Shown piece by piece: positions 1 through 62,625 of a DNA stretch of 62,625 nucleotides. The translations under genes and the position numbers were made by a program. A model generated the notes under the pieces. The model was not told where the DNA came from. It saw only the letters and a program-made list of their open reading frames with translations, and searched no databases. Position 1 is the stretch's first letter. Each line of letters begins with the position of its first letter. This DNA is from Prochlorococcus sp. AG-673-M19. GTDB taxonomy: Bacteria > Cyanobacteriota > Cyanobacteriia > PCC-6307 > Cyanobiaceae. Location: the NCBI GenBank assembly GCA_003211115.1, contig QCTP01000003.1, positions 1 to 62,625 of the forward strand, given 5' to 3'.

Positions 1-1
1 A

Positions 2-160
2 AAAGTAAAAGGCTATACCGCAGTTAGTGCAATACAGAGTGCATTTAACATTATCCAAAGTGGAATTATTGATAGAGAGAATAAGGTAGAACTTAGAAAA
101 CTAAGAGAAGCAGTTGAGAGTCTTGAGCAAGGTGGTACTTCTGACTTGATAGATATTTAA
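2..160 (+). CDS. 3' end of an unidentified protein (truncated by window edge)
   Basis: An open frame runs in from the left edge and ends at TAA 158-160, giving 52 residues beginning KVKGYTAVSAIQ and ending SDLIDI. No stop interrupts it, and the C-terminal half is charged and helix-like (RENKVELRKLREAVESLEQ). I do not recognise the family. It is followed directly by an AT hairpin (161-191), which is consistent with a real gene end. It lies next to other small orphan ORFs and a tRNA, so an accessory gene is likely. The start and true length lie outside the window. Confidence 0.5.
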   Translation, partial: KVKGYTAVSAIQSAFNIIQSGIIDRENKVELRKLREAVESLEQGGTSDLIDI

Positions 161-191
161 AAAACGTTTCTATATATATAGAGAAGTTTTT
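161..191 (+). terminator. AT-rich terminator-like hairpin
   Basis: A 14-nt perfect palindrome (tctatatatataga, 169-182) is extended outward by about seven further pairs with one mismatch and one G-U, and ends in five T (187-191). It sits immediately after the stop codon at 160. The stem is almost entirely A-T, so it would be weak. Confidence 0.35.
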
Positions 192-194
192 AAA

Positions 195-320
195 ATGGAA
201 GACCAAAAAATGAAAGCTATCTCCGAGATAGTGCAGATAATTGAGCAATGTAGATATGATGATGAACTATCGGAAGGATATAAGAGGGAGATATTAGACC
301 AGGAGAAAGTATATGACTAG
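195..320 (+). CDS. small acidic ORF, 41 residues, unknown
   Basis: ATG 195 to TAG 318-320 encodes a 41-residue acidic peptide starting MEDQKMKAISEIVQ and ending EKVYD. It is predicted helical with no membrane segment. No family is recognised and no strong Shine-Dalgarno is visible, because the start follows an AT hairpin. The codon pattern is plausible, but the length makes chance possible. It may belong with the truncated ORF upstream as part of a small accessory cluster beside tRNA-Pro. Confidence 0.3.
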   Translation: MEDQKMKAISEIVQIIEQCRYDDELSEGYKREILDQEKVYD

Positions 321-414
321 AGGGGCTAAAGAAGCACCAATAGGCGGAAGTAATAGCATGCTATAGCTCAGGAGGGGCTACTGGAGGGGCAAATCTAAAT
401 ATGAGACTACTTAC

Positions 415-446
415 AAAATAAAAAAGACAGCTTGGGAATGCTGTCT
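415..446 (-). terminator. Rho-independent terminator of tRNA-Pro
   Basis: Read on the minus strand, a 7-bp stem (426-431 region with 440-446, arms agacagc and gctgtct) encloses an 8-nt loop and is followed by a run of T (complement of 415-425). It lies about 20 nt beyond the 3' end of the minus-strand tRNA-Pro, so it most likely ends that transcript. Confidence 0.75.
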
Positions 447-465
447 ATGACTTAGTTTTAGAGAG

Positions 466-539
466 TCGGGGCGACAGGATTCGAACCTGCGACCTAGTGC
501 TCCCAAAGCACCCGCGCTACCAAGCTGCGCCACGCCCCG
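466..539 (-). tRNA. tRNA-Pro (anticodon TGG)
   Basis: The minus strand folds as a complete cloverleaf. The acceptor stem is CGGGGCG paired with CGCCCCG, with discriminator A. There is a D-arm with GGTA, an anticodon loop TTTGGGA (anticodon TGG) on a GGTGC/GCACT stem, and a T-arm with GGTTCGAATCC. CCA is not encoded. It is flanked on its 3' side by a strong terminator and by small orphan ORFs, a setting typical of integration-prone tRNA loci in picocyanobacteria. No integrase or repeated tRNA 3' end is visible in the window. Confidence 0.96.
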
Positions 540-945
540 CTCATAAGATATTAGTCCATAATAGTCATCTATAAAAGACCAAATTGGTAAATATTTTATA
601 AAAAATCACTTTTGATAAAAAGCCAACTCCATTTAGTTATTTTGCAAAAACCGCTTCTGTTGTTGTTAGCGATACGACAGAGCATGGTTTTTGTTAAACA
701 GAAGTTGCCCGAATGATTCCAATTCTTAATGCTTTTGTAGTTTTAGATATCTTTGGATTAACTCTTTCGAGAGCCTTAGGTCTTGTCATTACCTATTAAT
801 GATTAATACATTGCGAATAGAAATAAAAAAAGGCTAATTTAAACAAAAATGAGGCAATGCAAAGGCTTTTTTATTAATTGTTAGTTATTTATTAATAGGC
901 ATATAATTATGGAGGTAATTAATCAAATATTAAGAGATTTATAAG
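540..945. other. gap beside tRNA-Pro: no firm gene, long hairpin, tiny ORF
   Basis: No convincing gene is present. The stretch holds the long imperfect hairpin at 645-693. It also holds a tiny plus-strand ORF at 713-799 (ATG to TAA, 28 hydrophobic residues starting MIPILNAFVVLDIFG) that could be a small membrane peptide or the remnant of a gene. The last 100 bases are AT-rich and presumably hold the promoter of the gene at 946. Upstream of the tRNA, 321-414 likewise shows only short broken frames and a doubled ggaggggc motif. Confidence 0.4.
645..693. ncRNA. long imperfect hairpin, possible small RNA or decayed terminator
   Basis: Arms 645-652 and 686-693 (caaaaacc with ggtttttg) pair perfectly. 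They continue through gct/agc (653-655 with 681-683) and, after a one-base bulge, ctgttgt with acgacag (657-663 with 674-680, one G-U). The loop is 664-673. About 18 pairs in such an AT-rich spacer is unlikely to be noise. The T-run lies inside the 3' arm on both strands, so orientation cannot be set. No known RNA family is recognised. Confidence 0.3.
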
Positions 946-2631
946 ATGAATTTTGCGTTTTATTTTTTCATAATAGTTCAAATTTTAAACTCTCTGGGTG
1001 TATTTGCAGAAATAGTTAAAAAAGATTCTTCTGAATTTAATTCAATTAAGTGGGAAAAGGTAAAAAAAAATAAACAAAAACCACTAAAAAAGATTATTTG
1101 GAAATCTTACAAAGCAGACGAAAATTATTTTAAAAATGAAAATGATAAAGGTTCTCAGTTTGCGGGGGGCGAAGCTACGTGGATGGAGCCTCCAACTTGG
1201 CGCAATCGCATCTTGCGGTTTTCCTTTGAAGAAATTGATATGCCAGATGCTGGAGAACACATGGGTTTGTACAGTATAGGAGCGTACGATCGACTAAACC
1301 CTTGGCTTTACGGTGGCATCACTCTTTACGGTGCCGCGACTGGACAGCGTGGCGGTTTCTTTACTGGTGGCTATACCTTGGGCGTGGAAAGTCAGTTAAC
1401 TGGTAACTTGATACTCGATGCGGGAGGTTATGTGGGTGCTGGGGGCGGTGGTGCCGCGGCGCAAGGAGGAGGGTTAATGATCCGCCCCCATATTGGTCTC
1501 AAATACGATTTTAGTTGGAGCGCACTGGGCCTAAATTATTCTTACTTAGACTTCCCTAACGGAGATATTTCTAGCGATGCAATTGCGCTTTCGTTGGATA
1601 TTCCTTTCAGTTCACCGACACTCAATTGGGATGATGATGGACTGACTGTGGCCGATTACTTTGGAGCTGACCTGAGCAATTTGAGCCGCCACCGATCGCA
1701 CCTAGCAGCACGCTTTCGCACCTATTCTCCTAGCAATAGCAGTAAAACCACCTCCGGCGGGTCGCTTGATGATTCATTAGGTCTAGTCGGTGTAGAGTAC
1801 GCTTACTTTCTTGATGAAAACTGGTTTACTACCTTTGAAACTGCAGGTGCGGTATCAGGTGGAGTAGGAGGGTACGCTGAACTTTTAGCCGGGTTAGGCT
1901 ATCGACTCCCCCTAACCAAAAACAATCGTCTAGCCCTACTCCCCGCCCTAACTATCGGCGGCTCTGGTGGCGGAGCGGTCGAAACCGGCGGAGGATTTGT
2001 TAGCCGAGCAAATTTAGGATTGGAATACAGAATTTATCCTGATTTCAGTCTAATTATCGACGGAGGCTATCTCACAGCCCCAGATGGAAATTTTGATATT
2101 CAATATGTCGGTTTAAATTTGGCATACGTAATGGAAACCTTTGCTCAGGATCAAAAGGGAGCTCCCTTAAGGGAAAAAGATCTTATACAAACTAATAAAT
2201 GGCGCTTTCGTCCAGCTCACCAATGGTATTTTGATGCACAACGTAAGGGAGGCTCTTCACGGGATATGCAACTTTTGGGAGGTAAAATTGACTGGATGGG
2301 AGGAGATTGGTGGTACCTTACGGGACAAGGGTTAAGTGCTTATAGAGGAGGAGCCGGTGGCTATTCAGAGGGACACTGGGGTTTAGGAGTTCTCAGCCCG
2401 AGCTGGAAGGCCTGGCAACTCTATGGAGAAATGCTCATAGGTGCCGGAGGGGGAGGAGGTATTGATAGCGGTAGCGCTTTATTGTACAAACCGAGTGTCG
2501 GCTTAGAGTACAATCTAAATAAGGATTTCAGCCTTCAAACTGGTTTAGGAAAAGTGATTTCTAAAGAAGGTAATCTGGATGCCAATACCTTGGACGTTAG
2601 TCTGGTTTGGCGTTTTGGGACTCCAAAATAA
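946..2631 (+). CDS. three-module glycine-rich, probable outer-membrane beta-barrel protein
   Basis: The 561-residue protein has an N-terminal hydrophobic segment (residues 3-20) resembling a signal peptide and a Lys-rich linker (24-70). It then has three tandem modules of about 103 residues starting near Trp120, Trp293 and Trp456. Each module contains a GG-x-GGY/F motif, a glycine cluster such as GAGGGG, then GG, then GL(E/K)Y and DFS, and ends in alternating hydrophobic strands; the last strand ends VWRF. This pattern suits a porin-like or surface beta-barrel protein. By eye, the DNA from about 1150 onward is far more GC-rich than the first 200 bases and the neighbours, suggesting transfer of the core onto a native-looking AT-rich leader. 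I recognise no named family, and the function is unknown. A terminator follows at 2646-2701. Confidence 0.8.
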   Translation: MNFAFYFFIIVQILNSLGVFAEIVKKDSSEFNSIKWEKVKKNKQKPLKKIIWKSYKADENYFKNENDKGSQFAGGEATWMEPPTWRNRILRFSFEEIDMPDAGEHMGLYSIGAYDRLNPWLYGGITLYGAATGQRGGFFTGGYTLGVESQLTGNLILDAGGYVGAGGGGAAAQGGGLMIRPHIGLKYDFSWSALGLNYSYLDFPNGDISSDAIALSLDIPFSSPTLNWDDDGLTVADYFGADLSNLSRHRSHLAARFRTYSPSNSSKTTSGGSLDDSLGLVGVEYAYFLDENWFTTFETAGAVSGGVGGYAELLAGLGYRLPLTKNNRLALLPALTIGGSGGGAVETGGGFVSRANLGLEYRIYPDFSLIIDGGYLTAPDGNFDIQYVGLNLAYVMETFAQDQKGAPLREKDLIQTNKWRFRPAHQWYFDAQRKGGSSRDMQLLGGKIDWMGGDWWYLTGQGLSAYRGGAGGYSEGHWGLGVLSPSWKAWQLYGEMLIGAGGGGGIDSGSALLYKPSVGLEYNLNKDFSLQTGLGKVISKEGNLDANTLDVSLVWRFGTPK

Positions 2632-2645
2632 AGCTTCCAATATTT

Positions 2646-2701
2646 GAGCTAGCCTGCAAATAAAGTTGGAAAAACAGAGCCAACTTAGCTCGAGTCTTTT
2701 T
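2646..2701 (+). terminator. probable terminator after the three-module protein gene
   Basis: A two-part stem is visible. Arms aagttgg (2663-2669) and ccaactt (2680-2686) sit inside gagct (2646-2650) and agctc (2687-2691), and five T follow at 2697-2701. It starts 15 nt after the stop codon. Confidence 0.5.
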
Positions 2702-2873
2702 GGTATATAAATATGTAACTTTCTAGTTGAAACTCCAATAATTCTTAAAAAGTGAATAAATTAATCTTTAGTACCTTTCCAACAAAACTCAATAAAAAAA
2801 CTTACTAATTATTTAAAAATTTTATTATAAATTTATGTAAGAATCTTAATCAACTTTTGAAAACTTTTTATTA

Positions 2874-3548
2874 ATGACTAAAGAAATTAAAACACCTTGG
2901 GGGAAAATTATGCCGGAAGTAAGCTTATTTCCTATTTATTATTTATTATTTATCTATTGTTTTGTTTATATTCTTCCTTATGGGAAAATAATAATTGGAG
3001 TTAGTTGGTTTGATTGGTTTAGAAGTGAAGATGGACCTCTTGAGTGGATTCAGTTTTTTGAATATGCATTGTCATCTATTATTGCATTTTTTATTTTTAT
3101 AAAGCAAAAGAAAAAAAAGGAAATTAATTCAATTATATGGATTTTAATAGCTCTATTTTTATTCTTAATCGCAGGAGAGGAAATAAGTTGGGGAGAAAGA
3201 TTAACTGGGATTGGGATTGATTCAATATCAACTTTAAACGTTCAAGGAGAAACTAATTTTCATAATTTACCTTTTTTTCATAATTATTTATTGGATCCTG
3301 TTTTTGAAATAAGTTGTATTTTTCTTGGATGGTTTGGTTGGAAAAGATTTAAAAGGATTGATGCTTTCCCTAGTAAAAAATTATCATTATTCTTTTTATT
3401 TGTTGCATTATTTTATTTTTATTTTGATATCTCATGGGCTTCAACAACTCAACAAATAAGAAATGATCAAGAAATTTTTGAATTTTTATTATCAACCGGT
3501 TTGTTTTTACATTGTTTAAAAAATTTGAAAAAAAGATTGAAAAAATAA
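2874..3548 (+). CDS. multi-pass membrane protein with EEISWGER signature, unknown function
   Basis: The 224-residue protein has about six hydrophobic segments (near residues 18-38, 60-76, 85-100, 143-155, 170-188 and 200-215). Conserved-looking polar motifs sit in or next to the membrane: EDGPLEW (about 52-58), GEEISWGERL (about 101-110) and NVQGETNFHNL (about 122-132). I have seen this motif combination in uncharacterised bacterial membrane proteins, but I know of no assigned function. The clustered Glu, His and Arg residues could form a catalytic or metal site. It stands alone between two intergenic gaps within the accessory region. A Lys-rich tail (KNLKKRLKK) suggests a cytoplasmic C-terminus. 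Confidence 0.8.
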   Translation: MTKEIKTPWGKIMPEVSLFPIYYLLFIYCFVYILPYGKIIIGVSWFDWFRSEDGPLEWIQFFEYALSSIIAFFIFIKQKKKKEINSIIWILIALFLFLIAGEEISWGERLTGIGIDSISTLNVQGETNFHNLPFFHNYLLDPVFEISCIFLGWFGWKRFKRIDAFPSKKLSLFFLFVALFYFYFDISWASTTQQIRNDQEIFEFLLSTGLFLHCLKNLKKRLKK

Positions 3549-3584
3549 GTTCAATAAAAATGGTGTATAAACTGATAAAAAGAT

Positions 3585-3617
3585 ATTAGTTTTAAATTTA
3601 GAAACTAATTTTATTGT
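3585..3617 (+). terminator. AT-rich terminator-like hairpin
   Basis: Eight perfect pairs (attagttt 3585-3592 with aaactaat 3602-3609) close a 9-nt loop, followed by a T-rich stretch (tttattgttt). It lies 37 nt after the stop of the membrane protein gene. Confidence 0.4.
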
Positions 3618-3672
3618 TTAATTGTTCCGGGAAAGTTTTGTAGCTTTGAAAAAAAATAAAAATTAGTAATAT

Positions 3673-3777
3673 TTATATCATCCCTAGAGAACCTGCGGTA
3701 AAGCCTACAACTAAAAAAAATGAAAATTCTAAAAAATCTCTTGGAAATGAATTTACAAATAAATTGAATTGAGTCAT
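3673..3777 (-). CDS. small single-helix membrane protein, 34 residues
   Basis: Minus-strand ATG (3775-3777) to TAA encodes 34 residues with one clear hydrophobic segment (about residues 17-33) ending FTAGSLGMI. A GAGGAG purine run lies about 13 nt upstream and AAGG about 5 nt upstream of the start. The size and single helix resemble the small photosystem and cytochrome subunits of cyanobacteria, but I cannot match it to any named one. It is too short for length-based gene calling and could be missed. Confidence 0.45.
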   Translation of the reverse strand: MTQFNLFVNSFPRDFLEFSFFLVVGFTAGSLGMI

Positions 3778-4006
3778 TTAACCTTGTACTCCTCAGGTGA
3801 ATTAATGTTTAAAAAATATAACTAAATATTTTTTTTGTTGAGGGCCTTTTGTAGATTTTTTTCTTATTTCTAAAGAATTCAAGAATATTTTTAATTTCCA
3901 TAATAATTGTGTTTATTTTACCCAGATTTGAAAAAACTCTGAAATTTCGTATCTTGAGGTAAAAAATTTTTTTGAATGCTATATTTTTATTAATTAAGTC
4001 TTCCAT

Positions 4007-4174
4007 ATGGATTACAAAAAGAAATCATTAAAAAATTCAAATCGGAATGAAAGCTATGAAGAAATAGATACCAGACTAGCTTCGGGTTGGTATGTAGATT
4101 CTTTAGGTGGTAAAAAGAAAAAAAAATATAAAACTAAAGAAGTATCATTCAAAATTTCAAAAAAATATGATTAA
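4007..4174 (+). CDS. small basic protein, 55 residues, unknown
   Basis: ATG 4007 to TAA 4174 encodes 55 residues. The N-terminus is Lys/Asn-rich, the central segment is EEIDTRLASGWYVDSLG, and the tail is strongly basic (GGKKKKKYKTK). There is no membrane segment or signal peptide. The middle looks like a conserved folded motif, while the tails could bind nucleic acid. No family is recognised. It is a monocistronic gene in the variable region. Confidence 0.5.
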   Translation: MDYKKKSLKNSNRNESYEEIDTRLASGWYVDSLGGKKKKKYKTKEVSFKISKKYD

Positions 4175-4367
4175 ATATAGAAAATTTTATACTCAATCAA
4201 AAATAATTCAATTGATCAATTATTGATAACAATTTTTTAATGAATATTCTGTTTTGATTTCATTTTATATATTCTAACTAAGTTTTTGATAGTACTTAAT
4301 TGATTACAATATAACCACTTTCTTTGTTTATCAGATATAAAAAAGTATTAAATAATTTTTCGAAAAG

Positions 4368-5849
4368 ATGAAAGGTTTTGGAGATAAAAAAACAAAAAGG
4401 AAAAGAATTGTTTCAAATGAAAATAAGAATGCAAACAATGAAAAGTTAATTAAAAAGGCATTTCAACTTCAAGCAAAAGGGGAAAAGATAGAGGCAGCAA
4501 AATATTATTTGTATCTTATTAAAAATGGAGTGGAGGATTATAGAGTTTTTTCCAATTATGGAGCATTCCTGAAAGAAATTGGAAAATATAAAGAAGCAGA
4601 GATCGAACTTAAGAAAGCAATTAAATTAAATCCTAAATATGCCAATGCTTACTTCAATATTGCAGGTTTGTACATTAGTAAGAGAAAATTTTTAAAAGCA
4701 GAAATTTATCTCAGAAACGCAATCGAAATTAAATCAGATTTTGCTATTGCGCATTACAACCTTGGATTTATATTGCAAGATCAAGGTAAATTGCAGGAGG
4801 CAAAATCACATATTCGAAATTCTCTTGAAATTGAGCCTCAATTAACTAATGCCTACTGGTCACTATCAACTTTGCCTGAAACTGATAGAGATCAAAAATG
4901 GCAAAATCAACTTTTTTCCAAAAGTATTTTAAAGAATAAAAATAATACAGAGCTAGTGAATATTTTTTTTGCAAGAGCAAATATTCTTCATAAAAAAAGT
5001 AAATACAAAGAAAGTGCAGAGAATCTATCAAAAGCAAATAATCTTAAACTTAGTATGTATAAATCTGAGGCAAACATTCTAATTAAAAAAACTAATAAAT
5101 TAAAAATTTCCTCAAATAACTTTCAAAGAAATTATCAAATAATCCCAAATTATCCAATATGTATTTTTATTGTTGGACTTCCTAGATGTGGTTCTACTTT
5201 AGTTGAATCTATTTTAAGTTTAAATTCTCAAGTTAGTGATCTTGGTGAGGTTAATATTTTTGAAGAATCATATAGAGAATATATTCAAGCTGATAAGAAA
5301 GTAAATCTTGCTGATATATATAAGAAAAAAACAACAATTTCTAATAATAAATCAAAAATAACAACTAATAAATGGTTATTTAATTATCAATACGCGGGTA
5401 TAATTTTGAATGCCATTCCTAATGCAAAAATAATTCATTGTTATAGAAATCCTTTAGATAATATTCTTTCAATTTATCGAGCTCATTTCACTACAGGTAA
5501 TTCATTCTCTTCTTCTTTAATTGATTGTGCGGAGGTTTATTCTAATCAAGAAGAAATTATGAAAACTTATAAACAAGAGTTTAGATCTAAAATATATGAC
5601 TTAAATTACGATGAATTAGTAACTAACCCTTTAAAAGAAATAAAATCTTTAATCAAATGGTTGAACTGGGAATGGAATGACACTTACTTATCCCCACATT
5701 TAAATAAACGCTCGGTATTTACACGAAGTAATGTTGAAATTAGATCGCCAATTAGTTCAAAGTCTGTTGGAGGGTGGGAAAACTACAAAGATATGCTCAA
5801 ACCTGCTTTTGAAATATTATTTAAAAAAGATAAATATAAAAACTTATAA
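4368..5849 (+). CDS. TPR-repeat protein with C-terminal sulfotransferase domain
   Basis: The 493-residue protein has a basic N-terminus, then about four TPR units (residues 28-165, for example the stretches around NAYFNIAGLY and AIAHYNLGFIL), a linker, and a PAPS-dependent sulfotransferase domain. The 5'-phosphosulfate loop is at about 265-280 (FIVGLPRCGSTLVES) and the 3'-phosphate-binding segment at about 354-370 (HCYRNPLDNILSIYR). The expected role is moving sulfate from PAPS to a sugar, lipid or protein acceptor; the acceptor is unknown. TPR-sulfotransferases are common in picocyanobacterial genomic islands and are thought to modify cell-surface molecules. A perfect 8-bp hairpin follows the stop. 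Confidence 0.88.
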   Translation: MKGFGDKKTKRKRIVSNENKNANNEKLIKKAFQLQAKGEKIEAAKYYLYLIKNGVEDYRVFSNYGAFLKEIGKYKEAEIELKKAIKLNPKYANAYFNIAGLYISKRKFLKAEIYLRNAIEIKSDFAIAHYNLGFILQDQGKLQEAKSHIRNSLEIEPQLTNAYWSLSTLPETDRDQKWQNQLFSKSILKNKNNTELVNIFFARANILHKKSKYKESAENLSKANNLKLSMYKSEANILIKKTNKLKISSNNFQRNYQIIPNYPICIFIVGLPRCGSTLVESILSLNSQVSDLGEVNIFEESYREYIQADKKVNLADIYKKKTTISNNKSKITTNKWLFNYQYAGIILNAIPNAKIIHCYRNPLDNILSIYRAHFTTGNSFSSSLIDCAEVYSNQEEIMKTYKQEFRSKIYDLNYDELVTNPLKEIKSLIKWLNWEWNDTYLSPHLNKRSVFTRSNVEIRSPISSKSVGGWENYKDMLKPAFEILFKKDKYKNL

Positions 5850-5858
5850 CTTAAGCTC

Positions 5859-5880
5859 TCACAAAAACTTCATTTTGTGA
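5859..5880 (+). terminator. perfect 8-bp hairpin after the sulfotransferase gene
   Basis: The arms tcacaaaa (5859-5866) and ttttgtga (5873-5880) close a 6-nt loop 9 nt after the stop codon. The following sequence is T-rich but not a pure T-run, so termination efficiency is uncertain. Confidence 0.5.
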
Positions 5881-6261
5881 TTACTTAATTATTCCTAAAA
5901 AAAGGGACTTTATTTACCATACCTCAATGAAAAAATTAATTAAGCGCCAATTAAGTTACCTATAGAACTAACCCAAGATTTCACTTAATACTAAAAAGTT
6001 TTGTTATAAAAATTTGAGTATTTAAAATAAATCTCTAGTAAATACTTAAGATTTGGTTTCAACTTATTTTTTAAGTATTGAAATTAATAACTTTATAAAG
6101 CTTTAAATCAAAAATAAATTTCCTTAGCTAAATAATTACCTATAAACACTAATAACTGTATAGGTTAAAAAACTGGCATAGGAATTAAAATTATGTATTG
6201 GTTGATACTTGATTTTATATGTATTCATACATTAATATGAAGTGTACTTCAAATTTCGTGT
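5881..6261. other. porin upstream region, no gene seen
   Basis: No ORF is supported. This 0.38-kb AT-rich leader presumably holds the promoter of the first porin gene. Two short inverted repeats lie near its 3' end: gtat (6195-6198) with atac (6205-6208), and atgta (6219-6223) with tacat (6228-6232). No regulator site can be named with confidence. Confidence 0.4.
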
Positions 6262-6267
6262 GAGGAA
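6262..6267 (+). promoter_or_regulatory. ribosome binding site that sets the porin 1 start
   Basis: GAGGAA lies 4 nt before ATG 6272. The second porin has the same leader, gtgtgaggaa, with GAGGAA at 7586-7591, 5 nt before ATG 7597. This favours 6272 over the in-frame ATG at 6242, whose extra ten residues would come before an obvious signal peptide. Confidence 0.8.
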
Positions 6268-6271
6268 ATTT

Positions 6272-7435
6272 ATGAAGCTTTTCAAAAGCTTACTCATAGC
6301 TCCTGCAACATTAGGTTTATTAGCCCCAATGACTGCAACAGCTAATGAGTTAAATATCAATGAAGTCTCTAACTACTCTTCATCTGAAGAAGTTGAGAAC
6401 ATTGGTGAATTCAATCAAAAAGAACTTGCTATCACTAATAGTCGTGTTGACGGCTTGGAAGCAAGAATGAACAATTTTGAAGCCGGTAGCTTCTCAGAAA
6501 CAACAACCGCATCTTTTGGCCTTGATATGTATCTTGGTGCATTAGATGATGACGACTCAACAGATGATGATGCTGTAATGGCTGGTTATAGCTTGGGTAT
6601 AGGTCTAAATACAAGTTTTACAGGTTCAGATTCACTAGATATCGCTATAGACGCTGGTGTTAGTGGTGAAGGTATTGCTGAATTAGACGGAAACACAAAC
6701 GGCGACACACTTAAAGTTGACGGAGTTTCTTACACATTCCCACTTGGCGATAGTGCAACAGTTATTGCTGGTATTGATACTGATGGTAGTGCTCTATTCA
6801 CAACAGCTTGTGCATACGGTGGACCTAGTGCAATGCTTGATGATTGTGCAAATGTAAGTGCTGGAATCACTGGTGGTGGAGCAACTGTTGGAGCATCTTA
6901 TGACTTCGGTACTGGATTTACTGCTGCTGTTGGTGCTCAAACAACAGAAGCCGCTGTATTTACTGATGAGTCTGCAGATGCATATGCATTGAACGCAGCT
7001 TATACAGCTGATAATTATGGTGTTTCACTAACATACGGTGTTGTAGAAGGAGCATCCGCAGCAGGAGTTCCTACTCAAGAGGAAAACACATACACTGCTT
7101 TTAACGCTTACTACACTCCTGAAGGAAGTCTTCCATCAGTAAGTGTTGGTTACGAAATAGGTGATTTAGGTGGGGAAGCTAAAACTGTAGATGAAACAAC
7201 AAGTTTCTTTGTCGGTTTATCTTGGGATGAAGTAGGACCAGGAACAGCTGGTGTTGCAGTAGGCCACAGTTCAACTGTTGAAGGTAGCGATGAAGAGTAT
7301 GAGTATGAGGCATACTACTCTTACCCAATAAATGATGGAATGTCTATTACTCCATTAATCTTTACTAAGGACAACGCAACAGCTGGTAAAGATGATACAA
7401 CTGGTGTAATGGTTAAGACATCATTTAGCTTCTAA
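6272..7435 (+). CDS. outer-membrane porin, tandem copy 1
   Basis: The 387-residue protein (from ATG 6272) has a Sec signal peptide (MKLFKSLLIAPATLGLLAP, cleavage near ATANE). Next come an Asn/Glu-rich stretch and a short coiled-coil-like segment (SRVDGLEARMNNFEA). The rest is a beta-strand-rich barrel ending in KTSFSF, with the terminal Phe typical of outer-membrane proteins. It resembles cyanobacterial SLH-type porins with the SLH domain reduced. An acidic run (LDDDDSTDDD) and two Cys (C180, C192), possibly a disulfide, are present. The role is general uptake of small solutes. From 6485 onward it is nearly identical to copy 2, with one coding difference (Glu here, Gln in copy 2). It has its own RBS and terminator. 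Confidence 0.85.
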   Translation: MKLFKSLLIAPATLGLLAPMTATANELNINEVSNYSSSEEVENIGEFNQKELAITNSRVDGLEARMNNFEAGSFSETTTASFGLDMYLGALDDDDSTDDDAVMAGYSLGIGLNTSFTGSDSLDIAIDAGVSGEGIAELDGNTNGDTLKVDGVSYTFPLGDSATVIAGIDTDGSALFTTACAYGGPSAMLDDCANVSAGITGGGATVGASYDFGTGFTAAVGAQTTEAAVFTDESADAYALNAAYTADNYGVSLTYGVVEGASAAGVPTQEENTYTAFNAYYTPEGSLPSVSVGYEIGDLGGEAKTVDETTSFFVGLSWDEVGPGTAGVAVGHSSTVEGSDEEYEYEAYYSYPINDGMSITPLIFTKDNATAGKDDTTGVMVKTSFSF

Positions 7436-7530
7436 ACTTATTAGTTTAATTTAGAAAATCTCTAACACACAAAAAGGCCTGCAATAGCAGGCTTTTTTTT
7501 TATTTCATGCCAACTTTTTTATTGTCTACT
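6485..7530 (+). repeat. direct repeat copy A (porin barrel, terminator and downstream)
   Basis: This segment matches 7810-8854 almost base for base at a constant offset of 1325. The only differences I found are g7301 against c8626, one T fewer in the second terminator T-run, and one g/a change about seven bases before the homology ends. It starts exactly where the divergent N-terminal coding region ends. Confidence 0.95.
7477..7501 (+). terminator. Rho-independent terminator of porin 1
   Basis: Stem gcctgc (7477-7482) with gcaggc (7487-7492) closes an AATA loop, followed by nine T. A preceding A-run could extend the stem. It lies 42 nt after the stop codon. Confidence 0.92.
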
Positions 7531-7596
7531 GAGACTTGTTAATAAATTCTTATGATTTAGAATAAGTTATCTTTAATTTCTGTGTGAGGAATTTTT

Positions 7597-8760
7597 ATGA
7601 AACTTTTTAAGAGTTTACTAGTAGCTCCTGCAGCCTTGGGTCTATTAGCACCCATCTCTGCAAGTGCTAGTGAGGTAAATTTAAACGAGATTTCTAATTA
7701 CTCTGATAATGAGAGTATAGAATTTGCTAATTCGTTTAGTAATGATGATTTAAATGATAAAACCTTACTTGCTGGTGGAGAAGGATTAGTTGAAGATCAT
7801 AGTCATGATGGTAGCTTCTCAGAAACAACAACCGCATCTTTTGGCCTTGATATGTATCTTGGTGCATTAGATGATGACGACTCAACAGATGATGATGCTG
7901 TAATGGCTGGTTATAGCTTGGGTATAGGTCTAAATACAAGTTTTACAGGTTCAGATTCACTAGATATCGCTATAGACGCTGGTGTTAGTGGTGAAGGTAT
8001 TGCTGAATTAGACGGAAACACAAACGGCGACACACTTAAAGTTGACGGAGTTTCTTACACATTCCCACTTGGCGATAGTGCAACAGTTATTGCTGGTATT
8101 GATACTGATGGTAGTGCTCTATTCACAACAGCTTGTGCATACGGTGGACCTAGTGCAATGCTTGATGATTGTGCAAATGTAAGTGCTGGAATCACTGGTG
8201 GTGGAGCAACTGTTGGAGCATCTTATGACTTCGGTACTGGATTTACTGCTGCTGTTGGTGCTCAAACAACAGAAGCCGCTGTATTTACTGATGAGTCTGC
8301 AGATGCATATGCATTGAACGCAGCTTATACAGCTGATAATTATGGTGTTTCACTAACATACGGTGTTGTAGAAGGAGCATCCGCAGCAGGAGTTCCTACT
8401 CAAGAGGAAAACACATACACTGCTTTTAACGCTTACTACACTCCTGAAGGAAGTCTTCCATCAGTAAGTGTTGGTTACGAAATAGGTGATTTAGGTGGGG
8501 AAGCTAAAACTGTAGATGAAACAACAAGTTTCTTTGTCGGTTTATCTTGGGATGAAGTAGGACCAGGAACAGCTGGTGTTGCAGTAGGCCACAGTTCAAC
8601 TGTTGAAGGTAGCGATGAAGAGTATCAGTATGAGGCATACTACTCTTACCCAATAAATGATGGAATGTCTATTACTCCATTAATCTTTACTAAGGACAAC
8701 GCAACAGCTGGTAAAGATGATACAACTGGTGTAATGGTTAAGACATCATTTAGCTTCTAA
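7597..8760 (+). CDS. outer-membrane porin, tandem copy 2
   Basis: This 387-residue protein has the same length as copy 1. The signal peptide is similar but not identical (MKLFKSLLVAPAALGLLAP, cleavage near ASASE). Residues of about 27-71 differ strongly from copy 1: the coiled-coil-like segment is replaced by an acidic, Gly- and His-containing stretch (GGEGLVEDHSHDG). From Gly72 on, the barrel is identical to copy 1 except Gln for Glu encoded at 8626. RBS GAGGAA lies at 7586-7591. The 161-nt spacer contains the copy 1 terminator, so each gene is probably its own transcript. Recent duplication or ongoing gene conversion is the simplest explanation. Confidence 0.85.
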   Translation: MKLFKSLLVAPAALGLLAPISASASEVNLNEISNYSDNESIEFANSFSNDDLNDKTLLAGGEGLVEDHSHDGSFSETTTASFGLDMYLGALDDDDSTDDDAVMAGYSLGIGLNTSFTGSDSLDIAIDAGVSGEGIAELDGNTNGDTLKVDGVSYTFPLGDSATVIAGIDTDGSALFTTACAYGGPSAMLDDCANVSAGITGGGATVGASYDFGTGFTAAVGAQTTEAAVFTDESADAYALNAAYTADNYGVSLTYGVVEGASAAGVPTQEENTYTAFNAYYTPEGSLPSVSVGYEIGDLGGEAKTVDETTSFFVGLSWDEVGPGTAGVAVGHSSTVEGSDEEYQYEAYYSYPINDGMSITPLIFTKDNATAGKDDTTGVMVKTSFSF

Positions 8761-8854
8761 ACTTATTAGTTTAATTTAGAAAATCTCTAACACACAAAAA
8801 GGCCTGCAATAGCAGGCTTTTTTTTATTTCATGCCAACTTTTTTATTATCTACT
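7810..8854 (+). repeat. direct repeat copy B (porin barrel, terminator and downstream)
   Basis: This is the partner of 6485-7530. It covers the barrel-coding region, the stop codon, the 3' untranslated region and the terminator, and ends about 94 nt after the stop, where the two downstream sequences become unrelated. Confidence 0.95.
8802..8825 (+). terminator. Rho-independent terminator of porin 2
   Basis: The stem-loop is the same as after porin 1 (gcctgc, AATA, gcaggc), with eight T instead of nine. Confidence 0.92.
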
Positions 8855-9187
8855 TGCATTGATGTAAATATTTTTTATAAATTTTCCATGATCTTTTTTA
8901 AATTATCATTTTTTGAATATTTAATCCGTTTTTAAATAATTCCCCATCTGTTCTAGATATCTTTAGTAATTCTTTTTATGTAAAGTTCTTGGTTATTGAC
9001 TAAATTATTGAGCAAAGCTTTAGATTCTTTTTCTTGAATAGGTTAGAATTAGATGTTTTTATTTCGGGTGTATTTATACAAGTTAAGCGAATTTTTTCTC
9101 TTTTATTTGTGGTTCAAGTATTACCGTCATAGCAATTTATAATTATGACTTTCGCTATCTTTGATGCATAAGATTGATCTAAAAATA
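8855..9187. other. gap after the porins, possible decayed gene
   Basis: No intact gene is present. On the minus strand an open frame without a start codon (about 9042 down to TAG at 8953-8955) would encode QEKESKALLNNLVNNQEL and a few more residues. A neighbouring frame continues open past that stop (DGELFKNGLN), as expected if a small gene had been frameshifted. The evidence is weak, and chance open frames are common at this base composition. Confidence 0.2.
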
Positions 9188-9259
9188 ATATTGAAGATAT
9201 TATAAGGATAATTCTTGCCATTATTTATAAATAATCTATAACAGTAATATCTTCAATAT
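9188..9259. repeat. inverted repeat with 15-bp perfect arms
   Basis: Arms atattgaagatatta (9188-9202) and taatatcttcaatat (9245-9259) are perfect reverse complements separated by 42 nt. That spacer itself contains a 14-nt perfect palindrome (ttatttataaataa, 9221-9234). It lies 23 nt upstream of the small zinc-ribbon-like ORF and has no T-run, so a transcript structure or protein-binding site is more likely than a terminator. Confidence 0.6.
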
Positions 9260-9282
9260 CCTCATTAAACTAACAATCTCAA

Positions 9283-9411
9283 ATGTCACCAATATTTAAG
9301 TGCTTAATATGTAGAAAAGATATAGAGAGATCAACTAAAATTTTTTGGAAAAAAAAAGGTCATTTATTATGTTCTACTTGTCTAGACAATATTGAAAAAA
9401 AATCGATTTAG
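9283..9411 (+). CDS. small two-CxxC protein, zinc-ribbon-like, 42 residues
   Basis: ATG 9283 to TAG 9411 encodes a 42-residue basic protein with CLIC (residues 7-10) and CSTC (30-33), separated by a charged stretch. Two CxxC knuckles 20 residues apart are the usual ligand set for one structural zinc. I do not recognise a specific family. Small zinc-ribbon proteins act in transcription, translation or protein-protein contacts; which applies here is unknown. The ordered Cys pattern argues that the ORF is real despite its size. Confidence 0.55.
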   Translation: MSPIFKCLICRKDIERSTKIFWKKKGHLLCSTCLDNIEKKSI

Positions 9412-9457
9412 TTGAAATGAATTTCGGTTACAAAGAAATTTTAAATTTAAAATTTTA

Positions 9458-9487
9458 GAAAAAAAAACCTTGAACTAGTCAAGGTTT
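9458..9487 (-). terminator. Rho-independent terminator of hli
   Basis: On the minus strand the arms aaccttga and tcaaggtt (9466-9473 with 9479-9486) close a 5-nt loop and are followed by about nine T. It lies 34 nt after the hli stop codon. Confidence 0.85.
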
Positions 9488-9520
9488 ATAGATTTTTAAA
9501 AGTTTTAAAGTAATTAAAAT

Positions 9521-9628
9521 CTAAAACCAACCAGGAATGATTTGTCCAGTAGTTACATATGCACCAACAGCTGCAACGAAACCTAGCATTGCTGCCCAAC
9601 CATTAAAACGTTCTGCTTCAGGAGTCAT
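9521..9628 (-). CDS. hli: high-light-inducible protein, one-helix chlorophyll-binding
   Basis: The 35-residue protein begins MTPEAERFNGWAAMLGF and carries the ExxNGxxAMxGF chlorophyll-a/b-binding signature on a single transmembrane helix, ending GQIIPGWF. HLIPs sit in the thylakoid membrane, bind chlorophyll and carotenoid as dimers, and protect photosystem II assembly intermediates under excess light or nutrient stress. It is at the short end of the family, which is typical of the many hli copies in high-light Prochlorococcus. It is a single gene with its own terminator. Confidence 0.93.
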   Translation of the reverse strand: MTPEAERFNGWAAMLGFVAAVGAYVTTGQIIPGWF

Positions 9629-9720
9629 GATAAAAAAAATTGATTAAATTATGTTAATGATTGTAACAGTATTTATGAAGGTTTGTAAAGTATTTTTAGT
9701 TTTTAATTGAAATTGCCTCA

Positions 9721-9737
9721 TTTTTTTTTTTTTTTTT
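9721..9737. repeat. 17-base T homopolymer
   Basis: An uninterrupted run of 17 T lies in the spacer between hli and the DUF3303-like gene. Read on the minus strand it is an A-run upstream of hli by about 95 nt. Such runs are prone to length change; any effect on hli expression is speculative. Confidence 0.8.
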
Positions 9738-9804
9738 GAAATAGTGAGAACATATATGTTACGCGATTGTGTTAGTTGAGCTATTCTTTTGCTCAGAAGT
9801 CTTT

Positions 9805-10095
9805 TTAAGAATGTAATGCAAGAAATTCTTCATTGGTTAGGGCTGGTTTTATATTAAAAGAGATATTAAAATTGTCTCTCCACATTTTAAGAATTTTAAA
9901 AAGTGTTGTTGAAGTTTGTGCCTTACAAATAATTACTCCAGATCCGTTTTGAGGCGTATGAGCTACAAATATTAACTGAAAACCTTCGATATGTTGGTTT
10001 AATTTATTATCCTTTAAAAACTCACAAAATTCATTAGTTGCGAATAGCTGATCTTCAGAATTCTGGAAAGACCAATCGATAACGAATAATTGCAT
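9805..10095 (-). CDS. DUF3303-like small protein
   Basis: The 96-residue soluble protein starts MQLFVIDWSFQN and ends NEEFLALHS, with beta-alpha-beta character and no signal or membrane segment. The N-terminal pattern and length fit DUF3303, a small ferredoxin-like-fold family found in marine cyanobacteria and other bacteria; the assignment is from memory of the pattern. No function is established for the family. It is monocistronic, between hli and tRNA-Lys on the same strand. Confidence 0.7.
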   Translation of the reverse strand: MQLFVIDWSFQNSEDQLFATNEFCEFLKDNKLNQHIEGFQLIFVAHTPQNGSGVIICKAQTSTTLFKILKMWRDNFNISFNIKPALTNEEFLALHS

Positions 10096-10184
10096 TTTTC
10101 AATAAAATTTTTAATTAATTGAATGTTTAATTTAAATTATTTCTAATGATATTAAATTTATTGAACTCAATATTATTAAAAATG

Positions 10185-10256
10185 TGGGTCGCCTGAGATT
10201 CGAACTCAGGACCAGCCGGTTAAAAGCCGGATGCTCTACCGCTGAGCTAGCGACCC
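10185..10256 (-). tRNA. tRNA-Lys (anticodon TTT)
   Basis: The minus strand folds as a cloverleaf. The acceptor GGGTCGC pairs with GCGACCC, with discriminator A. The D-arm is AGCTCAGCGGTAGAGC, the anticodon stem TCCGG/CCGGC holds loop CTTTTAA (anticodon TTT), and the T-arm contains GAGTTCGAATCTC. CCA is not encoded. Confidence 0.96.
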
Positions 10257-10432
10257 ATTCTGTAAAATTGAGTACATATGAAATTATCCCTTTTTAAGGT
10301 AAAAAAAACAACTTATTATCCTAACTTGAACAATTGAAATACAATTCTTAACTTATAAGATTAAAAATTAAAAATTCTCTCTTTATTAGCTATTGGAAGG
10401 TAAAATATTTTATAAATAACAAGATTTTTAAA

Positions 10433-10549
10433 ATGTTAAGAACAATTGTAGTTTTCGCACCAATCATCGCAGCCTTGGCATGGGTTGTCTTTAATATACA
10501 AAAACCTGCAAGAGAACAATTTAATAGAGACTTTTTGGGAAAGGATTAA
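10433..10549 (+). CDS. psbY: photosystem II protein Y
   Basis: The 38-residue single-helix protein begins [20 protein letters not shown] and has a polar C-terminal tail, matching the length and hydrophobic-then-charged pattern of PsbY. PsbY is a peripheral small subunit of photosystem II next to cytochrome b559. Its stop is 6 nt before trmFO, and the last codons (aaggat) supply the only SD-like motif for trmFO, so the two are probably co-transcribed and translationally linked. It is too short for standard ORF cut-offs. Confidence 0.85.
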
Positions 10550-10555
10550 TTTGAT

Positions 10556-11968
10556 TTGATAAATAAGGAAGTCATTGTAATAGGAGCAGGTCTCGCTGGT
10601 AGTGAAGCCGCTTGGCAAATAGCAAATTCAGGGGTACCAGTTAAATTAATTGAAATGAGACCCTCTCATTCAAGCCCGGCACATCATACAAGTGAATTTG
10701 GAGAATTAGTCTGTAGTAATAGTTTTGGTGCATTAAGCCCCGATAGAGCATCTGGACTTTTGCAAGAAGAATTAAGAACTTTTAACTCTTTGATAATAAA
10801 AACAGCAGACTCATACGCAGTCCCTGCAGGAGGGGCTTTGGCTGTAGACAGATCAAAATTTAGTAAATCTTTGACAGATGTTTTATCAACTCACCCTTTA
10901 ATTGAAATAAAGAAGATAGAACAATTAGATCTCCCAGAAAAAGAAACTATTACTATAATTGCAACTGGTCCACTTACATCAGATGAACTAGCTAGCAAGA
11001 TTAAAATATTTACAGGTATTGATTCTTGTCATTTTTTTGATGCAGCGAGTCCAATTATTTATGGTGAGACTATTGATCATGAAGTAGTCTTCAAAGCAAG
11101 TAGATACGATAAAGGAGATCGAGCATATTTTAATTGTCCGATGAATAAAAATGCTTACATAAATTTTAGAAACGAATTAATTGAAGGTGAGCAAGCCTCT
11201 TTGAAAGATTTTGAAAAAGAATCTGCAAATTTCTTTGAAGCTTGTCTACCCATCGAAGAGATAGCAAGAAGAGGAGTTGACACAATGAGATATGGACCTT
11301 TGAAATCTATTGGTTTATGGAACCCAGATTGGGGAGATCTATTTAACAGGGAAAATAGATTAAAAAAAAGGCCTCATGCAATTGTTCAATTAAGAAAAGA
11401 AGACCTCGATGGGAAATTACTTAATATGGTTGGGTTTCAAACTAATCTCAAATGGTCAGAACAAAAAAGAATATTTAGGATGATACCTGGCTTGGAAAAA
11501 GCTGAGTTTGTCCGTTTTGGAGTTATGCATAGAAATACATTTTTAGAATCCCCTAAGTTACTTTTACCAACTCTTCAATTTTTGAAAAGAGAAACCCTTT
11601 TTGCGGCTGGTCAAATAACAGGCACAGAAGGCTATGCAGCTGCAGCGGCAGGAGGTTTGTTAGCAGGAATAAACGCTTCATTATTAGCTAAAAATAAAAG
11701 TCCAGTAACCTTTCCAAATGAGTCAATGATTGGATCTTTAATAAACTTCATTAGTAATAAAAATCAAATTATGTCTAGTCAAAAAAAAAATAAATTTCAA
11801 CCAATGCCTGCTACATTTGGTTTGGTACCAGAATTAACCCATAGAATAAAAGATAAAAAATTAAGATATAAAGCTTATCAAGAAAGATCTATAAAGGTAT
11901 TGCAAAGATTCAAGAAAATATTAGATAAATATTTTGAAAAAAATGACTTACTTGCTGAGATTAATTAA
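10556..11968 (+). CDS. trmFO: folate/FAD-dependent tRNA(m5U54) methyltransferase
   Basis: The 470-residue protein opens with an FAD dinucleotide fold ([18 protein letters not shown], residues 6-23). It then has the family-specific stretches [15 protein letters not shown] and, near the C-terminus, [16 protein letters not shown]. TrmFO uses methylenetetrahydrofolate to methylate U54 of tRNA. The start is TTG 10556, the only start giving the full N-terminal strand, with AAGGA about 10 nt upstream inside psbY. Length is typical. crtH follows after 23 nt. Confidence 0.96.
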
Positions 11969-11991
11969 AATAAGTTATTCAAAAAACTAAA

Positions 11992-13536
11992 ATGAAATCT
12001 AATAAAACAAATTTTGATGCAATTATTATTGGCTCAGGAATAGGAGGATTGGTAACAGCAACACAATTAGCGGCTAAGGGTATAAAAGTTTTAGTGCTTG
12101 AGAAATATATTATTCCTGGGGGTAGCGGAGGATCCTTTAAAAGGAAAGGCTATACATTTGATGTAGGTGCATCTATGATTTTTGGTTTCGGAAAGAAAGG
12201 ATATACTAATTTGCTAACTCGTGCTCTTAGAGATGTAAATGAAAAATGTGAAACTATACCGGATCCTGTTCAACTCGAATATCATCTCCCTGGAAACTTT
12301 AGAATTTCTGTTGACAAAAGTTATAAAGATTTTATTAGTAAATTAACAAAACGTTTTCCTCATGAAAAGAAGGGAATAAAAAGATTTTATGGGACTTGTT
12401 CAAATGTTTTTAATTGTTTAGATTCAATGCCACTTTTATCAATTGAAGACCCTAATTATCTTTTTAAGGTTTTCTTTAAGGCACCCTTATCTTGTCTTGG
12501 TTTGGCTAGATGGCTTCCAATAAACGTTGGAGATGTAGCAAGGAAATTTATAAAAGATCCTGAACTTTTGAAATTCATTGATATCGAATGTTTTTGCTGG
12601 TCAGTAATGCCTGCTTTGAAAACACCAATGATAAATGCAGGAATGGTTTTTACTGATAGACATGAGGGAGGAATAAATTATCCAAAAGGTGGAGTTGGTA
12701 AAATTGCAGAAAAATTGGTATCGGGTTTAGAAGGTTTTGGAAGCAAGATTCGTTATAAAGCTAATGTGAAGGAAATTCTTTTAAATGATAAGAAAGCTAT
12801 AGGAGTAAAGTTATCAAATGGAGAAGAAATCTATTCAAATATAGTTGTAGCTAATTCCACTAGATGGGATACTTTTGGACTTAATAATAATAAAAATGGG
12901 TTGATCAGAGGTGATCAAGTTCCAAAAAGTGAACATAAGTGGTCTGAGAACTATAGACCATCTCCATCTTTTGTCTCAATCCACCTCGGAGTAACAAAAG
13001 ATTTAATAGATAAAGAATTCAATTGCCATCATATTATTGTTGAAAATTGGGATGAGTTAGAAAATGAAAAAGGTGTAATTTTTATCTCTATACCTACCTT
13101 ACTGGATTCATCTCTTGCTCCAGATGGAAAACACATCATCCATGCATTTACTCCTTCTTCAATAGATAAGTGGGAAAATCTTTCAAGAGAAGATTATCTA
13201 AAGAAGAAACAAAATTATTATTCATTTCTTATTGAAAAAATTTCTAAAATAATTCCAAATTTAGACCAAAATATTGACCATAAAGAAATTGGTACTCCAA
13301 GAACTCACAGAAAGTTCCTTGGACGTTTTGAAGGAAGTTATGGACCAATTCCCAACAAGAAATTACTTGGGCTAATTCCTATGCCTTTTAATACCACAAA
13401 TATTAAAAACCTTTATTGCGTAGGAGATTCGTGTTTCCCTGGACAAGGTCTTAATGCAGTGGCTTTTAGTGGTTATGCTTGTGCGCACAAAATAGGCGCA
13501 AAATTGAATATAAATAGTTTTAATTTGCCAGACTAA
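11992..13536 (+). CDS. crtH: carotenoid (prolycopene) isomerase
   Basis: The 514-residue flavoprotein of the phytoene-desaturase superfamily has an N-terminal dinucleotide motif (AIIIGSGIGGLVTATQLA, about 11-28), the EKYIIPGGSGGSF segment and a C-terminal FAD-contact stretch (CVGDSCFPGQGLNAVAFSG). This combination is that of CrtH/CRTISO, which converts poly-cis lycopene to all-trans lycopene in the cyanobacterial carotenoid pathway. It lies 23 nt after trmFO and 14 nt before a small membrane protein gene, so it is in the same transcription unit. Confidence 0.9.
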   Translation: MKSNKTNFDAIIIGSGIGGLVTATQLAAKGIKVLVLEKYIIPGGSGGSFKRKGYTFDVGASMIFGFGKKGYTNLLTRALRDVNEKCETIPDPVQLEYHLPGNFRISVDKSYKDFISKLTKRFPHEKKGIKRFYGTCSNVFNCLDSMPLLSIEDPNYLFKVFFKAPLSCLGLARWLPINVGDVARKFIKDPELLKFIDIECFCWSVMPALKTPMINAGMVFTDRHEGGINYPKGGVGKIAEKLVSGLEGFGSKIRYKANVKEILLNDKKAIGVKLSNGEEIYSNIVVANSTRWDTFGLNNNKNGLIRGDQVPKSEHKWSENYRPSPSFVSIHLGVTKDLIDKEFNCHHIIVENWDELENEKGVIFISIPTLLDSSLAPDGKHIIHAFTPSSIDKWENLSREDYLKKKQNYYSFLIEKISKIIPNLDQNIDHKEIGTPRTHRKFLGRFEGSYGPIPNKKLLGLIPMPFNTTNIKNLYCVGDSCFPGQGLNAVAFSGYACAHKIGAKLNINSFNLPD

Positions 13537-13550
13537 AAAATTTAAAAAAA

Positions 13551-14057
13551 ATGATAGAAAAGTTTAAGCCCCTTTTTTTTGTTAAAAGTTCTTTAATTTC
13601 TTTATATTTAGCACTTACAATTCCCGTCCCTTTTATTTCAAGTGAAGATTTAAAAATTTTCTCAATCTTTTTATTTGTCTTTGGACTATTTTTGATAATA
13701 AATATCACTAATGATTATGTGAATACATGTGATAAAAAAATTTTTTACCAAACAAGCTTTGTTTCTAAAATCTTTGGTAAAAAGAAATGGGAAATTTATT
13801 GGAAAGACATTAAGTTAATTAAATCATTGCCAACTAGTCAAGGGAGTAAGGTTCATTACTTCATAACAAAAAACAATGAGAGTTTTCTTATCCCTCAAAG
13901 AATAGAGGATTTAGATAAATTTTTACTTATAGTTGAAAACAAGACAAAATTAAATGTCAACCAAATATCTTATATTTCACCCTTATGGACATATAAATTA
14001 CTAACTTACTTATCTATATTTATGATTATTGGGGAAATCTTGGCTTTTACGATTTAA
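13551..14057 (+). CDS. conserved-looking membrane protein, unknown
   Basis: The 168-residue protein has hydrophobic segments near residues 12-30, 36-54 and 145-166. Between them is a soluble domain of about 85 residues with a strand-rich pattern (WKDIKLIKSLPTS, HYFITKNNESFLIPQ) reminiscent of bacterial PH-like domains. No function is known to me. It sits 14 nt behind crtH and its stop overlaps by 4 nt the end of the convergent response-regulator gene. Confidence 0.65.
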   Translation: MIEKFKPLFFVKSSLISLYLALTIPVPFISSEDLKIFSIFLFVFGLFLIINITNDYVNTCDKKIFYQTSFVSKIFGKKKWEIYWKDIKLIKSLPTSQGSKVHYFITKNNESFLIPQRIEDLDKFLLIVENKTKLNVNQISYISPLWTYKLLTYLSIFMIIGEILAFTI

Positions 14058-14791
14058 ATATTATCAATACTAAATCTATAACCCTGCTGTCTTACTGTTG
14101 TGATACCTCCTCCTTCTCCAAGACCTGCTTGTTCTAATTTTCGGCGTAATGTTAAAACTTGGGTATCAACAGATCTTGGCCCACCGCTAAATGGGGGCCA
14201 TGCTAACCTTAAAAGCTCCTGACGGCTTCTAACTATGCCAGGAGGCATTAACAGTGCACATAGCAATGCAAACTCTCTAGGGCTTAATTCTACAGGCTTT
14301 TCACTCAAGGTAACTTGTCTTAGGAGTAGATGGACTTCTAGAGGGCCTACTGCAACTTTCTCTTGTAATCCTATCCGACCTCTTTTTAGTAAAGTTCTAC
14401 ATCTAGCTGCTAACTCCTCTAGACCGAAAGGTTTTCTTAAAACATCATCAGCCCCTTCATCTAATAAGCTCACTAATGCTTCTACCCCAGATCTTGCAGT
14501 TAGAACAATTACTGAGCTACCCAATTGTTGAGCTAATTTCATCGCAGTATTCTGATCTAATATCTCAGCGCTAACTAGTAGATCAGGAGACTGCTCTCTA
14601 CATAAGTCAACGGCTTCCGACGCTGATCCAACAGCGGCAGCTAAATGACCATCTTGACGTAGTCTTTGAACTAAGACGGTTCTTAGTGTGGGGTGAGGTT
14701 CAACAACAAGAACTCTCGAAGGGGTTTGAGAGGTCGAAGGCAATTGGGAGCTGCCAGGAGCTGAAGCTAGTATTTGCTCAGTTGATTGCAT
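14054..14791 (-). CDS. atypical OmpR-type response regulator lacking the phosphoacceptor Asp
   Basis: The 245-residue protein has a Ser/Pro-rich N-terminal extension (1-25), a receiver-like domain (26-138) and an OmpR/PhoB winged-helix DNA-binding domain (about 147-245, with LSPREFALLCAL and SVDTQVLTLRRKLE). Aligned by hand with OmpR, the phosphoacceptor Asp position is Ala75 (LLVSAEIL), and the acidic pair is Glu31-Pro32 instead of Asp-Asp. The switch Thr (LTAR) and Lys120 (RKPF) remain. It probably works without His-Asp phosphotransfer. By eye, it is more GC-rich than its neighbours. The target genes are unknown. Confidence 0.88.
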   Translation of the reverse strand: MQSTEQILASAPGSSQLPSTSQTPSRVLVVEPHPTLRTVLVQRLRQDGHLAAAVGSASEAVDLCREQSPDLLVSAEILDQNTAMKLAQQLGSSVIVLTARSGVEALVSLLDEGADDVLRKPFGLEELAARCRTLLKRGRIGLQEKVAVGPLEVHLLLRQVTLSEKPVELSPREFALLCALLMPPGIVRSRQELLRLAWPPFSGGPRSVDTQVLTLRRKLEQAGLGEGGGITTVRQQGYRFSIDNI

Positions 14792-14877
14792 TCTTAATTA
14801 CTTTTTGGCCAGGCAATTTTTAATCATCCTTAATAAGGTATAACAAATGCTAAATAAAAATCAGAATCTATCAAATT

Positions 14878-15147
14878 ATGACATCATTTGAAAATCCAAT
14901 AGCAATTAGACATTTTCAATCCATTTGCGATAGCTGCCAGGACTTAGTTACTAGATTTCATACTCCCTCTGACCTCAAATTATATAGTGATGGTTATCTC
15001 CAAGCCTTAAGGAATTGCAACAGTTTAGAAGCAAAAGATCAAGAGAAGTTAGAAAGATTAATAGAAAGATGGATACTTGACCCATCAAGTTTTATTAATC
15101 CAGATAGTGATGAAAATAAAGGATTTTTTGATAAAAAAAAGATTTAA
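14878..15147 (+). CDS. small conserved cyanobacterial protein (DUF6761-like)
   Basis: The 89-residue soluble, mostly helical protein has PIAIRHFQSICDSC, then DLKLYSDGYLQALRN and a C-terminal helix ending ERWILDPSSF. The LYxDGYLxALR motif resembles a small cyanobacterial family that I recall as DUF6761; this is tentative. No function is known. It is divergent from the response regulator with an 86-nt shared upstream region, so both promoters lie there. Confidence 0.6.
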   Translation: MTSFENPIAIRHFQSICDSCQDLVTRFHTPSDLKLYSDGYLQALRNCNSLEAKDQEKLERLIERWILDPSSFINPDSDENKGFFDKKKI

Positions 15148-15197
15148 AATATTAATTTTTATTAACTAAATTCGAGTATTTATACTTAGCAAATATT

Positions 15198-15521
15198 TTA
15201 AGATGCTAATTCGATCTGAATCTTTTCTTTTAAAGTTCCTGAATTGTACATCTCGATTAGGATATCTGAACCGCCAAGAAATTCACCCTTTAAATAAACT
15301 TGTGGAATAGTTGGCCATTCAGAATACTCTTTAATACCTTCTCTTATTTCAAAATCACTTAAGACATCAAATGTATTAAATTCTACTCCAAGTGAATTAA
15401 GAATTTGAACTACATTATTAGAAAAACCACATTGAGGCATTAATTTTGTGCCTTTCATAAAGACCATAATAGGATTAGACTCAATGAGTTTTTGAATTTT
15501 ATTTTTAGTGAGGTTTTCCAT
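15198..15521 (-). CDS. monothiol glutaredoxin (CGFS type)
   Basis: The 107-residue single-domain protein has the CGFS active site (Cys31 in PQCGFSNN) and the usual family stretches [23 protein letters not shown] and DIL. Monothiol glutaredoxins bind a 2Fe-2S cluster bridged by glutathione and pass clusters to targets, often as a heterodimer with BolA. The bolA gene is 3 nt upstream in the same operon, which supports this role. Confidence 0.95.
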
Positions 15522-15524
15522 AAT

Positions 15525-15755
15525 TTAGTTGGTTGTTTCAGTTTTTAGCGCTAATGCGTGGATAGCTTCTGAAGCTAATTGTTCTTTTAGAGCAGAATAA
15601 ACTAACTGATGTTGTTTAACTAATGATAGACCATTGAATTTAGGTGAAATTACTGTTACTTGTAAATGATCATTTCCTTTTAAATTTTCAACATAAACTT
15701 CAGAATCAGCTATTTTTTGTTTTATTAAGTTAATTACTTCGTTTTTGGTAGTCAT
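15525..15755 (-). CDS. bolA: BolA-family protein
   Basis: The 76-residue protein has the BolA fold pattern: LIKQKIADSEVYVENL, the central DHLQVTVISPKFNGLSLVKQHQ stretch, and a C-terminal helix-strand ending IHALALKT. It is a likely partner of the CGFS glutaredoxin encoded 3 nt downstream, in iron-sulfur cluster trafficking or iron sensing. The hypothetical gene ending at 15765 lies 9 nt upstream. Confidence 0.92.
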   Translation of the reverse strand: MTTKNEVINLIKQKIADSEVYVENLKGNDHLQVTVISPKFNGLSLVKQHQLVYSALKEQLASEAIHALALKTETTN

Positions 15756-15764
15756 TATTATTCT

Positions 15765-16283
15765 CTAGGATCCTCTAAAAGGAGTTTCAACAAAGCCAAT
15801 CTGGATTAACTCTTTATATGCTTTCTTCCCTTCTGAGCTGGTGGGAGTCATTAATCTGATTATCTCGACAAGTAAAGGGACTGCTACTTCAGGTTGTTTT
15901 TTCCTTTTATATACTGCTGCTAGCCTTGCGTTTGATTCTGCCCAGATTTGTAATGATTTCCTTCCTTTATCCGCCATCTCATTTGGTATCCTGGCATCTA
16001 ATCCTTTATATGAACTATTTAAATCTTTATAAAAACCTGCAAGTTGTTTCGCTAAATTTCTTGCTTTATCAAAAGATTCTTTAGCTTTATCGAACTCACC
16101 ATTATTAACTAAAATATCCCCCTCTTGTATAAAATTAATAACGTTTGCGATTGAAAGCTTTTTGTTTGAGTTGGCTAGTACTCTATATGTTTTGGGATCT
16201 TCACCGGCAGCATATATTAATGTTGTAGAAGGATAGATTGCTAATAATATGAATAAAATTGGGATGGATTTTAAGAATTTCAT
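15765..16283 (-). CDS. secreted helical-repeat (TPR-like) protein, unknown
   Basis: The 172-residue protein has a Sec-type signal peptide (about 1-26, cleavage near LIYAAG). The rest is all-helical with TPR-like pairs (GDILVNNGEFDKAKESFDKA at about 75-95 and a second pair near 115-160). It is probably periplasmic or lumenal. Similar small proteins are conserved in cyanobacteria without a firm function. It is first in the operon with bolA and the glutaredoxin, but no functional link is established. Confidence 0.65.
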   Translation of the reverse strand: MKFLKSIPILFILLAIYPSTTLIYAAGEDPKTYRVLANSNKKLSIANVINFIQEGDILVNNGEFDKAKESFDKARNLAKQLAGFYKDLNSSYKGLDARIPNEMADKGRKSLQIWAESNARLAAVYKRKKQPEVAVPLLVEIIRLMTPTSSEGKKAYKELIQIGFVETPFRGS

Positions 16284-16325
16284 TTTATCTTAATTTAATA
16301 TTTTTAATACTAACTGATTATGGAT

Positions 16326-17000
16326 TCATCGACCTAGAACTTTTAACGCTTCGTTTTCAGCATTTGTCATTCTTTCTAATAATAATTTATTAAATTCATC
16401 AATATTTAAATTTATATTGCCATTGATAATAAAAGGTTCTCCAAAACATAGGGAAACTTTACTTCTAAACTTTGGAGAAACCTCACTGTAAGCAATACCA
16501 ATGGGAATTATAGTAATAAAATTTGTTTTTTTCGTCGCTAATCGAGCTAATCTAAAAAGCCCTTCTTTAAGGGGGATTTTATTTCCATATTTATTAATTT
16601 TGCCTTCTGGGAAAACAACCAGTTGTTTTTTTTTGACAATTAAATTTACAGCGTATCTCAAGATAGATAGGGAAGGATACAGTTGATTTATGGAAAAACA
16701 ACCTAGTCTTTTTAAAAACCAACCTTGAATCCCTCTCATTTCAGATTTTGTTACCATAAACCTGCAATCCTTTTTGGTAACTCTCCTTCCCATTGCCATA
16801 GTAAGAATTAATCCATCCCATCTTGATCTGTGGGTTGGAGCTAAGATAACTGAGCTATCAAACGGTATTGAAAAATTATTTTTAATAATTTTTTTTTCTT
16901 TAAAAAATATTTTCATAACAATATCTTGGGTTATAAACATAGCTATAAGTCCCAAAATAGGGTTAATTTCGTTACCGATATCAATAGTCTTATTTTTCAA
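16326..17000 (-). CDS. plsC: 1-acyl-sn-glycerol-3-phosphate acyltransferase family
   Basis: The 224-residue protein has the acyltransferase motifs HX4D (HRSRWD, about residues 56-61) and FPEGK (about 137-141). One hydrophobic N-terminal segment (about 16-26) could anchor it to the membrane. It would acylate lysophosphatidate or a similar acceptor in glycerolipid synthesis. The frame opens at TTG 17000; ATG codons lie only further inside. It is divergent from pdxJ across 99 nt. Family members with other acceptors exist, so the exact substrate is inferred. Confidence 0.85.
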   Translation of the reverse strand: MKNKTIDIGNEINPILGLIAMFITQDIVMKIFFKEKKIIKNNFSIPFDSSVILAPTHRSRWDGLILTMAMGRRVTKKDCRFMVTKSEMRGIQGWFLKRLGCFSINQLYPSLSILRYAVNLIVKKKQLVVFPEGKINKYGNKIPLKEGLFRLARLATKKTNFITIIPIGIAYSEVSPKFRSKVSLCFGEPFIINGNINLNIDEFNKLLLERMTNAENEALKVLGR

Positions 17001-17099
17001 GATCAGTTTACCTTATATTATAAATTATACGTTTGTAATTTTTTATTAGCTAGAATTATTCTATTAGTAAATTGTCTAAAAATTTAGAGTAATCAATTT

Positions 17100-17816
17100 A
17101 TGGCGACATTAGGAGTAAATATTGATCATATTGCAAATGTTAGGCAGGCTAGGCAGACAGTGGAGCCAGATCCGGTTCAATTCGCTTTCTTAGCAGAATT
17201 AGGTGGAGCAGATTCAATAACAGTTCACTTAAGGGAAGATAGAAGGCATATTCAAGATCGTGATATTTTTCTTTTAAAAGAAACTATTAAAACAAAACTT
17301 AATTTAGAAATGGCAGCAACTGATGAAATGCTGGAAATTTCTAAAAAGCTGCTTCCTGATTTCGTGACACTTGTACCAGAGAAAAGGGAGGAAATTACAA
17401 CTGAAGGAGGTCTGGATGTCAAAAATAATCAAAAATACCTTAAGGATTTTGTTAATAGTTTAAAAAGTTCAAATATTGAAGTAAGTGCATTTATAGATCC
17501 TGTAACTGATCAGATAAGTTCTTCAGGAGAAATAGGATTTGATTTTATAGAATTACATACTGGCAAATATGCTGATTTAAAAGGGGAAGAACAATATGTA
17601 GAGCTCCAAAAGATTATTGAATCAACATATAATGCCACCGATCTTGGATTAGTCGTTAATGCAGGACATGGACTTAATTATCAGAATGTACAAAAGATTG
17701 CATCAATTAACAATATAAACGAGTTAAACATTGGCCATAGTATTGTTGCAAGGGCTTTAGCGGTAGGTCTCGAAAAAGCTGTTCGCGAAATGAAGAGCCT
17801 TATCTCAAAAAATTAA
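17100..17816 (+). CDS. pdxJ: pyridoxine 5'-phosphate synthase
   Basis: The 238-residue TIM-barrel protein begins LGVNIDHIANVRQAR and contains SITVHLREDRRHIQDRD, FVTLVPEKREEITTEGG and VNAGHGLNYQNV, all PdxJ signatures. It condenses 3-amino-2-oxopropyl phosphate with deoxyxylulose 5-phosphate to make vitamin B6. It is the first gene of a plus-strand run with ycf54 (9 nt) and recC (18 nt further). Confidence 0.96.
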   Translation: MATLGVNIDHIANVRQARQTVEPDPVQFAFLAELGGADSITVHLREDRRHIQDRDIFLLKETIKTKLNLEMAATDEMLEISKKLLPDFVTLVPEKREEITTEGGLDVKNNQKYLKDFVNSLKSSNIEVSAFIDPVTDQISSSGEIGFDFIELHTGKYADLKGEEQYVELQKIIESTYNATDLGLVVNAGHGLNYQNVQKIASINNINELNIGHSIVARALAVGLEKAVREMKSLISKN

Positions 17817-17825
17817 TTTTTTAAA

Positions 17826-18143
17826 ATGACAACTTATTTTTTCGTTGCAGCAAGTGAGAAATTTTTAACAGTTGAAGAACCTCTTGAAGAAATTTTAAAA
17901 GAAAGGATCAGAAACTACAAAGAGAATAAAAAGGAAATAGATTTTTGGCTTTTAAAGAATCCATCATTTTTAAATTCTTCAAAATTTAAAGACTTATCTG
18001 CAAAAATCCCAAATATACCAGCGGCCGTTATCTCTACCGATAAAAAATTTATTACTTTTTTAAAGCTTCGCTTAGAATTTGTTGCTGTAGGGGAATTCGA
18101 ATCTCCTAATGCAGAAATAACAGATCCATTTAAAGTTGAGTAA
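17826..18143 (+). CDS. ycf54: Ycf54, Mg-protoporphyrin monomethyl ester cyclase factor
   Basis: The 105-residue protein begins MTTYFFVAASEKFLTVEEPL and contains KEIDFWLLKNPSFL and KFITFLKLRLEFV. This is the pattern of Ycf54 (DUF2488), and the length is typical. Ycf54 is needed for assembly and activity of the oxidative cyclase (AcsF/CycI) that makes the fifth ring of chlorophyll. It lies 9 nt after pdxJ. Confidence 0.92.
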   Translation: MTTYFFVAASEKFLTVEEPLEEILKERIRNYKENKKEIDFWLLKNPSFLNSSKFKDLSAKIPNIPAAVISTDKKFITFLKLRLEFVAVGEFESPNAEITDPFKVE

Positions 18144-18161
18144 CATCTCAATTAATAAAAA

Positions 18162-21100
18162 TTGCTTAATATTTATAGGTCAAACAAAATTGAAGTTATT
18201 AGTGAGCTATTAGCAAAAGAATTATTAATTAGTCCTCCTTCTTTAACAGAAAAATTAGATATAGCTGTACCTAATTATTTTTTGGGTAGGTGGTTATGGG
18301 ACCAAATAACAATAACTAATCAAATAAGTGCTCTTTATGAATTCAAGACAATATCAAATTATACCGAAGGTTTATTGACAAATTTCTTCCCTGAAGTTGA
18401 TATGGGAATTTGGAATTTCGAGTCAATAAAATGGGGTATAGTTGATTCATTTGAAGAATTAAATAGCTATAAAGAATCCTCACCGTTAAGTAATTGGATT
18501 AATAAATATTTGAGCAATAAAAAGATAATTGATGGAGATATTTATAATTTGACAAAAAAAATTGCAAATAATTTTATTGATTATCTTATTTTTAGACCAG
18601 AGACTATAGCTCATTGGCATAGTTATGATTTGAATTCACCAAATCTTTTTAATGATTTAAATCTAAATGAATATTGGCAACCGATTTTATATAAATTACT
18701 TGAGAAAAAAATGTACCAGAAACCATCATGTTTATATATGATTGAGATAATTAATAATATTAAAAAATTCAAAAATTTTAAAAATAAAATACCTAGAAAT
18801 ATCTATATTATTTCGGATAATAACTTATCTAAATTATACATTAATTTTTATTCAAAATTAGCAGAATTTACTAATGTAAATTTATACTTAATTTCTGCAG
18901 GTGATAATTTATGGGACAGAATAAATTCTGTTGAGGGAGAAGTTAATTTTAAAGCTATTGAGAGTAAATTTTATTTAAAAAATTCAAATATTGAAAAAAT
19001 ATTTAGTAAATTTGGTGCTAATTATCAAAAATTGATTGAAGAAACTTCTAATATTGAAAATATAAAATTAAATTATAATTCAATATATGTTGACCCAACT
19101 ATCAATAGTTCTGGAAAAATTAATATTCCTTTAATTAATAAAATACAGAAAAGTTTAATTGATAATAAAGGACATGATTTTACAATAGATGACAATGACG
19201 AATCGATTATATTTAGGGGGCATGCCACTCAATTAAGTCAATTGGAGTATGTAAGAAATAAAATTATAGAAATACTAGAATCTTGCGATGAAATTAGATA
19301 TAGCGATATTGCTATAGTATCGCCTCAAACCAGTTTAATAAAACCTTTTCTAAAGTACATCTTTAATAATGAATTAATAAATGGTCAAAAACTACCTTAT
19401 TTTTTTATTCAAGACGATTATGAAGAATATTCAAATATATATAAATTTTTATTAGATATTACTGAATTAGCAAATGAGAAAATAACACTTGAAAAAATAG
19501 ACTATCTTCTTTCTCAAAAAGTTACTCAGAATATTTTTGATTTTGATATTTCTGAAAAGGAAGAAATCATAAGAATATTAACTAATGTTGGTTTTCATTG
19601 GGGTTTAGATGCTCATGAAAGGTTGGGTGAAGAAAAAAATACTCTAGAGTGGAGTTTAAATAGAATTACTTTAGGTCTTATTTATGATAAAGAATATAAT
19701 ATTAAAAATCCTAATCTTAAATCATTTAGTCCCAAAAATATTAGTTTGGATTTAAATAGATGGGTGAAAATATTATTTGATTTAAAAAAATATATTAATT
19801 TATTAAGAGGTTCATCTAATTATGAAGGTTGGGTTAAAAAGATTAAGTTAATACTTAATAATACAAGAAATTTTAATCAAAATTTAGATTTAGAAATTTT
19901 TGAAGTAAATAGAATAATTGATAATTATTTAATGCCTTATATATCAGACCAAGTAATCGTTTTAAATGTTTTTAGAGAAATATTAATTACATGTATAAAT
20001 AATTCTAAGCATAAAAATAAATCTTATTTAAATAAGATATTAGTAAGTGATATAGAGAAGGTTAGACTTATACCTCGTAAAATTATCTTTTTAATTAATA
20101 TGAATAGTATTTATTATCCAAGATTATCTACTAATGAAAAAATAAATTTACTAAATAAAAAATATCTTCTTGGAGATCCATCAATTTTTGATAGAGAAAA
20201 ATATTTTTTCCTCGAGTTATTAATTTCCTGTAGAAAGCAACTTATAGTTTGTTGGGTTAATAATGACAAAGATAATAATAAATTAGATATTTCTTTTCCT
20301 ATAAAGGAGTTAATAAACTATTTTGAGAGTTTTTTAACTACAGAGCAATGTAAGATTATTATCAAATACTTTGATTGTCAGGAAAAGCAAGATATTAAAG
20401 CTAAAGAATATACTTTAAAAAGTAATTATTCCTTAATAAATAAAATAAATTGGGAAGAAAAAATCTTTGATAGTAAAAAATTTAAATTATCTGAATTAAC
20501 TTTTTGGTTCAAAACTCCTCAGCTCTATTGGCTCCATAAAAAAAATATTTTACCTAAAGAAATATTTTTTCATCATCCGGATGAAGAGTATGTAACTAAT
20601 TTTCAGAAATCTAAATTAGTTGCAAAAGTCATTAAGAAGTTAGAAATCGATAATAATAATATATTTAATGAATTAAAAAACTTGAATATAAGCGACCAAT
20701 TCTTAGAAAATGCAATTATTGCGCCAAATAATAGTATTTTTACAAAAGAAAAAGAGATAAAAGATTTGATAGGGAGTTTAGCTTCAAATTTGAATAAATA
20801 TAAAAAAATTTGTAGGGTTTATGTTAAATCAAATTCAAATAAAGAAGAATTTTTTATTGCAGATAATATGGTTATTGAATTAATTCATGCCAAACTTAGT
20901 TTAAAGCGTTTGTCAGAGGCTTGGATTAAATTACTTTTTATTTCTTCTTTAGAAAAAAAGATCATAAATACTCAGATAATTTTTAGAGAAGATAATAAAT
21001 ATAAAACAGAAATTATTCAATCACCGGGACAAGAGTATTCAAAGAAAATATTAGAAGAGTATATTAATATTTTTAAGAATTTCTCAGAAAAATGCTTACC

Positions 21101-21341
21101 TCTCCCCCCAGAAAGTACTTATAAATATGTAGAAGCAAAAATACAATCTAAAAATGAAAAAAAAGCTTTTTCAGATAGATGGATAGGAAATAAAAATTTT
21201 GTTAAAGGAGAAAGAGACAATATCGAGATACAAATGTGTTTTGGAAATAAAAAAGAACCAGATTTCTTTTTTGAAAATGATAAGTTTGATGATTTATCAT
21301 TCAGATTTTATGCCCCTTTACTTGAAGCATTAAAAAACTAA
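18162..21341 (+). CDS. recC: exodeoxyribonuclease V gamma subunit
   Basis: The 1059-residue protein begins LNIYRSNKIEVISELLAKEL, as RecC does (YRSN near the start), and has an inactive-helicase architecture with FRGHATQLSQLEYVRNKI in the middle. RecC recognises Chi and splits the duplex in the RecBCD complex. The start is TTG 18162, with no clear SD. It is very Asn/Lys/Ile-rich, as expected at this GC content. recB and recD follow, separated by one membrane methyltransferase gene. Confidence 0.93.
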   Translation: MLNIYRSNKIEVISELLAKELLISPPSLTEKLDIAVPNYFLGRWLWDQITITNQISALYEFKTISNYTEGLLTNFFPEVDMGIWNFESIKWGIVDSFEELNSYKESSPLSNWINKYLSNKKIIDGDIYNLTKKIANNFIDYLIFRPETIAHWHSYDLNSPNLFNDLNLNEYWQPILYKLLEKKMYQKPSCLYMIEIINNIKKFKNFKNKIPRNIYIISDNNLSKLYINFYSKLAEFTNVNLYLISAGDNLWDRINSVEGEVNFKAIESKFYLKNSNIEKIFSKFGANYQKLIEETSNIENIKLNYNSIYVDPTINSSGKINIPLINKIQKSLIDNKGHDFTIDDNDESIIFRGHATQLSQLEYVRNKIIEILESCDEIRYSDIAIVSPQTSLIKPFLKYIFNNELINGQKLPYFFIQDDYEEYSNIYKFLLDITELANEKITLEKIDYLLSQKVTQNIFDFDISEKEEIIRILTNVGFHWGLDAHERLGEEKNTLEWSLNRITLGLIYDKEYNIKNPNLKSFSPKNISLDLNRWVKILFDLKKYINLLRGSSNYEGWVKKIKLILNNTRNFNQNLDLEIFEVNRIIDNYLMPYISDQVIVLNVFREILITCINNSKHKNKSYLNKILVSDIEKVRLIPRKIIFLINMNSIYYPRLSTNEKINLLNKKYLLGDPSIFDREKYFFLELLISCRKQLIVCWVNNDKDNNKLDISFPIKELINYFESFLTTEQCKIIIKYFDCQEKQDIKAKEYTLKSNYSLINKINWEEKIFDSKKFKLSELTFWFKTPQLYWLHKKNILPKEIFFHHPDEEYVTNFQKSKLVAKVIKKLEIDNNNIFNELKNLNISDQFLENAIIAPNNSIFTKEKEIKDLIGSLASNLNKYKKICRVYVKSNSNKEEFFIADNMVIELIHAKLSLKRLSEAWIKLLFISSLEKKIINTQIIFREDNKYKTEIIQSPGQEYSKKILEEYINIFKNFSEKCLPLPPESTYKYVEAKIQSKNEKKAFSDRWIGNKNFVKGERDNIEIQMCFGNKKEPDFFFENDKFDDLSFRFYAPLLEALKN

Positions 21342-21343
21342 TA

Positions 21344-21817
21344 ATGTCTAAATTCAATTTTAAAGCATTTCTTAAAGCTTCTAATGAAATAATACTTGTC
21401 ATTTTTCAGTTTCTTATTATTAGTCTTCATTTTATTAAATTGGAATTTCTTAATAAAATAGAAATAATAAAGGGTAATTCTATATTTAGTTTTTTGGGTT
21501 TCATAATTATCATAATCGGATCAATTATTATTTTATTAGCTATTAAAGACTTGGGTAGTAATTTATCTCCCTTCCCAAGACCTATAGCTAAAGGAAACCT
21601 AATAACTTCAGGTATTTATAGTTTTATTCGTCATCCAATGTATTATTCTTTAATACTTATTTCTTTGGGCATTTTTATAATCAAATTATCTTTTTATTAT
21701 TTATGTTTAACAATAACTCTTACCTTGGTAATTAATTTTAAGATTATTTTAGAGGAGAAATATTTAAATAAAAAATTTAAAAATTATTTCTCTTATAAGG
21801 AGAAAGTTAAATATTGA
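21344..21817 (+). CDS. isoprenylcysteine/phospholipid methyltransferase-like membrane protein
   Basis: The 157-residue protein has about four hydrophobic segments and the C-terminal signature of the ICMT/PEMT superfamily: PFPRPIAKGNLITSGIYSFIRHPMYYS (a segment of about 27 residues around 82-108, with the RHPMY core), then EEKYLNKKF. Family members methylate carboxyl or amine groups in membranes using S-adenosylmethionine. The bacterial substrates are mostly unknown. It starts 3 nt after the recC stop and ends 12 nt before recB, so it is co-transcribed with DNA-repair genes without an obvious link. Confidence 0.85.
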   Translation: MSKFNFKAFLKASNEIILVIFQFLIISLHFIKLEFLNKIEIIKGNSIFSFLGFIIIIIGSIIILLAIKDLGSNLSPFPRPIAKGNLITSGIYSFIRHPMYYSLILISLGIFIIKLSFYYLCLTITLTLVINFKIILEEKYLNKKFKNYFSYKEKVKY

Positions 21818-21828
21818 TTTAAAGAAAT

Positions 21829-24800
21829 ATGGATATTAATAAAATTACATTAGATAATAATCTTAAATTAGTTGAAGCTAGTGCTGGGACTGGAAAAAGT
21901 TTTACATTGGCACACATGGTTTTGAGAAATGTTTTGGAAGAAAAAATTAAGCCAGAGGAAATACTTTTATTAAGTTTTACAAAAAATACATGCTCAGAAT
22001 TAAGGGATAAAATACTTTCAAGATTTAATAAATTAAAATTATTTTTACAGAATCAGGGTGGAAATGAAATAGATGATACTCTTTTAGAATGGTATAAAAA
22101 TTATCAGGAGAAGGAAAAATATCCTGAAAAAATAATATTTGAGATTGATAATTTTGTTAATGCAATTTATAAATTAAAAGTAACTACATTTCATTCTTTT
22201 TGTAGAAATATTTTAGAAGAATTTAGTATAGAAATTGGTTCCGCTCAAGATCCATATATTGAAAATAATATAGAAAAGTTATATCAAGAGATAGTAAATG
22301 ATTTGTGGATAGATCAACTTCTAAATCTTGATCCTGAAATAATTTCTTTAGTAAATCAAAAGAAGATCAATTCTAGATTTGGAAGCAAAATTAATAAATC
22401 ATTCTTTATTGAAATTTTAAAAAATATTGATCAAGAAAATATTTGCAAAATTAAAATAAAAAACAAATATAAGAATATTTATATATCAAATTATTTAAAA
22501 GATTTTTTGTTTATTAAATGGCAAGAATTTTGTGACGAATGGAATAAAAACGGCGAAGAATTATTTCTGCAGCTTATTGAATTAGGAAAATTAATAAGAG
22601 AAAATGGAGGTAAAAGTCAGGTCTATGCAGCTAAACCAAGAAAAAATAAGTTTAATCAAATAAATGAATGGATCAAAGAGATTAATCTTAGGCTTGATTC
22701 AGAAGATATAGGTCAACTTTTATATGATATTTCTAAGGAAGATCTTTTATTTAAATATTTTTATAATAAAAATATAAAGAAAGAAATTAAGAAATTTAAT
22801 CTGGATTTTGATCTAAGCAGATTTAAATTACTCCAAGATAAAATTTATAAAATAAAAGAGGGTATTTTTACTGAATTTGTAAGAATATTCATCCAGTTAG
22901 CTTATATAAAACTGATTACTAAAAAGAAAGATTTATCTATTTTTAATTTTAATGATCTTATAAAAACTGTTGAAAATAAATATTTATCTTCAGATCTTAG
23001 TAATGATAAAAGTCTTTCTGATATTCAAAATAGGTTTAAATGTATTTTTGTAGATGAGTTCCAAGATACAGATAATATTCAATGGAACCTAATAAAAAAA
23101 TTTTTTAATACTAAAAAACATTTTTTACTATGTGTTGGGGATCCAAAACAGGCGATTTATAAATTTAGAGGTGGAGATATCGAAACTTATTTAGATGCTA
23201 AATCTGAAGCGATAGAGGTTTTTAGTCTTGAAAATAACTACAGATCTTCAAAAAAATTACTTGATGTTATTAATAAGCTTTATAAAAATGGACTTAAAGA
23301 ATCAAAACTTGAATACAAACAATTAATTGCCAAAAATAATAACAATATTAATTCTAAATCTGAAATTAATAAAGTATTTGAAATTATAGAATTTTCAAAA
23401 AAAGAAATAGATATTGAAGAAATTGTGACTCAATATATAGTTAATTTTCTCTTACTTAATAAAGAAATTGATATTAATAAAATTTCAATTCTTACCTTAT
23501 ATAATTCTCAATGTTTAGAATTAAAAAATAAATTAAAAGAGTTCAATATACCATCCCAGATTAAAAATAAACAAAATGTTTTTGATACAGAAGCAAGTAC
23601 TTTATTAGTCTTTTTTATTGATTCCTTGATAAATCCAAGGCTTTATAGAAATATAACTTTGTTAGCCACATCTAAATTTGTGGAGATAGATATAGAAGAA
23701 TTAATTGATCAACAAATTAGTAAAAAATTAGAAAATTTAACTAATCAATGTATTACTTGGTCTCTTGAATTAAGAGAAAAGGGGTTTTTAACCCTTGTTA
23801 ATGAACTTATTATTAATTACAAGTCATCCTCAATTAATGGTGATCCAGATTTATATGCAAATTTATTTCAATTGTCTGAAATAATTGAAATTGAATTAAT
23901 CAAAAATGACTTTAATCTAAATAAAGTATTTAGATGGTATCAAAATCAGATAGATAATTCTTTAAGAATTTGTACTGGGGACGACTATTTAACCAAGGAT
24001 TATAATCTTCAAAATGGAATTAATCTTTCGACAATTCATAATAGTAAAGGACTTGAGTATGACATAGTCTTATGTCCATATCTATCTTTTATTTCTAATA
24101 AATCAAATAAAACTAAAGGTCCAATTTGGAAATCAATTTTGGATAGGTACTTTTACATAAATATTTCTAATGATTATAGTAAAGTAGAAGAATTTAGTTT
24201 AAAAGAAGAAAGAGATTTATTTAAAGAGAGTGAGAGGTTAATTTATGTAGCGCTTACAAGAAGTAAATATAAGCTTATTATTTTTAATGATAAAGATAAT
24301 ATAAACAATATTCTTAATAATGATTTGCTATCAAACCTAGAGAATATTCATATATATAAGTCAACTATTGAATATAAATTATTAAAAATAAATATTAATG
24401 AATTTTCTAATAGATTTAATATTAATGGGTTAAATAAAAATCTTTGGAAAATAAATAAAGTTAATACAAGAAAACCTAAAATATTTTCTCCTGATGAGGT
24501 TATTTCTTTTTCAAGTTATTCCTCGTGGATTCGAAAAGAAAAAAAAACAGAATCTAGTGCTAATCAATATAAAGATTATGAAGATAATATCTCAATTGTT
24601 AATACTCTCAAAGAAACTTATTTAAATAAATCTAAAAATTATCCAAAATATTTAAATCTGCCTAACCCCTTAAGTGATTTTCCTAAAGGGACTATTGCTG
24701 GAACATGTTTGCATAAAATAATAGAGAGATTTGATTTTCAAAATGATAATTCTGAGAAACTTCTTGATTTAATTATTGAAGAATTAAACTTCTTCCAAAT

Positions 24801-25464
24801 TGATTCTTCTTTGGCATTAAAAGTTAGAGATGGGATCTTGCGAATCATAAATCTTCCACTTGGAAATAAATTACTCAATAAAAGATTAATAGATATATCT
24901 TCAAATAATATTATGAAAGAGTTTAAGTATGATTTACCTCTTTCTTATAATGGAAGAAATATAACTACTAGTGATATTTCAAAATGTTTTTTATTGGATA
25001 AAGAATTTGATTTTGGTGAAGAGTATTCTAATAAAATTAATGATCTCCAAATTTTAAATAAAGGGTTTCATTCAGGATGTGTCGACTGCATAATACCAAT
25101 AGGAAATACTTTAGAGGAAAGTAAATGGTGGGTAATTGATTGGAAAAGTAATTTTATCTCTGGAAGTGAAAATAGTGATTGTTTTCCTGAAAACTATAAC
25201 TATGAAAACATGAAAGAAGAAATGATTAAACATCATTATCCATTGCAATCTCATCTTTATTTGTTGGCTTTGCACAGATTGTTAAAGTGGAGATTAAAAA
25301 ACTATCAACCTAAGTTTCATCTTGGGGGATATGTATATATATTTTTAAAAGGATTGCCTGATATTAAATTGTTTGAAAAATCTTTGGAGAAAGATATTTG
25401 CCCAGGTCTTTTTATTAGCTCTGCTCCAATTAATAGAATTAATTATCTAGATAATATTTTTTAA
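21829..25464 (+). CDS. recB: exodeoxyribonuclease V beta subunit (helicase-nuclease)
   Basis: The 1211-residue protein has UvrD-type helicase motifs: Walker A ASAGTGKS (17-24), LLSFTKN, VDEFQDTD (about 406-413) and VGDPKQAIYKFRGGD just after. A C-terminal RecB nuclease domain carries GCVDCII and VIDWKSN (about 1103-1109) with the catalytic Asp and Lys. It is a 3'-5' helicase and the only nuclease site of the complex. recD starts directly after its stop codon. All key motifs are intact, so the enzyme should be functional. Confidence 0.96.
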   Translation: MDINKITLDNNLKLVEASAGTGKSFTLAHMVLRNVLEEKIKPEEILLLSFTKNTCSELRDKILSRFNKLKLFLQNQGGNEIDDTLLEWYKNYQEKEKYPEKIIFEIDNFVNAIYKLKVTTFHSFCRNILEEFSIEIGSAQDPYIENNIEKLYQEIVNDLWIDQLLNLDPEIISLVNQKKINSRFGSKINKSFFIEILKNIDQENICKIKIKNKYKNIYISNYLKDFLFIKWQEFCDEWNKNGEELFLQLIELGKLIRENGGKSQVYAAKPRKNKFNQINEWIKEINLRLDSEDIGQLLYDISKEDLLFKYFYNKNIKKEIKKFNLDFDLSRFKLLQDKIYKIKEGIFTEFVRIFIQLAYIKLITKKKDLSIFNFNDLIKTVENKYLSSDLSNDKSLSDIQNRFKCIFVDEFQDTDNIQWNLIKKFFNTKKHFLLCVGDPKQAIYKFRGGDIETYLDAKSEAIEVFSLENNYRSSKKLLDVINKLYKNGLKESKLEYKQLIAKNNNNINSKSEINKVFEIIEFSKKEIDIEEIVTQYIVNFLLLNKEIDINKISILTLYNSQCLELKNKLKEFNIPSQIKNKQNVFDTEASTLLVFFIDSLINPRLYRNITLLATSKFVEIDIEELIDQQISKKLENLTNQCITWSLELREKGFLTLVNELIINYKSSSINGDPDLYANLFQLSEIIEIELIKNDFNLNKVFRWYQNQIDNSLRICTGDDYLTKDYNLQNGINLSTIHNSKGLEYDIVLCPYLSFISNKSNKTKGPIWKSILDRYFYINISNDYSKVEEFSLKEERDLFKESERLIYVALTRSKYKLIIFNDKDNINNILNNDLLSNLENIHIYKSTIEYKLLKININEFSNRFNINGLNKNLWKINKVNTRKPKIFSPDEVISFSSYSSWIRKEKKTESSANQYKDYEDNISIVNTLKETYLNKSKNYPKYLNLPNPLSDFPKGTIAGTCLHKIIERFDFQNDNSEKLLDLIIEELNFFQIDSSLALKVRDGILRIINLPLGNKLLNKRLIDISSNNIMKEFKYDLPLSYNGRNITTSDISKCFLLDKEFDFGEEYSNKINDLQILNKGFHSGCVDCIIPIGNTLEESKWWVIDWKSNFISGSENSDCFPENYNYENMKEEMIKHHYPLQSHLYLLALHRLLKWRLKNYQPKFHLGGYVYIFLKGLPDIKLFEKSLEKDICPGLFISSAPINRINYLDNIF

Positions 25465-27153
25465 ATGTATATTTATAGTCCAAATATTGAAGAATTTGAA
25501 TATAGTCATATATTTAATCTGCTAAAGGATATTTTTAAATTTAATGAAAAAAAATACGGAGATTATGTTAAAGATACATTAAAAATATTATTAGAATTTG
25601 AGAAAAATGGTGAAACTATAATAGAAGTTGATAAGATTTCAATATTCTTCGATTTATTAAAAGATGGATGGCCTAATGAACACTTAAAAGTTTTAAAGGA
25701 TTTAGGATTATTAAATACATCAAATGCCCCGTTCGTTTTTTATGATAGAAAATTAACACTAGCAAAATGGTCTGGAAAGATAGATAGAGTTATTAATACC
25801 TTCTTAAAAAAAATAGATAAAATTGCAATAAATACAAATACTGATAATAAACTTGATCAAATTAAAAATATTTTTGAAAGTTCAAATTTAGTTTTTTTGC
25901 AAGGTGGACCAGGTACAGGAAAAACTACTCTGGTGATAAATTTTATATTGTATTATTTAAAAAGTGATAGTTTTTTAAATATAGGACTCGCTGCACCTAC
26001 TGGAAAAGCCACCTCTAGGCTAAAGGAATCTCTTAATGAACAAAAAGATATTTTAAGCAAAAGTCTTGATCAAATAGAATGTCAAACTTTACATAAATGG
26101 ATTTTCAATTCTCATCAAAAAACAATTAAATTAAAATTTAAATTAAAGGAATTAGATATTTTCATTATTGATGAAATGTCAATGGTAAATATTGATATGA
26201 TTGAATCAGTTTTAGATTTACTAGCTAAAGACTGTAAAATTATTCTCGTTGGTGATAGGAATCAATTATCTCCTGTAAAAAATTGTTCTATCTGGAATTA
26301 TTTATTTGAATATTCTGATAACAAACTAATTCAATCTTGTATAGTTAATCTAAAGAAAAGTTTTAGAAATAGTGGGGATATTGAATTACTTAGTAATCTA
26401 ATATTTAATAACACAAATTCTTTATTTCAGAAAAAGATAAAAGATTTAGGAAATGAAAATAAACCAAAAGAAGTAAATATTATAAAAAGTAATAATAAAA
26501 ATATTCCTTTAGGTCTTGTAAATTTAATTCAAAATTACCTTAATGAATTAAAACAATCAACATCAAATCTAAGTAAAAAAAAATATATCTTTGATAATAA
26601 TATTGGTGATTTAATGATTCATGAAAAAGATTTAGTTAATAAAATATTATTTAATTTACAGAGACATTTGATTTTATGCGAAAAAAATACTGGTAATTGG
26701 AGTGTTGAAAATATAAATGATATCCTTATTGGCAAAACAAAACCTTACGATTTCAAAGCCCTTGATGAAGGGTTGCCAATTATGTGTACAAAAAATAATA
26801 ATCAGCTTGGAATATCAAATGGAGATATTGGTGTTTTAATAGGAATAAATGATAATAGGAAATATCTTTTTAGGAAATTTAATGATAATAATGAACTTAT
26901 AGTTGAATTGATCGATCCATCAGCATTAGAAAATGTTGTTCCAGCTATTGCAATTACAATTCATAAATCTCAAGGAAGCGAATCTGAGAAAGTAAGTATT
27001 TTGTGGTCCAAAAAATCCAAATTACCTGAATCTATAAATAGTGCTGAAATAGAAAATGAGAATATATTCTTCAGAGATAATTATGAGAAAAGATTGCTTT
27101 ATACAGCTATAACAAGAGCTAAGAAACTTTTAGATATTTATTATTTAAATTAG
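25465..27153 (+). CDS. recD: exodeoxyribonuclease V alpha subunit (5'-3' helicase)
   Basis: The 562-residue SF1B helicase has Walker A GGPGTGKTTL (about 147-156), DEMSMV (about 235-240), VGDRNQLSPV (about 256-265) and motif V-VI segments AITIHKSQGSE and LLYTAITRAKK near the C-terminus. It completes RecBCD. The ATG immediately follows the recB TAA (TAAATG), so translation is coupled. Confidence 0.95.
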   Translation: MYIYSPNIEEFEYSHIFNLLKDIFKFNEKKYGDYVKDTLKILLEFEKNGETIIEVDKISIFFDLLKDGWPNEHLKVLKDLGLLNTSNAPFVFYDRKLTLAKWSGKIDRVINTFLKKIDKIAINTNTDNKLDQIKNIFESSNLVFLQGGPGTGKTTLVINFILYYLKSDSFLNIGLAAPTGKATSRLKESLNEQKDILSKSLDQIECQTLHKWIFNSHQKTIKLKFKLKELDIFIIDEMSMVNIDMIESVLDLLAKDCKIILVGDRNQLSPVKNCSIWNYLFEYSDNKLIQSCIVNLKKSFRNSGDIELLSNLIFNNTNSLFQKKIKDLGNENKPKEVNIIKSNNKNIPLGLVNLIQNYLNELKQSTSNLSKKKYIFDNNIGDLMIHEKDLVNKILFNLQRHLILCEKNTGNWSVENINDILIGKTKPYDFKALDEGLPIMCTKNNNQLGISNGDIGVLIGINDNRKYLFRKFNDNNELIVELIDPSALENVVPAIAITIHKSQGSESEKVSILWSKKSKLPESINSAEIENENIFFRDNYEKRLLYTAITRAKKLLDIYYLN

Positions 27154-27258
27154 AACTTAATTGCTATATATTAGTCGGATTTAAACCTCTAGATGCTAGA
27201 TTAGTAATTCGGCTCTGAAAGGCTAATCAACAATTTAAGATTCTTTATATAAATGTTG

Positions 27259-27287
27259 AATGCTTGATCAGATGATAATCAGGCATT
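27259..27287 (+). promoter_or_regulatory. hairpin occupying the ribosome site of deaD
   Basis: Arms aatgcttgat (27259-27268) and atcaggcatt (27278-27287) form 10 consecutive pairs (one G-U) around a 9-nt loop. The stem ends 4 nt before ATG 27292, and no separate Shine-Dalgarno is visible. Such a structure should limit translation initiation until opened, a plausible cold- or helicase-responsive control for a DEAD-box gene. The function is inferred; no T-run follows, so it is not a standard terminator. Confidence 0.5.
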
Positions 27288-27291
27288 CTTC

Positions 27292-29073
27292 ATGGCATCA
27301 AATAATGAAAATCAATTGGTAGATAGAGATAAGGATAATTTGAGTGGAAAAGCTTTTTCTAAAAGTGATTCAAGTGAAAATGAAATTAAAATTGTTTCTG
27401 AAGATCAAATTCCTCTTCAGGAAGAAATTATAGACAATGGGTTTGCTTGTTTTGGCTTTAATAAATCAATATTAAATTCATTAGAAAATAAAGGATATAA
27501 ATCTCCTACACCTATACAAAAAGCAGCAATCCCAGAATTAATGCGTGGAAAAGATTTGTTAGGTCAAGCTCAAACAGGGACAGGTAAAACAGCTGCCTTT
27601 GCTCTCCCAATAATAGAAAAACTTGAAAATAATAAAGAATCAAATGCTAAAGTTTTGGTTATGACCCCAACTAGAGAATTAGCTACTCAAGTAGCAGATT
27701 CTTTCAAAAGTTATAGTGCTGAATCAACCAATTTAAGAACATTAGCGATATACGGAGGTACTGATTTTAGAACTCAAATCTCATCATTAAAGAGGAAAAC
27801 TGACATAGTCGTTGGAACACCCGGAAGAATAATGGATCATATTAGACAAGGAACTTTTAAGATAAATAATATAAATTGCCTCGTACTTGATGAGGCGGAT
27901 GAAATGTTAAAAATGGGATTTCTTGAGGATATCGAATGGATAATAGATAAACTTCCTGAAAACAAACAAATGGTATTGTTTTCTGCCACAATGCCAAATG
28001 AGATAAGAAATATAGCAAAAAAATATCTTAATGAACCCGCTGAAATACTTATTAAAAGTGTAAAGAAAGAAACTCAATTAATTACTCAAAGATTTATTAA
28101 TGTTCAAAGACACCATAAGTTGGCTGCTCTAAAAAGAATATTAGAAATTACTAATGAAGGAGTAATAATATTTGTGAGGACAAAATTACTTACTACTTCA
28201 ATAGCTGAGGCCTTAGAGAACTCGGGCCATAGTGTTGCTGTTCTGAATGGAGACATTCCCCAGAATCAAAGAGAAAATACTGTAGATAGATTAAAAAAGG
28301 GATTTATTGATATTCTAGTGGCAACTGATGTGGCAGCAAGAGGATTAGATGTTGAAAGGATTAAACTTGTTATTAATTATGATTTTCCATTTGATAAGGA
28401 AACATATACTCATAGAATTGGAAGAACAGGCAGAGCAGGTAGATCTGGAGAAGCAATCTTATTTGTTAATCAAAGAGAAAAAAATTTTTTAAGGAACTTG
28501 GAAAATTCTACAAGAAATAAAATTGAAGAAATTGAGATACCAAATAATCAAATAATTAATGAAAAAAGAATGGGGAAATTAATTTCAAATTTGAATGAGA
28601 GTTCTCTTGCTTATGAAAATAATGAAGAGAAAAAAGCATTGATGATCGATATCCTTGATACCTTAAAAGATAAGCATTCTATGGATGAATCAAATATTGC
28701 AATGGCAGCTATAAATTTAGCAATAGGTAATAAATCCTTTTTTATTAATGAAGATGAGTCATGGATATATAGGCAAAATAATTCTGATCGTAATAGATCA
28801 AATAGAAATGGATACGGAAATAATCGTATGAGAAATTCAAATAGAAGAAACAATTATCAAAATGATTCTTTTGAAACTTATAGATTTAATATTGGGAAAA
28901 TGGATAGGGTTAGAGTGGCAAATATTATTTCTTCAATATGTAACTCTACTAATATTAATGGAAGATCTATAGGAAAGATACAAATATTTAACGACTATAG
29001 TTTGGTTGATTTGCCAAGAGATTTGCATGGTGAAGTTAGGAACAAATTGAGAAATTTAAAAATAAAAAATTAA
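27292..29073 (+). CDS. deaD: ATP-dependent DEAD-box RNA helicase
   Basis: The 593-residue protein has the full SF2 motif set: TPIQKAAIP (Q), AQTGTGKT (I), PTRELA (Ia), DEAD within VLDEADEML, SATMP (III), ATDVAARGLD (V) and HRIGRTGRAGR (VI). An Arg/Asn-rich low-complexity stretch follows (about 495-525), then a C-terminal DbpA-like RNA-binding domain (about 532-593). This is the DeaD/CsdA layout, which acts in ribosome assembly and mRNA unwinding, often at low temperature. It has a 138-nt leader with a hairpin directly before the start. Confidence 0.95.
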   Translation: MASNNENQLVDRDKDNLSGKAFSKSDSSENEIKIVSEDQIPLQEEIIDNGFACFGFNKSILNSLENKGYKSPTPIQKAAIPELMRGKDLLGQAQTGTGKTAAFALPIIEKLENNKESNAKVLVMTPTRELATQVADSFKSYSAESTNLRTLAIYGGTDFRTQISSLKRKTDIVVGTPGRIMDHIRQGTFKINNINCLVLDEADEMLKMGFLEDIEWIIDKLPENKQMVLFSATMPNEIRNIAKKYLNEPAEILIKSVKKETQLITQRFINVQRHHKLAALKRILEITNEGVIIFVRTKLLTTSIAEALENSGHSVAVLNGDIPQNQRENTVDRLKKGFIDILVATDVAARGLDVERIKLVINYDFPFDKETYTHRIGRTGRAGRSGEAILFVNQREKNFLRNLENSTRNKIEEIEIPNNQIINEKRMGKLISNLNESSLAYENNEEKKALMIDILDTLKDKHSMDESNIAMAAINLAIGNKSFFINEDESWIYRQNNSDRNRSNRNGYGNNRMRNSNRRNNYQNDSFETYRFNIGKMDRVRVANIISSICNSTNINGRSIGKIQIFNDYSLVDLPRDLHGEVRNKLRNLKIKN

Positions 29074-29082
29074 CTTTAGATC

Positions 29083-29364
29083 ATGAGATCTACTATAAAA
29101 AATGTTTTTGTTTTGGTTAACTTTTTACTTTTAGTAGGCTATTTAGATTTTGAATATTTAGCTGAAACAAAAAAAAAATCAATTATAAATTTATTTTGTG
29201 TTCAAAATTTTAAGGAGGAAATGCTAAAAGCTAAGATGAATTATGATGAAGAAATTGCTAAATATACTTGTGATTGCTATTTAGGGGAATTTATAAATAC
29301 TAATAGTCATCAAAAAGCAATAAATAAATGTAAGTTAGAAACTAAGAAAAACTTTAATTTATAA
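29083..29364 (+). CDS. small secreted cysteine-containing protein, unknown
   Basis: The 93-residue protein has an N-terminal hydrophobic segment (about 5-22) usable as a signal peptide or anchor. The mature part is Lys-rich with four Cys (in LFCVQNF, YTCDCYL and NKCKL), which could form disulfides outside the cytoplasm. I do not recognise the family. It sits 9 nt after deaD and 9 nt before the ABC exporter gene, so it is likely co-transcribed. Confidence 0.6.
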   Translation: MRSTIKNVFVLVNFLLLVGYLDFEYLAETKKKSIINLFCVQNFKEEMLKAKMNYDEEIAKYTCDCYLGEFINTNSHQKAINKCKLETKKNFNL

Positions 29365-29373
29365 TAAATTAAA

Positions 29374-31146
29374 ATGAGATATACAAATAATCAAAATCCT
29401 ATTGTAAGACTTTATCTGAATTTAAGAGATGAAAGATTTTTACTTTCTTTCGCTTTCTTAAGTTCGATAATAAATAAAATCCTAGATTTAGCTCCTCCAG
29501 TAATTATTGGTCTTGCAGTTGATATTGTAGTTAAAGAGAAGGATTCTTGGATTTCTAGCTTAGGGATAAAAGAAGTTCCAATCCAATTAATATTTCTTGC
29601 ATTTGCTTCAGGGATAATATGGTCAGGAGAATCCTTCTTTGAATATTTATATTCGGTTTTGTGGAGAAATTTAGCTCAGATATCCCAACATAAATTGAGA
29701 ATAAGGGCTTATAAGCACATACAGGAATTAGATATGGCTTTCTTTGAAAACGATAATACGGGTAGGCTTTTATCTATTTTAAATGATGATGTTAATCAAC
29801 TTGAGAGGTTCCTTGATCAAGGGGCTAATCAACTTATTCAGTTATTTATTACTGTCTTAATTATTGGAGGGACAATGATTTTCGTCGCGCCAAAAATTGC
29901 ATTATTTGCTTTCATACCTATCCCTTTAATATTTCTTGGATCAATAAGATTTCAAAGTAAACTATCTCCAAAATATAAAGATGTCAGGAATAAAGCAGGA
30001 CTTTTAGCTTCTAGATTAAATAATAATTTAAGCGGGATTCTTACGATAAAGAGCTTTACTAAAGAGAATTGGGAGCTTAATAGATTAAATAAAGAAAGTC
30101 TTGCATATCAAAGAAGTAATAAAGCAGCAATAAAATTATCTTCAGCTTTTATTCCCCTAATAAGATTTGCTATTTTATTTGCTTTTGTAGCCATTTTACT
30201 AATTGGAGGTTTTCAAACCTGGAATAAGGTACTTAGTGTAGGAACGTATAGCTTTTTAGTTTTTATTACGCAAAGATTATTATGGCCTTTGACTACTTTA
30301 GGGCATGTTTTAGATGATTTCCAACGCTCACTGGCATCAATAAATAGAGTTATGGATCTTATAGATACACCTATAAAAATAAAAGATGGCAAAATAAAAA
30401 TTGAATCTAAAGATATCAAAGGTGAGATTATTTTTGAAAAAGTAAATTTTAATTATCCTGGGAGAGATTCAACATTAAAGAACATTGATTTTAAAATTCA
30501 AAGTAACACTACTTTAGGAATTGTTGGTTTAACTGGTTCTGGTAAAAGTACGATTATTAAACTTCTTCTAAGGATTTATGATTGTAATAAAGGTTTAATA
30601 TCTTTGGATAACATTCCAATAAAGGATATAAATTTAAAAGATTTAAGAAAATGTATTTCTCTAGTAAGTCAAGAAACGTATTTATTTCATGGAACTGTTC
30701 AGGAAAATATTGCCTATGGTGCAAGCAATCCAAAAATTAAAGATATTGTAAGAGCATCAAAAATTGCTGAAGCTCATAAATTTATTGAACAATTACCAGA
30801 TGGTTATAAAACAGTCGTTGGTGAAAGGGGACAAAGACTTTCTGGGGGACAACGTCAAAGAATAGCTTTGGCGAGAGCTGTTTTAAAGGATGCCCCGATT
30901 TTGATCTTAGATGAGGCTACTGCTTCAGTTGATAACGAGACAGAAGTTTTAATTCAAAAATCATTATCTAAAATAACTAAAGAAAGAACAACAATAGTTA
31001 TAGCTCATAGATTAAGTACAATTAAAAACGCTGACAATATTATTGTTATTGATAAGGGCAAGATAATCGAAAGTGGGAAACATGATCTTCTACTAAATAA
31101 CAAAAATGTTTATTCTGATTTATGGAATGTTCAGGTTGGTGTTTAG
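29374..31146 (+). CDS. ABC-type multidrug/lipid exporter half-transporter
   Basis: The 590-residue protein has an N-terminal six-helix exporter domain (about 1-325) fused to an ATPase domain. The ATPase carries Walker A GLTGSGKST (about 386-394), signature LSGGQRQRIALARA, Walker B ILILDEATASVD and switch IAHRLSTI. Architecture and length fit MsbA/BmrA-like homodimeric exporters. The substrate (lipid, peptide or drug) cannot be told from sequence. It is the last gene of the deaD run. Confidence 0.93.
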   Translation: MRYTNNQNPIVRLYLNLRDERFLLSFAFLSSIINKILDLAPPVIIGLAVDIVVKEKDSWISSLGIKEVPIQLIFLAFASGIIWSGESFFEYLYSVLWRNLAQISQHKLRIRAYKHIQELDMAFFENDNTGRLLSILNDDVNQLERFLDQGANQLIQLFITVLIIGGTMIFVAPKIALFAFIPIPLIFLGSIRFQSKLSPKYKDVRNKAGLLASRLNNNLSGILTIKSFTKENWELNRLNKESLAYQRSNKAAIKLSSAFIPLIRFAILFAFVAILLIGGFQTWNKVLSVGTYSFLVFITQRLLWPLTTLGHVLDDFQRSLASINRVMDLIDTPIKIKDGKIKIESKDIKGEIIFEKVNFNYPGRDSTLKNIDFKIQSNTTLGIVGLTGSGKSTIIKLLLRIYDCNKGLISLDNIPIKDINLKDLRKCISLVSQETYLFHGTVQENIAYGASNPKIKDIVRASKIAEAHKFIEQLPDGYKTVVGERGQRLSGGQRQRIALARAVLKDAPILILDEATASVDNETEVLIQKSLSKITKERTTIVIAHRLSTIKNADNIIVIDKGKIIESGKHDLLLNNKNVYSDLWNVQVGV

Positions 31147-31164
31147 TAGATATCTTTTTTAAAA

Positions 31165-31722
31165 TTATATTAAAAAGTTAAATGATTCTATAACATTATT
31201 AAATATCCCATCTACTTTACTCCATCTATCTTCATTTGTTCCTACTGCGAATGTATATAAAGTTCCTCTATCAATAACAACAGTCGCAAGTTCATGTCGA
31301 TCTTGATCATTCAGTTTTAATTGATATTCCAAGTCATAAAAAATATGATTTGAGGCTTCTCTTTTGTTCGCATCAACTAGTTTGACTGATCTGCCTGAAC
31401 CTTCTGGAGCAATAACTTTATCTATTAATGTTTGTCCAACTTCAACTGGACTTCCTAATTGTTCTAAATCAACTTCTTTATTAACATCTGATACCACTAA
31501 ACTTAGTGTCTCATTACTATTTATCAAATCATGGTAGATAATTTCAGGACCTCCATCTACTTTCACTCTGGTCCAACCTGTAGGATATAAAAAAGCATAT
31601 CTACCATCAGGACTTTGATAAGCCTCTAGCCCAGCATTTAGACCCCCACTACAAGCACTTAAGGTAAAGCATAAAAATATTAATAATAGATATTTAAAAG
31701 GATTAAATTTCATATTTTTCAT
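31165..31722 (-). CDS. psbP: PsbP-family photosystem II lipoprotein (CyanoP)
   Basis: The 185-residue protein has a lipoprotein signal peptide with lipobox LSAC (Cys24) and a PsbP domain (YQSPDGRYAFLYPTGWTRV, then GSPVEVGQTLIDKV and YDLEYQLK, ending VIESFNFLI). CyanoP is a lumenal thylakoid lipoprotein involved in photosystem II assembly. Start ATG 31722 or the ATG three codons later are both possible; the second gives MKFNPFKY. It is convergent with the ABC exporter gene (18-nt gap) and divergent from recR. Confidence 0.93.
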   Translation of the reverse strand: MKNMKFNPFKYLLLIFLCFTLSACSGGLNAGLEAYQSPDGRYAFLYPTGWTRVKVDGGPEIIYHDLINSNETLSLVVSDVNKEVDLEQLGSPVEVGQTLIDKVIAPEGSGRSVKLVDANKREASNHIFYDLEYQLKLNDQDRHELATVVIDRGTLYTFAVGTNEDRWSKVDGIFNNVIESFNFLI

Positions 31723-31825
31723 TTTTAAGAAATTATTAATTAAAAATATAATAAGACATTAAAAGCAAACAAATAGAACAAATTCCAAATAATGCGTCTA
31801 AATTAATCTTAGAAAAAATTTAGTC

Positions 31826-32425
31826 TTGATAACTTTTACCAAACCACTTTCAAAATTAATCGCTCATTTTGAGAAATTCCCTGGAATTGGTCCAAGAACA
31901 GCTCAAAGGTTGGCATTATTTATTCTAAAACAACCCGAAAAGAGTATAAGAGATTTTTCTAATGCATTATTAGAGGCTCACAGTAATGTGGGGCATTGTA
32001 AAAAATGCTTTAATTTAACTTCAGAAGAAGAGTGCGAAATATGCAGAAATACTGAAAGAAATCAAAAAATAATTTGTGTAGTTGCAGAAACTAAAGACTT
32101 ATTAGCCTTAGAAAGAGCAAGGGAGTATAAGGGCGTTTATCATGTTATTGGGGGATTAATTTCTCCAATGGATTCAATTGGTCCAGAATTATTAGAGATC
32201 AGAAGTTTGATTGAGAGAGTAAGTAAATCAGAGGTTGATGAAATTATACTGGCATTAACTCCAAGCGTTGAAGGCGATACAACAAGTCTATATATAGGAA
32301 AATTATTAACCCCTTTTACGAAAGTAACGAGAATTGCTTATGGACTGCCAATGGGTAGTGAACTTGAATACGTTGATGAAGTGACTCTAGCAAGAGCATT
32401 AGAAGGTAGAACAACTTTAATTTAA
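31826..32425 (+). CDS. recR: recombination protein RecR
   Basis: The 199-residue protein has an N-terminal helix-hairpin-helix region ([18 protein letters not shown]), a C4 zinc finger ([16 protein letters not shown]) and a Toprim domain ([15 protein letters not shown]). RecR acts with RecF/RecO to load RecA at gaps. The start is TTG 31826. It lies 2 nt before lipA. Confidence 0.96.
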
Positions 32426-32427
32426 AA

Positions 32428-33327
32428 ATGGGAAATAGAAATCAGATTAACAAAGAAAAAATTCTAAAGCTTCCATCCTGGATAAAATTTCCTATTAGTA
32501 AGGCCTCAGAATTTGAGAGAATACAAAAACTCATCAAAAACTCAAATATACATACAATTTGTGAAGAAGGTAGATGTCCAAATAGAGCTGAATGCTATGC
32601 CTCAGGGACTGCTACTTTTTTACTTGGAGGTTCAATTTGTTCTCGTGCATGTGCCTTTTGCCAAGTAAGTAAAGGTAAACCTAGTGAAATAAATAACTAT
32701 GAAAGTATTCAAGTCGCTGAAGCAGTTAAAATCCTGAATTTAAAATATGTAGTACTAACCTCGGTTGCAAGAGATGATCTCTCCGATCATGGAGTTAATT
32801 TATTTGTCTCTACGATTAATGAGATTAGGAAAATTGATCCAACTATTCAAATAGAAGTCCTTACTCCAGATTTATGGGGAGGAGGTAAAAATTTTGAAGA
32901 TAAAGATAAACTTCAAAAAGAAAGGTTAAAAATGATCTTAGACAAAAAACCAATTTGTTTTAATCATAATCTTGAGACGGTTGCAAGACTTCAAAAAGAG
33001 GTTCGAAGAGGGGCAAACTATAAAAATTCTTTAAGCTTACTTAAAAAATCCAAGTCTATTGCTCCTAATATTCAAACAAAATCAGGCATTATGTTGGGGT
33101 TAGGAGAAACATTAGAAGAAATAGAAACTACGATTATTGATCTAAAAAAAGTTGAGTGTGATCAAATTACAATTGGACAATACCTAAGACCTTCATTAAA
33201 GCACTTATCTGTAAAGAAATATTGGGAACCAAGGGAGTTTGAATATTTAGAAAGGCTTTGTAAAAAATTAAGTTTTAAAAAAGTATCTTGTGGACCTTTA
33301 GTTAGAAGCAGTTATCACGCTGGTTGA
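32428..33327 (+). CDS. lipA: lipoyl synthase
   Basis: The 299-residue radical-SAM enzyme has both cluster motifs: CEEGRCPNRAEC for the auxiliary 4Fe-4S cluster and CSRACAFC for the SAM cluster. It inserts two sulfurs into octanoyl groups to make lipoyl cofactors. It lies 2 nt after recR, and its last 13 nt overlap the end of a convergent gene. Cyanobacteria often carry two lipA copies; only one is in this window. Confidence 0.95.
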   Translation: MGNRNQINKEKILKLPSWIKFPISKASEFERIQKLIKNSNIHTICEEGRCPNRAECYASGTATFLLGGSICSRACAFCQVSKGKPSEINNYESIQVAEAVKILNLKYVVLTSVARDDLSDHGVNLFVSTINEIRKIDPTIQIEVLTPDLWGGGKNFEDKDKLQKERLKMILDKKPICFNHNLETVARLQKEVRRGANYKNSLSLLKKSKSIAPNIQTKSGIMLGLGETLEEIETTIIDLKKVECDQITIGQYLRPSLKHLSVKKYWEPREFEYLERLCKKLSFKKVSCGPLVRSSYHAG

Positions 33328-33824
33328 GGCTTATCAATAGAAGAAAGTTTTTTCTCTATTTTGTTTAGGATATGAAAACAATCTCCTTTCATAAGAGTTC
33401 CTGCCCCTCCCCAAACTAATCTTAAGAAGAGATCTACTGGACTAGAACCAACTTCTTTAACAATTTCAAATCCAAGAATCTTAAAATATCTAACAAGTTT
33501 TATACTATATCCTTCGGTATCGTAAATCGCTAATAATCTTGCTTTTTTACTATTTTTCTTTTCGATAGCCCAAGCCATGCTTGATGCCCAAATTAATTCC
33601 GAAACAAAACGAGGAGAGGTATTAATAACCCTTAATGTATCGAGCTGAATACCCTGCTCATTTAAGAAAGTCCATCCTTTCATTTCTCCCCAAATCTTGA
33701 CTACATTATCTTTTTGTTCTGCTACAACAATTTTAAAAAAACATAATCCAAGTGTTTCTCTTACTTGTATTTTTATTATTAAACCTAAGGAAAATGCTAT
33801 TTTTTGTAATTCTTCAATTTTCAT
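33315..33824 (-). CDS. conserved-looking cyanobacterial protein, possible acyltransferase fold, unknown
   Basis: The 169-residue soluble mixed alpha/beta protein has segments ASSMAWAIEKKNSKKARLLAIYD and KLVRYFKILGFEIVKEVG. These faintly resemble the core and last helix-strand of GNAT acetyltransferases, and no acetyl-CoA loop is clear. A later motif, LVWGGAGTLMKGDC, looks conserved. Function is unknown. It is the last gene of the minus-strand block from lysA, 12 nt after trhO, and overlaps the 3' end of lipA by 13 nt. Confidence 0.6.
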   Translation of the reverse strand: MKIEELQKIAFSLGLIIKIQVRETLGLCFFKIVVAEQKDNVVKIWGEMKGWTFLNEQGIQLDTLRVINTSPRFVSELIWASSMAWAIEKKNSKKARLLAIYDTEGYSIKLVRYFKILGFEIVKEVGSSPVDLFLRLVWGGAGTLMKGDCFHILNKIEKKLSSIDKPQPA

Positions 33825-33836
33825 AATTTTTATAAA

Positions 33837-34769
33837 TTAATTCTTATACACTTTTTGATTTGTCTCTTTTAATGTATTTATCTGTTTTTGTCTTTCTTCG
33901 AATCTTTTCCTATCTTCATCAGTAAATTGATTAATACAAAAATGACACTGAATACCTTCAATATATTCCTTTTTTTTCTTATCCTCCAATGAAATTGGCA
34001 TTCCACATGCATGACAAATTGAATAAGACCCTTTTTTTAATTCGTGATCTAAGGAGACTCTTTTATCAAAAACATAACATTCTCCTTCAAAAAGACTTTC
34101 TTCTTTTGAAATTTCCTCGAGGTATTTAAGTATCCCGCCTTTTAAATGAAAAATATTTTTGTAACCTTTATTTTTTAATAAAGTAGTAGCTTTTTCACAT
34201 CTAATACCTCCAGTACAAAACATCGCAATATTTTTAGAATTTTCATTTCCTAAATGTTTTTCCAGATTATTATCTAACCAATCAGGAAACTCACTAAAGT
34301 TGTTTGTATTTGGATTAATAGAATCTTTAAAGCTTCCTATAGAAACTTCATAATGATTCCTTGTATCTATGACGATAGTATTTTGATCTTTGATTAATTT
34401 ATTCCATGTAAATGAATCAATATAAGTTCCTGCATCTTTTGATGGATTTATCTCAGGAACTCCCATAGTTACTATCTCACTCTTAATTTTGATTTTTAAT
34501 TTTTTGAAAATTTTTGTATTTGAATAACTAATTTTTATATTTGATTTATTAATTCCAATAAATTTTCTTATTAAATTAAGAACTTTTCCAATTGTTTTTT
34601 CTTTAGCGCAAATAGTTCCGTTAATTCCTTCTTTAGCAATTATCAACAATCCTGAAAGATCATTACCATTTTCAATTCTCAATAACTTTTCTTTGAGTTC
34701 AAGAATTAAGTTTTCTTCAAATGAGAAGAAAGAATAGATTGAAACGATCTTATAAATATTTTGTTTCAT
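33837..34769 (-). CDS. trhO: tRNA uridine-34 hydroxylase, rhodanese family
   Basis: The 310-residue protein has an N-terminal acylphosphatase-like domain ([14 protein letters not shown] at about 40-53) and a rhodanese domain with [10 protein letters not shown] and active-site loop [10 protein letters not shown] (Cys185, Cys191). The Cys-rich C-terminus holds CHACG and CHFC. TrhO (YceA) makes 5-hydroxyuridine at tRNA position 34 using O2. Its ATG overlaps the bioB stop as ATGA, so the two are translationally coupled. Confidence 0.92.
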
Positions 34770-35773
34770 AAAGAAGTAGCTGTTTTATTAAAAGATTCAA
34801 AATCTTGATTGAAAACAACCCCTACATCTTTAAGTAATTTTCTGTCTTCTTGAAAAGATGGATTAGATGTTGTGAGCAATTCATCTCCATAAAAAATAGA
34901 GTTTGCACCACATTGGAGACATAAAATCTGAGCTTCTTTTGTTAAACTCTCCCTGCCTGCACTTAACCTTATTTTACTTTTTGGCATAAGAATTCTTGCT
35001 GTAGCAATCATTCTTATCATCTCAATAGAATCAATTTTTTTATTATTTTCTAATTCTGTACCTTCGATAGCTACTAATGAATTAATTGGGACACTTTCAG
35101 GATGAGGATTCATGTTTGAGAGAACTTCTAAAAGAGAGGCTCTATCTCCCTTGTTTTCTCCTAATCCTATTATTCCTCCACAACATACATTTATACCTGC
35201 ATTTCTGACTCTTTTAATAGTGTCTAATCTATCCTGATAAGTTCTTGTAGTAATAATATTTTCATAGTATTCAGGACTAGTATCAAGATTATGGTTGTAA
35301 GCTGTTAACCCAGCATTCGCAAGTTTCAGGGCTTGATCATCTGTAAGCATTCCTGCTGTTACACATGCCTCCATTCCTAACTCTCTTACGCCTTTAACCA
35401 TTTCTAACATTGAATTGAATGGTTTACCCTCTCGAATTTCTCTCCAAGCCCAACCCATACAAAACCTATCTGCACCCTCTTGTTTTGCTGTTTTGGCTCT
35501 TTTTAAAACAGCTTCAACTTCAAATTGGGGATGACTTTTTATGGGACTAGCACTGTATATTGATTGGCTACAATATGAACAATCTTCTTCACATCCACCA
35601 GTTTTTACGCTGTAAAGGGAAGCTAATTGGACTTCATATGAATTATATTTCCTATGAACAATTTGTGCTTCCCACATCAAATCTACGAGAGGTATATTTA
35701 GTATTTCCAAAATTTCTTTTCTATCCCAATCAAATCTGATTTCGCTAGATATTTGATTAGGGGACTTAATCAT
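34766..35773 (-). CDS. bioB: biotin synthase
   Basis: The 335-residue radical-SAM enzyme has the CxxxCxxC motif in [13 protein letters not shown] and the later [10 protein letters not shown] and LSAGRE stretches (the Arg that binds the 2Fe-2S cluster). It inserts sulfur into dethiobiotin. It is in a minus-strand operon between uppS (6-nt gap) and trhO (4-nt overlap). No other biotin gene is in the window. Confidence 0.96.
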
Positions 35774-35779
35774 TTTTAG

Positions 35780-36589
35780 TTAAGTAGAACAACAAGAATC
35801 TTTTAAAGAGTCATTTGCTAATGATTCTATACCTCCAAAACGTCTATTCCTTGATTGGTAATCAATTATTGCTTTAAAAAATTCAGACTCATCAAAATCT
35901 GGCCACAATACTTCAGATATATATATTTCAGAATAAGCTAATTGCCACAAAAGAAAATTACTTATCCTTTTTTCTCCGCTAGTTCTTATTAGTAAGTCTG
36001 GATCCTTGACACCTTGAGTTAATAGTTCTGAATTAATCAACTCTTCATTTACTTCACTGGGTTTGATTTCTCCAGAAACTGATTTTTTTGCTATTTCTTG
36101 CGCAACTTTTACTATTTCTTGCCTTCCTCCATAATTCACACAAACGTTTAATGTGAAACTCTTATTGTTACGAGTAAGGGCTTCTGAACTATTTAGAACT
36201 GATTTTAAATTCTTTGAAAAAGGTAATATATCTCCAATGAACTTAATTTTTATTGATTCTTGATGGATCTCATCAATTTCTTTTTTCAAAACTTTTTCAA
36301 ATAAATTTATAAGAAAATCAACCTCCTTATTCGGTCTACTCCAATTCTCTGTTGAAAATGCATAAACAGTAAGAACTTTACAACCCAAGTTCTTAGATAC
36401 CTTAATAATTTCTTTTAATACATTAACCCCTTGATTATGTCCATAGGATCTAGGAAAGCCTCTTTTTGAGGCCCATCTCCCATTACCGTCCATAATTATC
36501 GCTACGTGTTCTGGAATTCTTTTCATATCTATTTGATTAGATAATTTTATATTCCTATTTTTTTTTGGTGATATATTTTCTAATCTCAT
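35780..36589 (-). CDS. uppS: isoprenyl (undecaprenyl) diphosphate synthase
   Basis: The 269-residue cis-prenyltransferase has the signatures HVAIIMDGNGRWASKRG (catalytic Asp in MDGNGRW), FSTENWSRP and, near the C-terminus, DLLIRTSGEKRISNFLLWQ. It makes the C55 lipid carrier for peptidoglycan and surface polysaccharides. It lies 3 nt after cdaA. A polar extension of about 25 residues comes before the core. Confidence 0.95.
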   Translation of the reverse strand: MRLENISPKKNRNIKLSNQIDMKRIPEHVAIIMDGNGRWASKRGFPRSYGHNQGVNVLKEIIKVSKNLGCKVLTVYAFSTENWSRPNKEVDFLINLFEKVLKKEIDEIHQESIKIKFIGDILPFSKNLKSVLNSSEALTRNNKSFTLNVCVNYGGRQEIVKVAQEIAKKSVSGEIKPSEVNEELINSELLTQGVKDPDLLIRTSGEKRISNFLLWQLAYSEIYISEVLWPDFDESEFFKAIIDYQSRNRRFGGIESLANDSLKDSCCST

Positions 36590-36592
36590 AAG

Positions 36593-37492
36593 TTAATCAA
36601 GAAGGGTATTTTGACTTTCTGATTTATTTGCTTTGTTTTCAATTGTAATATTATCATTTGTATTTATATTTTGGGATGAAGTGGTTTTGTTTGAAGACGA
36701 TTTTGTCGTCCCCAATGAATTTTGATTCCCTACCAATTTTATTAGAAGCTCCTGTAATCGGCTACTTGTAATAGGTCTCTCCAACTTCCCTTGATTAGCT
36801 AGTGATATAGTACCCGTTTCTTCAGAGACAACAATACAAATACATCTATCAAATCTTTCTGTAATGCCTAACGCAGCAAGATGTCTTGTTCCGTATCTAC
36901 TTATACCTTGCCTTGATAGAGGTAGTATAACTCCGGCAGAAATTATTTTATTCCCTTTTACTAAAACCGCCCCATCATGCAAAGGGGTGTCTGTTGCAAA
37001 TAAGTTTATTAAAAGATCTGTAGACAATTGCGCTTCAATATTTGTACCTGAATACAAAAAATCTTCTGGTCTTAAATCGCTTCCTAAATCTACAACAATC
37101 AAAGCGCCTTTTCTACTTTGTGATAACTTTCCAGCGGCATCAACCAATTGGTTAACTGTAGTAGATGTGGCTCTAAATTCTTTAGGTTGATTACCTAGCA
37201 ATACAGCTAATCTTCCAGTTCCTAATAATTCCATTAATCTTCTAAGTTCCCCCTGCCATAGAATGGCTAATGATAGAGAACATGCAAGTACTACTGCATC
37301 AATTAATTTTGAAGTTAAAGGGAGATATGCATATCTTTGAATAAACCAAGCAAAAGATACTAAAAATAAATACCCTCTTAGCAGCCATAAAGTTCTTTGT
37401 TCTTTAACTCTTGAAAATAATAAAAGTCCAAATCCAAGAGCAAATAGTACATCTAGTAAAAGTTTTAAATTTATTAACCCCCAAAAATTCAC
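36593..37492 (-). CDS. cdaA: diadenylate cyclase (c-di-AMP synthase)
   Basis: The 299-residue protein has two to three N-terminal membrane helices (about 7-80) and a DisA_N domain (about 95-250) with DGA (173-175) and GTRHLAALG. The catalytic RHR motif reads RHL here (203-205). The Asn/Ser/Thr-rich tail after about 255 is probably disordered. It makes c-di-AMP, which controls osmotic and potassium balance and, in cyanobacteria, night survival. The start is GTG 37492. It is in an operon between lysA and uppS. Confidence 0.93.
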   Translation of the reverse strand: MNFWGLINLKLLLDVLFALGFGLLLFSRVKEQRTLWLLRGYLFLVSFAWFIQRYAYLPLTSKLIDAVVLACSLSLAILWQGELRRLMELLGTGRLAVLLGNQPKEFRATSTTVNQLVDAAGKLSQSRKGALIVVDLGSDLRPEDFLYSGTNIEAQLSTDLLINLFATDTPLHDGAVLVKGNKIISAGVILPLSRQGISRYGTRHLAALGITERFDRCICIVVSEETGTISLANQGKLERPITSSRLQELLIKLVGNQNSLGTTKSSSNKTTSSQNINTNDNITIENKANKSESQNTLLD

Positions 37493-37526
37493 ATTAAAAC
37501 TTAAATTATTTCAAATGTACCTAACT

Positions 37527-38894
37527 TTACTTCATAAAGCGATTAGGTAACACATCATATTTAAGTAGATCGAGTGGACTTTCTCTTCTTTGTATAATTT
37601 CTGCTTCACCATTACATACTAAAATAGAAGCAGGTCTGGGAATTCTATTATAATTGGAACTCATTGAATTATTATATGCACCAGTGCCAAAAACACAAAT
37701 CAAATCTCCTGTTTTGCAATTACCAAGTTCAATTTCCTTAAATAACACGTCTCCAGATTCACAATGCTTTCCTGCAACTGTAAATGTATTCTTGGAATTA
37801 TTATTAAAAGGATTACTTACTAAGCAAGCAGAATAATTTGATTGATATGTAATTGGCCTAGGGTTATCACTCATTCCGCCATCCACTGATAAATATGTCC
37901 TTATACCTGGAATTTCTTTAAATGAACCAATTTTGTATATAGTTACTCCGGCTGTGGAAACTATTGATCTTCCAGGCTCACACATAAGTTTTGGTAAATC
38001 TAATTTAGTTTGTTTACAAGCTTGCACAATAGATAATGACACTGTTTTGATCCATGCATCAATTGAAGGTGGATCATCCTCTTGAGTATATTTAATTCCT
38101 AAGCCACCGCCTACATTCAGTTCTTTTATGTTATGACCAAATTTTTTTGCTTTTAAGATAACATCTACCATTATTTTCCCTAGGTCATTATGTGGATCTA
38201 GTTCAAAAATCTGAGAACCAATGTGAGCATGCAACCCTGTTAATTTTATGTGTTTGGTCTTACTAATAATTACAAATAACTTATTTAAAGCTTCAATACC
38301 AAATCCAAATTTACTATCGAAGGAGCCTGTTTTGATGTATTCATGTGTATGACATTCTATACCTGGTGTAAATCTAATCATTATTTCTATATCATAATTA
38401 AATGAATTAGATATCTTTTCCAATCTTTTAAGGTCATGATCATTATCAACAATTATTTTGATCTTATTTTCTAGCGCAAATTCAATTTCCTCATCAGATT
38501 TATTATTTCCATGAAAAACAATTTTTTCACTTGGAACACCACCTTTCAAAGCAGTTAATAATTCGCCTTCTGAAACGGCATCTAGACCGAAGCCTTCAGA
38601 GGCAATTAAATTACTCATAAATATAGAACTATTTGCCTTGGATGCATATATTGGAAGGGAAACTCCTGGATAATGTTTTTCTAATGCTTTTTTGTAAGCT
38701 CTGCATGAGTTCCTTAAAGTGATCTCATCTAAGATATAAAGTGGGGAATCATATTTTCTTACTAAATCTTCAATAGAGCATCCACCAATATATAACTTTT
38801 CATTGCTTTCAATAGTTGTAGTTACTGGAACAATATTTTTGTTAGGACTATTTAAATCAATTTTATTTTTTAAGAATGAGATTTTTTCTTTCAT
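37527..38894 (-). CDS. lysA: diaminopimelate decarboxylase
   Basis: The 455-residue fold-type III PLP enzyme has the Lys-containing strand PIYASKANSS, the Gly-rich phosphate loop GGGLGIKY, and the C-terminal active-site motif ESGDVL. It makes lysine from meso-DAP, the last lysine step, and also sets the DAP pool for peptidoglycan. It is first gene of the minus-strand block down to 33315. Its promoter lies in the 93-nt divergent spacer shared with the acetyltransferase gene. Confidence 0.95.
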   Translation of the reverse strand: MKEKISFLKNKIDLNSPNKNIVPVTTTIESNEKLYIGGCSIEDLVRKYDSPLYILDEITLRNSCRAYKKALEKHYPGVSLPIYASKANSSIFMSNLIASEGFGLDAVSEGELLTALKGGVPSEKIVFHGNNKSDEEIEFALENKIKIIVDNDHDLKRLEKISNSFNYDIEIMIRFTPGIECHTHEYIKTGSFDSKFGFGIEALNKLFVIISKTKHIKLTGLHAHIGSQIFELDPHNDLGKIMVDVILKAKKFGHNIKELNVGGGLGIKYTQEDDPPSIDAWIKTVSLSIVQACKQTKLDLPKLMCEPGRSIVSTAGVTIYKIGSFKEIPGIRTYLSVDGGMSDNPRPITYQSNYSACLVSNPFNNNSKNTFTVAGKHCESGDVLFKEIELGNCKTGDLICVFGTGAYNNSMSSNYNRIPRPASILVCNGEAEIIQRRESPLDLLKYDVLPNRFMK

Positions 38895-38987
38895 TGGAAG
38901 ACTTTCTTATACATTTATTCTACAACTTTCAGAACATATATAATAATAAAAAAACTTAAAAAATTTTTTGAGATAATAATTAATTAA

Positions 38988-39419
38988 ATGATTTCATTTA
39001 AAGAGTTAGATTACAAAGAATTTGAATTATGTTACGAAATAGATTCAGATACAATTTGTTTATGGACTAAAAAACAATGGAAATTTGAGTTTAATAAGCG
39101 TGGAGTCAAAGTAATTGCAATATTAGTGAGAAAGGAAATAATTGGTATTTATGTGGTTCAAACAATAATTGATGAAGCTCAAATAAATTTTTTTTCAATC
39201 AAACAAAAATATAGACGAAAGGGTTATGGAAGTTATTTAATGAGAAATTTAATTAAACAGTGTGAAAATTTGAGTGTAAAAAGAATATTGTTGGAAGTTT
39301 CGGATACAAATTCAATTGCCGAAGTTTTTTACAACAAATTTAAATTTTTGACTGTAGGCAGAAGAAAAAACTACTATAAAAACGGATCTGATGCTGTTTT
39401 AAAAGAAAAAATTTTGTAA
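38988..39419 (+). CDS. GNAT acetyltransferase, RimI-like
   Basis: The 143-residue protein has the acetyl-CoA loop KYRRKGYGSYLMRNLI (RRKGYG matching R/QxxGxG/A) and the terminal RILLEVSDTNSIAEVFYNKFKF stretch typical of RimI, which acetylates the N-terminus of ribosomal protein S18. The usual RimI name is likely, but other peptide targets are possible. Confidence 0.8.
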   Translation: MISFKELDYKEFELCYEIDSDTICLWTKKQWKFEFNKRGVKVIAILVRKEIIGIYVVQTIIDEAQINFFSIKQKYRRKGYGSYLMRNLIKQCENLSVKRILLEVSDTNSIAEVFYNKFKFLTVGRRKNYYKNGSDAVLKEKIL

Positions 39420-39605
39420 ATTGAATATTAATTTTTTTTTGGTGCGGATAACCAGAATCCTTGAAATTACTTTAATAAGCTGCTATATCATCAATAAGAA
39501 AACTTTAATCTGATTAAATAATACTTTTAGGTATTCACAAAAGCTCATTCTGAACACAAAAATGCCTTAATACTGGTAGGTTAATAATATGAATCAAAAC
39601 ATGTA

Positions 39606-42134
39606 ATGTTCGAAAGATTTACAGAAAAAGCAATAAAAGTCATCATGCTTGCTCAAGAAGAAGCTAGAAGACTTGGACATAATTTTGTTGGGACAGAGCA
39701 AATTCTGTTAGGTTTAATAGGAGAGGGTACGGGTGTAGCCGCAAAGGTTTTAAAATCATTAGGAGTGAATTTAAAAGATTCAAGGATTGAAGTAGAAAAA
39801 ATTATTGGTAGAGGATCAGGTTTTGTTGCAGTTGAAATCCCCTTTACCCCAAGAGCAAAAAGAGTTTTAGAGTTGTCTCTTGAAGAAGCACGTCAATTAG
39901 GTCATAACTATATAGGTACTGAACATTTATTATTAGGTTTAATTAGGGAAGGAGAAGGCGTTGCCGCTAGAGTATTAGAAAATCTTGGAATAGATTTAAC
40001 AAAAGTTAGAACGCAAGTTATAAGAATGCTTGGAGAAACTGCTGAAGTTGGTTCAGGTGGTTCTTCAACTAAGGGAAATTTAAAAACAGCTACTCTTGAT
40101 GAATTTGGGACAAATTTAACAAAACTTGCAAGTGAATCAAAGCTTGATCCAGTTGTTGGTCGTCACTCTGAAATAGATAGGGTCGTTCAAATTTTAGGGA
40201 GAAGAACAAAGAACAATCCCGTCCTTATAGGTGAACCTGGAGTAGGTAAAACAGCTATAGCTGAAGGTTTGGCACAAAGAATTCAGCTTGGAGAAATTCC
40301 TGATATTCTTGAAGATAAAAGAGTTTTAACTCTTGATATTGGTCTTCTTGTCGCAGGAACAAAATATAGAGGTGAGTTTGAAGAAAGACTAAAAAAGATA
40401 ATGGAAGAAATTAAATCAGCAGGAAATGTAATCTTAGTTATTGATGAAGTACATACTTTAATTGGAGCAGGAGCTGCTGAAGGAGCTATCGATGCTGCAA
40501 ATATTTTAAAGCCTGCTTTAGCTCGAGGAGAGCTCCAATGTATAGGTGCTACAACATTGGATGAATATAGAAAACATATCGAAAGAGATGCTGCTCTTGA
40601 AAGAAGATTTCAACCGGTAATGGTTGGAGAGCCTTCTATTGAAGATACAATTGAAATTTTAAAAGGATTAAGGGAGCGTTACGAACAACATCACCGTTTA
40701 AAAATTACAGATGAAGCTTTAGAAGCAGCTGCTCACTTAGGTGATCGCTATATTTCAGATAGGTTCTTACCTGATAAAGCTATAGACTTAATAGATGAGG
40801 CTGGAAGTAGAGTTAGGTTAATTAATTCCAAGCTTCCTCCTGAAGCTAAACAAATAGATAAAGAATTAAGACAAGTCCAAAAACAAAAAGAAGAATCAGT
40901 AAGAGATCAAAATTTTGATCAAGCTGGTCAGTTAAGAGAAAAAGAAATTGAATTGTCTGGAAAAATAAAACAGCTTTTAGAAAACAAAAAGGAAAATAAT
41001 GAGAATAATGACATAGTTGACTCTACAGAAAATGTAGAAAATAATGCAAAAATTGTTCAAAGTCCTCTAGTAAGTGAGGAAGATGTAGCTCATATAGTAG
41101 CTTCATGGACTGGTGTTCCTGTTCAGAAATTAACAGAAACTGAGTCAGTCAAACTACTTAATATGGAGGAAACTTTACATCAAAGACTAATAGGACAAGA
41201 TGAGGCTGTTAAAGCAGTATCAAGAGCTATTAGGAGAGCTAGAGTTGGGTTAAAAAATCCAAATAGACCTATTGCAAGTTTTATTTTTTCAGGTCCTACT
41301 GGCGTTGGGAAAACAGAATTAACTAAATCATTAGCTTCCTATTTCTTTGGTAGTGAAGAAGCAATGATTCGATTAGATATGTCAGAATTTATGGAACGAC
41401 ATACTGTTAGTAAACTAATTGGTTCTCCTCCTGGTTATGTTGGCTTTAATGAAGGAGGTCAACTTACAGAGGCTGTAAGGAGAAGACCATATACAGTTGT
41501 TTTGTTTGATGAAGTTGAGAAAGCTCATCCAGATGTATTTAATTTACTACTACAACTACTTGAAGATGGAAGATTAACAGATTCTAAGGGTAGAACAGTA
41601 GATTTTAAAAATACACTTTTAATAATGACTTCTAATATTGGTTCAAAAGTTATCGAAAAAGGTGGAGGTGGTTTAGGATTCGAGTTTTCTGGAGATTCTG
41701 TTGAAGATAGTCAATACAACAGGATAAAATCTCTTGTAAATGAGGAATTAAAACAATACTTCAGACCGGAATTTTTAAACAGACTTGATGAAATAATTGT
41801 ATTTAGGCAATTAACTAAGAATGAGGTGAAAGATATTGCAGAAATAATGTTAAAAGAAGTTTTTTCTCGATTAAATGAAAAGGGAATAAAATTAGATGTT
41901 ACTGATGCATTTAAAGAAAGACTTGTTGAAGAAGGATATAATCCCTCTTATGGAGCAAGACCTTTAAGAAGAGCAGTTATGCGTTTATTAGAGGATAGTT
42001 TGGCTGAAGAAGTTTTATCAGGAAGAATAAAAGATGGTGACAAAGCTTTAGTTGATATTGACGAGAATAAGAAAGTTACAGTAAATATTTCTTCAGAAGA
42101 ATCCTCTCCAGAATTGGCTGGAGCTAATTTTTAA
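39606..42134 (+). CDS. clpC: ATP-dependent Clp protease ATP-binding subunit ClpC
   Basis: The 842-residue AAA+ unfoldase has a double N-terminal Clp repeat (1-150) and a first ATPase domain with GEPGVGKTA (about 207). A middle domain with a UVR-like segment ([11 protein letters not shown], about 436) follows, then a second ATPase domain with GPTGVGKTE (about 562) and the conserved [11 protein letters not shown]. It unfolds substrates for ClpP-type proteases and is essential in cyanobacteria. ATG 39606 follows an out-of-frame ATG-TAA by 2 nt. The 186-nt upstream spacer holds no clear element. Confidence 0.97.
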
Positions 42135-42149
42135 AACCATAGTTCGCGT

Positions 42150-43244
42150 ATGCAATTAATTTCTCCAGAAAGAATATTTAGGGGAAATAGTGCCTGGTTA
42201 AAGGCTTTACCTCATATTAAAAAACTTTCCAAGAGCCCTTTACTTTTAGGAAGGAGTAATGCAACCAAAAATATTCGACAACAAATTTTAAAACATTTGC
42301 AAGATGAAAATCTTTCTGTATATTCATCTAACTTGCAATTTGATTGTTGTTATGAAGACCTTGAAAGGATAAAAGGAATCATACTTAAAAAAAATTGTGA
42401 TTCTATCATTGCCGTAGGTGGCGGTAAAGTTTTAGATGCAGGAAAATTTCTAGCAGATTCGCTTTCTATTCCAGTAGTCACAATTCCTTTAAGTGCATCT
42501 ACTTGTGCGGGTTGGACTGCATTATCAAATATTTATTCAATTAATGGACAATTCATTGAGGATATTGAGTTGAAGTCTTGTCCTGAAGTATTGGTGCTAG
42601 ATCATGGATTTATCAAAACAGCTCCAAATAGGACACTTTCTAGCGGAATAGCTGATGCTTTGGCAAAATGGTACGAATCTTCTTTAACTAGTTCGGAAGT
42701 TGAAGATGGACTTGTTCAGCAAGCGATTCAAATATCAAGAGTATTAAGAGATCAATTACTTATTGATGGAGAAAGTGCTTATCAGAGTCAGTCTGTTCAA
42801 AATGTTGCTTGGTGTAATGTTGTAGAGGGATGTTCACTTACTGCTGGATTGATTGGAGGAATTGGCGGAGAAAAGTGCAGAACTGCAGCTGCTCATGCCT
42901 TTCATAATGCTATTACTCAGATAATTTCAACTTATAAGCCCTTACATGGCGAAATTGTTGGAGTTGGAATATTATTGCAACTTAGATTAGAAGAAACTAA
43001 AAATAATAATAAACTAGCTAACCAATCTATTAAACAGTTAATGGTATTAATGAAAAAATTGAACTTACCAACTACTATCGCCGACTTAGGAATAAATGTT
43101 TTTGAAAATAACAATTTACAAAAAATTGCTGAATTTACATGCAGGGATAAATCTGAGATTCATTTTTTGCCTTTTGAAATTAGTCAGCAAGACATAATAG
43201 AAACTATTACAAATTTTGAAAAACAAAAAATAAAAATAGCATAA
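42150..43244 (+). CDS. iron-containing alcohol/glycerol dehydrogenase family protein
   Basis: The 364-residue protein has an N-terminal NAD-binding half (IIAVGGGKVLDAGKFLAD) and a C-terminal metal-binding half with His candidates in AAAHAFHNAI and KPLHGEIVGVG. STCAGWTALSNIYS matches the GldA-type nucleotide-contact region. The substrate is unknown; glycerol dehydrogenase is the usual annotation for this family. It lies 15 nt after clpC and 5 nt before the hydrolase gene. Confidence 0.85.
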   Translation: MQLISPERIFRGNSAWLKALPHIKKLSKSPLLLGRSNATKNIRQQILKHLQDENLSVYSSNLQFDCCYEDLERIKGIILKKNCDSIIAVGGGKVLDAGKFLADSLSIPVVTIPLSASTCAGWTALSNIYSINGQFIEDIELKSCPEVLVLDHGFIKTAPNRTLSSGIADALAKWYESSLTSSEVEDGLVQQAIQISRVLRDQLLIDGESAYQSQSVQNVAWCNVVEGCSLTAGLIGGIGGEKCRTAAAHAFHNAITQIISTYKPLHGEIVGVGILLQLRLEETKNNNKLANQSIKQLMVLMKKLNLPTTIADLGINVFENNNLQKIAEFTCRDKSEIHFLPFEISQQDIIETITNFEKQKIKIA

Positions 43245-43249
43245 ATACT

Positions 43250-44149
43250 TTGAATAAGAATATATATTTTGATAAAAATAAGCTGAATATTGATTACTTT
43301 CAAAAAGTCAAAAATTCTATTCAGGATCCTTTAGGGTTGAATATATCTAAAGACGTTAATTGGATAAAGCTTAACGAAAAATGGAATTCTTCTGAATTTC
43401 CAGTGGTTATGGGAGGGGCTGGAAAACCTATACTTTTCTTGCATGGATTTGATAGTAGTTTCCTTGAATTTCGTAGAATATATCCATTTTTAAAAAAAAA
43501 TTTTCAATTAATAATTCCTGATTTATTGGGATTTGGATTTACTCCTAGATTTGCTTCCAATCAATATAATCCTCGTAAAATAATTTCTAATCTTTTAGAT
43601 ATTATTAATACTCTAAACTTAAAAAGTAATTTAATGGTTGTTGGAGCATCTATGGGAGGATCGGTAGCTATTAACTTAGCGAAGGAAATTCCAGATCTCA
43701 TTGATAAGATAATTCTCTTATCTCCTGCTGGTTTGTTTGGAGAATCCAAAAATATTCCTTTCCCATTAAACCAAATAGGGGCTTCTTTTTTAGGATTATC
43801 TCAAGTAAGAAAGAGTCTTTGTAGGCAAGCTTTTGCATATCCAGATAAGAGTGTTGGTTCTATGGAAGAACAAATTGCCTCAATTCATTTAGGGTGCTCT
43901 GGTTGGAGAAATTCGTTGGCTTCTTTTGCGAAAAGTGGTGGATTTGCTGGGACATATAATTACATGCAAAATATTTCAATTAAAACTATTTGTGGGGAGA
44001 ATGATCGCATACTTGGCAAAAAAGAAATTAATAAAATAAAACAAATAGATCAATTAAATTTTATTGGATTAAAAAATTGTGGTCACCTTCCACATGTAGA
44101 TTTGCCATCATTATCTAGTAAGATTATTTACGATTATTTTTGTTTCTAG
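43250..44149 (+). CDS. alpha/beta-hydrolase
   Basis: The 299-residue protein has the oxyanion-hole stretch LFLHGFDSS, the nucleophile elbow VVGASMGGS (Ser), and the catalytic His in NCGHLPHVD near the C-terminus. An acid in NDRILG is a likely third member of the triad. The substrate is unknown. The start is TTG 43250, 5 nt after the dehydrogenase stop. A 174-nt AT-rich spacer separates it from the convergent cdsA. Confidence 0.85.
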   Translation: MNKNIYFDKNKLNIDYFQKVKNSIQDPLGLNISKDVNWIKLNEKWNSSEFPVVMGGAGKPILFLHGFDSSFLEFRRIYPFLKKNFQLIIPDLLGFGFTPRFASNQYNPRKIISNLLDIINTLNLKSNLMVVGASMGGSVAINLAKEIPDLIDKIILLSPAGLFGESKNIPFPLNQIGASFLGLSQVRKSLCRQAFAYPDKSVGSMEEQIASIHLGCSGWRNSLASFAKSGGFAGTYNYMQNISIKTICGENDRILGKKEINKIKQIDQLNFIGLKNCGHLPHVDLPSLSSKIIYDYFCF

Positions 44150-44323
44150 CAAATATATTATTAATAAATTTATTAGTAATCGAATTTAAAATTGATATTT
44201 TTTGAAGATATAAATATAAATAAGATATTTCTACCAATAGATAAAACAATTAAATTTAATTGAGGTATTACAAAAATTTAATTAATAAAAATAGATTTAT
44301 CATCAAAGGTAATTACTTAGGAA

Positions 44324-45181
44324 TTAAGTAAAATATTTCAAAATTATAATTATATAATAAATAACTGAAGGGGTAAATATATAACTATCAATTCTATCAA
44401 GTATGCCACCATGGCCAGGCAAAAAAGTTCCAGAATCTTTAATTTTTGCATCTCTTTTCATCATAGATTCTATCAAATCTCCCACTAGTGCCATAAGAGA
44501 AACTAATATTCCATATAAAATTCCAATTAAAAATGGATTCTGCCAATTAAGTAAAAACGAAAAAAAGGTTGCTACTAATATTGAGCATATTATTCCTCCT
44601 ATCAAACCTTCAATAGTTTTACTTGGCGATATAGGGGAAAGAGAGCTTTTCCCAAATGACTTTCCAATAAAATAAGACCCAATATCACTTGCCACAATTA
44701 ATAAACAAGAAATTAATGTTAAGTAAAGACCTGTAGAATTTGAAAAGTTTTCAAAGGATAATATTCCATCGGAAGAATTATTTATACTCGATTGAATTGC
44801 CCTTAATTTAATCCAATAACTTGGTAAAAAACCTAAATAAAATAATCCGAAAATTGAAGCTGCAATATCAGAAATAGTACCTGATTTGGGCTGCAGCAAT
44901 AACCAAGTACATATCCCTACTGAGCATATTGGTAATATTGAATGGTATATCTCTCTATCAAGGACTCCAATAGCTTCTAGATATGTAGAAATTGTAATTA
45001 TGAAGCATGAAAATAATGTAGTTTTGGTTGCTGGTTTAATCCCGGTGAATTCTGCCATTCTAAAAAATTCGAGAAGTGCAATATAGGTAAGTAATGCAAT
45101 TGCTATTGTGAAATACCATCCCCCTAATAAAACAACAACCAACCCAAATAATCCGATTAGTAACCCACTTCGCACTCTCAT
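44324..45181 (-). CDS. cdsA: phosphatidate cytidylyltransferase
   Basis: The 285-residue protein has about seven to eight hydrophobic helices and the CDP-diglyceride synthase signature near the C-terminus: KRDAKIKDSG, then LPGHGGILDRIDS. SPSKTIEGLIGG is the conserved preceding loop. It makes CDP-diacylglycerol for phosphatidylglycerol synthesis, a lipid needed by the photosystems. It lies 9 nt downstream of the decarboxylase gene on the same strand. Confidence 0.95.
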   Translation of the reverse strand: MRVRSGLLIGLFGLVVVLLGGWYFTIAIALLTYIALLEFFRMAEFTGIKPATKTTLFSCFIITISTYLEAIGVLDREIYHSILPICSVGICTWLLLQPKSGTISDIAASIFGLFYLGFLPSYWIKLRAIQSSINNSSDGILSFENFSNSTGLYLTLISCLLIVASDIGSYFIGKSFGKSSLSPISPSKTIEGLIGGIICSILVATFFSFLLNWQNPFLIGILYGILVSLMALVGDLIESMMKRDAKIKDSGTFLPGHGGILDRIDSYIFTPSVIYYIIIILKYFT

Positions 45182-45190
45182 CTTTTATTT

Positions 45191-46588
45191 TTAGTTATGT
45201 AAGACTCTTATATAAGAATTTAACAGATCTTCGTTGTACAGACTTTGAGCTTCTATCCAATCTATTCTTTCTTTGTTTATTCTCTCTCCAGGAATAATTA
45301 AAGGTATTCCTGGGGGATAAGGGCAAATAATATCTCCAGAAATTTTTCCTAAGGATTTAATAAGAGGAATACTATAAGTCTTACTTTTCCAGGCAACTCC
45401 TATTGGTATTTCTGGTGATTCAATTAATCTAAAAGGTGGTTTTATAGCTTGCAAACTATAAGATTTATTAGTATGAATTAGTAACTTTTTCCATAATTTT
45501 TGAAATAAAAAAGGAAAATCCTTTTGATTTGAAAAGCCAAGACAAAAGGTTAGCGTCATCATTTCAGGTAATTCAGCAATTAATCCGTTTTTATAAAAAA
45601 ATCTATCTGCAGTAAAGCCATCAATTCCAACTTTAGAGGTATTTACTACTATTTTTAAAGGGTCTTGAGTTTCAATGAGAGGTATCTTTTTTTTTATTAA
45701 TTCATTGAAGATTGATTTTGCTTCTGAAATCCTTTTCTTATATATTTTAAGATTATCCTTATTAAGCCAGTCTTTTATTGATTCCTCACAAGAAGAAAGC
45801 AAGAGAGAATTAGGACTAGTAGTTTGCAGTAAATTTATGCTTTTGATTAATTTATTTTCTTCTATAAGATTTCCATTATGCCAAATTACTGCTGTTTGAG
45901 TAAGTCCATTAAGTGACTTATGTAATGAATGTACTACCAAATCTGCTTTTGATCTTAAAGCTGATTTCGGTAAATTATAGTTTTCACAAAAAAGAAAATA
46001 CGAACCATGAGCTTCATCAACTAAAACAGGCAAATTATGTTGATGACAAATTTTAATTAAAGGTTCAAGATCTGTTGTATACCCTTGATAGTAAGGACTA
46101 ACTAGTACGACACCTGCAATTTTAGTCTTGTCAAAATCTATATTATTGAATACATTTGTAAACCACTTTTTAGTGATTGGCATGTAATGTCCAGTTACTG
46201 GAGAAAACTCTATGTCAAAAAATATTGGAATAATATTCTGCAAAGCACAAGCTTTAATAACACTAATATGAACATTCCTTGGCATAAGAATATATTCACC
46301 AGGATTAGCTATAGCTATTATTCCTGATTGAATTAAACCAGATGCACCATTTACTCCAAAAAAGCATTTTTTTGTATTTAATTTTTTTGAAAATGATATT
46401 TGTGCATCATGTATTAATCCACTTTTAGATAATGGAGAACCTATTTCAGGAAGTTCTGGTAAATCCCAAAAACCTGGTTGTTTTTTTAATAATCTAATCA
46501 AGCCTTTTGGTAAAGCTTTTCCTCTGTTGTGGGCAGGAAAAAAAAGTGACTTTAAAAACTTTTTAGTTAGAAAAGAGGAAATACTCAT
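45191..46588 (-). CDS. Orn/Lys/Arg decarboxylase family (PLP, fold type I)
   Basis: The 465-residue protein has the family N-terminus (FFPAHNRGKALPKG), GVNGASGLIQSG, LVDEAHGSYF and the PLP-binding Lys in HSLHKSLNGLTQ. The C-terminal CPYPPGIPLIIPGERI is also typical. It is shorter than enterobacterial inducible decarboxylases, as the cyanobacterial members are. Substrate choice between arginine, lysine and ornithine cannot be set from sequence. A polyamine role (agmatine, cadaverine or putrescine) is likely. It is divergent from the UbiB-like gene across 64 nt. Confidence 0.9.
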   Translation of the reverse strand: MSISSFLTKKFLKSLFFPAHNRGKALPKGLIRLLKKQPGFWDLPELPEIGSPLSKSGLIHDAQISFSKKLNTKKCFFGVNGASGLIQSGIIAIANPGEYILMPRNVHISVIKACALQNIIPIFFDIEFSPVTGHYMPITKKWFTNVFNNIDFDKTKIAGVVLVSPYYQGYTTDLEPLIKICHQHNLPVLVDEAHGSYFLFCENYNLPKSALRSKADLVVHSLHKSLNGLTQTAVIWHNGNLIEENKLIKSINLLQTTSPNSLLLSSCEESIKDWLNKDNLKIYKKRISEAKSIFNELIKKKIPLIETQDPLKIVVNTSKVGIDGFTADRFFYKNGLIAELPEMMTLTFCLGFSNQKDFPFLFQKLWKKLLIHTNKSYSLQAIKPPFRLIESPEIPIGVAWKSKTYSIPLIKSLGKISGDIICPYPPGIPLIIPGERINKERIDWIEAQSLYNEDLLNSYIRVLHN

Positions 46589-46652
46589 AAAGTATTATTG
46601 GCACATATAGAATGAATTGAAAAGAAATTCTTCTTGTATATTTTAATTGTAA

Positions 46653-48311
46653 ATGGTAACTTCTTCTTCAAAATATTCACCTAAAGGAGATATGATTTGG
46701 TTGGTCTTAAGGCCATGGATATTAGTCCCAAGAGTTTTATATATACTTTTAACTTTAATTTTTCTTTTAATAAGAATACTATTTCAAGGTAACAGTAATA
46801 GTAAGAGTGTACAGAAAAATCTTTCAAAATACCTTTTTGATGTGATTACAGATTTGGGCCCATGTTTTATTAAACTAGGACAAGCACTTTCAACTAGACC
46901 AGATCTTGTGAGGCAAGATTGGCTAACAGAACTTACAAAACTACAGGATAATCTCCCACCTTTTGAGCATAAAATTGCTCTAAAAATAATTGAAGATGAA
47001 CTTGGACTTCCTGCCAATGAATTATTTGATGATTTCCCAAAAGAACCTATTGCCTCAGCAAGCTTAGGAATAGTTTACAAAGCAAAAACAAAAAATAATA
47101 ATTTTTGCGCTGTAAAAGTACAAAGACCTAATTTATATTTTCTTATTAGAAGAGATATTGTAATTCTAAAATTTTTAGCAACTACTTTCGGATCATTTTT
47201 ACCACTTAATATAGGTGTCGGTATTGGAGAAATAATAGATGAATTTGGTAAATCCCTTTTTATTGAAATTGATTACGAGCAAGAAGGGAAAAATGCATTG
47301 AAATTTGCTAATTTTTTCAAGTCTAATCCTAATGTATTTATTCCAAAATTAGAAAAAGATTTCTCCTCAAAAAGGGTTATTACTACATCTTGGATTGATG
47401 GAGTTAAATTAAGGGATAGAGAAATTTTAGAGCAAAATAACTTGATACCTTCTTCTTATATTAGAACTTGCGTGATAAGTGGATTGCAGCAATTATTCGA
47501 ATATGGATATTTTCATGCAGATCCCCATCCTGGAAACATGTTTGCTCTTAAAGGAGGAAGTTTAGATTATGGCCACTTGGCTTACGTTGATTTTGGGATG
47601 ATGGACACTATTTCAAATTCAGATAGGCTTACACTTATCAAGGCAATTGTGCATTTAATAAATCAAGAATATTTACTTATGGCTAACGATTTTCAGAAAT
47701 TAGGTTTTTTAACCAAAGATCAAGATCTAGAACAACTTGTTGAACCTCTTAAAGAGGTCCTTGGTGGATCATTTGGAGCTGAGGTTGGCAGTTTTAATTT
47801 AAAAAATGTAACTGATAAATTCTCAAAACTTATGTATGATTATCCTTTTAGGGTTCCAAGTAGATTTGCATTGATAATTAGAGCTGTTGTAAGTCAAGAA
47901 GGTTTAGCTTTGAGACTAGATCCTGAATTTAAGATTTTAAAAATTGCATACCCTTATATTGCAAAAAAACTTTTAACAGATAATTCGGATGAAATTGTAA
48001 ATATTCTTCTCGAAGTGCTATTTGATAATAAAGGAAGGATTCAGATAGATAAGCTTGAAAGTTTATTAAATACCCTATTTAAGGATTCCGAAAATATTAA
48101 TACAAATCTCATACCAGTTGCTAATGCAGGTATAAAACTATTTGTAAGTGAAAAGGGATCTGAAGTTAGAAAAAATCTATTATTAAGCCTTGTTAAGGAT
48201 GATAGATTAGAATTCAAAGATGCAGAAAAACTCTTAATTTTACTTAGAGATACTTTTAGTCCTTTAAAACTGGCTAAAAGTGCCGTGCAAAATATTATAT
48301 CTACAACTTAG
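46653..48311 (+). CDS. ABC1/UbiB-family atypical kinase
   Basis: The 552-residue protein has an N-terminal hydrophobic stretch (about 25-45), the family KxGQ motif in FIKLGQALSTRPDLV, the Ala-rich loop ASLGIVYKA, the Lys in AVKVQRP, and the catalytic HADPHPGN with later DFGMMD. The family supports prenylquinone synthesis and, in chloroplasts and cyanobacteria, plastoquinone and plastoglobule-like lipid homeostasis. The exact target here is unknown. Confidence 0.92.
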   Translation: MVTSSSKYSPKGDMIWLVLRPWILVPRVLYILLTLIFLLIRILFQGNSNSKSVQKNLSKYLFDVITDLGPCFIKLGQALSTRPDLVRQDWLTELTKLQDNLPPFEHKIALKIIEDELGLPANELFDDFPKEPIASASLGIVYKAKTKNNNFCAVKVQRPNLYFLIRRDIVILKFLATTFGSFLPLNIGVGIGEIIDEFGKSLFIEIDYEQEGKNALKFANFFKSNPNVFIPKLEKDFSSKRVITTSWIDGVKLRDREILEQNNLIPSSYIRTCVISGLQQLFEYGYFHADPHPGNMFALKGGSLDYGHLAYVDFGMMDTISNSDRLTLIKAIVHLINQEYLLMANDFQKLGFLTKDQDLEQLVEPLKEVLGGSFGAEVGSFNLKNVTDKFSKLMYDYPFRVPSRFALIIRAVVSQEGLALRLDPEFKILKIAYPYIAKKLLTDNSDEIVNILLEVLFDNKGRIQIDKLESLLNTLFKDSENINTNLIPVANAGIKLFVSEKGSEVRKNLLLSLVKDDRLEFKDAEKLLILLRDTFSPLKLAKSAVQNIISTT

Positions 48312-48421
48312 CTTTGGTATTATATCAACTCATTAAATTATGATTTTTGAGTTATGAATTGATTAAAATTAATTAAAACCTCTAGATACATAAATTGAAT
48401 AGTCAAAAATAAAAAAATCTT

Positions 48422-48910
48422 ATGAAAATATTGAATATTGATTTTATAAAAAAGAATACAAAAAAAACAAATGAATATAACCAAAGTAAAGAATATGATC
48501 CATATGGCGAAATTGGTAAATTAGTAAAAGAAGCCAGGATTCAAAATGGTTTCTCTATAAAAGAATTATCTGACATCTCAAAAATTCCAGAATCTTCTAT
48601 AAATTCAATTGAGAATAATATCCAAAATCTTAGACCCAGAGATCCTTTTATAAGATCAATATTATTTAAGCTTGAAAAATGTTTATATTTGAAAAAAAAT
48701 ACCTTGGTGGGACTAAGAATTAAAGATACAAATTCTTTTGACAATAATAAAAATAATTACCTTATAAGAAGGTTTGATTTTCTAAATTCTTGGCAAGGTA
48801 GTGTTTTCTATTTTTTATTTCTAATTTTTACACTTTTTATTTTGAATAGATATTTTATTTCAAATTTTAAGGTTATTGAGATTCAAATTATTGAAGAAAA
48901 ATTAAATTAA
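48422..48910 (+). CDS. RodZ-like helix-turn-helix membrane protein
   Basis: The 162-residue protein has a polar N-terminus and an Xre/RodZ-type HTH (about 23-80: LVKEARIQNGFSIKELSDIS, then PESSINSIENN and RDPFIRSILFKL). A single transmembrane helix lies near 133-151 with a short outer tail. The layout matches a shortened RodZ, which links MreB to the membrane in cell-shape control; the usual long periplasmic domain is missing. It is convergent with malQ across 15 nt. Confidence 0.75.
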   Translation: MKILNIDFIKKNTKKTNEYNQSKEYDPYGEIGKLVKEARIQNGFSIKELSDISKIPESSINSIENNIQNLRPRDPFIRSILFKLEKCLYLKKNTLVGLRIKDTNSFDNNKNNYLIRRFDFLNSWQGSVFYFLFLIFTLFILNRYFISNFKVIEIQIIEEKLN

Positions 48911-48925
48911 ACTAGGTTTTGTTGT

Positions 48926-50446
48926 TTAATTTCTTATTCTTCCATAACTATTCCCAAGGTCACTGTATTTTTTTAAATTTATATCAATCTCATCTAAGGT
49001 TTGATTTAATTTCCACCTCCAATTATTTGTAATTGTTCCTGGAGTATTTAATCTACTAGAGTCATCCAAAGATAAGAGATCTTGTATTGGAGAGATAAAA
49101 AGATTAGCTTTTGTTCTCATTCCAATTTCTATTAAATTCCAAGAGGGATCATTAGAAAAATCGTAATTATTTTTAATGAGACTTTTAATATGATTATCTA
49201 AATTGTTCCACCATGAAGTTGAAGTTGCATTATCGTGAGTTCCTGTATAAACAACCCAATTCTGTTCTTTGATATTTTTAGGTAGATAAGGGTTATTTTC
49301 ATTTCCATCAAAAGCAAATTGCAAAATTTTCATCCCAGGTAATTCATAATTATCTCTTAATAATTCTACGTCTTTAGTTATTACTCCAAGATCTTCAGCA
49401 ATAATTGGTAAATAATTAGACTTTAAATCTTTTTTTAAAATATTTAATAGCTCTTTACCTGGGGCATTAATCCAAGTTCCATTGATTGCAGTTTTAGCAT
49501 TACCATTAACTCTCCAATATCCTGCCAACGCTCTGAAATGATCAAGTCTTAAAATGTCTACAAGTTCAAATTGTCTTTTAAATCTTTGTCTCCACCATTT
49601 GAAATTTGTTCTTTTGTGTTTGGACCAATAGTAAGTAGGAGTACCCCATAGTTGTCCATTAGTGGAAAAATAATCAGGTGGCACTCCACTTTGAAAAAGT
49701 AAATCTCCATTTTGAGAAATTGAGAAAAGTGATTTATTGCTCCATACATCCACACTGTCTCTTGAAACATAAAATGGCAAATCACCTACTAGTGATATTC
49801 CTTTAATTTTAGCCAATTCTTTAATCTCTCTCCACTGTTTATCAAGATGCCATTGTATTAATTTTATTTTTAGTATTTCTTTATTTTTTTCCTTTATCCA
49901 TGGTTTTATAAATTCAATTTGCTTTTGTTTAAATTCAAATGGCCATTCCCACCAAGGCAACATATTAAACTCCTCTCTGATAACCATAAATATTGAATAA
50001 TCTTCAACCCAATTATTTTTTTTATTCCATATATAAAATTCATTTTTCCTATCTGATGATTGAGATTCCCAATTATTTAAAAGATGTTCTGCTAATCTTT
50101 TACATAATCTGTTTGCGAAATCAAAATCAAAATGATCTTCTTTCTGATTAAATGATTCTAATTCCTGACTATTGGATAAAGATATAAAACCTCTTTCTAT
50201 TAATTCATTAATGTCAAGAAACCAAGGATTTAATGCAAAACTTGATGGAGAACTATAAGGAGATCCAGTTGAGTCTGTTGGGGTAAGTGGTAAGAATTGC
50301 CAGTAATTAATCTTATGTTTTGAAAGTTTTTTAATCCAATCTTTTGCGCCTTTTCCGAAGGTTCCACAGTAACTCCCCCCAGGTAGGCTAGAGGGATGAA
50401 CAAGTATCCCTAATGATTTATTTTTTAAAGCTGATTCTAAAGTCAT
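48926..50446 (-). CDS. malQ: 4-alpha-glucanotransferase (amylomaltase)
   Basis: The 506-residue GH77 enzyme has LGILVHPSSLPG, GSPYSSPSSFALNP, the nucleophile region ILRLDHFRALAGYW (Asp), IIAEDLGVIT (acid/base Glu) and YTGTHDNAT. It rearranges maltodextrins in glycogen turnover, relevant to night metabolism together with zwf. Length is typical. The 258-nt region upstream to prs holds only a 17-codon ORF. Confidence 0.96.
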   Translation of the reverse strand: MTLESALKNKSLGILVHPSSLPGGSYCGTFGKGAKDWIKKLSKHKINYWQFLPLTPTDSTGSPYSSPSSFALNPWFLDINELIERGFISLSNSQELESFNQKEDHFDFDFANRLCKRLAEHLLNNWESQSSDRKNEFYIWNKKNNWVEDYSIFMVIREEFNMLPWWEWPFEFKQKQIEFIKPWIKEKNKEILKIKLIQWHLDKQWREIKELAKIKGISLVGDLPFYVSRDSVDVWSNKSLFSISQNGDLLFQSGVPPDYFSTNGQLWGTPTYYWSKHKRTNFKWWRQRFKRQFELVDILRLDHFRALAGYWRVNGNAKTAINGTWINAPGKELLNILKKDLKSNYLPIIAEDLGVITKDVELLRDNYELPGMKILQFAFDGNENNPYLPKNIKEQNWVVYTGTHDNATSTSWWNNLDNHIKSLIKNNYDFSNDPSWNLIEIGMRTKANLFISPIQDLLSLDDSSRLNTPGTITNNWRWKLNQTLDEIDINLKKYSDLGNSYGRIRN

Positions 50447-50704
50447 AACTAATAAGGTAATTTTTTATTTTTTATAATTCTCATATCAATTTATTATCTA
50501 AAGTAACAATAGATAAATATGGGTGATTTAACAAATAAAGTTTATGAGCTTCTTATTTCCCTGGAAATTTAAAAGATTATATTAAAACATTTTTTTTATT
50601 ACATAACTTACAACTTGTGACTTTTGAAGATAAATTAGTTAATTAATTTTTGCGAAATTGACATTAGGCACTACGATAGCAATAGAGTTTTAAAGGCTAA
50701 TTTC

Positions 50705-51700
50705 GTGACTAGTTCTATCACGGCAGTTGAGCATGAGGAATCAAATTTTAATCTAACCAATAGTCGACTAAGGTTAGTAAGTGGAACTTCTAATCCTAAA
50801 TTAGCCGAGGAAATTGCATCATATTTAGGGATAGAAAATGTTCCTTTGGTATCTAAGAGATTTGCAGATGGGGAACTTTATGTTCAAATTCAACAATCTA
50901 TAAGAGGTTGTGATGTATTCCTTATTCAGCCAACATGTGCTCCCGTAAACGATAGTTTAATGGAGTTAATGATTATGGTAGATGCCTGTAAAAGAGCTTC
51001 TGCTAGACAAATTACAGCTGTTATACCCTATTTTGGATATGCCAGGGCAGATAGGAAAACTTCAGGAAGAGAATCAATTACGGCAAAGCTTACGGCAAAT
51101 TTACTTGAAAAATCTGGTGTAGATAGAGTTCTTGCAATGGATTTACATTCAGCTCAAATACAAGGATATTTTGATATCCCCTGTGATCATATTTATGGTT
51201 CTCCAGTTTTAATTGATTATCTTGAAACTTTAAATTTGGAAGAAGTTGTAGTTGTATCTCCAGATGTTGGCGGAGTAGCCAGAGCACGAGCATTTGCTAA
51301 ATTGATGAAAGATGCTCCATTGGCTATTATTGATAAAAGGAGATCTTCTCACAATATTGCAGAGAGTTTGACGGTGATTGGAGAAGTTAAGGGGAAAACT
51401 GCCATTCTTATAGATGACATGATTGATACTGGGGGTACTATTTGTTCTGGTGCAAACCTATTAAAAAAAGAAGGTGCTAAGCGAATTTTTGCATGTGCTT
51501 CTCATGCAGTGTTTTCTCCACCTTCTTATGAAAGATTGAGTGCAAAAGATTTATTTGAACAAGTTATTGTTTCTAACAGTATTCCCGTTCATGAAAATTA
51601 TGACTTCCCGCAGCTAAAAGTACTTTCTGTAGCAAATATGCTAGGAGAGGCAATATGGAGAATTCATGAAGAAAGTTCTGTTAGCTCTATGTTTAGATAA
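50705..51700 (+). CDS. prs: ribose-phosphate diphosphokinase
   Basis: The 331-residue protein has RLVSGTSNPKLAEEIA, KRFADGELYVQIQ, the flexible loop YFGYARADRKTSGRE, the catalytic DLHSAQIQGYF, and the ribose-5-phosphate loop ILIDDMIDTGGTI. It makes PRPP for nucleotides, His and Trp. The start is GTG 50705, giving a slightly longer polar N-terminus than the core, so an internal start is possible but no internal ATG fits before NLTNSRLRL. Confidence 0.95.
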   Translation: MTSSITAVEHEESNFNLTNSRLRLVSGTSNPKLAEEIASYLGIENVPLVSKRFADGELYVQIQQSIRGCDVFLIQPTCAPVNDSLMELMIMVDACKRASARQITAVIPYFGYARADRKTSGRESITAKLTANLLEKSGVDRVLAMDLHSAQIQGYFDIPCDHIYGSPVLIDYLETLNLEEVVVVSPDVGGVARARAFAKLMKDAPLAIIDKRRSSHNIAESLTVIGEVKGKTAILIDDMIDTGGTICSGANLLKKEGAKRIFACASHAVFSPPSYERLSAKDLFEQVIVSNSIPVHENYDFPQLKVLSVANMLGEAIWRIHEESSVSSMFR

Positions 51701-51709
51701 ATAAAATTA

Positions 51710-52135
51710 TTATTTATTTTCTTTTAGTATTTTTTTAACTTTTTTAGCAACTTCTTTAGGGACACTATCGGGACAATATTTTATTGCTGTAGTAACTATT
51801 TGAAATTCTGCACCTGCAAATAATTGCTCTCTTTTTAGTTTCTTATCTCCTAATTCTTTAACTACTCCTCCATGCTTCCCTTCTATTACTTGTACATATG
51901 TTGCAGTTGCTACGCCAACAGCCTTTTGGAATTCTATACCTGCTTTTGATGCTATACAAAGATATGAAGCCCCCATACCTTTATATAAATATAGGTCTTG
52001 TTCGGTAGCCGCTAGTAATTTCTTTTCTGCCTTAATCTCTCTATTGAATATTTTTATATCAAAAATTGTTAAATATAAAATAATAGGGAGAATAAGAACT
52101 TTAAAGATTTTTTTTGAATACAAATTAATAATCAT
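51710..52135 (-). CDS. secreted or anchored small protein, unknown
   Basis: The 141-residue protein has an N-terminal hydrophobic segment (about 10-27, LILPIILYLTIFD) acting as a signal peptide or anchor. A soluble Lys-rich domain follows with two Cys (in ASYLCIASKAG and AIKYCPDSVP) and GVATATYVQVIEGKHGG. I do not recognise a functional family, though the pattern looks conserved in picocyanobacteria. It is convergent with prs (9-nt gap) and 70 nt downstream of the lyase-like gene. Confidence 0.6.
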   Translation of the reverse strand: MIINLYSKKIFKVLILPIILYLTIFDIKIFNREIKAEKKLLAATEQDLYLYKGMGASYLCIASKAGIEFQKAVGVATATYVQVIEGKHGGVVKELGDKKLKREQLFAGAEFQIVTTAIKYCPDSVPKEVAKKVKKILKENK

Positions 52136-52205
52136 TAATTAATTTCATTTATCTATTATTTTAAGATAACATTTTTTATTTTTAAACTTAATTGACCAAT
52201 AAAAC

Positions 52206-52748
52206 TTATGTAATAATTTTAATTTCATGATGATTTTCTACAATTTTAAGTTTATCTTTGTTCCATGAATAAATAACCCTATATCTATAATTATCTTCAT
52301 CAACAAGTCTTGTGTGTTCAAGGATATACCAGTCTTCATACGATGATTCGAAAATCATTTCATGTTCATCAACTTGTTTAATATTGGATATCCCGTCAAT
52401 ATCACTTAAGTAAAATTTTTCTCTTATTAATTGATGGCCCTTTATGAATGCTTGCATTTCCCCTTTCTCTTTATACTTAGGATTTTCTTCAAAAAAGGGA
52501 TATTTCTGTTCTGGATACCAAGTAAATTTATAATGTGATTCCCATTCTTTTTTATTCTCAAGAGCTTCAATGTTTAAATACATGCATAAGTTATAAGTTT
52601 TATTCTCTTCTTCAAGAAAATATGTCCTTTTTGATTGCCAAAGACCAACGTTTCTAGAGAACCATCTTTTTAAATTAGTGTTAATGCTAATTTCAGGAGA
52701 ATCATATTCGCCGGAATTAAAGTTATTTTTTTGATTAATAACAACCAT
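52206..52748 (-). CDS. CpcS/CpeS-like phycobiliprotein lyase candidate
   Basis: The 180-residue soluble, strand-rich protein fits a calycin barrel. The N-terminal segment KRWFSRNVGLWQSKRTYFL resembles the FFxxSxGxWxSxRT opening of CpcS/CpeS bilin lyases, and length is in range. These lyases attach phycobilins to phycobiliproteins. High-light Prochlorococcus has no phycobilisomes, so a retained lyase for a residual phycoerythrin or a new role would be implied. The call rests on one motif and predicted fold. Confidence 0.5.
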   Translation of the reverse strand: MVVINQKNNFNSGEYDSPEISINTNLKRWFSRNVGLWQSKRTYFLEEENKTYNLCMYLNIEALENKKEWESHYKFTWYPEQKYPFFEENPKYKEKGEMQAFIKGHQLIREKFYLSDIDGISNIKQVDEHEMIFESSYEDWYILEHTRLVDEDNYRYRVIYSWNKDKLKIVENHHEIKIIT

Positions 52749-52854
52749 TTATAAATATCGTATATTTATTTCATAGCTTATCTGTAGAATAAATATAATA
52801 TTCTTAATGTATTTATAAGCAATAACAGCTTTTCAATACTTCAGGGCAAATGAT

Positions 52855-53973
52855 TTGAATGAAAAAAAAGAACTAAAGTTAATATTAGTAGCTGCTAGAA
52901 ATCATCTTTCTAGAGGGGATCTGAAATCTTTATTGTCTTATTTAGACTCTGATGACTGTGAATTTGAGATTTCTCTTCAAATTTCTGAACCAACGGAACA
53001 ACCTGAACTCCTTGAGTTACATAGATTAGTTGCTATTCCCGCTCTCATTAAAGTTTCACCTGCCCCAAAGCAAATATTTGCAGGAAGTAATATTTTTGTT
53101 CAGTTGCAGACTTGGTTACCTAGATGGAAACAGGAAGGGCTTACAAAAAATTTAGGTATTAAACTTCAACCATCTAAAATAGATTCAATTAGAACACAAA
53201 AAGAATTTCTCCTGGAGGATGAATTATTGGTGCTAAGACAGGAAAATGAGACACTTACAAAAAGAATTGAATCACAAGAAAGACTTTTAAGAATGGTTGC
53301 ACATGAATTGAGAACTCCCTTAACGGCAGCCATTCTTGCTATTCAAAGTCAAAAACTAGGTCAAATTGATATTAAAAAATTACAAGATGTTATAAAAAGA
53401 CGTTTAGAAGAAATTGAACTTTTATCCCAAGATCTACTTGAAGTTGGAACTACAAAATGGGAAGCACTCTTTAATCCTCAAAAAGTTGATTTAGGAAATA
53501 TAAGTGCCGAAGCAATTCTTGAATTAGAAAAATTTTGGAGATTTAGAAAAATAGAGATTGATACAGATATTCCTTCGGATCTCCCAAGTGTATTTGCAGA
53601 TCAAAGAAGGATGAGACAAGTATTTTTAAATTTAATTGAAAATGCTCTTAAATTTTCAGAAGATTCTGGATCAATAAAAATCACAATGATTCATAAGACA
53701 AATCAATGGGTTGAAATAACGATTTGTGACAAAGGTGCTGGAATCCCTTTAAGTGAACAAAAAAGAATATTCCTTGATAGAGTTAGACTGCCACAGACAT
53801 CTGAGGGAACTTCAGGCTTCGGGATTGGATTATCTGTTTGTAGAAGAATAGTTGAAGTACATGGAGGAAGAATATGGGTTGTATCAGAGGTTGGTGAAGG
53901 TTCGTGCTTCCATTTTACTGTTCCAGTGTGGCAAGGCCAAAACAAAGATCAACAATACTTGACGAAAGGATAG
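52855..53973 (+). CDS. sasA: circadian clock output histidine kinase SasA
   Basis: The 372-residue protein has an N-terminal KaiB-like thioredoxin domain (about 8-105, with [15 protein letters not shown] and [25 protein letters not shown]). A coiled linker, a HisKA domain with phosphoacceptor His150 ([11 protein letters not shown]) and an ATPase domain ([26 protein letters not shown]) follow. SasA binds KaiC and phosphorylates RpaA. The best start is TTG 52855, because the nearby ATG is out of frame. No kai or rpaA gene is in the window. Confidence 0.95.
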
Positions 53974-54015
53974 CTTTACTCTTAATTTTTTAATAGCAGT
54001 TATGCTTAATTCCTT

Positions 54016-54088
54016 GGCCCCATCGTCTAGAGGCCTAGGACACCTCCCTTTCACGGAGGCGACAGGGGTTCGAATCCCCTTGGGGCTA
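54016..54088 (+). tRNA. tRNA-Glu (anticodon TTC)
   Basis: The sequence folds as a cloverleaf. Acceptor GGCCCCA pairs with TGGGGCT (a G-U at the first pair), with discriminator A. There is a D-arm with GAGGCCTAGGAC, anticodon stem CCTCC/GGAGG with loop CTTTCAC (anticodon TTC), and T-arm GGGGTTCGAATCCCC. CCA is not encoded. In cyanobacteria charged tRNA-Glu also feeds tetrapyrrole synthesis. Confidence 0.97.
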
Positions 54089-54119
54089 TTAATTAATTAA
54101 TTTTTAATATTTTGATTAA

Positions 54120-54656
54120 TTATTTTATTGAATATTTTGCTTGCCTATCTACCGCAATCAAATTTTCAGAAAGATCTTTTTTTAATCTTTTTTCTATCAT
54201 CCCAATTGGCATCCATTGGCAACCTTGCACTGTAAGATCATAAATTAATGAGTTTTTTGAAGTGTTTTTTATAGTTTTTATTTTCCAACTTCCTTCAAAT
54301 CTTCTGAAATCTCCCTTAATAAGACTAAAATTTAATAAACCAAGTTCTTTCTCTTCGAATAAATCGATAGTTACTTCCGCTGAAAATTTCATTCCAAGGA
54401 AGTCTTGAGCCCCAACTTGTTTTAGGTGAACATTATTTTTATTTTTATAAATTTTTTTACTAGATAAAAGATTTGGAATATAGAGATTTAGCCGGTCATA
54501 ATCAGTTAGAACATTCCAAAGAGAATCGAAAGTAGCAGATGTAGTTAACTGAGCAGCAAGCCTTCTTGTGCCTCCAGAGAGCTTCTCCATGGTCTGCTCA
54601 ATTGTTCTGTAATCATCATTTTGAGAATGATTTACTAATCCCTGAGAATTATTCAT
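54120..54656 (-). CDS. SRPBCC/START-like polyketide cyclase family protein
   Basis: The 178-residue protein has a helix-grip pattern: RRLAAQLTTSATFDSLWNVLTD is a 22-residue opening strand-helix region around 31-52. It is followed by YDRLNLYIPNLLSSKKI, VHLKQVGAQDFLG and a C-terminal long helix (IGMIEKRLKKDLSENL). The N-terminus (1-25) is polar. The family binds hydrophobic ligands such as quinones or lipids; the ligand here is unknown. It is divergent from petH across 182 nt. Confidence 0.8.
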   Translation of the reverse strand: MNNSQGLVNHSQNDDYRTIEQTMEKLSGGTRRLAAQLTTSATFDSLWNVLTDYDRLNLYIPNLLSSKKIYKNKNNVHLKQVGAQDFLGMKFSAEVTIDLFEEKELGLLNFSLIKGDFRRFEGSWKIKTIKNTSKNSLIYDLTVQGCQWMPIGMIEKRLKKDLSENLIAVDRQAKYSIK

Positions 54657-54826
54657 AAATGAATTTTTTAATTAAATAAAAAATTAATTTTGTGTAACTA
54701 TACCGACAAAATTGATAATAATTGGATTATTAAAAAATTAATACTCATATATTCCGATCTCAAAACGTAACCATTTTTATATATTACATACAATTTAGAG
54801 TACAGATTGATAATCTTTTAGTATAA

Positions 54827-55954
<1,128 letters not shown>

Positions 55955-56068
55955 TTTTTCTTAGAAAGTTTTTTTAATATTTCTATAGACTTTTTTGGTT
56001 TAGACACAAAATGTAGCTAATTGTATGAAAAAAGACGATTTTATTTATAGAAGACTTATAAAAAAAAT

Positions 56069-57592
56069 ATGCCCTCAGCTTTAAGTAATCCTCTTAGATT
56101 AGGTTTACGACAAGAAAGAGTTATTCCTCCACAATGCCTAGTTATTTTTGGAGCAAGTGGAGATCTTACACATAGGAAACTTATACCTGCCTTATTTGAA
56201 CTCTATCTACAAAGAAGGATCCCTAGTGAATTTGCTATAGTTGGATGTGCCAGAAGAGCTTGGACTGATCAAGAGTTTAATGCAAGAATGAAAGCTAAGT
56301 TGGCCAACCAAATATCTGGCAATGAAAAGGAATGGGAACAGTTTTCTAATTATCTTTTTTATGAACCAGTTGATTTGCAACAAAATGATCATGTTGTCAG
56401 GCTTTCTAAAAGATTAAATGAAATTGATAAATTACAAGCTACTCATGGAAATAAGACTTTCTATTTATCAGTATCTCCAAACTTCTACGCAAGTGGATGC
56501 AAAGCTCTTAAGGCTGCTAGATTGATAGATGATCCCAAGAAAAGTAGAGTTGTAATAGAAAAACCTTTTGGCAGAGATTATTCAAGTGCAAAAAAACTGA
56601 ATAGGATTGTTCAAAGTTGTGCGGATGAAAGTCAGATATATCGCATAGATCATTATTTAGGTAAAGAGACTGTTCAGAATATACTTGTTATGAGGTTTGC
56701 TAATACTATTTTTGAACCTATATGGAACAGGAATTATATTTCAAGTGTTCAAATAACTTCATCCGAAACGGTTGGAGTTGAAGATAGAGCTGGTTATTAT
56801 GAGAGCTCTGGAGCTTTAAGAGATATGCTCCAAAACCATTTAACTCAAATGCTTGCTGTTACAGCAATGGAGCCACCGGGTAAATTTGAGCCTGAGGCAA
56901 TAAGGAATGAAAAAGCAAAAGTTCTTCAAGCCTCAAAGCTAGCAGATGAAGATGAACCCTGGAATTGTTGTATAAGAGGTCAGTATGCAGAAGGAGGTAA
57001 TAGTCTAAAAAGACTTAAAGGTTACAGAGATGAAGATGGAGTAAATTTGAATAGTACTACAGAAACTTATATTGCTACAAAAGTTTTTATAGACAATTGG
57101 CGTTGGCAGGGAGTCCCTTTTTACTTAAGAACTGGTAAAAGGCTACCTAAAAGGTTGGGAGAGATTGTCTTAACTTTTAAAGATGTTCCAGTACATTTAT
57201 TTGAATCAACCATAATTAATCCATCTCCAAATCAGCTTATTCTTAGAATTCAACCTAATGAAGGAGCTACTTTTAAATTTGAAGTTAAATCTCCCGGCTC
57301 TGGTATGAAATCAAGACCAGTTGAGATGGAGTTCTCTTACGATGAGTCTTTTGGAGAACCTTCTGATGAAGGTTATGTAAGATTATTAGCTGATGCTATG
57401 CTTTCTGATCCTACCTTGTTTACAAGGAGCGATGAAGTAGAAGCCGCTTGGAAACTTTATACACCACTAATAGAATTGATGGAAAATGCTCCTTGGAAGT
57501 TACCTATTTATAAATATGAATCAATGACTTGGGGACCTCCTGAATCAGATCAATTACTTTCCAAAGACAATATTTTTTGGCGCAGACCTTAA
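56069..57592 (+). CDS. zwf: glucose-6-phosphate 1-dehydrogenase
   Basis: The 507-residue protein has the NADP fold VIFGASGDLTHRKL, VVIEKPFGRD, the active-site RIDHYLGKETVQN, and YYESSGALRDMLQNHLTQ. It is the first step of the oxidative pentose phosphate pathway, supplying NADPH at night. opcA follows after 7 nt and encodes its redox-linked activator, so they form an operon. Confidence 0.97.
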   Translation: MPSALSNPLRLGLRQERVIPPQCLVIFGASGDLTHRKLIPALFELYLQRRIPSEFAIVGCARRAWTDQEFNARMKAKLANQISGNEKEWEQFSNYLFYEPVDLQQNDHVVRLSKRLNEIDKLQATHGNKTFYLSVSPNFYASGCKALKAARLIDDPKKSRVVIEKPFGRDYSSAKKLNRIVQSCADESQIYRIDHYLGKETVQNILVMRFANTIFEPIWNRNYISSVQITSSETVGVEDRAGYYESSGALRDMLQNHLTQMLAVTAMEPPGKFEPEAIRNEKAKVLQASKLADEDEPWNCCIRGQYAEGGNSLKRLKGYRDEDGVNLNSTTETYIATKVFIDNWRWQGVPFYLRTGKRLPKRLGEIVLTFKDVPVHLFESTIINPSPNQLILRIQPNEGATFKFEVKSPGSGMKSRPVEMEFSYDESFGEPSDEGYVRLLADAMLSDPTLFTRSDEVEAAWKLYTPLIELMENAPWKLPIYKYESMTWGPPESDQLLSKDNIFWRRP

Positions 57593-57599
57593 CTTTATA

Positions 57600-58901
57600 A
57601 TGAAACCTCAATTAACACTTCAAGCCCCATTAGAGCTTCCTTATCAAGAAATATCTAATTATTTAAATCAATTATGGATTTCTGAAGATGAAGATAGCTC
57701 TGGAGCCAATACTTTTACCTTGATGATCTGGCAGCCAGCTTGGCTTGAACAATGTTTAGTTCAATCAGGATTAATCAATGGACCAATCACAGGAACTTTA
57801 AGTCCGGAGATTATAAAAGTTGCTAAAAATCTCATAATACAAAAAGGTCTATCACGGACTTGTTCCATAAATAGTCAAGAATTATTGACTTTATTGAAGG
57901 GAGATTTAACAAATAAAGATTATGAAGACTTCAGAGGGCAATTCTTTGAATCTTCAATAAGTACTTTAAATCCTAGAAGGTTAATTACTTTAGCTCCTAC
58001 TTTAAATAAAGAATCAGAGATAAAAACATTTGTATCTGCCTACTGTCCACTTAGTGATAATACTGTAAAACAACCTATATGTGGTGACTTAGTTGTTATA
58101 AGGGGTGATTCTAATTCTATTAATAAGAAAGGATTGAAAATTATTAATGAATTATCCATAAAAGATTTACCTACGTGGTTATGGTGGAACGGTAGCCTCG
58201 ATGAATCATCAGAAATTTTTGATTATTTTACCAATCATGGTATTAGGTTAATCATTGATACTGCTAATGGATCGCCAAAAAGATGCTTGGAAATTCTTAA
58301 TCAATCAATAAATTTAAATAAAGCTATTAATGATTTGAATTGGGTCAGACTTAAAAGTTGGAGAGAATCATTGGCAATGATTTTTGATCCCCCATCTAGG
58401 AGACCTGTTTTAGAACATATTACTGATATTGATATTGATATTGCAGGAGGTAATTTCCTTCAGGCATTATTTTTAATTTCATGGATTAGTGACAAATTAG
58501 AGTGGGTATTTTCAAAAATCGATAATAATGAGGGATTTATAAAAATAGAATTCAAAAGAAATAATGGCGAAAAAATTTTGACATCTATAAACCATTTACC
58601 TTTGGGTAATCCTAGCATTCATTCAGGGCAAGTTATTGGATTAAGGCTGATTTCCAAAATTAGTGAGGTTCAAAAAAACAATACTTGTGTAATTCTTGGA
58701 TGTGAATCTGTTGAATGTATGAGACTTGAAGCTGGAGGTATGGCTGATATGCAATTAATAGAGCAAGTAGTTCCAAATACTTTCTCTTCATCAGAATCTG
58801 ATGTAAGTAAGTTATTGGGCAGTAGTAGGGGAAATACTAGTCCACTCTTTGAAAATGCTATTAAAGTCTCATTAGAAATATTCAAAAGTTTTAATAAATA
58901 A
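57600..58901 (+). CDS. opcA: glucose-6-phosphate dehydrogenase assembly protein OpcA
   Basis: The 433-residue soluble protein begins with a short helix-strand lead (LELPYQEISNYLNQLW) and contains PTWLWWNGSLDESSEIFDYF and a C-terminal half (about 240-430) with DPPSRRPVLEHI. This is the OpcA layout. OpcA activates Zwf by promoting its oligomeric state, with thioredoxin-dependent Cys in some species. It lies 7 nt after zwf and 9 nt before cobB. Confidence 0.93.
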   Translation: MKPQLTLQAPLELPYQEISNYLNQLWISEDEDSSGANTFTLMIWQPAWLEQCLVQSGLINGPITGTLSPEIIKVAKNLIIQKGLSRTCSINSQELLTLLKGDLTNKDYEDFRGQFFESSISTLNPRRLITLAPTLNKESEIKTFVSAYCPLSDNTVKQPICGDLVVIRGDSNSINKKGLKIINELSIKDLPTWLWWNGSLDESSEIFDYFTNHGIRLIIDTANGSPKRCLEILNQSINLNKAINDLNWVRLKSWRESLAMIFDPPSRRPVLEHITDIDIDIAGGNFLQALFLISWISDKLEWVFSKIDNNEGFIKIEFKRNNGEKILTSINHLPLGNPSIHSGQVIGLRLISKISEVQKNNTCVILGCESVECMRLEAGGMADMQLIEQVVPNTFSSSESDVSKLLGSSRGNTSPLFENAIKVSLEIFKSFNK

Positions 58902-58910
58902 AATAATTCA

Positions 58911-60302
58911 ATGCCCTGTGTAATATCTTCTCCTTCAACGGATAGTGGGAAAACAACTTTATCACTGTTGATTTCTTGTTGGGCCTTTTCAAAAGGTATA
59001 AAAATACAAACTTTCAAGGTCGGTCCGGATTATCTTGATCAGCAGCAACTTAGTTCTATTGGTCAACCAATTTGTAGGAATTTAGATATTTTTTTAAGTG
59101 GTGAAGAATGGGTTCAAACGAATTTTTTTAAACATTCTTTGAAATATGAATTCTCACTAATTGAAGGAGCTATGGGTCTTTTTGATGGATTAGGTGCAAC
59201 TGCTTATTCAAGTACTGCAAATGTTGCCAAACTTCTTGATACTCCAATAATTTTTGTTGTAAATGCTAGAGGGCAAGTAGCCTCTCTTTTGCCAACTGTT
59301 AGAGGTTTTAGAGATTTTGATAATGGGTTATCAATAAAAGGAATTATATTTAATAACGTCAATTCAGATAGACATAAAAAATTAATTAGAGAAGTTTTTA
59401 AAAATGAAGATATAGAGATCCTTGGGTTTTTACCTTCTGATTCAAAAATAACAGTCAATAAATCTAATTTAGGTTTAATTTCTCCATTGGATAGTGATAA
59501 AAAAATTGATGTTGATTATTTTGCAAGTTTTGCTGAAAAAAATCTTGATGTAGTTTCTTTAATCAAATTCCTGAAATCCCCTTCAAAAACAATATTAAAT
59601 ACCTCTAGTATTAAAAATTTCAAAATAGATAAAAGGAAACCTATTGCAATAGCAGAAGATAAAATCTTTCATTTCAATTACCCTGAAACGAAGGAGTTTC
59701 TAAATGAAATAGGAATACCGCTAATTTCATGGAGCATATTTAATAATGAAGAAATTCCTCAAGAGGCTTCATCTTTAATTATTCCTGGAGGTTTTCCTGA
59801 AAAATATGCTGATCACATAAGTCAATCAGATAAAAGCTTAAAGTCATTAAGGGAATTCCGTAAAAAAGGATTTATCTATGCAGAGTGTGGTGGGATGATG
59901 ATTTTAGGAGATTTAATAAAAGATGAAAATGGCAACAATCATAAAATGAGCGGGATATTACCTTTTTCAGCAAAAAAAAGTAATTTGTCAGTAGGTTATA
60001 GATATATAAAGGGTTTAAAAAATACAGCAATAATTAAAGAAAATCAATCAATCAGAGGACATGAATTTCATTATTGGGAAGTTGAAAGTTCCTCATCAGA
60101 ATTTGATTTAAAAAAAAATGATTATCAAAACCAGTTATCATCTCCATGGAAAATTAAATCGTGGGAGACTAATTTTAAAAATGAAGGTTGGTCAGATAAA
60201 AAATTACATGCAAGTTGGATACACTTACATTTACCAAGCTGCACAGAAGCCGCAACAAATTTTGTAGATGCTACACAAGTTGATTATTCTCAATATTCCT
60301 AA
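58911..60302 (+). CDS. cobB: cobyrinic acid a,c-diamide synthase
   Basis: The 463-residue protein has an N-terminal P-loop-like domain (SSPSTDSGKTTLS, then FKVGPDYLDQQQL and EGAMGLFDG) and a C-terminal class-I glutamine amidotransferase domain with nucleophile Cys in YAECGGMMIL. It amidates the a and c side chains in cobalamin (pseudocobalamin) synthesis. The last 4 nt overlap the convergent PAP2-like gene. Also called cbiA in the anaerobic pathway, which cyanobacteria use. Confidence 0.93.
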   Translation: MPCVISSPSTDSGKTTLSLLISCWAFSKGIKIQTFKVGPDYLDQQQLSSIGQPICRNLDIFLSGEEWVQTNFFKHSLKYEFSLIEGAMGLFDGLGATAYSSTANVAKLLDTPIIFVVNARGQVASLLPTVRGFRDFDNGLSIKGIIFNNVNSDRHKKLIREVFKNEDIEILGFLPSDSKITVNKSNLGLISPLDSDKKIDVDYFASFAEKNLDVVSLIKFLKSPSKTILNTSSIKNFKIDKRKPIAIAEDKIFHFNYPETKEFLNEIGIPLISWSIFNNEEIPQEASSLIIPGGFPEKYADHISQSDKSLKSLREFRKKGFIYAECGGMMILGDLIKDENGNNHKMSGILPFSAKKSNLSVGYRYIKGLKNTAIIKENQSIRGHEFHYWEVESSSSEFDLKKNDYQNQLSSPWKIKSWETNFKNEGWSDKKLHASWIHLHLPSCTEAATNFVDATQVDYSQYS

Positions 60303-60778
60303 TTTATTATCAAATCATATATTTTGAGGGGAGAACCTATAAAAAATATTCCTGGTAATGTAATTAGCGGACCTAAAATACTTCCTACAATAACCTCAAA
60401 TTTTGTATGACCAAGAGTTTCTTTTAAATTTAATTCAGATTTAGGATCTAATTTTCTTGATAGTTTGTTTATTTCTGCAGCCTGAATTCCCGCTGATTTT
60501 CTAACCCCACTAGCGTCATACATAACAATAAGTGAAACTGCAATCGCTAATGCAAATATTGGGCTGTCAAATCCTAATTGATAGCCTATTCCTGATGTCG
60601 CACCAGTTATTAAAGCCGAATGACTTGACGGCATACCACCTGTTTCGAACATGATTCCAAATCTAATCTTTCCTGTTGAAAAGAAATTAAATATAATTTT
60701 AAAAAATTGAGCGAATAAACAAGATAATAAACTCCATAAAAAAACTGAATTATCCAAGATAGATGAAAATTCTGACAT
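60299..60778 (-). CDS. divergent PAP2-family membrane protein
   Basis: The 159-residue protein has about four hydrophobic segments and the motifs GGMPSSHSAL and MYDASGVRKSAG, characteristic of the DUF212/divergent PAP2 family related to acid phosphatase/vanadium haloperoxidase. The SSHS core of the PAP2 active site is present, but some other catalytic residues of classical PAP2 are not obvious. A lipid phosphate phosphatase role is possible. It lies 14 nt downstream of crtE, same strand. Confidence 0.85.
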   Translation of the reverse strand: MSEFSSILDNSVFLWSLLSCLFAQFFKIIFNFFSTGKIRFGIMFETGGMPSSHSALITGATSGIGYQLGFDSPIFALAIAVSLIVMYDASGVRKSAGIQAAEINKLSRKLDPKSELNLKETLGHTKFEVIVGSILGPLITLPGIFFIGSPLKIYDLIIN

Positions 60779-60792
60779 AATTTTAATACTCT

Positions 60793-61695
60793 TTACCTAT
60801 CTCTATTTGTAATGAAATCAGCTAAGGAAATTAAATTTTTTGCATCTAACCCCCAAGGCTCAATTGCTTTTTTTGCTTTATCTACTAAATCGAAGGCTCT
60901 TTTCTTTGATTCTTTCATTCCAAGTAATTTGGGATACGTAGTTTTATCTGCCAAGAGGTCCTTACCTGCTGTTTTACCAAGTTTCTCACTGCTTGAAGTT
61001 AAATCAAGGATGTCATCTATTATTTGGAATGCCAAACCAATCCCCTCTGCATATGTAGTAAGGGCTTTTAATAGTTCTTCATTAGCCCCGGCAATCATGG
61101 CTCCAGTTCTTACGCAAGCTTTTAGTAAAGCACCAGTCTTATGAAGATGAATATACTCTAGCGTTGCGAGGTCAACTTCTTTCCCTTCACATTCCAGATC
61201 AACTACTTGACCTCCAACTAGTCCGGGTGCGCCTGCTACTAGGGAAAGTTCTCCAACTACATTTAATAATCTAATTGGATCGACACCAGGGCTTCGCAAT
61301 GAAACCATTTCAAAGGCTCTTGTTAATAATGCATCCCCAGAAAGAATAGCTATTGCATCTCCATAAACTTTATGATTAGTAGGCCTACCTCTCCTTAAGT
61401 CATCATTGTCCATAGCAGGTAAATCATCATGTATTAATGACATGGTATGAATCATTTCTATGGCAACTGCTGTGGGAACGGCTAAAGAGGGCTCCCCCCC
61501 TGCGAGAGAACAAGATGCTAGACACAAAATTGGACGGATCCTTTTACCCCCAGCCAGGAGAGAATATCTCATTGATTCTCTAAGAATTTCTGGTTTCTCC
61601 GGGCCTAAGGAGAAATCAAGAGCTTCTTCAACGACATTTTTAGTGTCTTTTAAATATTTACCAAAATCTGAAATATTACCAATAACTTCGGTCAT
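60793..61695 (-). CDS. crtE: geranylgeranyl diphosphate synthase
   Basis: The 300-residue trans-prenyltransferase has the first Asp-rich motif in [17 protein letters not shown] and the second in QIIDDILD, with GGKRIRP upstream. It makes C20 GGPP for carotenoids, the chlorophyll phytyl tail and plastoquinone-type side chains. By eye it is less AT-biased than its surroundings. It lies 37 nt after folD on the same strand. Confidence 0.95.
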
Positions 61696-61732
61696 TTTTT
61701 ACGTTGAGTAATGTTTTTCTGCATCTTGGGCT

Positions 61733-62625
61733 TTATGGCAAGAGGTCATTAAGAGTTGATGATAAACCAAATTGTTTTTGCCAACTGAAAATAGTATTTA
61801 CTAGTAACATTGTTACTGTCATTGGGCCAACACCTCCAGGTACTGGTGTATAAGCAAATACTTTGGGGATTACATCTTCTAATAATACATCTCCACATAA
61901 TCTGGTTTTGGTTTGTTCAGAACTTGTTAATCTATGAATCCCAACATCAATAATTACAGCACCCTCTTTAACAAAACTTGAATCTATTAGGTTAGGTTTT
62001 CCTGCGGCAGCAATTAATATATCAGCTTCTTTGCAAAGTTTGTTTAGATTTAAAGTCTTTGAATGTGTCATAGTTACCGTCCCATTTAGATTTAACAACA
62101 TAAGTGACAAGGGTTTACCAACTAGGAGACTTCGTCCGATAACAACAATCCTCTTACCTTCAATTGTAATATTTTGGGATCTTAGTAGATTAATAATCCC
62201 GGCAGGTGTACAAGATCTCATTGCAGGTTCATTTTTTACTAACTTACCAATATTTTGTTCATTCAATCCATCAACATCTTTGTCTGGATTAATGTGACTT
62301 ATTAATCTTTGTTCATCAAATTTTCTTGGTATAGGAAGTTGTAATAACATTCCGTCAATATCATTATCAAGGTTTAATTTATTTATTAATTGTTCAACTT
62401 CTTTTTGCTCCTCTGTACCTTTTAGATGAAAAATGAAACTCTTAATCCCTACTCTTGAACATGCTCTTTCTTTATTCCTAACATATACGCCGCTTGCCGG
62501 ATCTTCTCCAATTCTTATTACAGCTAGTCCTGGTGGTCTTTTTGTTGAATTTATATTAGATTCAACATCTTTTTTTAATTTCTCTTCAATTTCTAAAGAT
62601 AATTTTTTACCGTCCAATTTTAATG
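61733..62625 (-). CDS. folD: methylenetetrahydrofolate dehydrogenase/cyclohydrolase (5' end cut by window)
   Basis: At least 297 residues are visible. The frame stays open past the TTG at 62617 to the window edge (codons for Leu and Lys before LDGKKLSLE), as expected if the real start, probably an ATG one or two codons further, lies just outside. Motifs are [20 protein letters not shown], the catalytic Lys in [33 protein letters not shown] and [10 protein letters not shown]. It interconverts one-carbon folates in the cytosol, including the substrate used by TrmFO. Confidence 0.96.

Follow-up and report, generated by a model that had tools for sequence, protein, structure and literature searches.

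A three-module Prochlorococcus protein, predicted to form tandem eight-stranded barrels, is genetically linked to polysaccharide export

We find that an open reading frame of 561 amino acids in Prochlorococcus (positions 946–2631, + strand) encodes a protein, here called T, made of three homologous modules that are each predicted to fold as a closed eight-stranded barrel, and that T is linked genetically to polysaccharide export. The gene lies in the window, by which we mean the whole analysed stretch of 62,625 nucleotides, which belongs to contig 3 of a 1.08 Mb genome that is 66.7% complete. What stands firmly here is that the modules are homologous and that T is genetically linked to export; the fold into three barrels is predicted, and the role in binding discussed below is one that we infer.

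T begins with a hydrophobic N-terminus (residues ∼1–21; 946–1008), which from its sequence is a probable Sec signal peptide; AlphaFold models residues 2–29 as a helix with low confidence. A region of native type follows (residues ∼22–83; 1009–1194) and carries a two-Trp motif, IKWEKV...KKIIWKSY, with Trp36 and Trp52; residues 24–86 have a pLDDT under 50 and are predicted to be disordered. The remainder of the protein comprises three putative barrels of eight predicted strands each, barrel 1 (residues 84–225; 1195–1620), barrel 2 (residues 248–399; 1687–2142) and barrel 3 (residues 415–561; 2188–2628), joined by poorly conserved linkers of 22 residues (226–247; 1621–1686) and 15 residues (400–414; 2143–2187), all on the + strand. 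Barrel 3 ends in LVWRFGTPK, confirming the C-terminal VWRF that the first-pass annotation had likened to the ends of outer-membrane barrels.

The similarity among the three modules, which that annotation had described, is far above chance. Using module profiles built from 41 sequences (window included, mostly Prochlorococcus), hhalign gave E values of 6e-11 for modules 2 and 3, 3e-7 for modules 1 and 3 and 6e-6 for modules 1 and 2. The corresponding scores are 67.9, 46.8 and 39.7, compared to means of 13–14 for column shuffles and scores of 15–20 for reversed profiles, and the real score was reached by 0/150, 0/150 and 1/150 shuffles, respectively. Alignment of the modules yields one common pattern, in which module 3 is 24–28% identical to modules 1 and 2. 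The repeating unit is ∼145 residues, not 103 as had been claimed, and the Trp residues used as marks (Trp120, Trp293 and Trp456, all confirmed) fall where strand 3 of each unit begins or just beside it. The proposed order of landmarks is correct, but the landmarks are not exact in every module: GLKY or GLEY (184, 358 and 519) and DFS (188, 366 and 527) recur in all three, but GGxGGY is found at 305 and 468 with RGGFF in its place in module 1, and GAGGGG at 164 and 499 with GGSGGG in its place in module 2. A chance likeness of Gly-rich modules is ruled out by the shuffles, though 1 of the 150 beat modules 1 versus 2.

No named family in the libraries searched accounts for T, in agreement with the first-pass annotation. 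The protein had no match to Pfam or NCBIfam models (E ≤ 1) and no PHROG match at E ≤ 0.01, and no PDB sequence matched either the protein (E ≤ 1) or a 21-row family profile (E ≤ 10). Among the 21 family members, 4 match OMP_b-brl (PF13505) at E ≤ 0.1 (best 2.3e-6); L130 scores 27.4 bits against the Pfam gathering cut-off of 28.7, and L077 scores 21.2 bits; the window protein itself has no OMP_b-brl match. Weak matches were also obtained to DUF481 in 2 of the 21 (best E 0.0009) and to NCBIfam OMP_myx_plus in 1 (E 0.012).

The AlphaFold model of full-length T, based on 19 sequences, is weak (pLDDT 60.9, pTM 0.44), and contains 24 strands, eight per module; module 3 modeled alone reaches a pLDDT of 86.7 and a pTM of 0.80. 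Foldseek returned 1235 matches to T (E ≤ 10), and the 50 listed are porins and TonB-dependent receptors, mostly aligned over ∼500–650 columns. Because the rmsd of these 50 is 18–31 Å and their query-length TM-score is under 0.2 (0.14–0.19), they represent no real superposition on large barrels. When 997 of the Foldseek candidate chains were re-ranked with VIA-align, a comparison whose scope is the families that Foldseek returned, each module gave its own, nearly full-length match to small barrels. Module 1 aligned to NspA (Z 16.7, rmsd 2.9 Å over 138 residues) and to a designed 8-strand barrel (Z 16.5), module 2 to the N-terminal barrel of OprF (Z 18.0, rmsd 2.1 Å over 128/135) and to OmpA (Z 16.7), and module 3 to Legionella porin III (Z 17.1) and OmpW (Z 16.2). 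Similar results were obtained with the model of module 3 alone (Z 17.0 for the OprF N-terminal domain, 16.0 for OmpW). Among the 50 VIA-align matches listed, three cross from one module to another, with Z 9.0 (113 aligned), 8.3 (118) and 7.7 (225, rmsd 19.6 Å), and none of the three is a transmembrane barrel.

We consider it highly likely, based on these models, that T forms three tandem closed 8-stranded barrels, which would sit in the outer membrane. Of the options that the first-pass annotation had left standing, three small barrels are thus favored, while a single large barrel and a surface fibre are disfavored. The predicted modules have the closed 8-stranded fold of OMP_b-brl (Z 16–18 versus solved barrels), and T as predicted has at least two separate β-barrel domains in one chain, which places it among the multi-barrel outer-membrane proteins, a class for which Solan et al. 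2021 is said to be the founding paper.

Natural forms of T with a single barrel occur in two Prochlorococcus genomes, G004 (L076, 223 aa) and G190 (L077, 231 aa), in which an open frame encodes the N-terminus and module 3 only. The junctions of both 3-to-1 deletions lie at the WRxR that opens modules 1 and 3, and the deletions are clean; barrel 3 is the sole barrel retained. These deletion forms agree with the modules being independent units. In a separate locus (L034, 6001–7688), a frameshift interrupts T within the Gly-rich part of module 3, either as a sequencing error or because the copy is a pseudogene.

In the barrels of T, the presumed surface loops are better conserved than the strands or the periplasmic turns. 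With 15 of the 21 family rows (near-duplicates removed) and the outward side assumed from a periplasmic N-terminus, conservation is 0.64 for these loops, 0.55 for strands and 0.41 for periplasmic turns; the loops exceed the turns (p 3e-8) and the strands (p 2e-4), and the difference between loops and turns persists at non-Gly positions (p 1e-5). The invariant columns of the 21-row alignment are Gly together with Ala302, Thr347, Tyr428, Ala465 and Tyr473, and none is Ser, His, Asp or Glu.

The link to export comes from both gene order and co-occurrence. Among 19 loci outside Prochlorococcus (L032, L035 and L114–L130), an outer-membrane polysaccharide exporter (OPX) gene lies within ∼6 kb of T in seven (L035, L114, L115, L117, L118, L119 and L125), and in all seven the OPX protein has Pfam Poly_export and SLBB domains. 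The wzb, T, wza and wzc genes follow one another on one strand in L125; T lies in a glycan cluster in L116, with an SLBB protein of the same type ∼16 kb upstream whose gene is cut by the end of the stretch, and T adjoins a Glycos_transf_4 gene in L123. The remaining 12 of the 19 have no OPX gene within the examined flank, and several of these contigs are short. Among the Prochlorococcus loci inspected, T has a Wzz-domain protein and OPX as neighbors in only one genome (L031/L144); in G106 (L143), the genes for protein P (described below), OPX, Wzz and a ManC-type protein are consecutive. In the 115 Prochlorococcus genomes that are at least 85% complete, OPX (PF02563) is present in 23/23 genomes with T and in 56/92 without it (Fisher p 8e-5, relatedness ignored), and also in 21/25 P genomes in that range. 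The window genome, in which one third is missing and no OPX match was found, was left out of this test because it is incomplete. As a separate observation, the T homologue in L035, which adjoins OPX and Glycos_transf_4 genes, carries an N-terminal part of ∼260 residues (5209–5997) with weak likeness to LptD_N (E 0.0089) and LptC (E 0.0037).

OPX is thus found in 79 of those 115 genomes, a set without the window's own. This is at odds with the loss of most EPS genes from Prochlorococcus described in excerpts of PMC4594306, and suggests that Prochlorococcus often retains an OPX route, the outer-membrane part of which may be swapped between lineages.

We propose that T is a multi-barrel outer-membrane accessory of Wzx/Wzy-type export with an OPX exporter. 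That T is an accessory of polysaccharide export is probable, and the full explanation also seems to us a fairly likely one. T would consist of a signal peptide, a periplasmic two-Trp tail of ∼60 residues that docks it to the export machinery, and three tandem transmembrane barrels on short linkers; the OPX protein (Wza/SLBB) would export the polymer. Eight-stranded barrels should be too narrow for a sugar chain, and because they have no wide open pore, we favor T as a holder or organizer at the exit over T as a conduit. Together, the conserved loops L2 and L3, presumed to face outward in each barrel, may form a patch for binding the exported glycan, or its lipid anchor, and for holding or organizing it, although we put forward this holding of glycan or anchor only tentatively.

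The main structural alternative is that all 24 strands close into one barrel, like that of LptD or an usher, through which the polysaccharide itself would pass. The strand total fits this alternative, as do the large porins and TonB-dependent receptors among the 50 listed Foldseek matches and the composite exporters of OPX and an 18-stranded barrel described in excerpts of PMC9601211, but those Foldseek matches do not superimpose on T, each module fits closed 8-stranded barrels by itself, module 3 in isolation is modeled confidently and fits them too, and single-module proteins occur in nature; we therefore give very little weight to a single T barrel. A lateral gate like that of LptD or GfcD, by which T would transport a lipid-anchored glycan or a lipid of LPS type, would explain the N-terminal extension in L035 and would parallel GfcD, which excerpts of PMC11494523 propose to free lipid anchors sideways. 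It is nevertheless quite improbable, since the extension is found in 1/21 T members, with scores under both curated cut-offs, and the barrels of T match closed ones.

Other alternatives would retain the small barrels and assign them a different function. If T were a general adhesin, phage receptor or small-molecule porin, its link to OPX would be a by-product of islands of surface genes; indeed, T in the window lies near porins and a sulfotransferase, and its neighborhood differs among genomes. We regard this explanation as unlikely, given that in distant bacteria T stands next to OPX, Wzz, Wzb or Wzc genes in an operon-like manner and that P, OPX and Wzz genes form a row; in the particular case of a phage receptor, phage pressure would give variable surface loops, whereas the presumed surface loops of T are conserved. 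T could instead be an enzyme of the outer membrane with lipid A or the glycan as substrate, in keeping with the alignment of its modules to the 8-stranded enzymes PagL (Z 14.9) and PagP (Z 12.1), but proteins that are not enzymes score equally well or higher, and the lack of an invariant Ser, His, Asp or Glu in the 21 rows leaves no shared catalytic triad; an enzymatic T is the alternative in which we place least credence.

The core of T differs in base composition from its surroundings, and the GC-rich, foreign-looking core described in the first-pass annotation is borne out, third codon positions included. The GC3 of the T reading frame, 0.375, is the highest among 46 window ORFs of at least 150 aa (mean 0.199, sd 0.038, T included), and is 0.40 in the core compared to 0.24 in residues 1–83. 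In four-fold codon boxes, the GC3 is 0.40 for the T core, 0.16 for the other window ORFs and 0.07 for Gly/Ala-rich porins; because the four-fold boxes and these porins were compared, the excess goes beyond amino acid composition.

The front end of T, by contrast with its core, is of native type. Both as protein and as DNA, the first ∼75 residues match the beginning of another protein, P, that is unrelated to T beyond this region. P has 607 aa, or 320 aa in the form without its first domain; the remainder of P has no homology to the T core (hhalign probability 1.2). The common region contains two [IVL]xW[EK..] motifs ∼16 residues apart, and this pair is found in 42 of 401 distinct ORFs (at least 150 aa, 56 Prochlorococcus sources), every one of which belongs to T, to P and its relatives or to a third type, R; as the motif was derived from T, P and R proteins, only its absence elsewhere is informative. 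Type R proteins (354–361 aa; L074 704–1768 and L148 2604–3689) have the same two-Trp N-terminus and, by sequence reading, adjoin glycosyltransferase- and sulfotransferase-like ORFs; in Pfam, R had no match in L148 and a chance-level match in L074. The two-Trp tail is not required everywhere, because the strict pattern finds no pair in 11 of 41 full-length T sequences and other N-termini are found in Prochlorococcus (L023, L029) and in close relatives outside it (L032, L035). In G185 (L062/L075), part of the motif region is duplicated, resulting in three Trp motifs.

T also shares chromosomal slots with P and with R. Based on neighbor clustering and gene names assigned by sequence reading, T resides in a psbD-psbC-maf-cobQ slot in 11 of 35 loci, and in nine full P loci, P adjoins the same maf- and cobQ-like genes. 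A slot marked by OTCase and lexA (Pfam) holds T in L031 and L033 and P relatives in L149–L152, while the vicinity of an RNA pseudouridine synthase gene (Pfam) holds T in L004, L005, L025 and L030 and R in L074 and L148. In 200 Prochlorococcus genomes, T is present in 32 (window genome counted) and P in 50, and no genome has both, compared to 8.0 expected (hypergeometric p 4e-5, relatedness ignored). The P list excludes stop-bearing fragments (G021, G138, G133, G078 and G155), copies with the C-terminus only (G119 and G156) and one with the N-terminus only (G055), none of these being a T genome. The T genome G199 retains a 33-codon relic of the end of P beside the cobQ-like gene; the other T genomes match the P profile through the common N-terminus or not at all. 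The shorter P of ∼320 aa, which lacks residues ∼100–380, was seen in G022, G145, G094, G051, G159, G028, G025 and G167 (loci include L067 and L072), and the 607- and ∼320-aa forms are a second change of domain number behind the same N-terminus.

The best explanation for these observations is that the T core was gained horizontally in Prochlorococcus and now mostly stands behind a native N-terminus, replacing P. A broader reading is that picocyanobacteria have an exchangeable cassette in which one two-Trp adaptor would dock mutually exclusive, unrelated barrel-type proteins to the same OPX, namely the triple 8-stranded T, the two-domain P and the third type R. We regard this as conceivable, if somewhat doubtful, and it is weakened because 11 of the 41 T copies lack the strict Trp pair; if true, whole barrels would be gained, lost or replaced horizontally at fixed slots behind a retained adaptor, and the cell would thereby change how its surface polymer is presented.

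A genome scan for T found 35 loci, 32 of them in Prochlorococcus. The T core (residues 84–561), or part of it, is present in 32/200 sampled Prochlorococcus genomes, a count that takes in the window genome, one partial copy and both genomes with a single-module form. T is 73% identical to its homologue in a Gammaproteobacteria MAG (L032) and 68% to that in a Verrucomicrobiota MAG (L035); it is found in 15/229 genomes of the class of L032 (L032's own counted), mostly at full length, in 2/236 of the class of L035, and in 8/386 of a sample of the cyanobacterial phylum, of which two, outside Prochlorococcus, are weak, partial matches (E 4e-6 and 5e-5). In the T tree, Prochlorococcus, L030, L032 and L035 form a 36-row clade with support of 100/100, within which the branching is not resolved; the remainder of the tree is unsure, with several long branches. 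The tree gives no clear pointer to the donor of the core. We considered an origin from phage or plasmids and rejected it, as T had no tblastn match (E ≤ 0.01) among 50,697 phage or 72,556 plasmid records, two scans of viral contigs gave no confirmed T locus, and the PHROG search was negative. The locus L030, filed under a Crocinitomicaceae MAG, has 34% GC, a T that is 78% identical and an N-terminus of Prochlorococcus type; because its composition and sequence are those of Prochlorococcus, it is probably mis-binned.

Both multi-barrel proteins and barrels that partner OPX are kinds already known. According to excerpts of PMC8592465, PMC11494523 and PMC9603273, GfcD is a predicted double barrel encoded beside a set of Wza/Wzb/Wzc type. 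GfcD/YjbH (group 4 capsule, yjbEFGH) resembles T in having several β-barrels in one chain, but in these excerpts GfcD has 12 + 13 predicted strands and a periplasmic middle domain, whereas T has 8 + 8 + 8 and no middle domain; a linked OPX gene, as GfcD/YjbH has, was found for T in 7/19 distant loci and, in Prochlorococcus, in L144, and 0/21 T members match Pfam or NCBIfam models of GfcD/YjbH type at E ≤ 0.1. Wzi, an outer-membrane protein of Wza-type capsule systems, is implicated in capsule organization in excerpts of PMC9603273. Its role is the one proposed for T, but Wzi, a lectin of group 1 capsules, consists of one barrel of 18 strands and a helical plug, and none of the 21 T members matches the Wzi family at E ≤ 0.1. 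Myxococcus EpsX/WzpX, in excerpts of PMC9601211 and PMC9603273, is a dedicated 18-stranded barrel paired with an OPX gene and a proposed conduit, in contrast to the 24 predicted strands of T in three modules. The OprF N-terminal domain, OmpA, OmpW and NspA have the fold predicted for the T modules (Z 16–18), but only one barrel each, and P shares with T the two-Trp N-terminus, the chromosomal slots and the association with OPX, although the rest of its chain is unrelated. The best reading of these analogies is that T would act like Wzi or GfcD/YjbH and belongs to neither.

Apparently new are the triple 8-stranded member, the exchange with unrelated proteins behind a common N-terminus and the natural change in barrel number, none of which appears among the literature matches listed, a search outside which Solan et al. 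2021 falls; the listed papers that bear on the topic are those on GfcD and OPX. Multi-barrel proteins linked to export were previously known, in the excerpts cited above, as double barrels (GfcD/YjbH). The triple-8 architecture is conserved in gammaproteobacteria, verrucomicrobia and Prochlorococcus, and the 3-to-1 deletions offer a simple system in which to ask what barrel number does.

Elsewhere in the window, two tandem porin-like ORFs (6242–7435 and 7597–8760) differ at their 5′ ends and by one DNA mismatch over ∼900 columns, a pattern that suggests gene conversion in the recent past; despite high GC1 and GC2, the two have a low GC3 (0.19–0.22).
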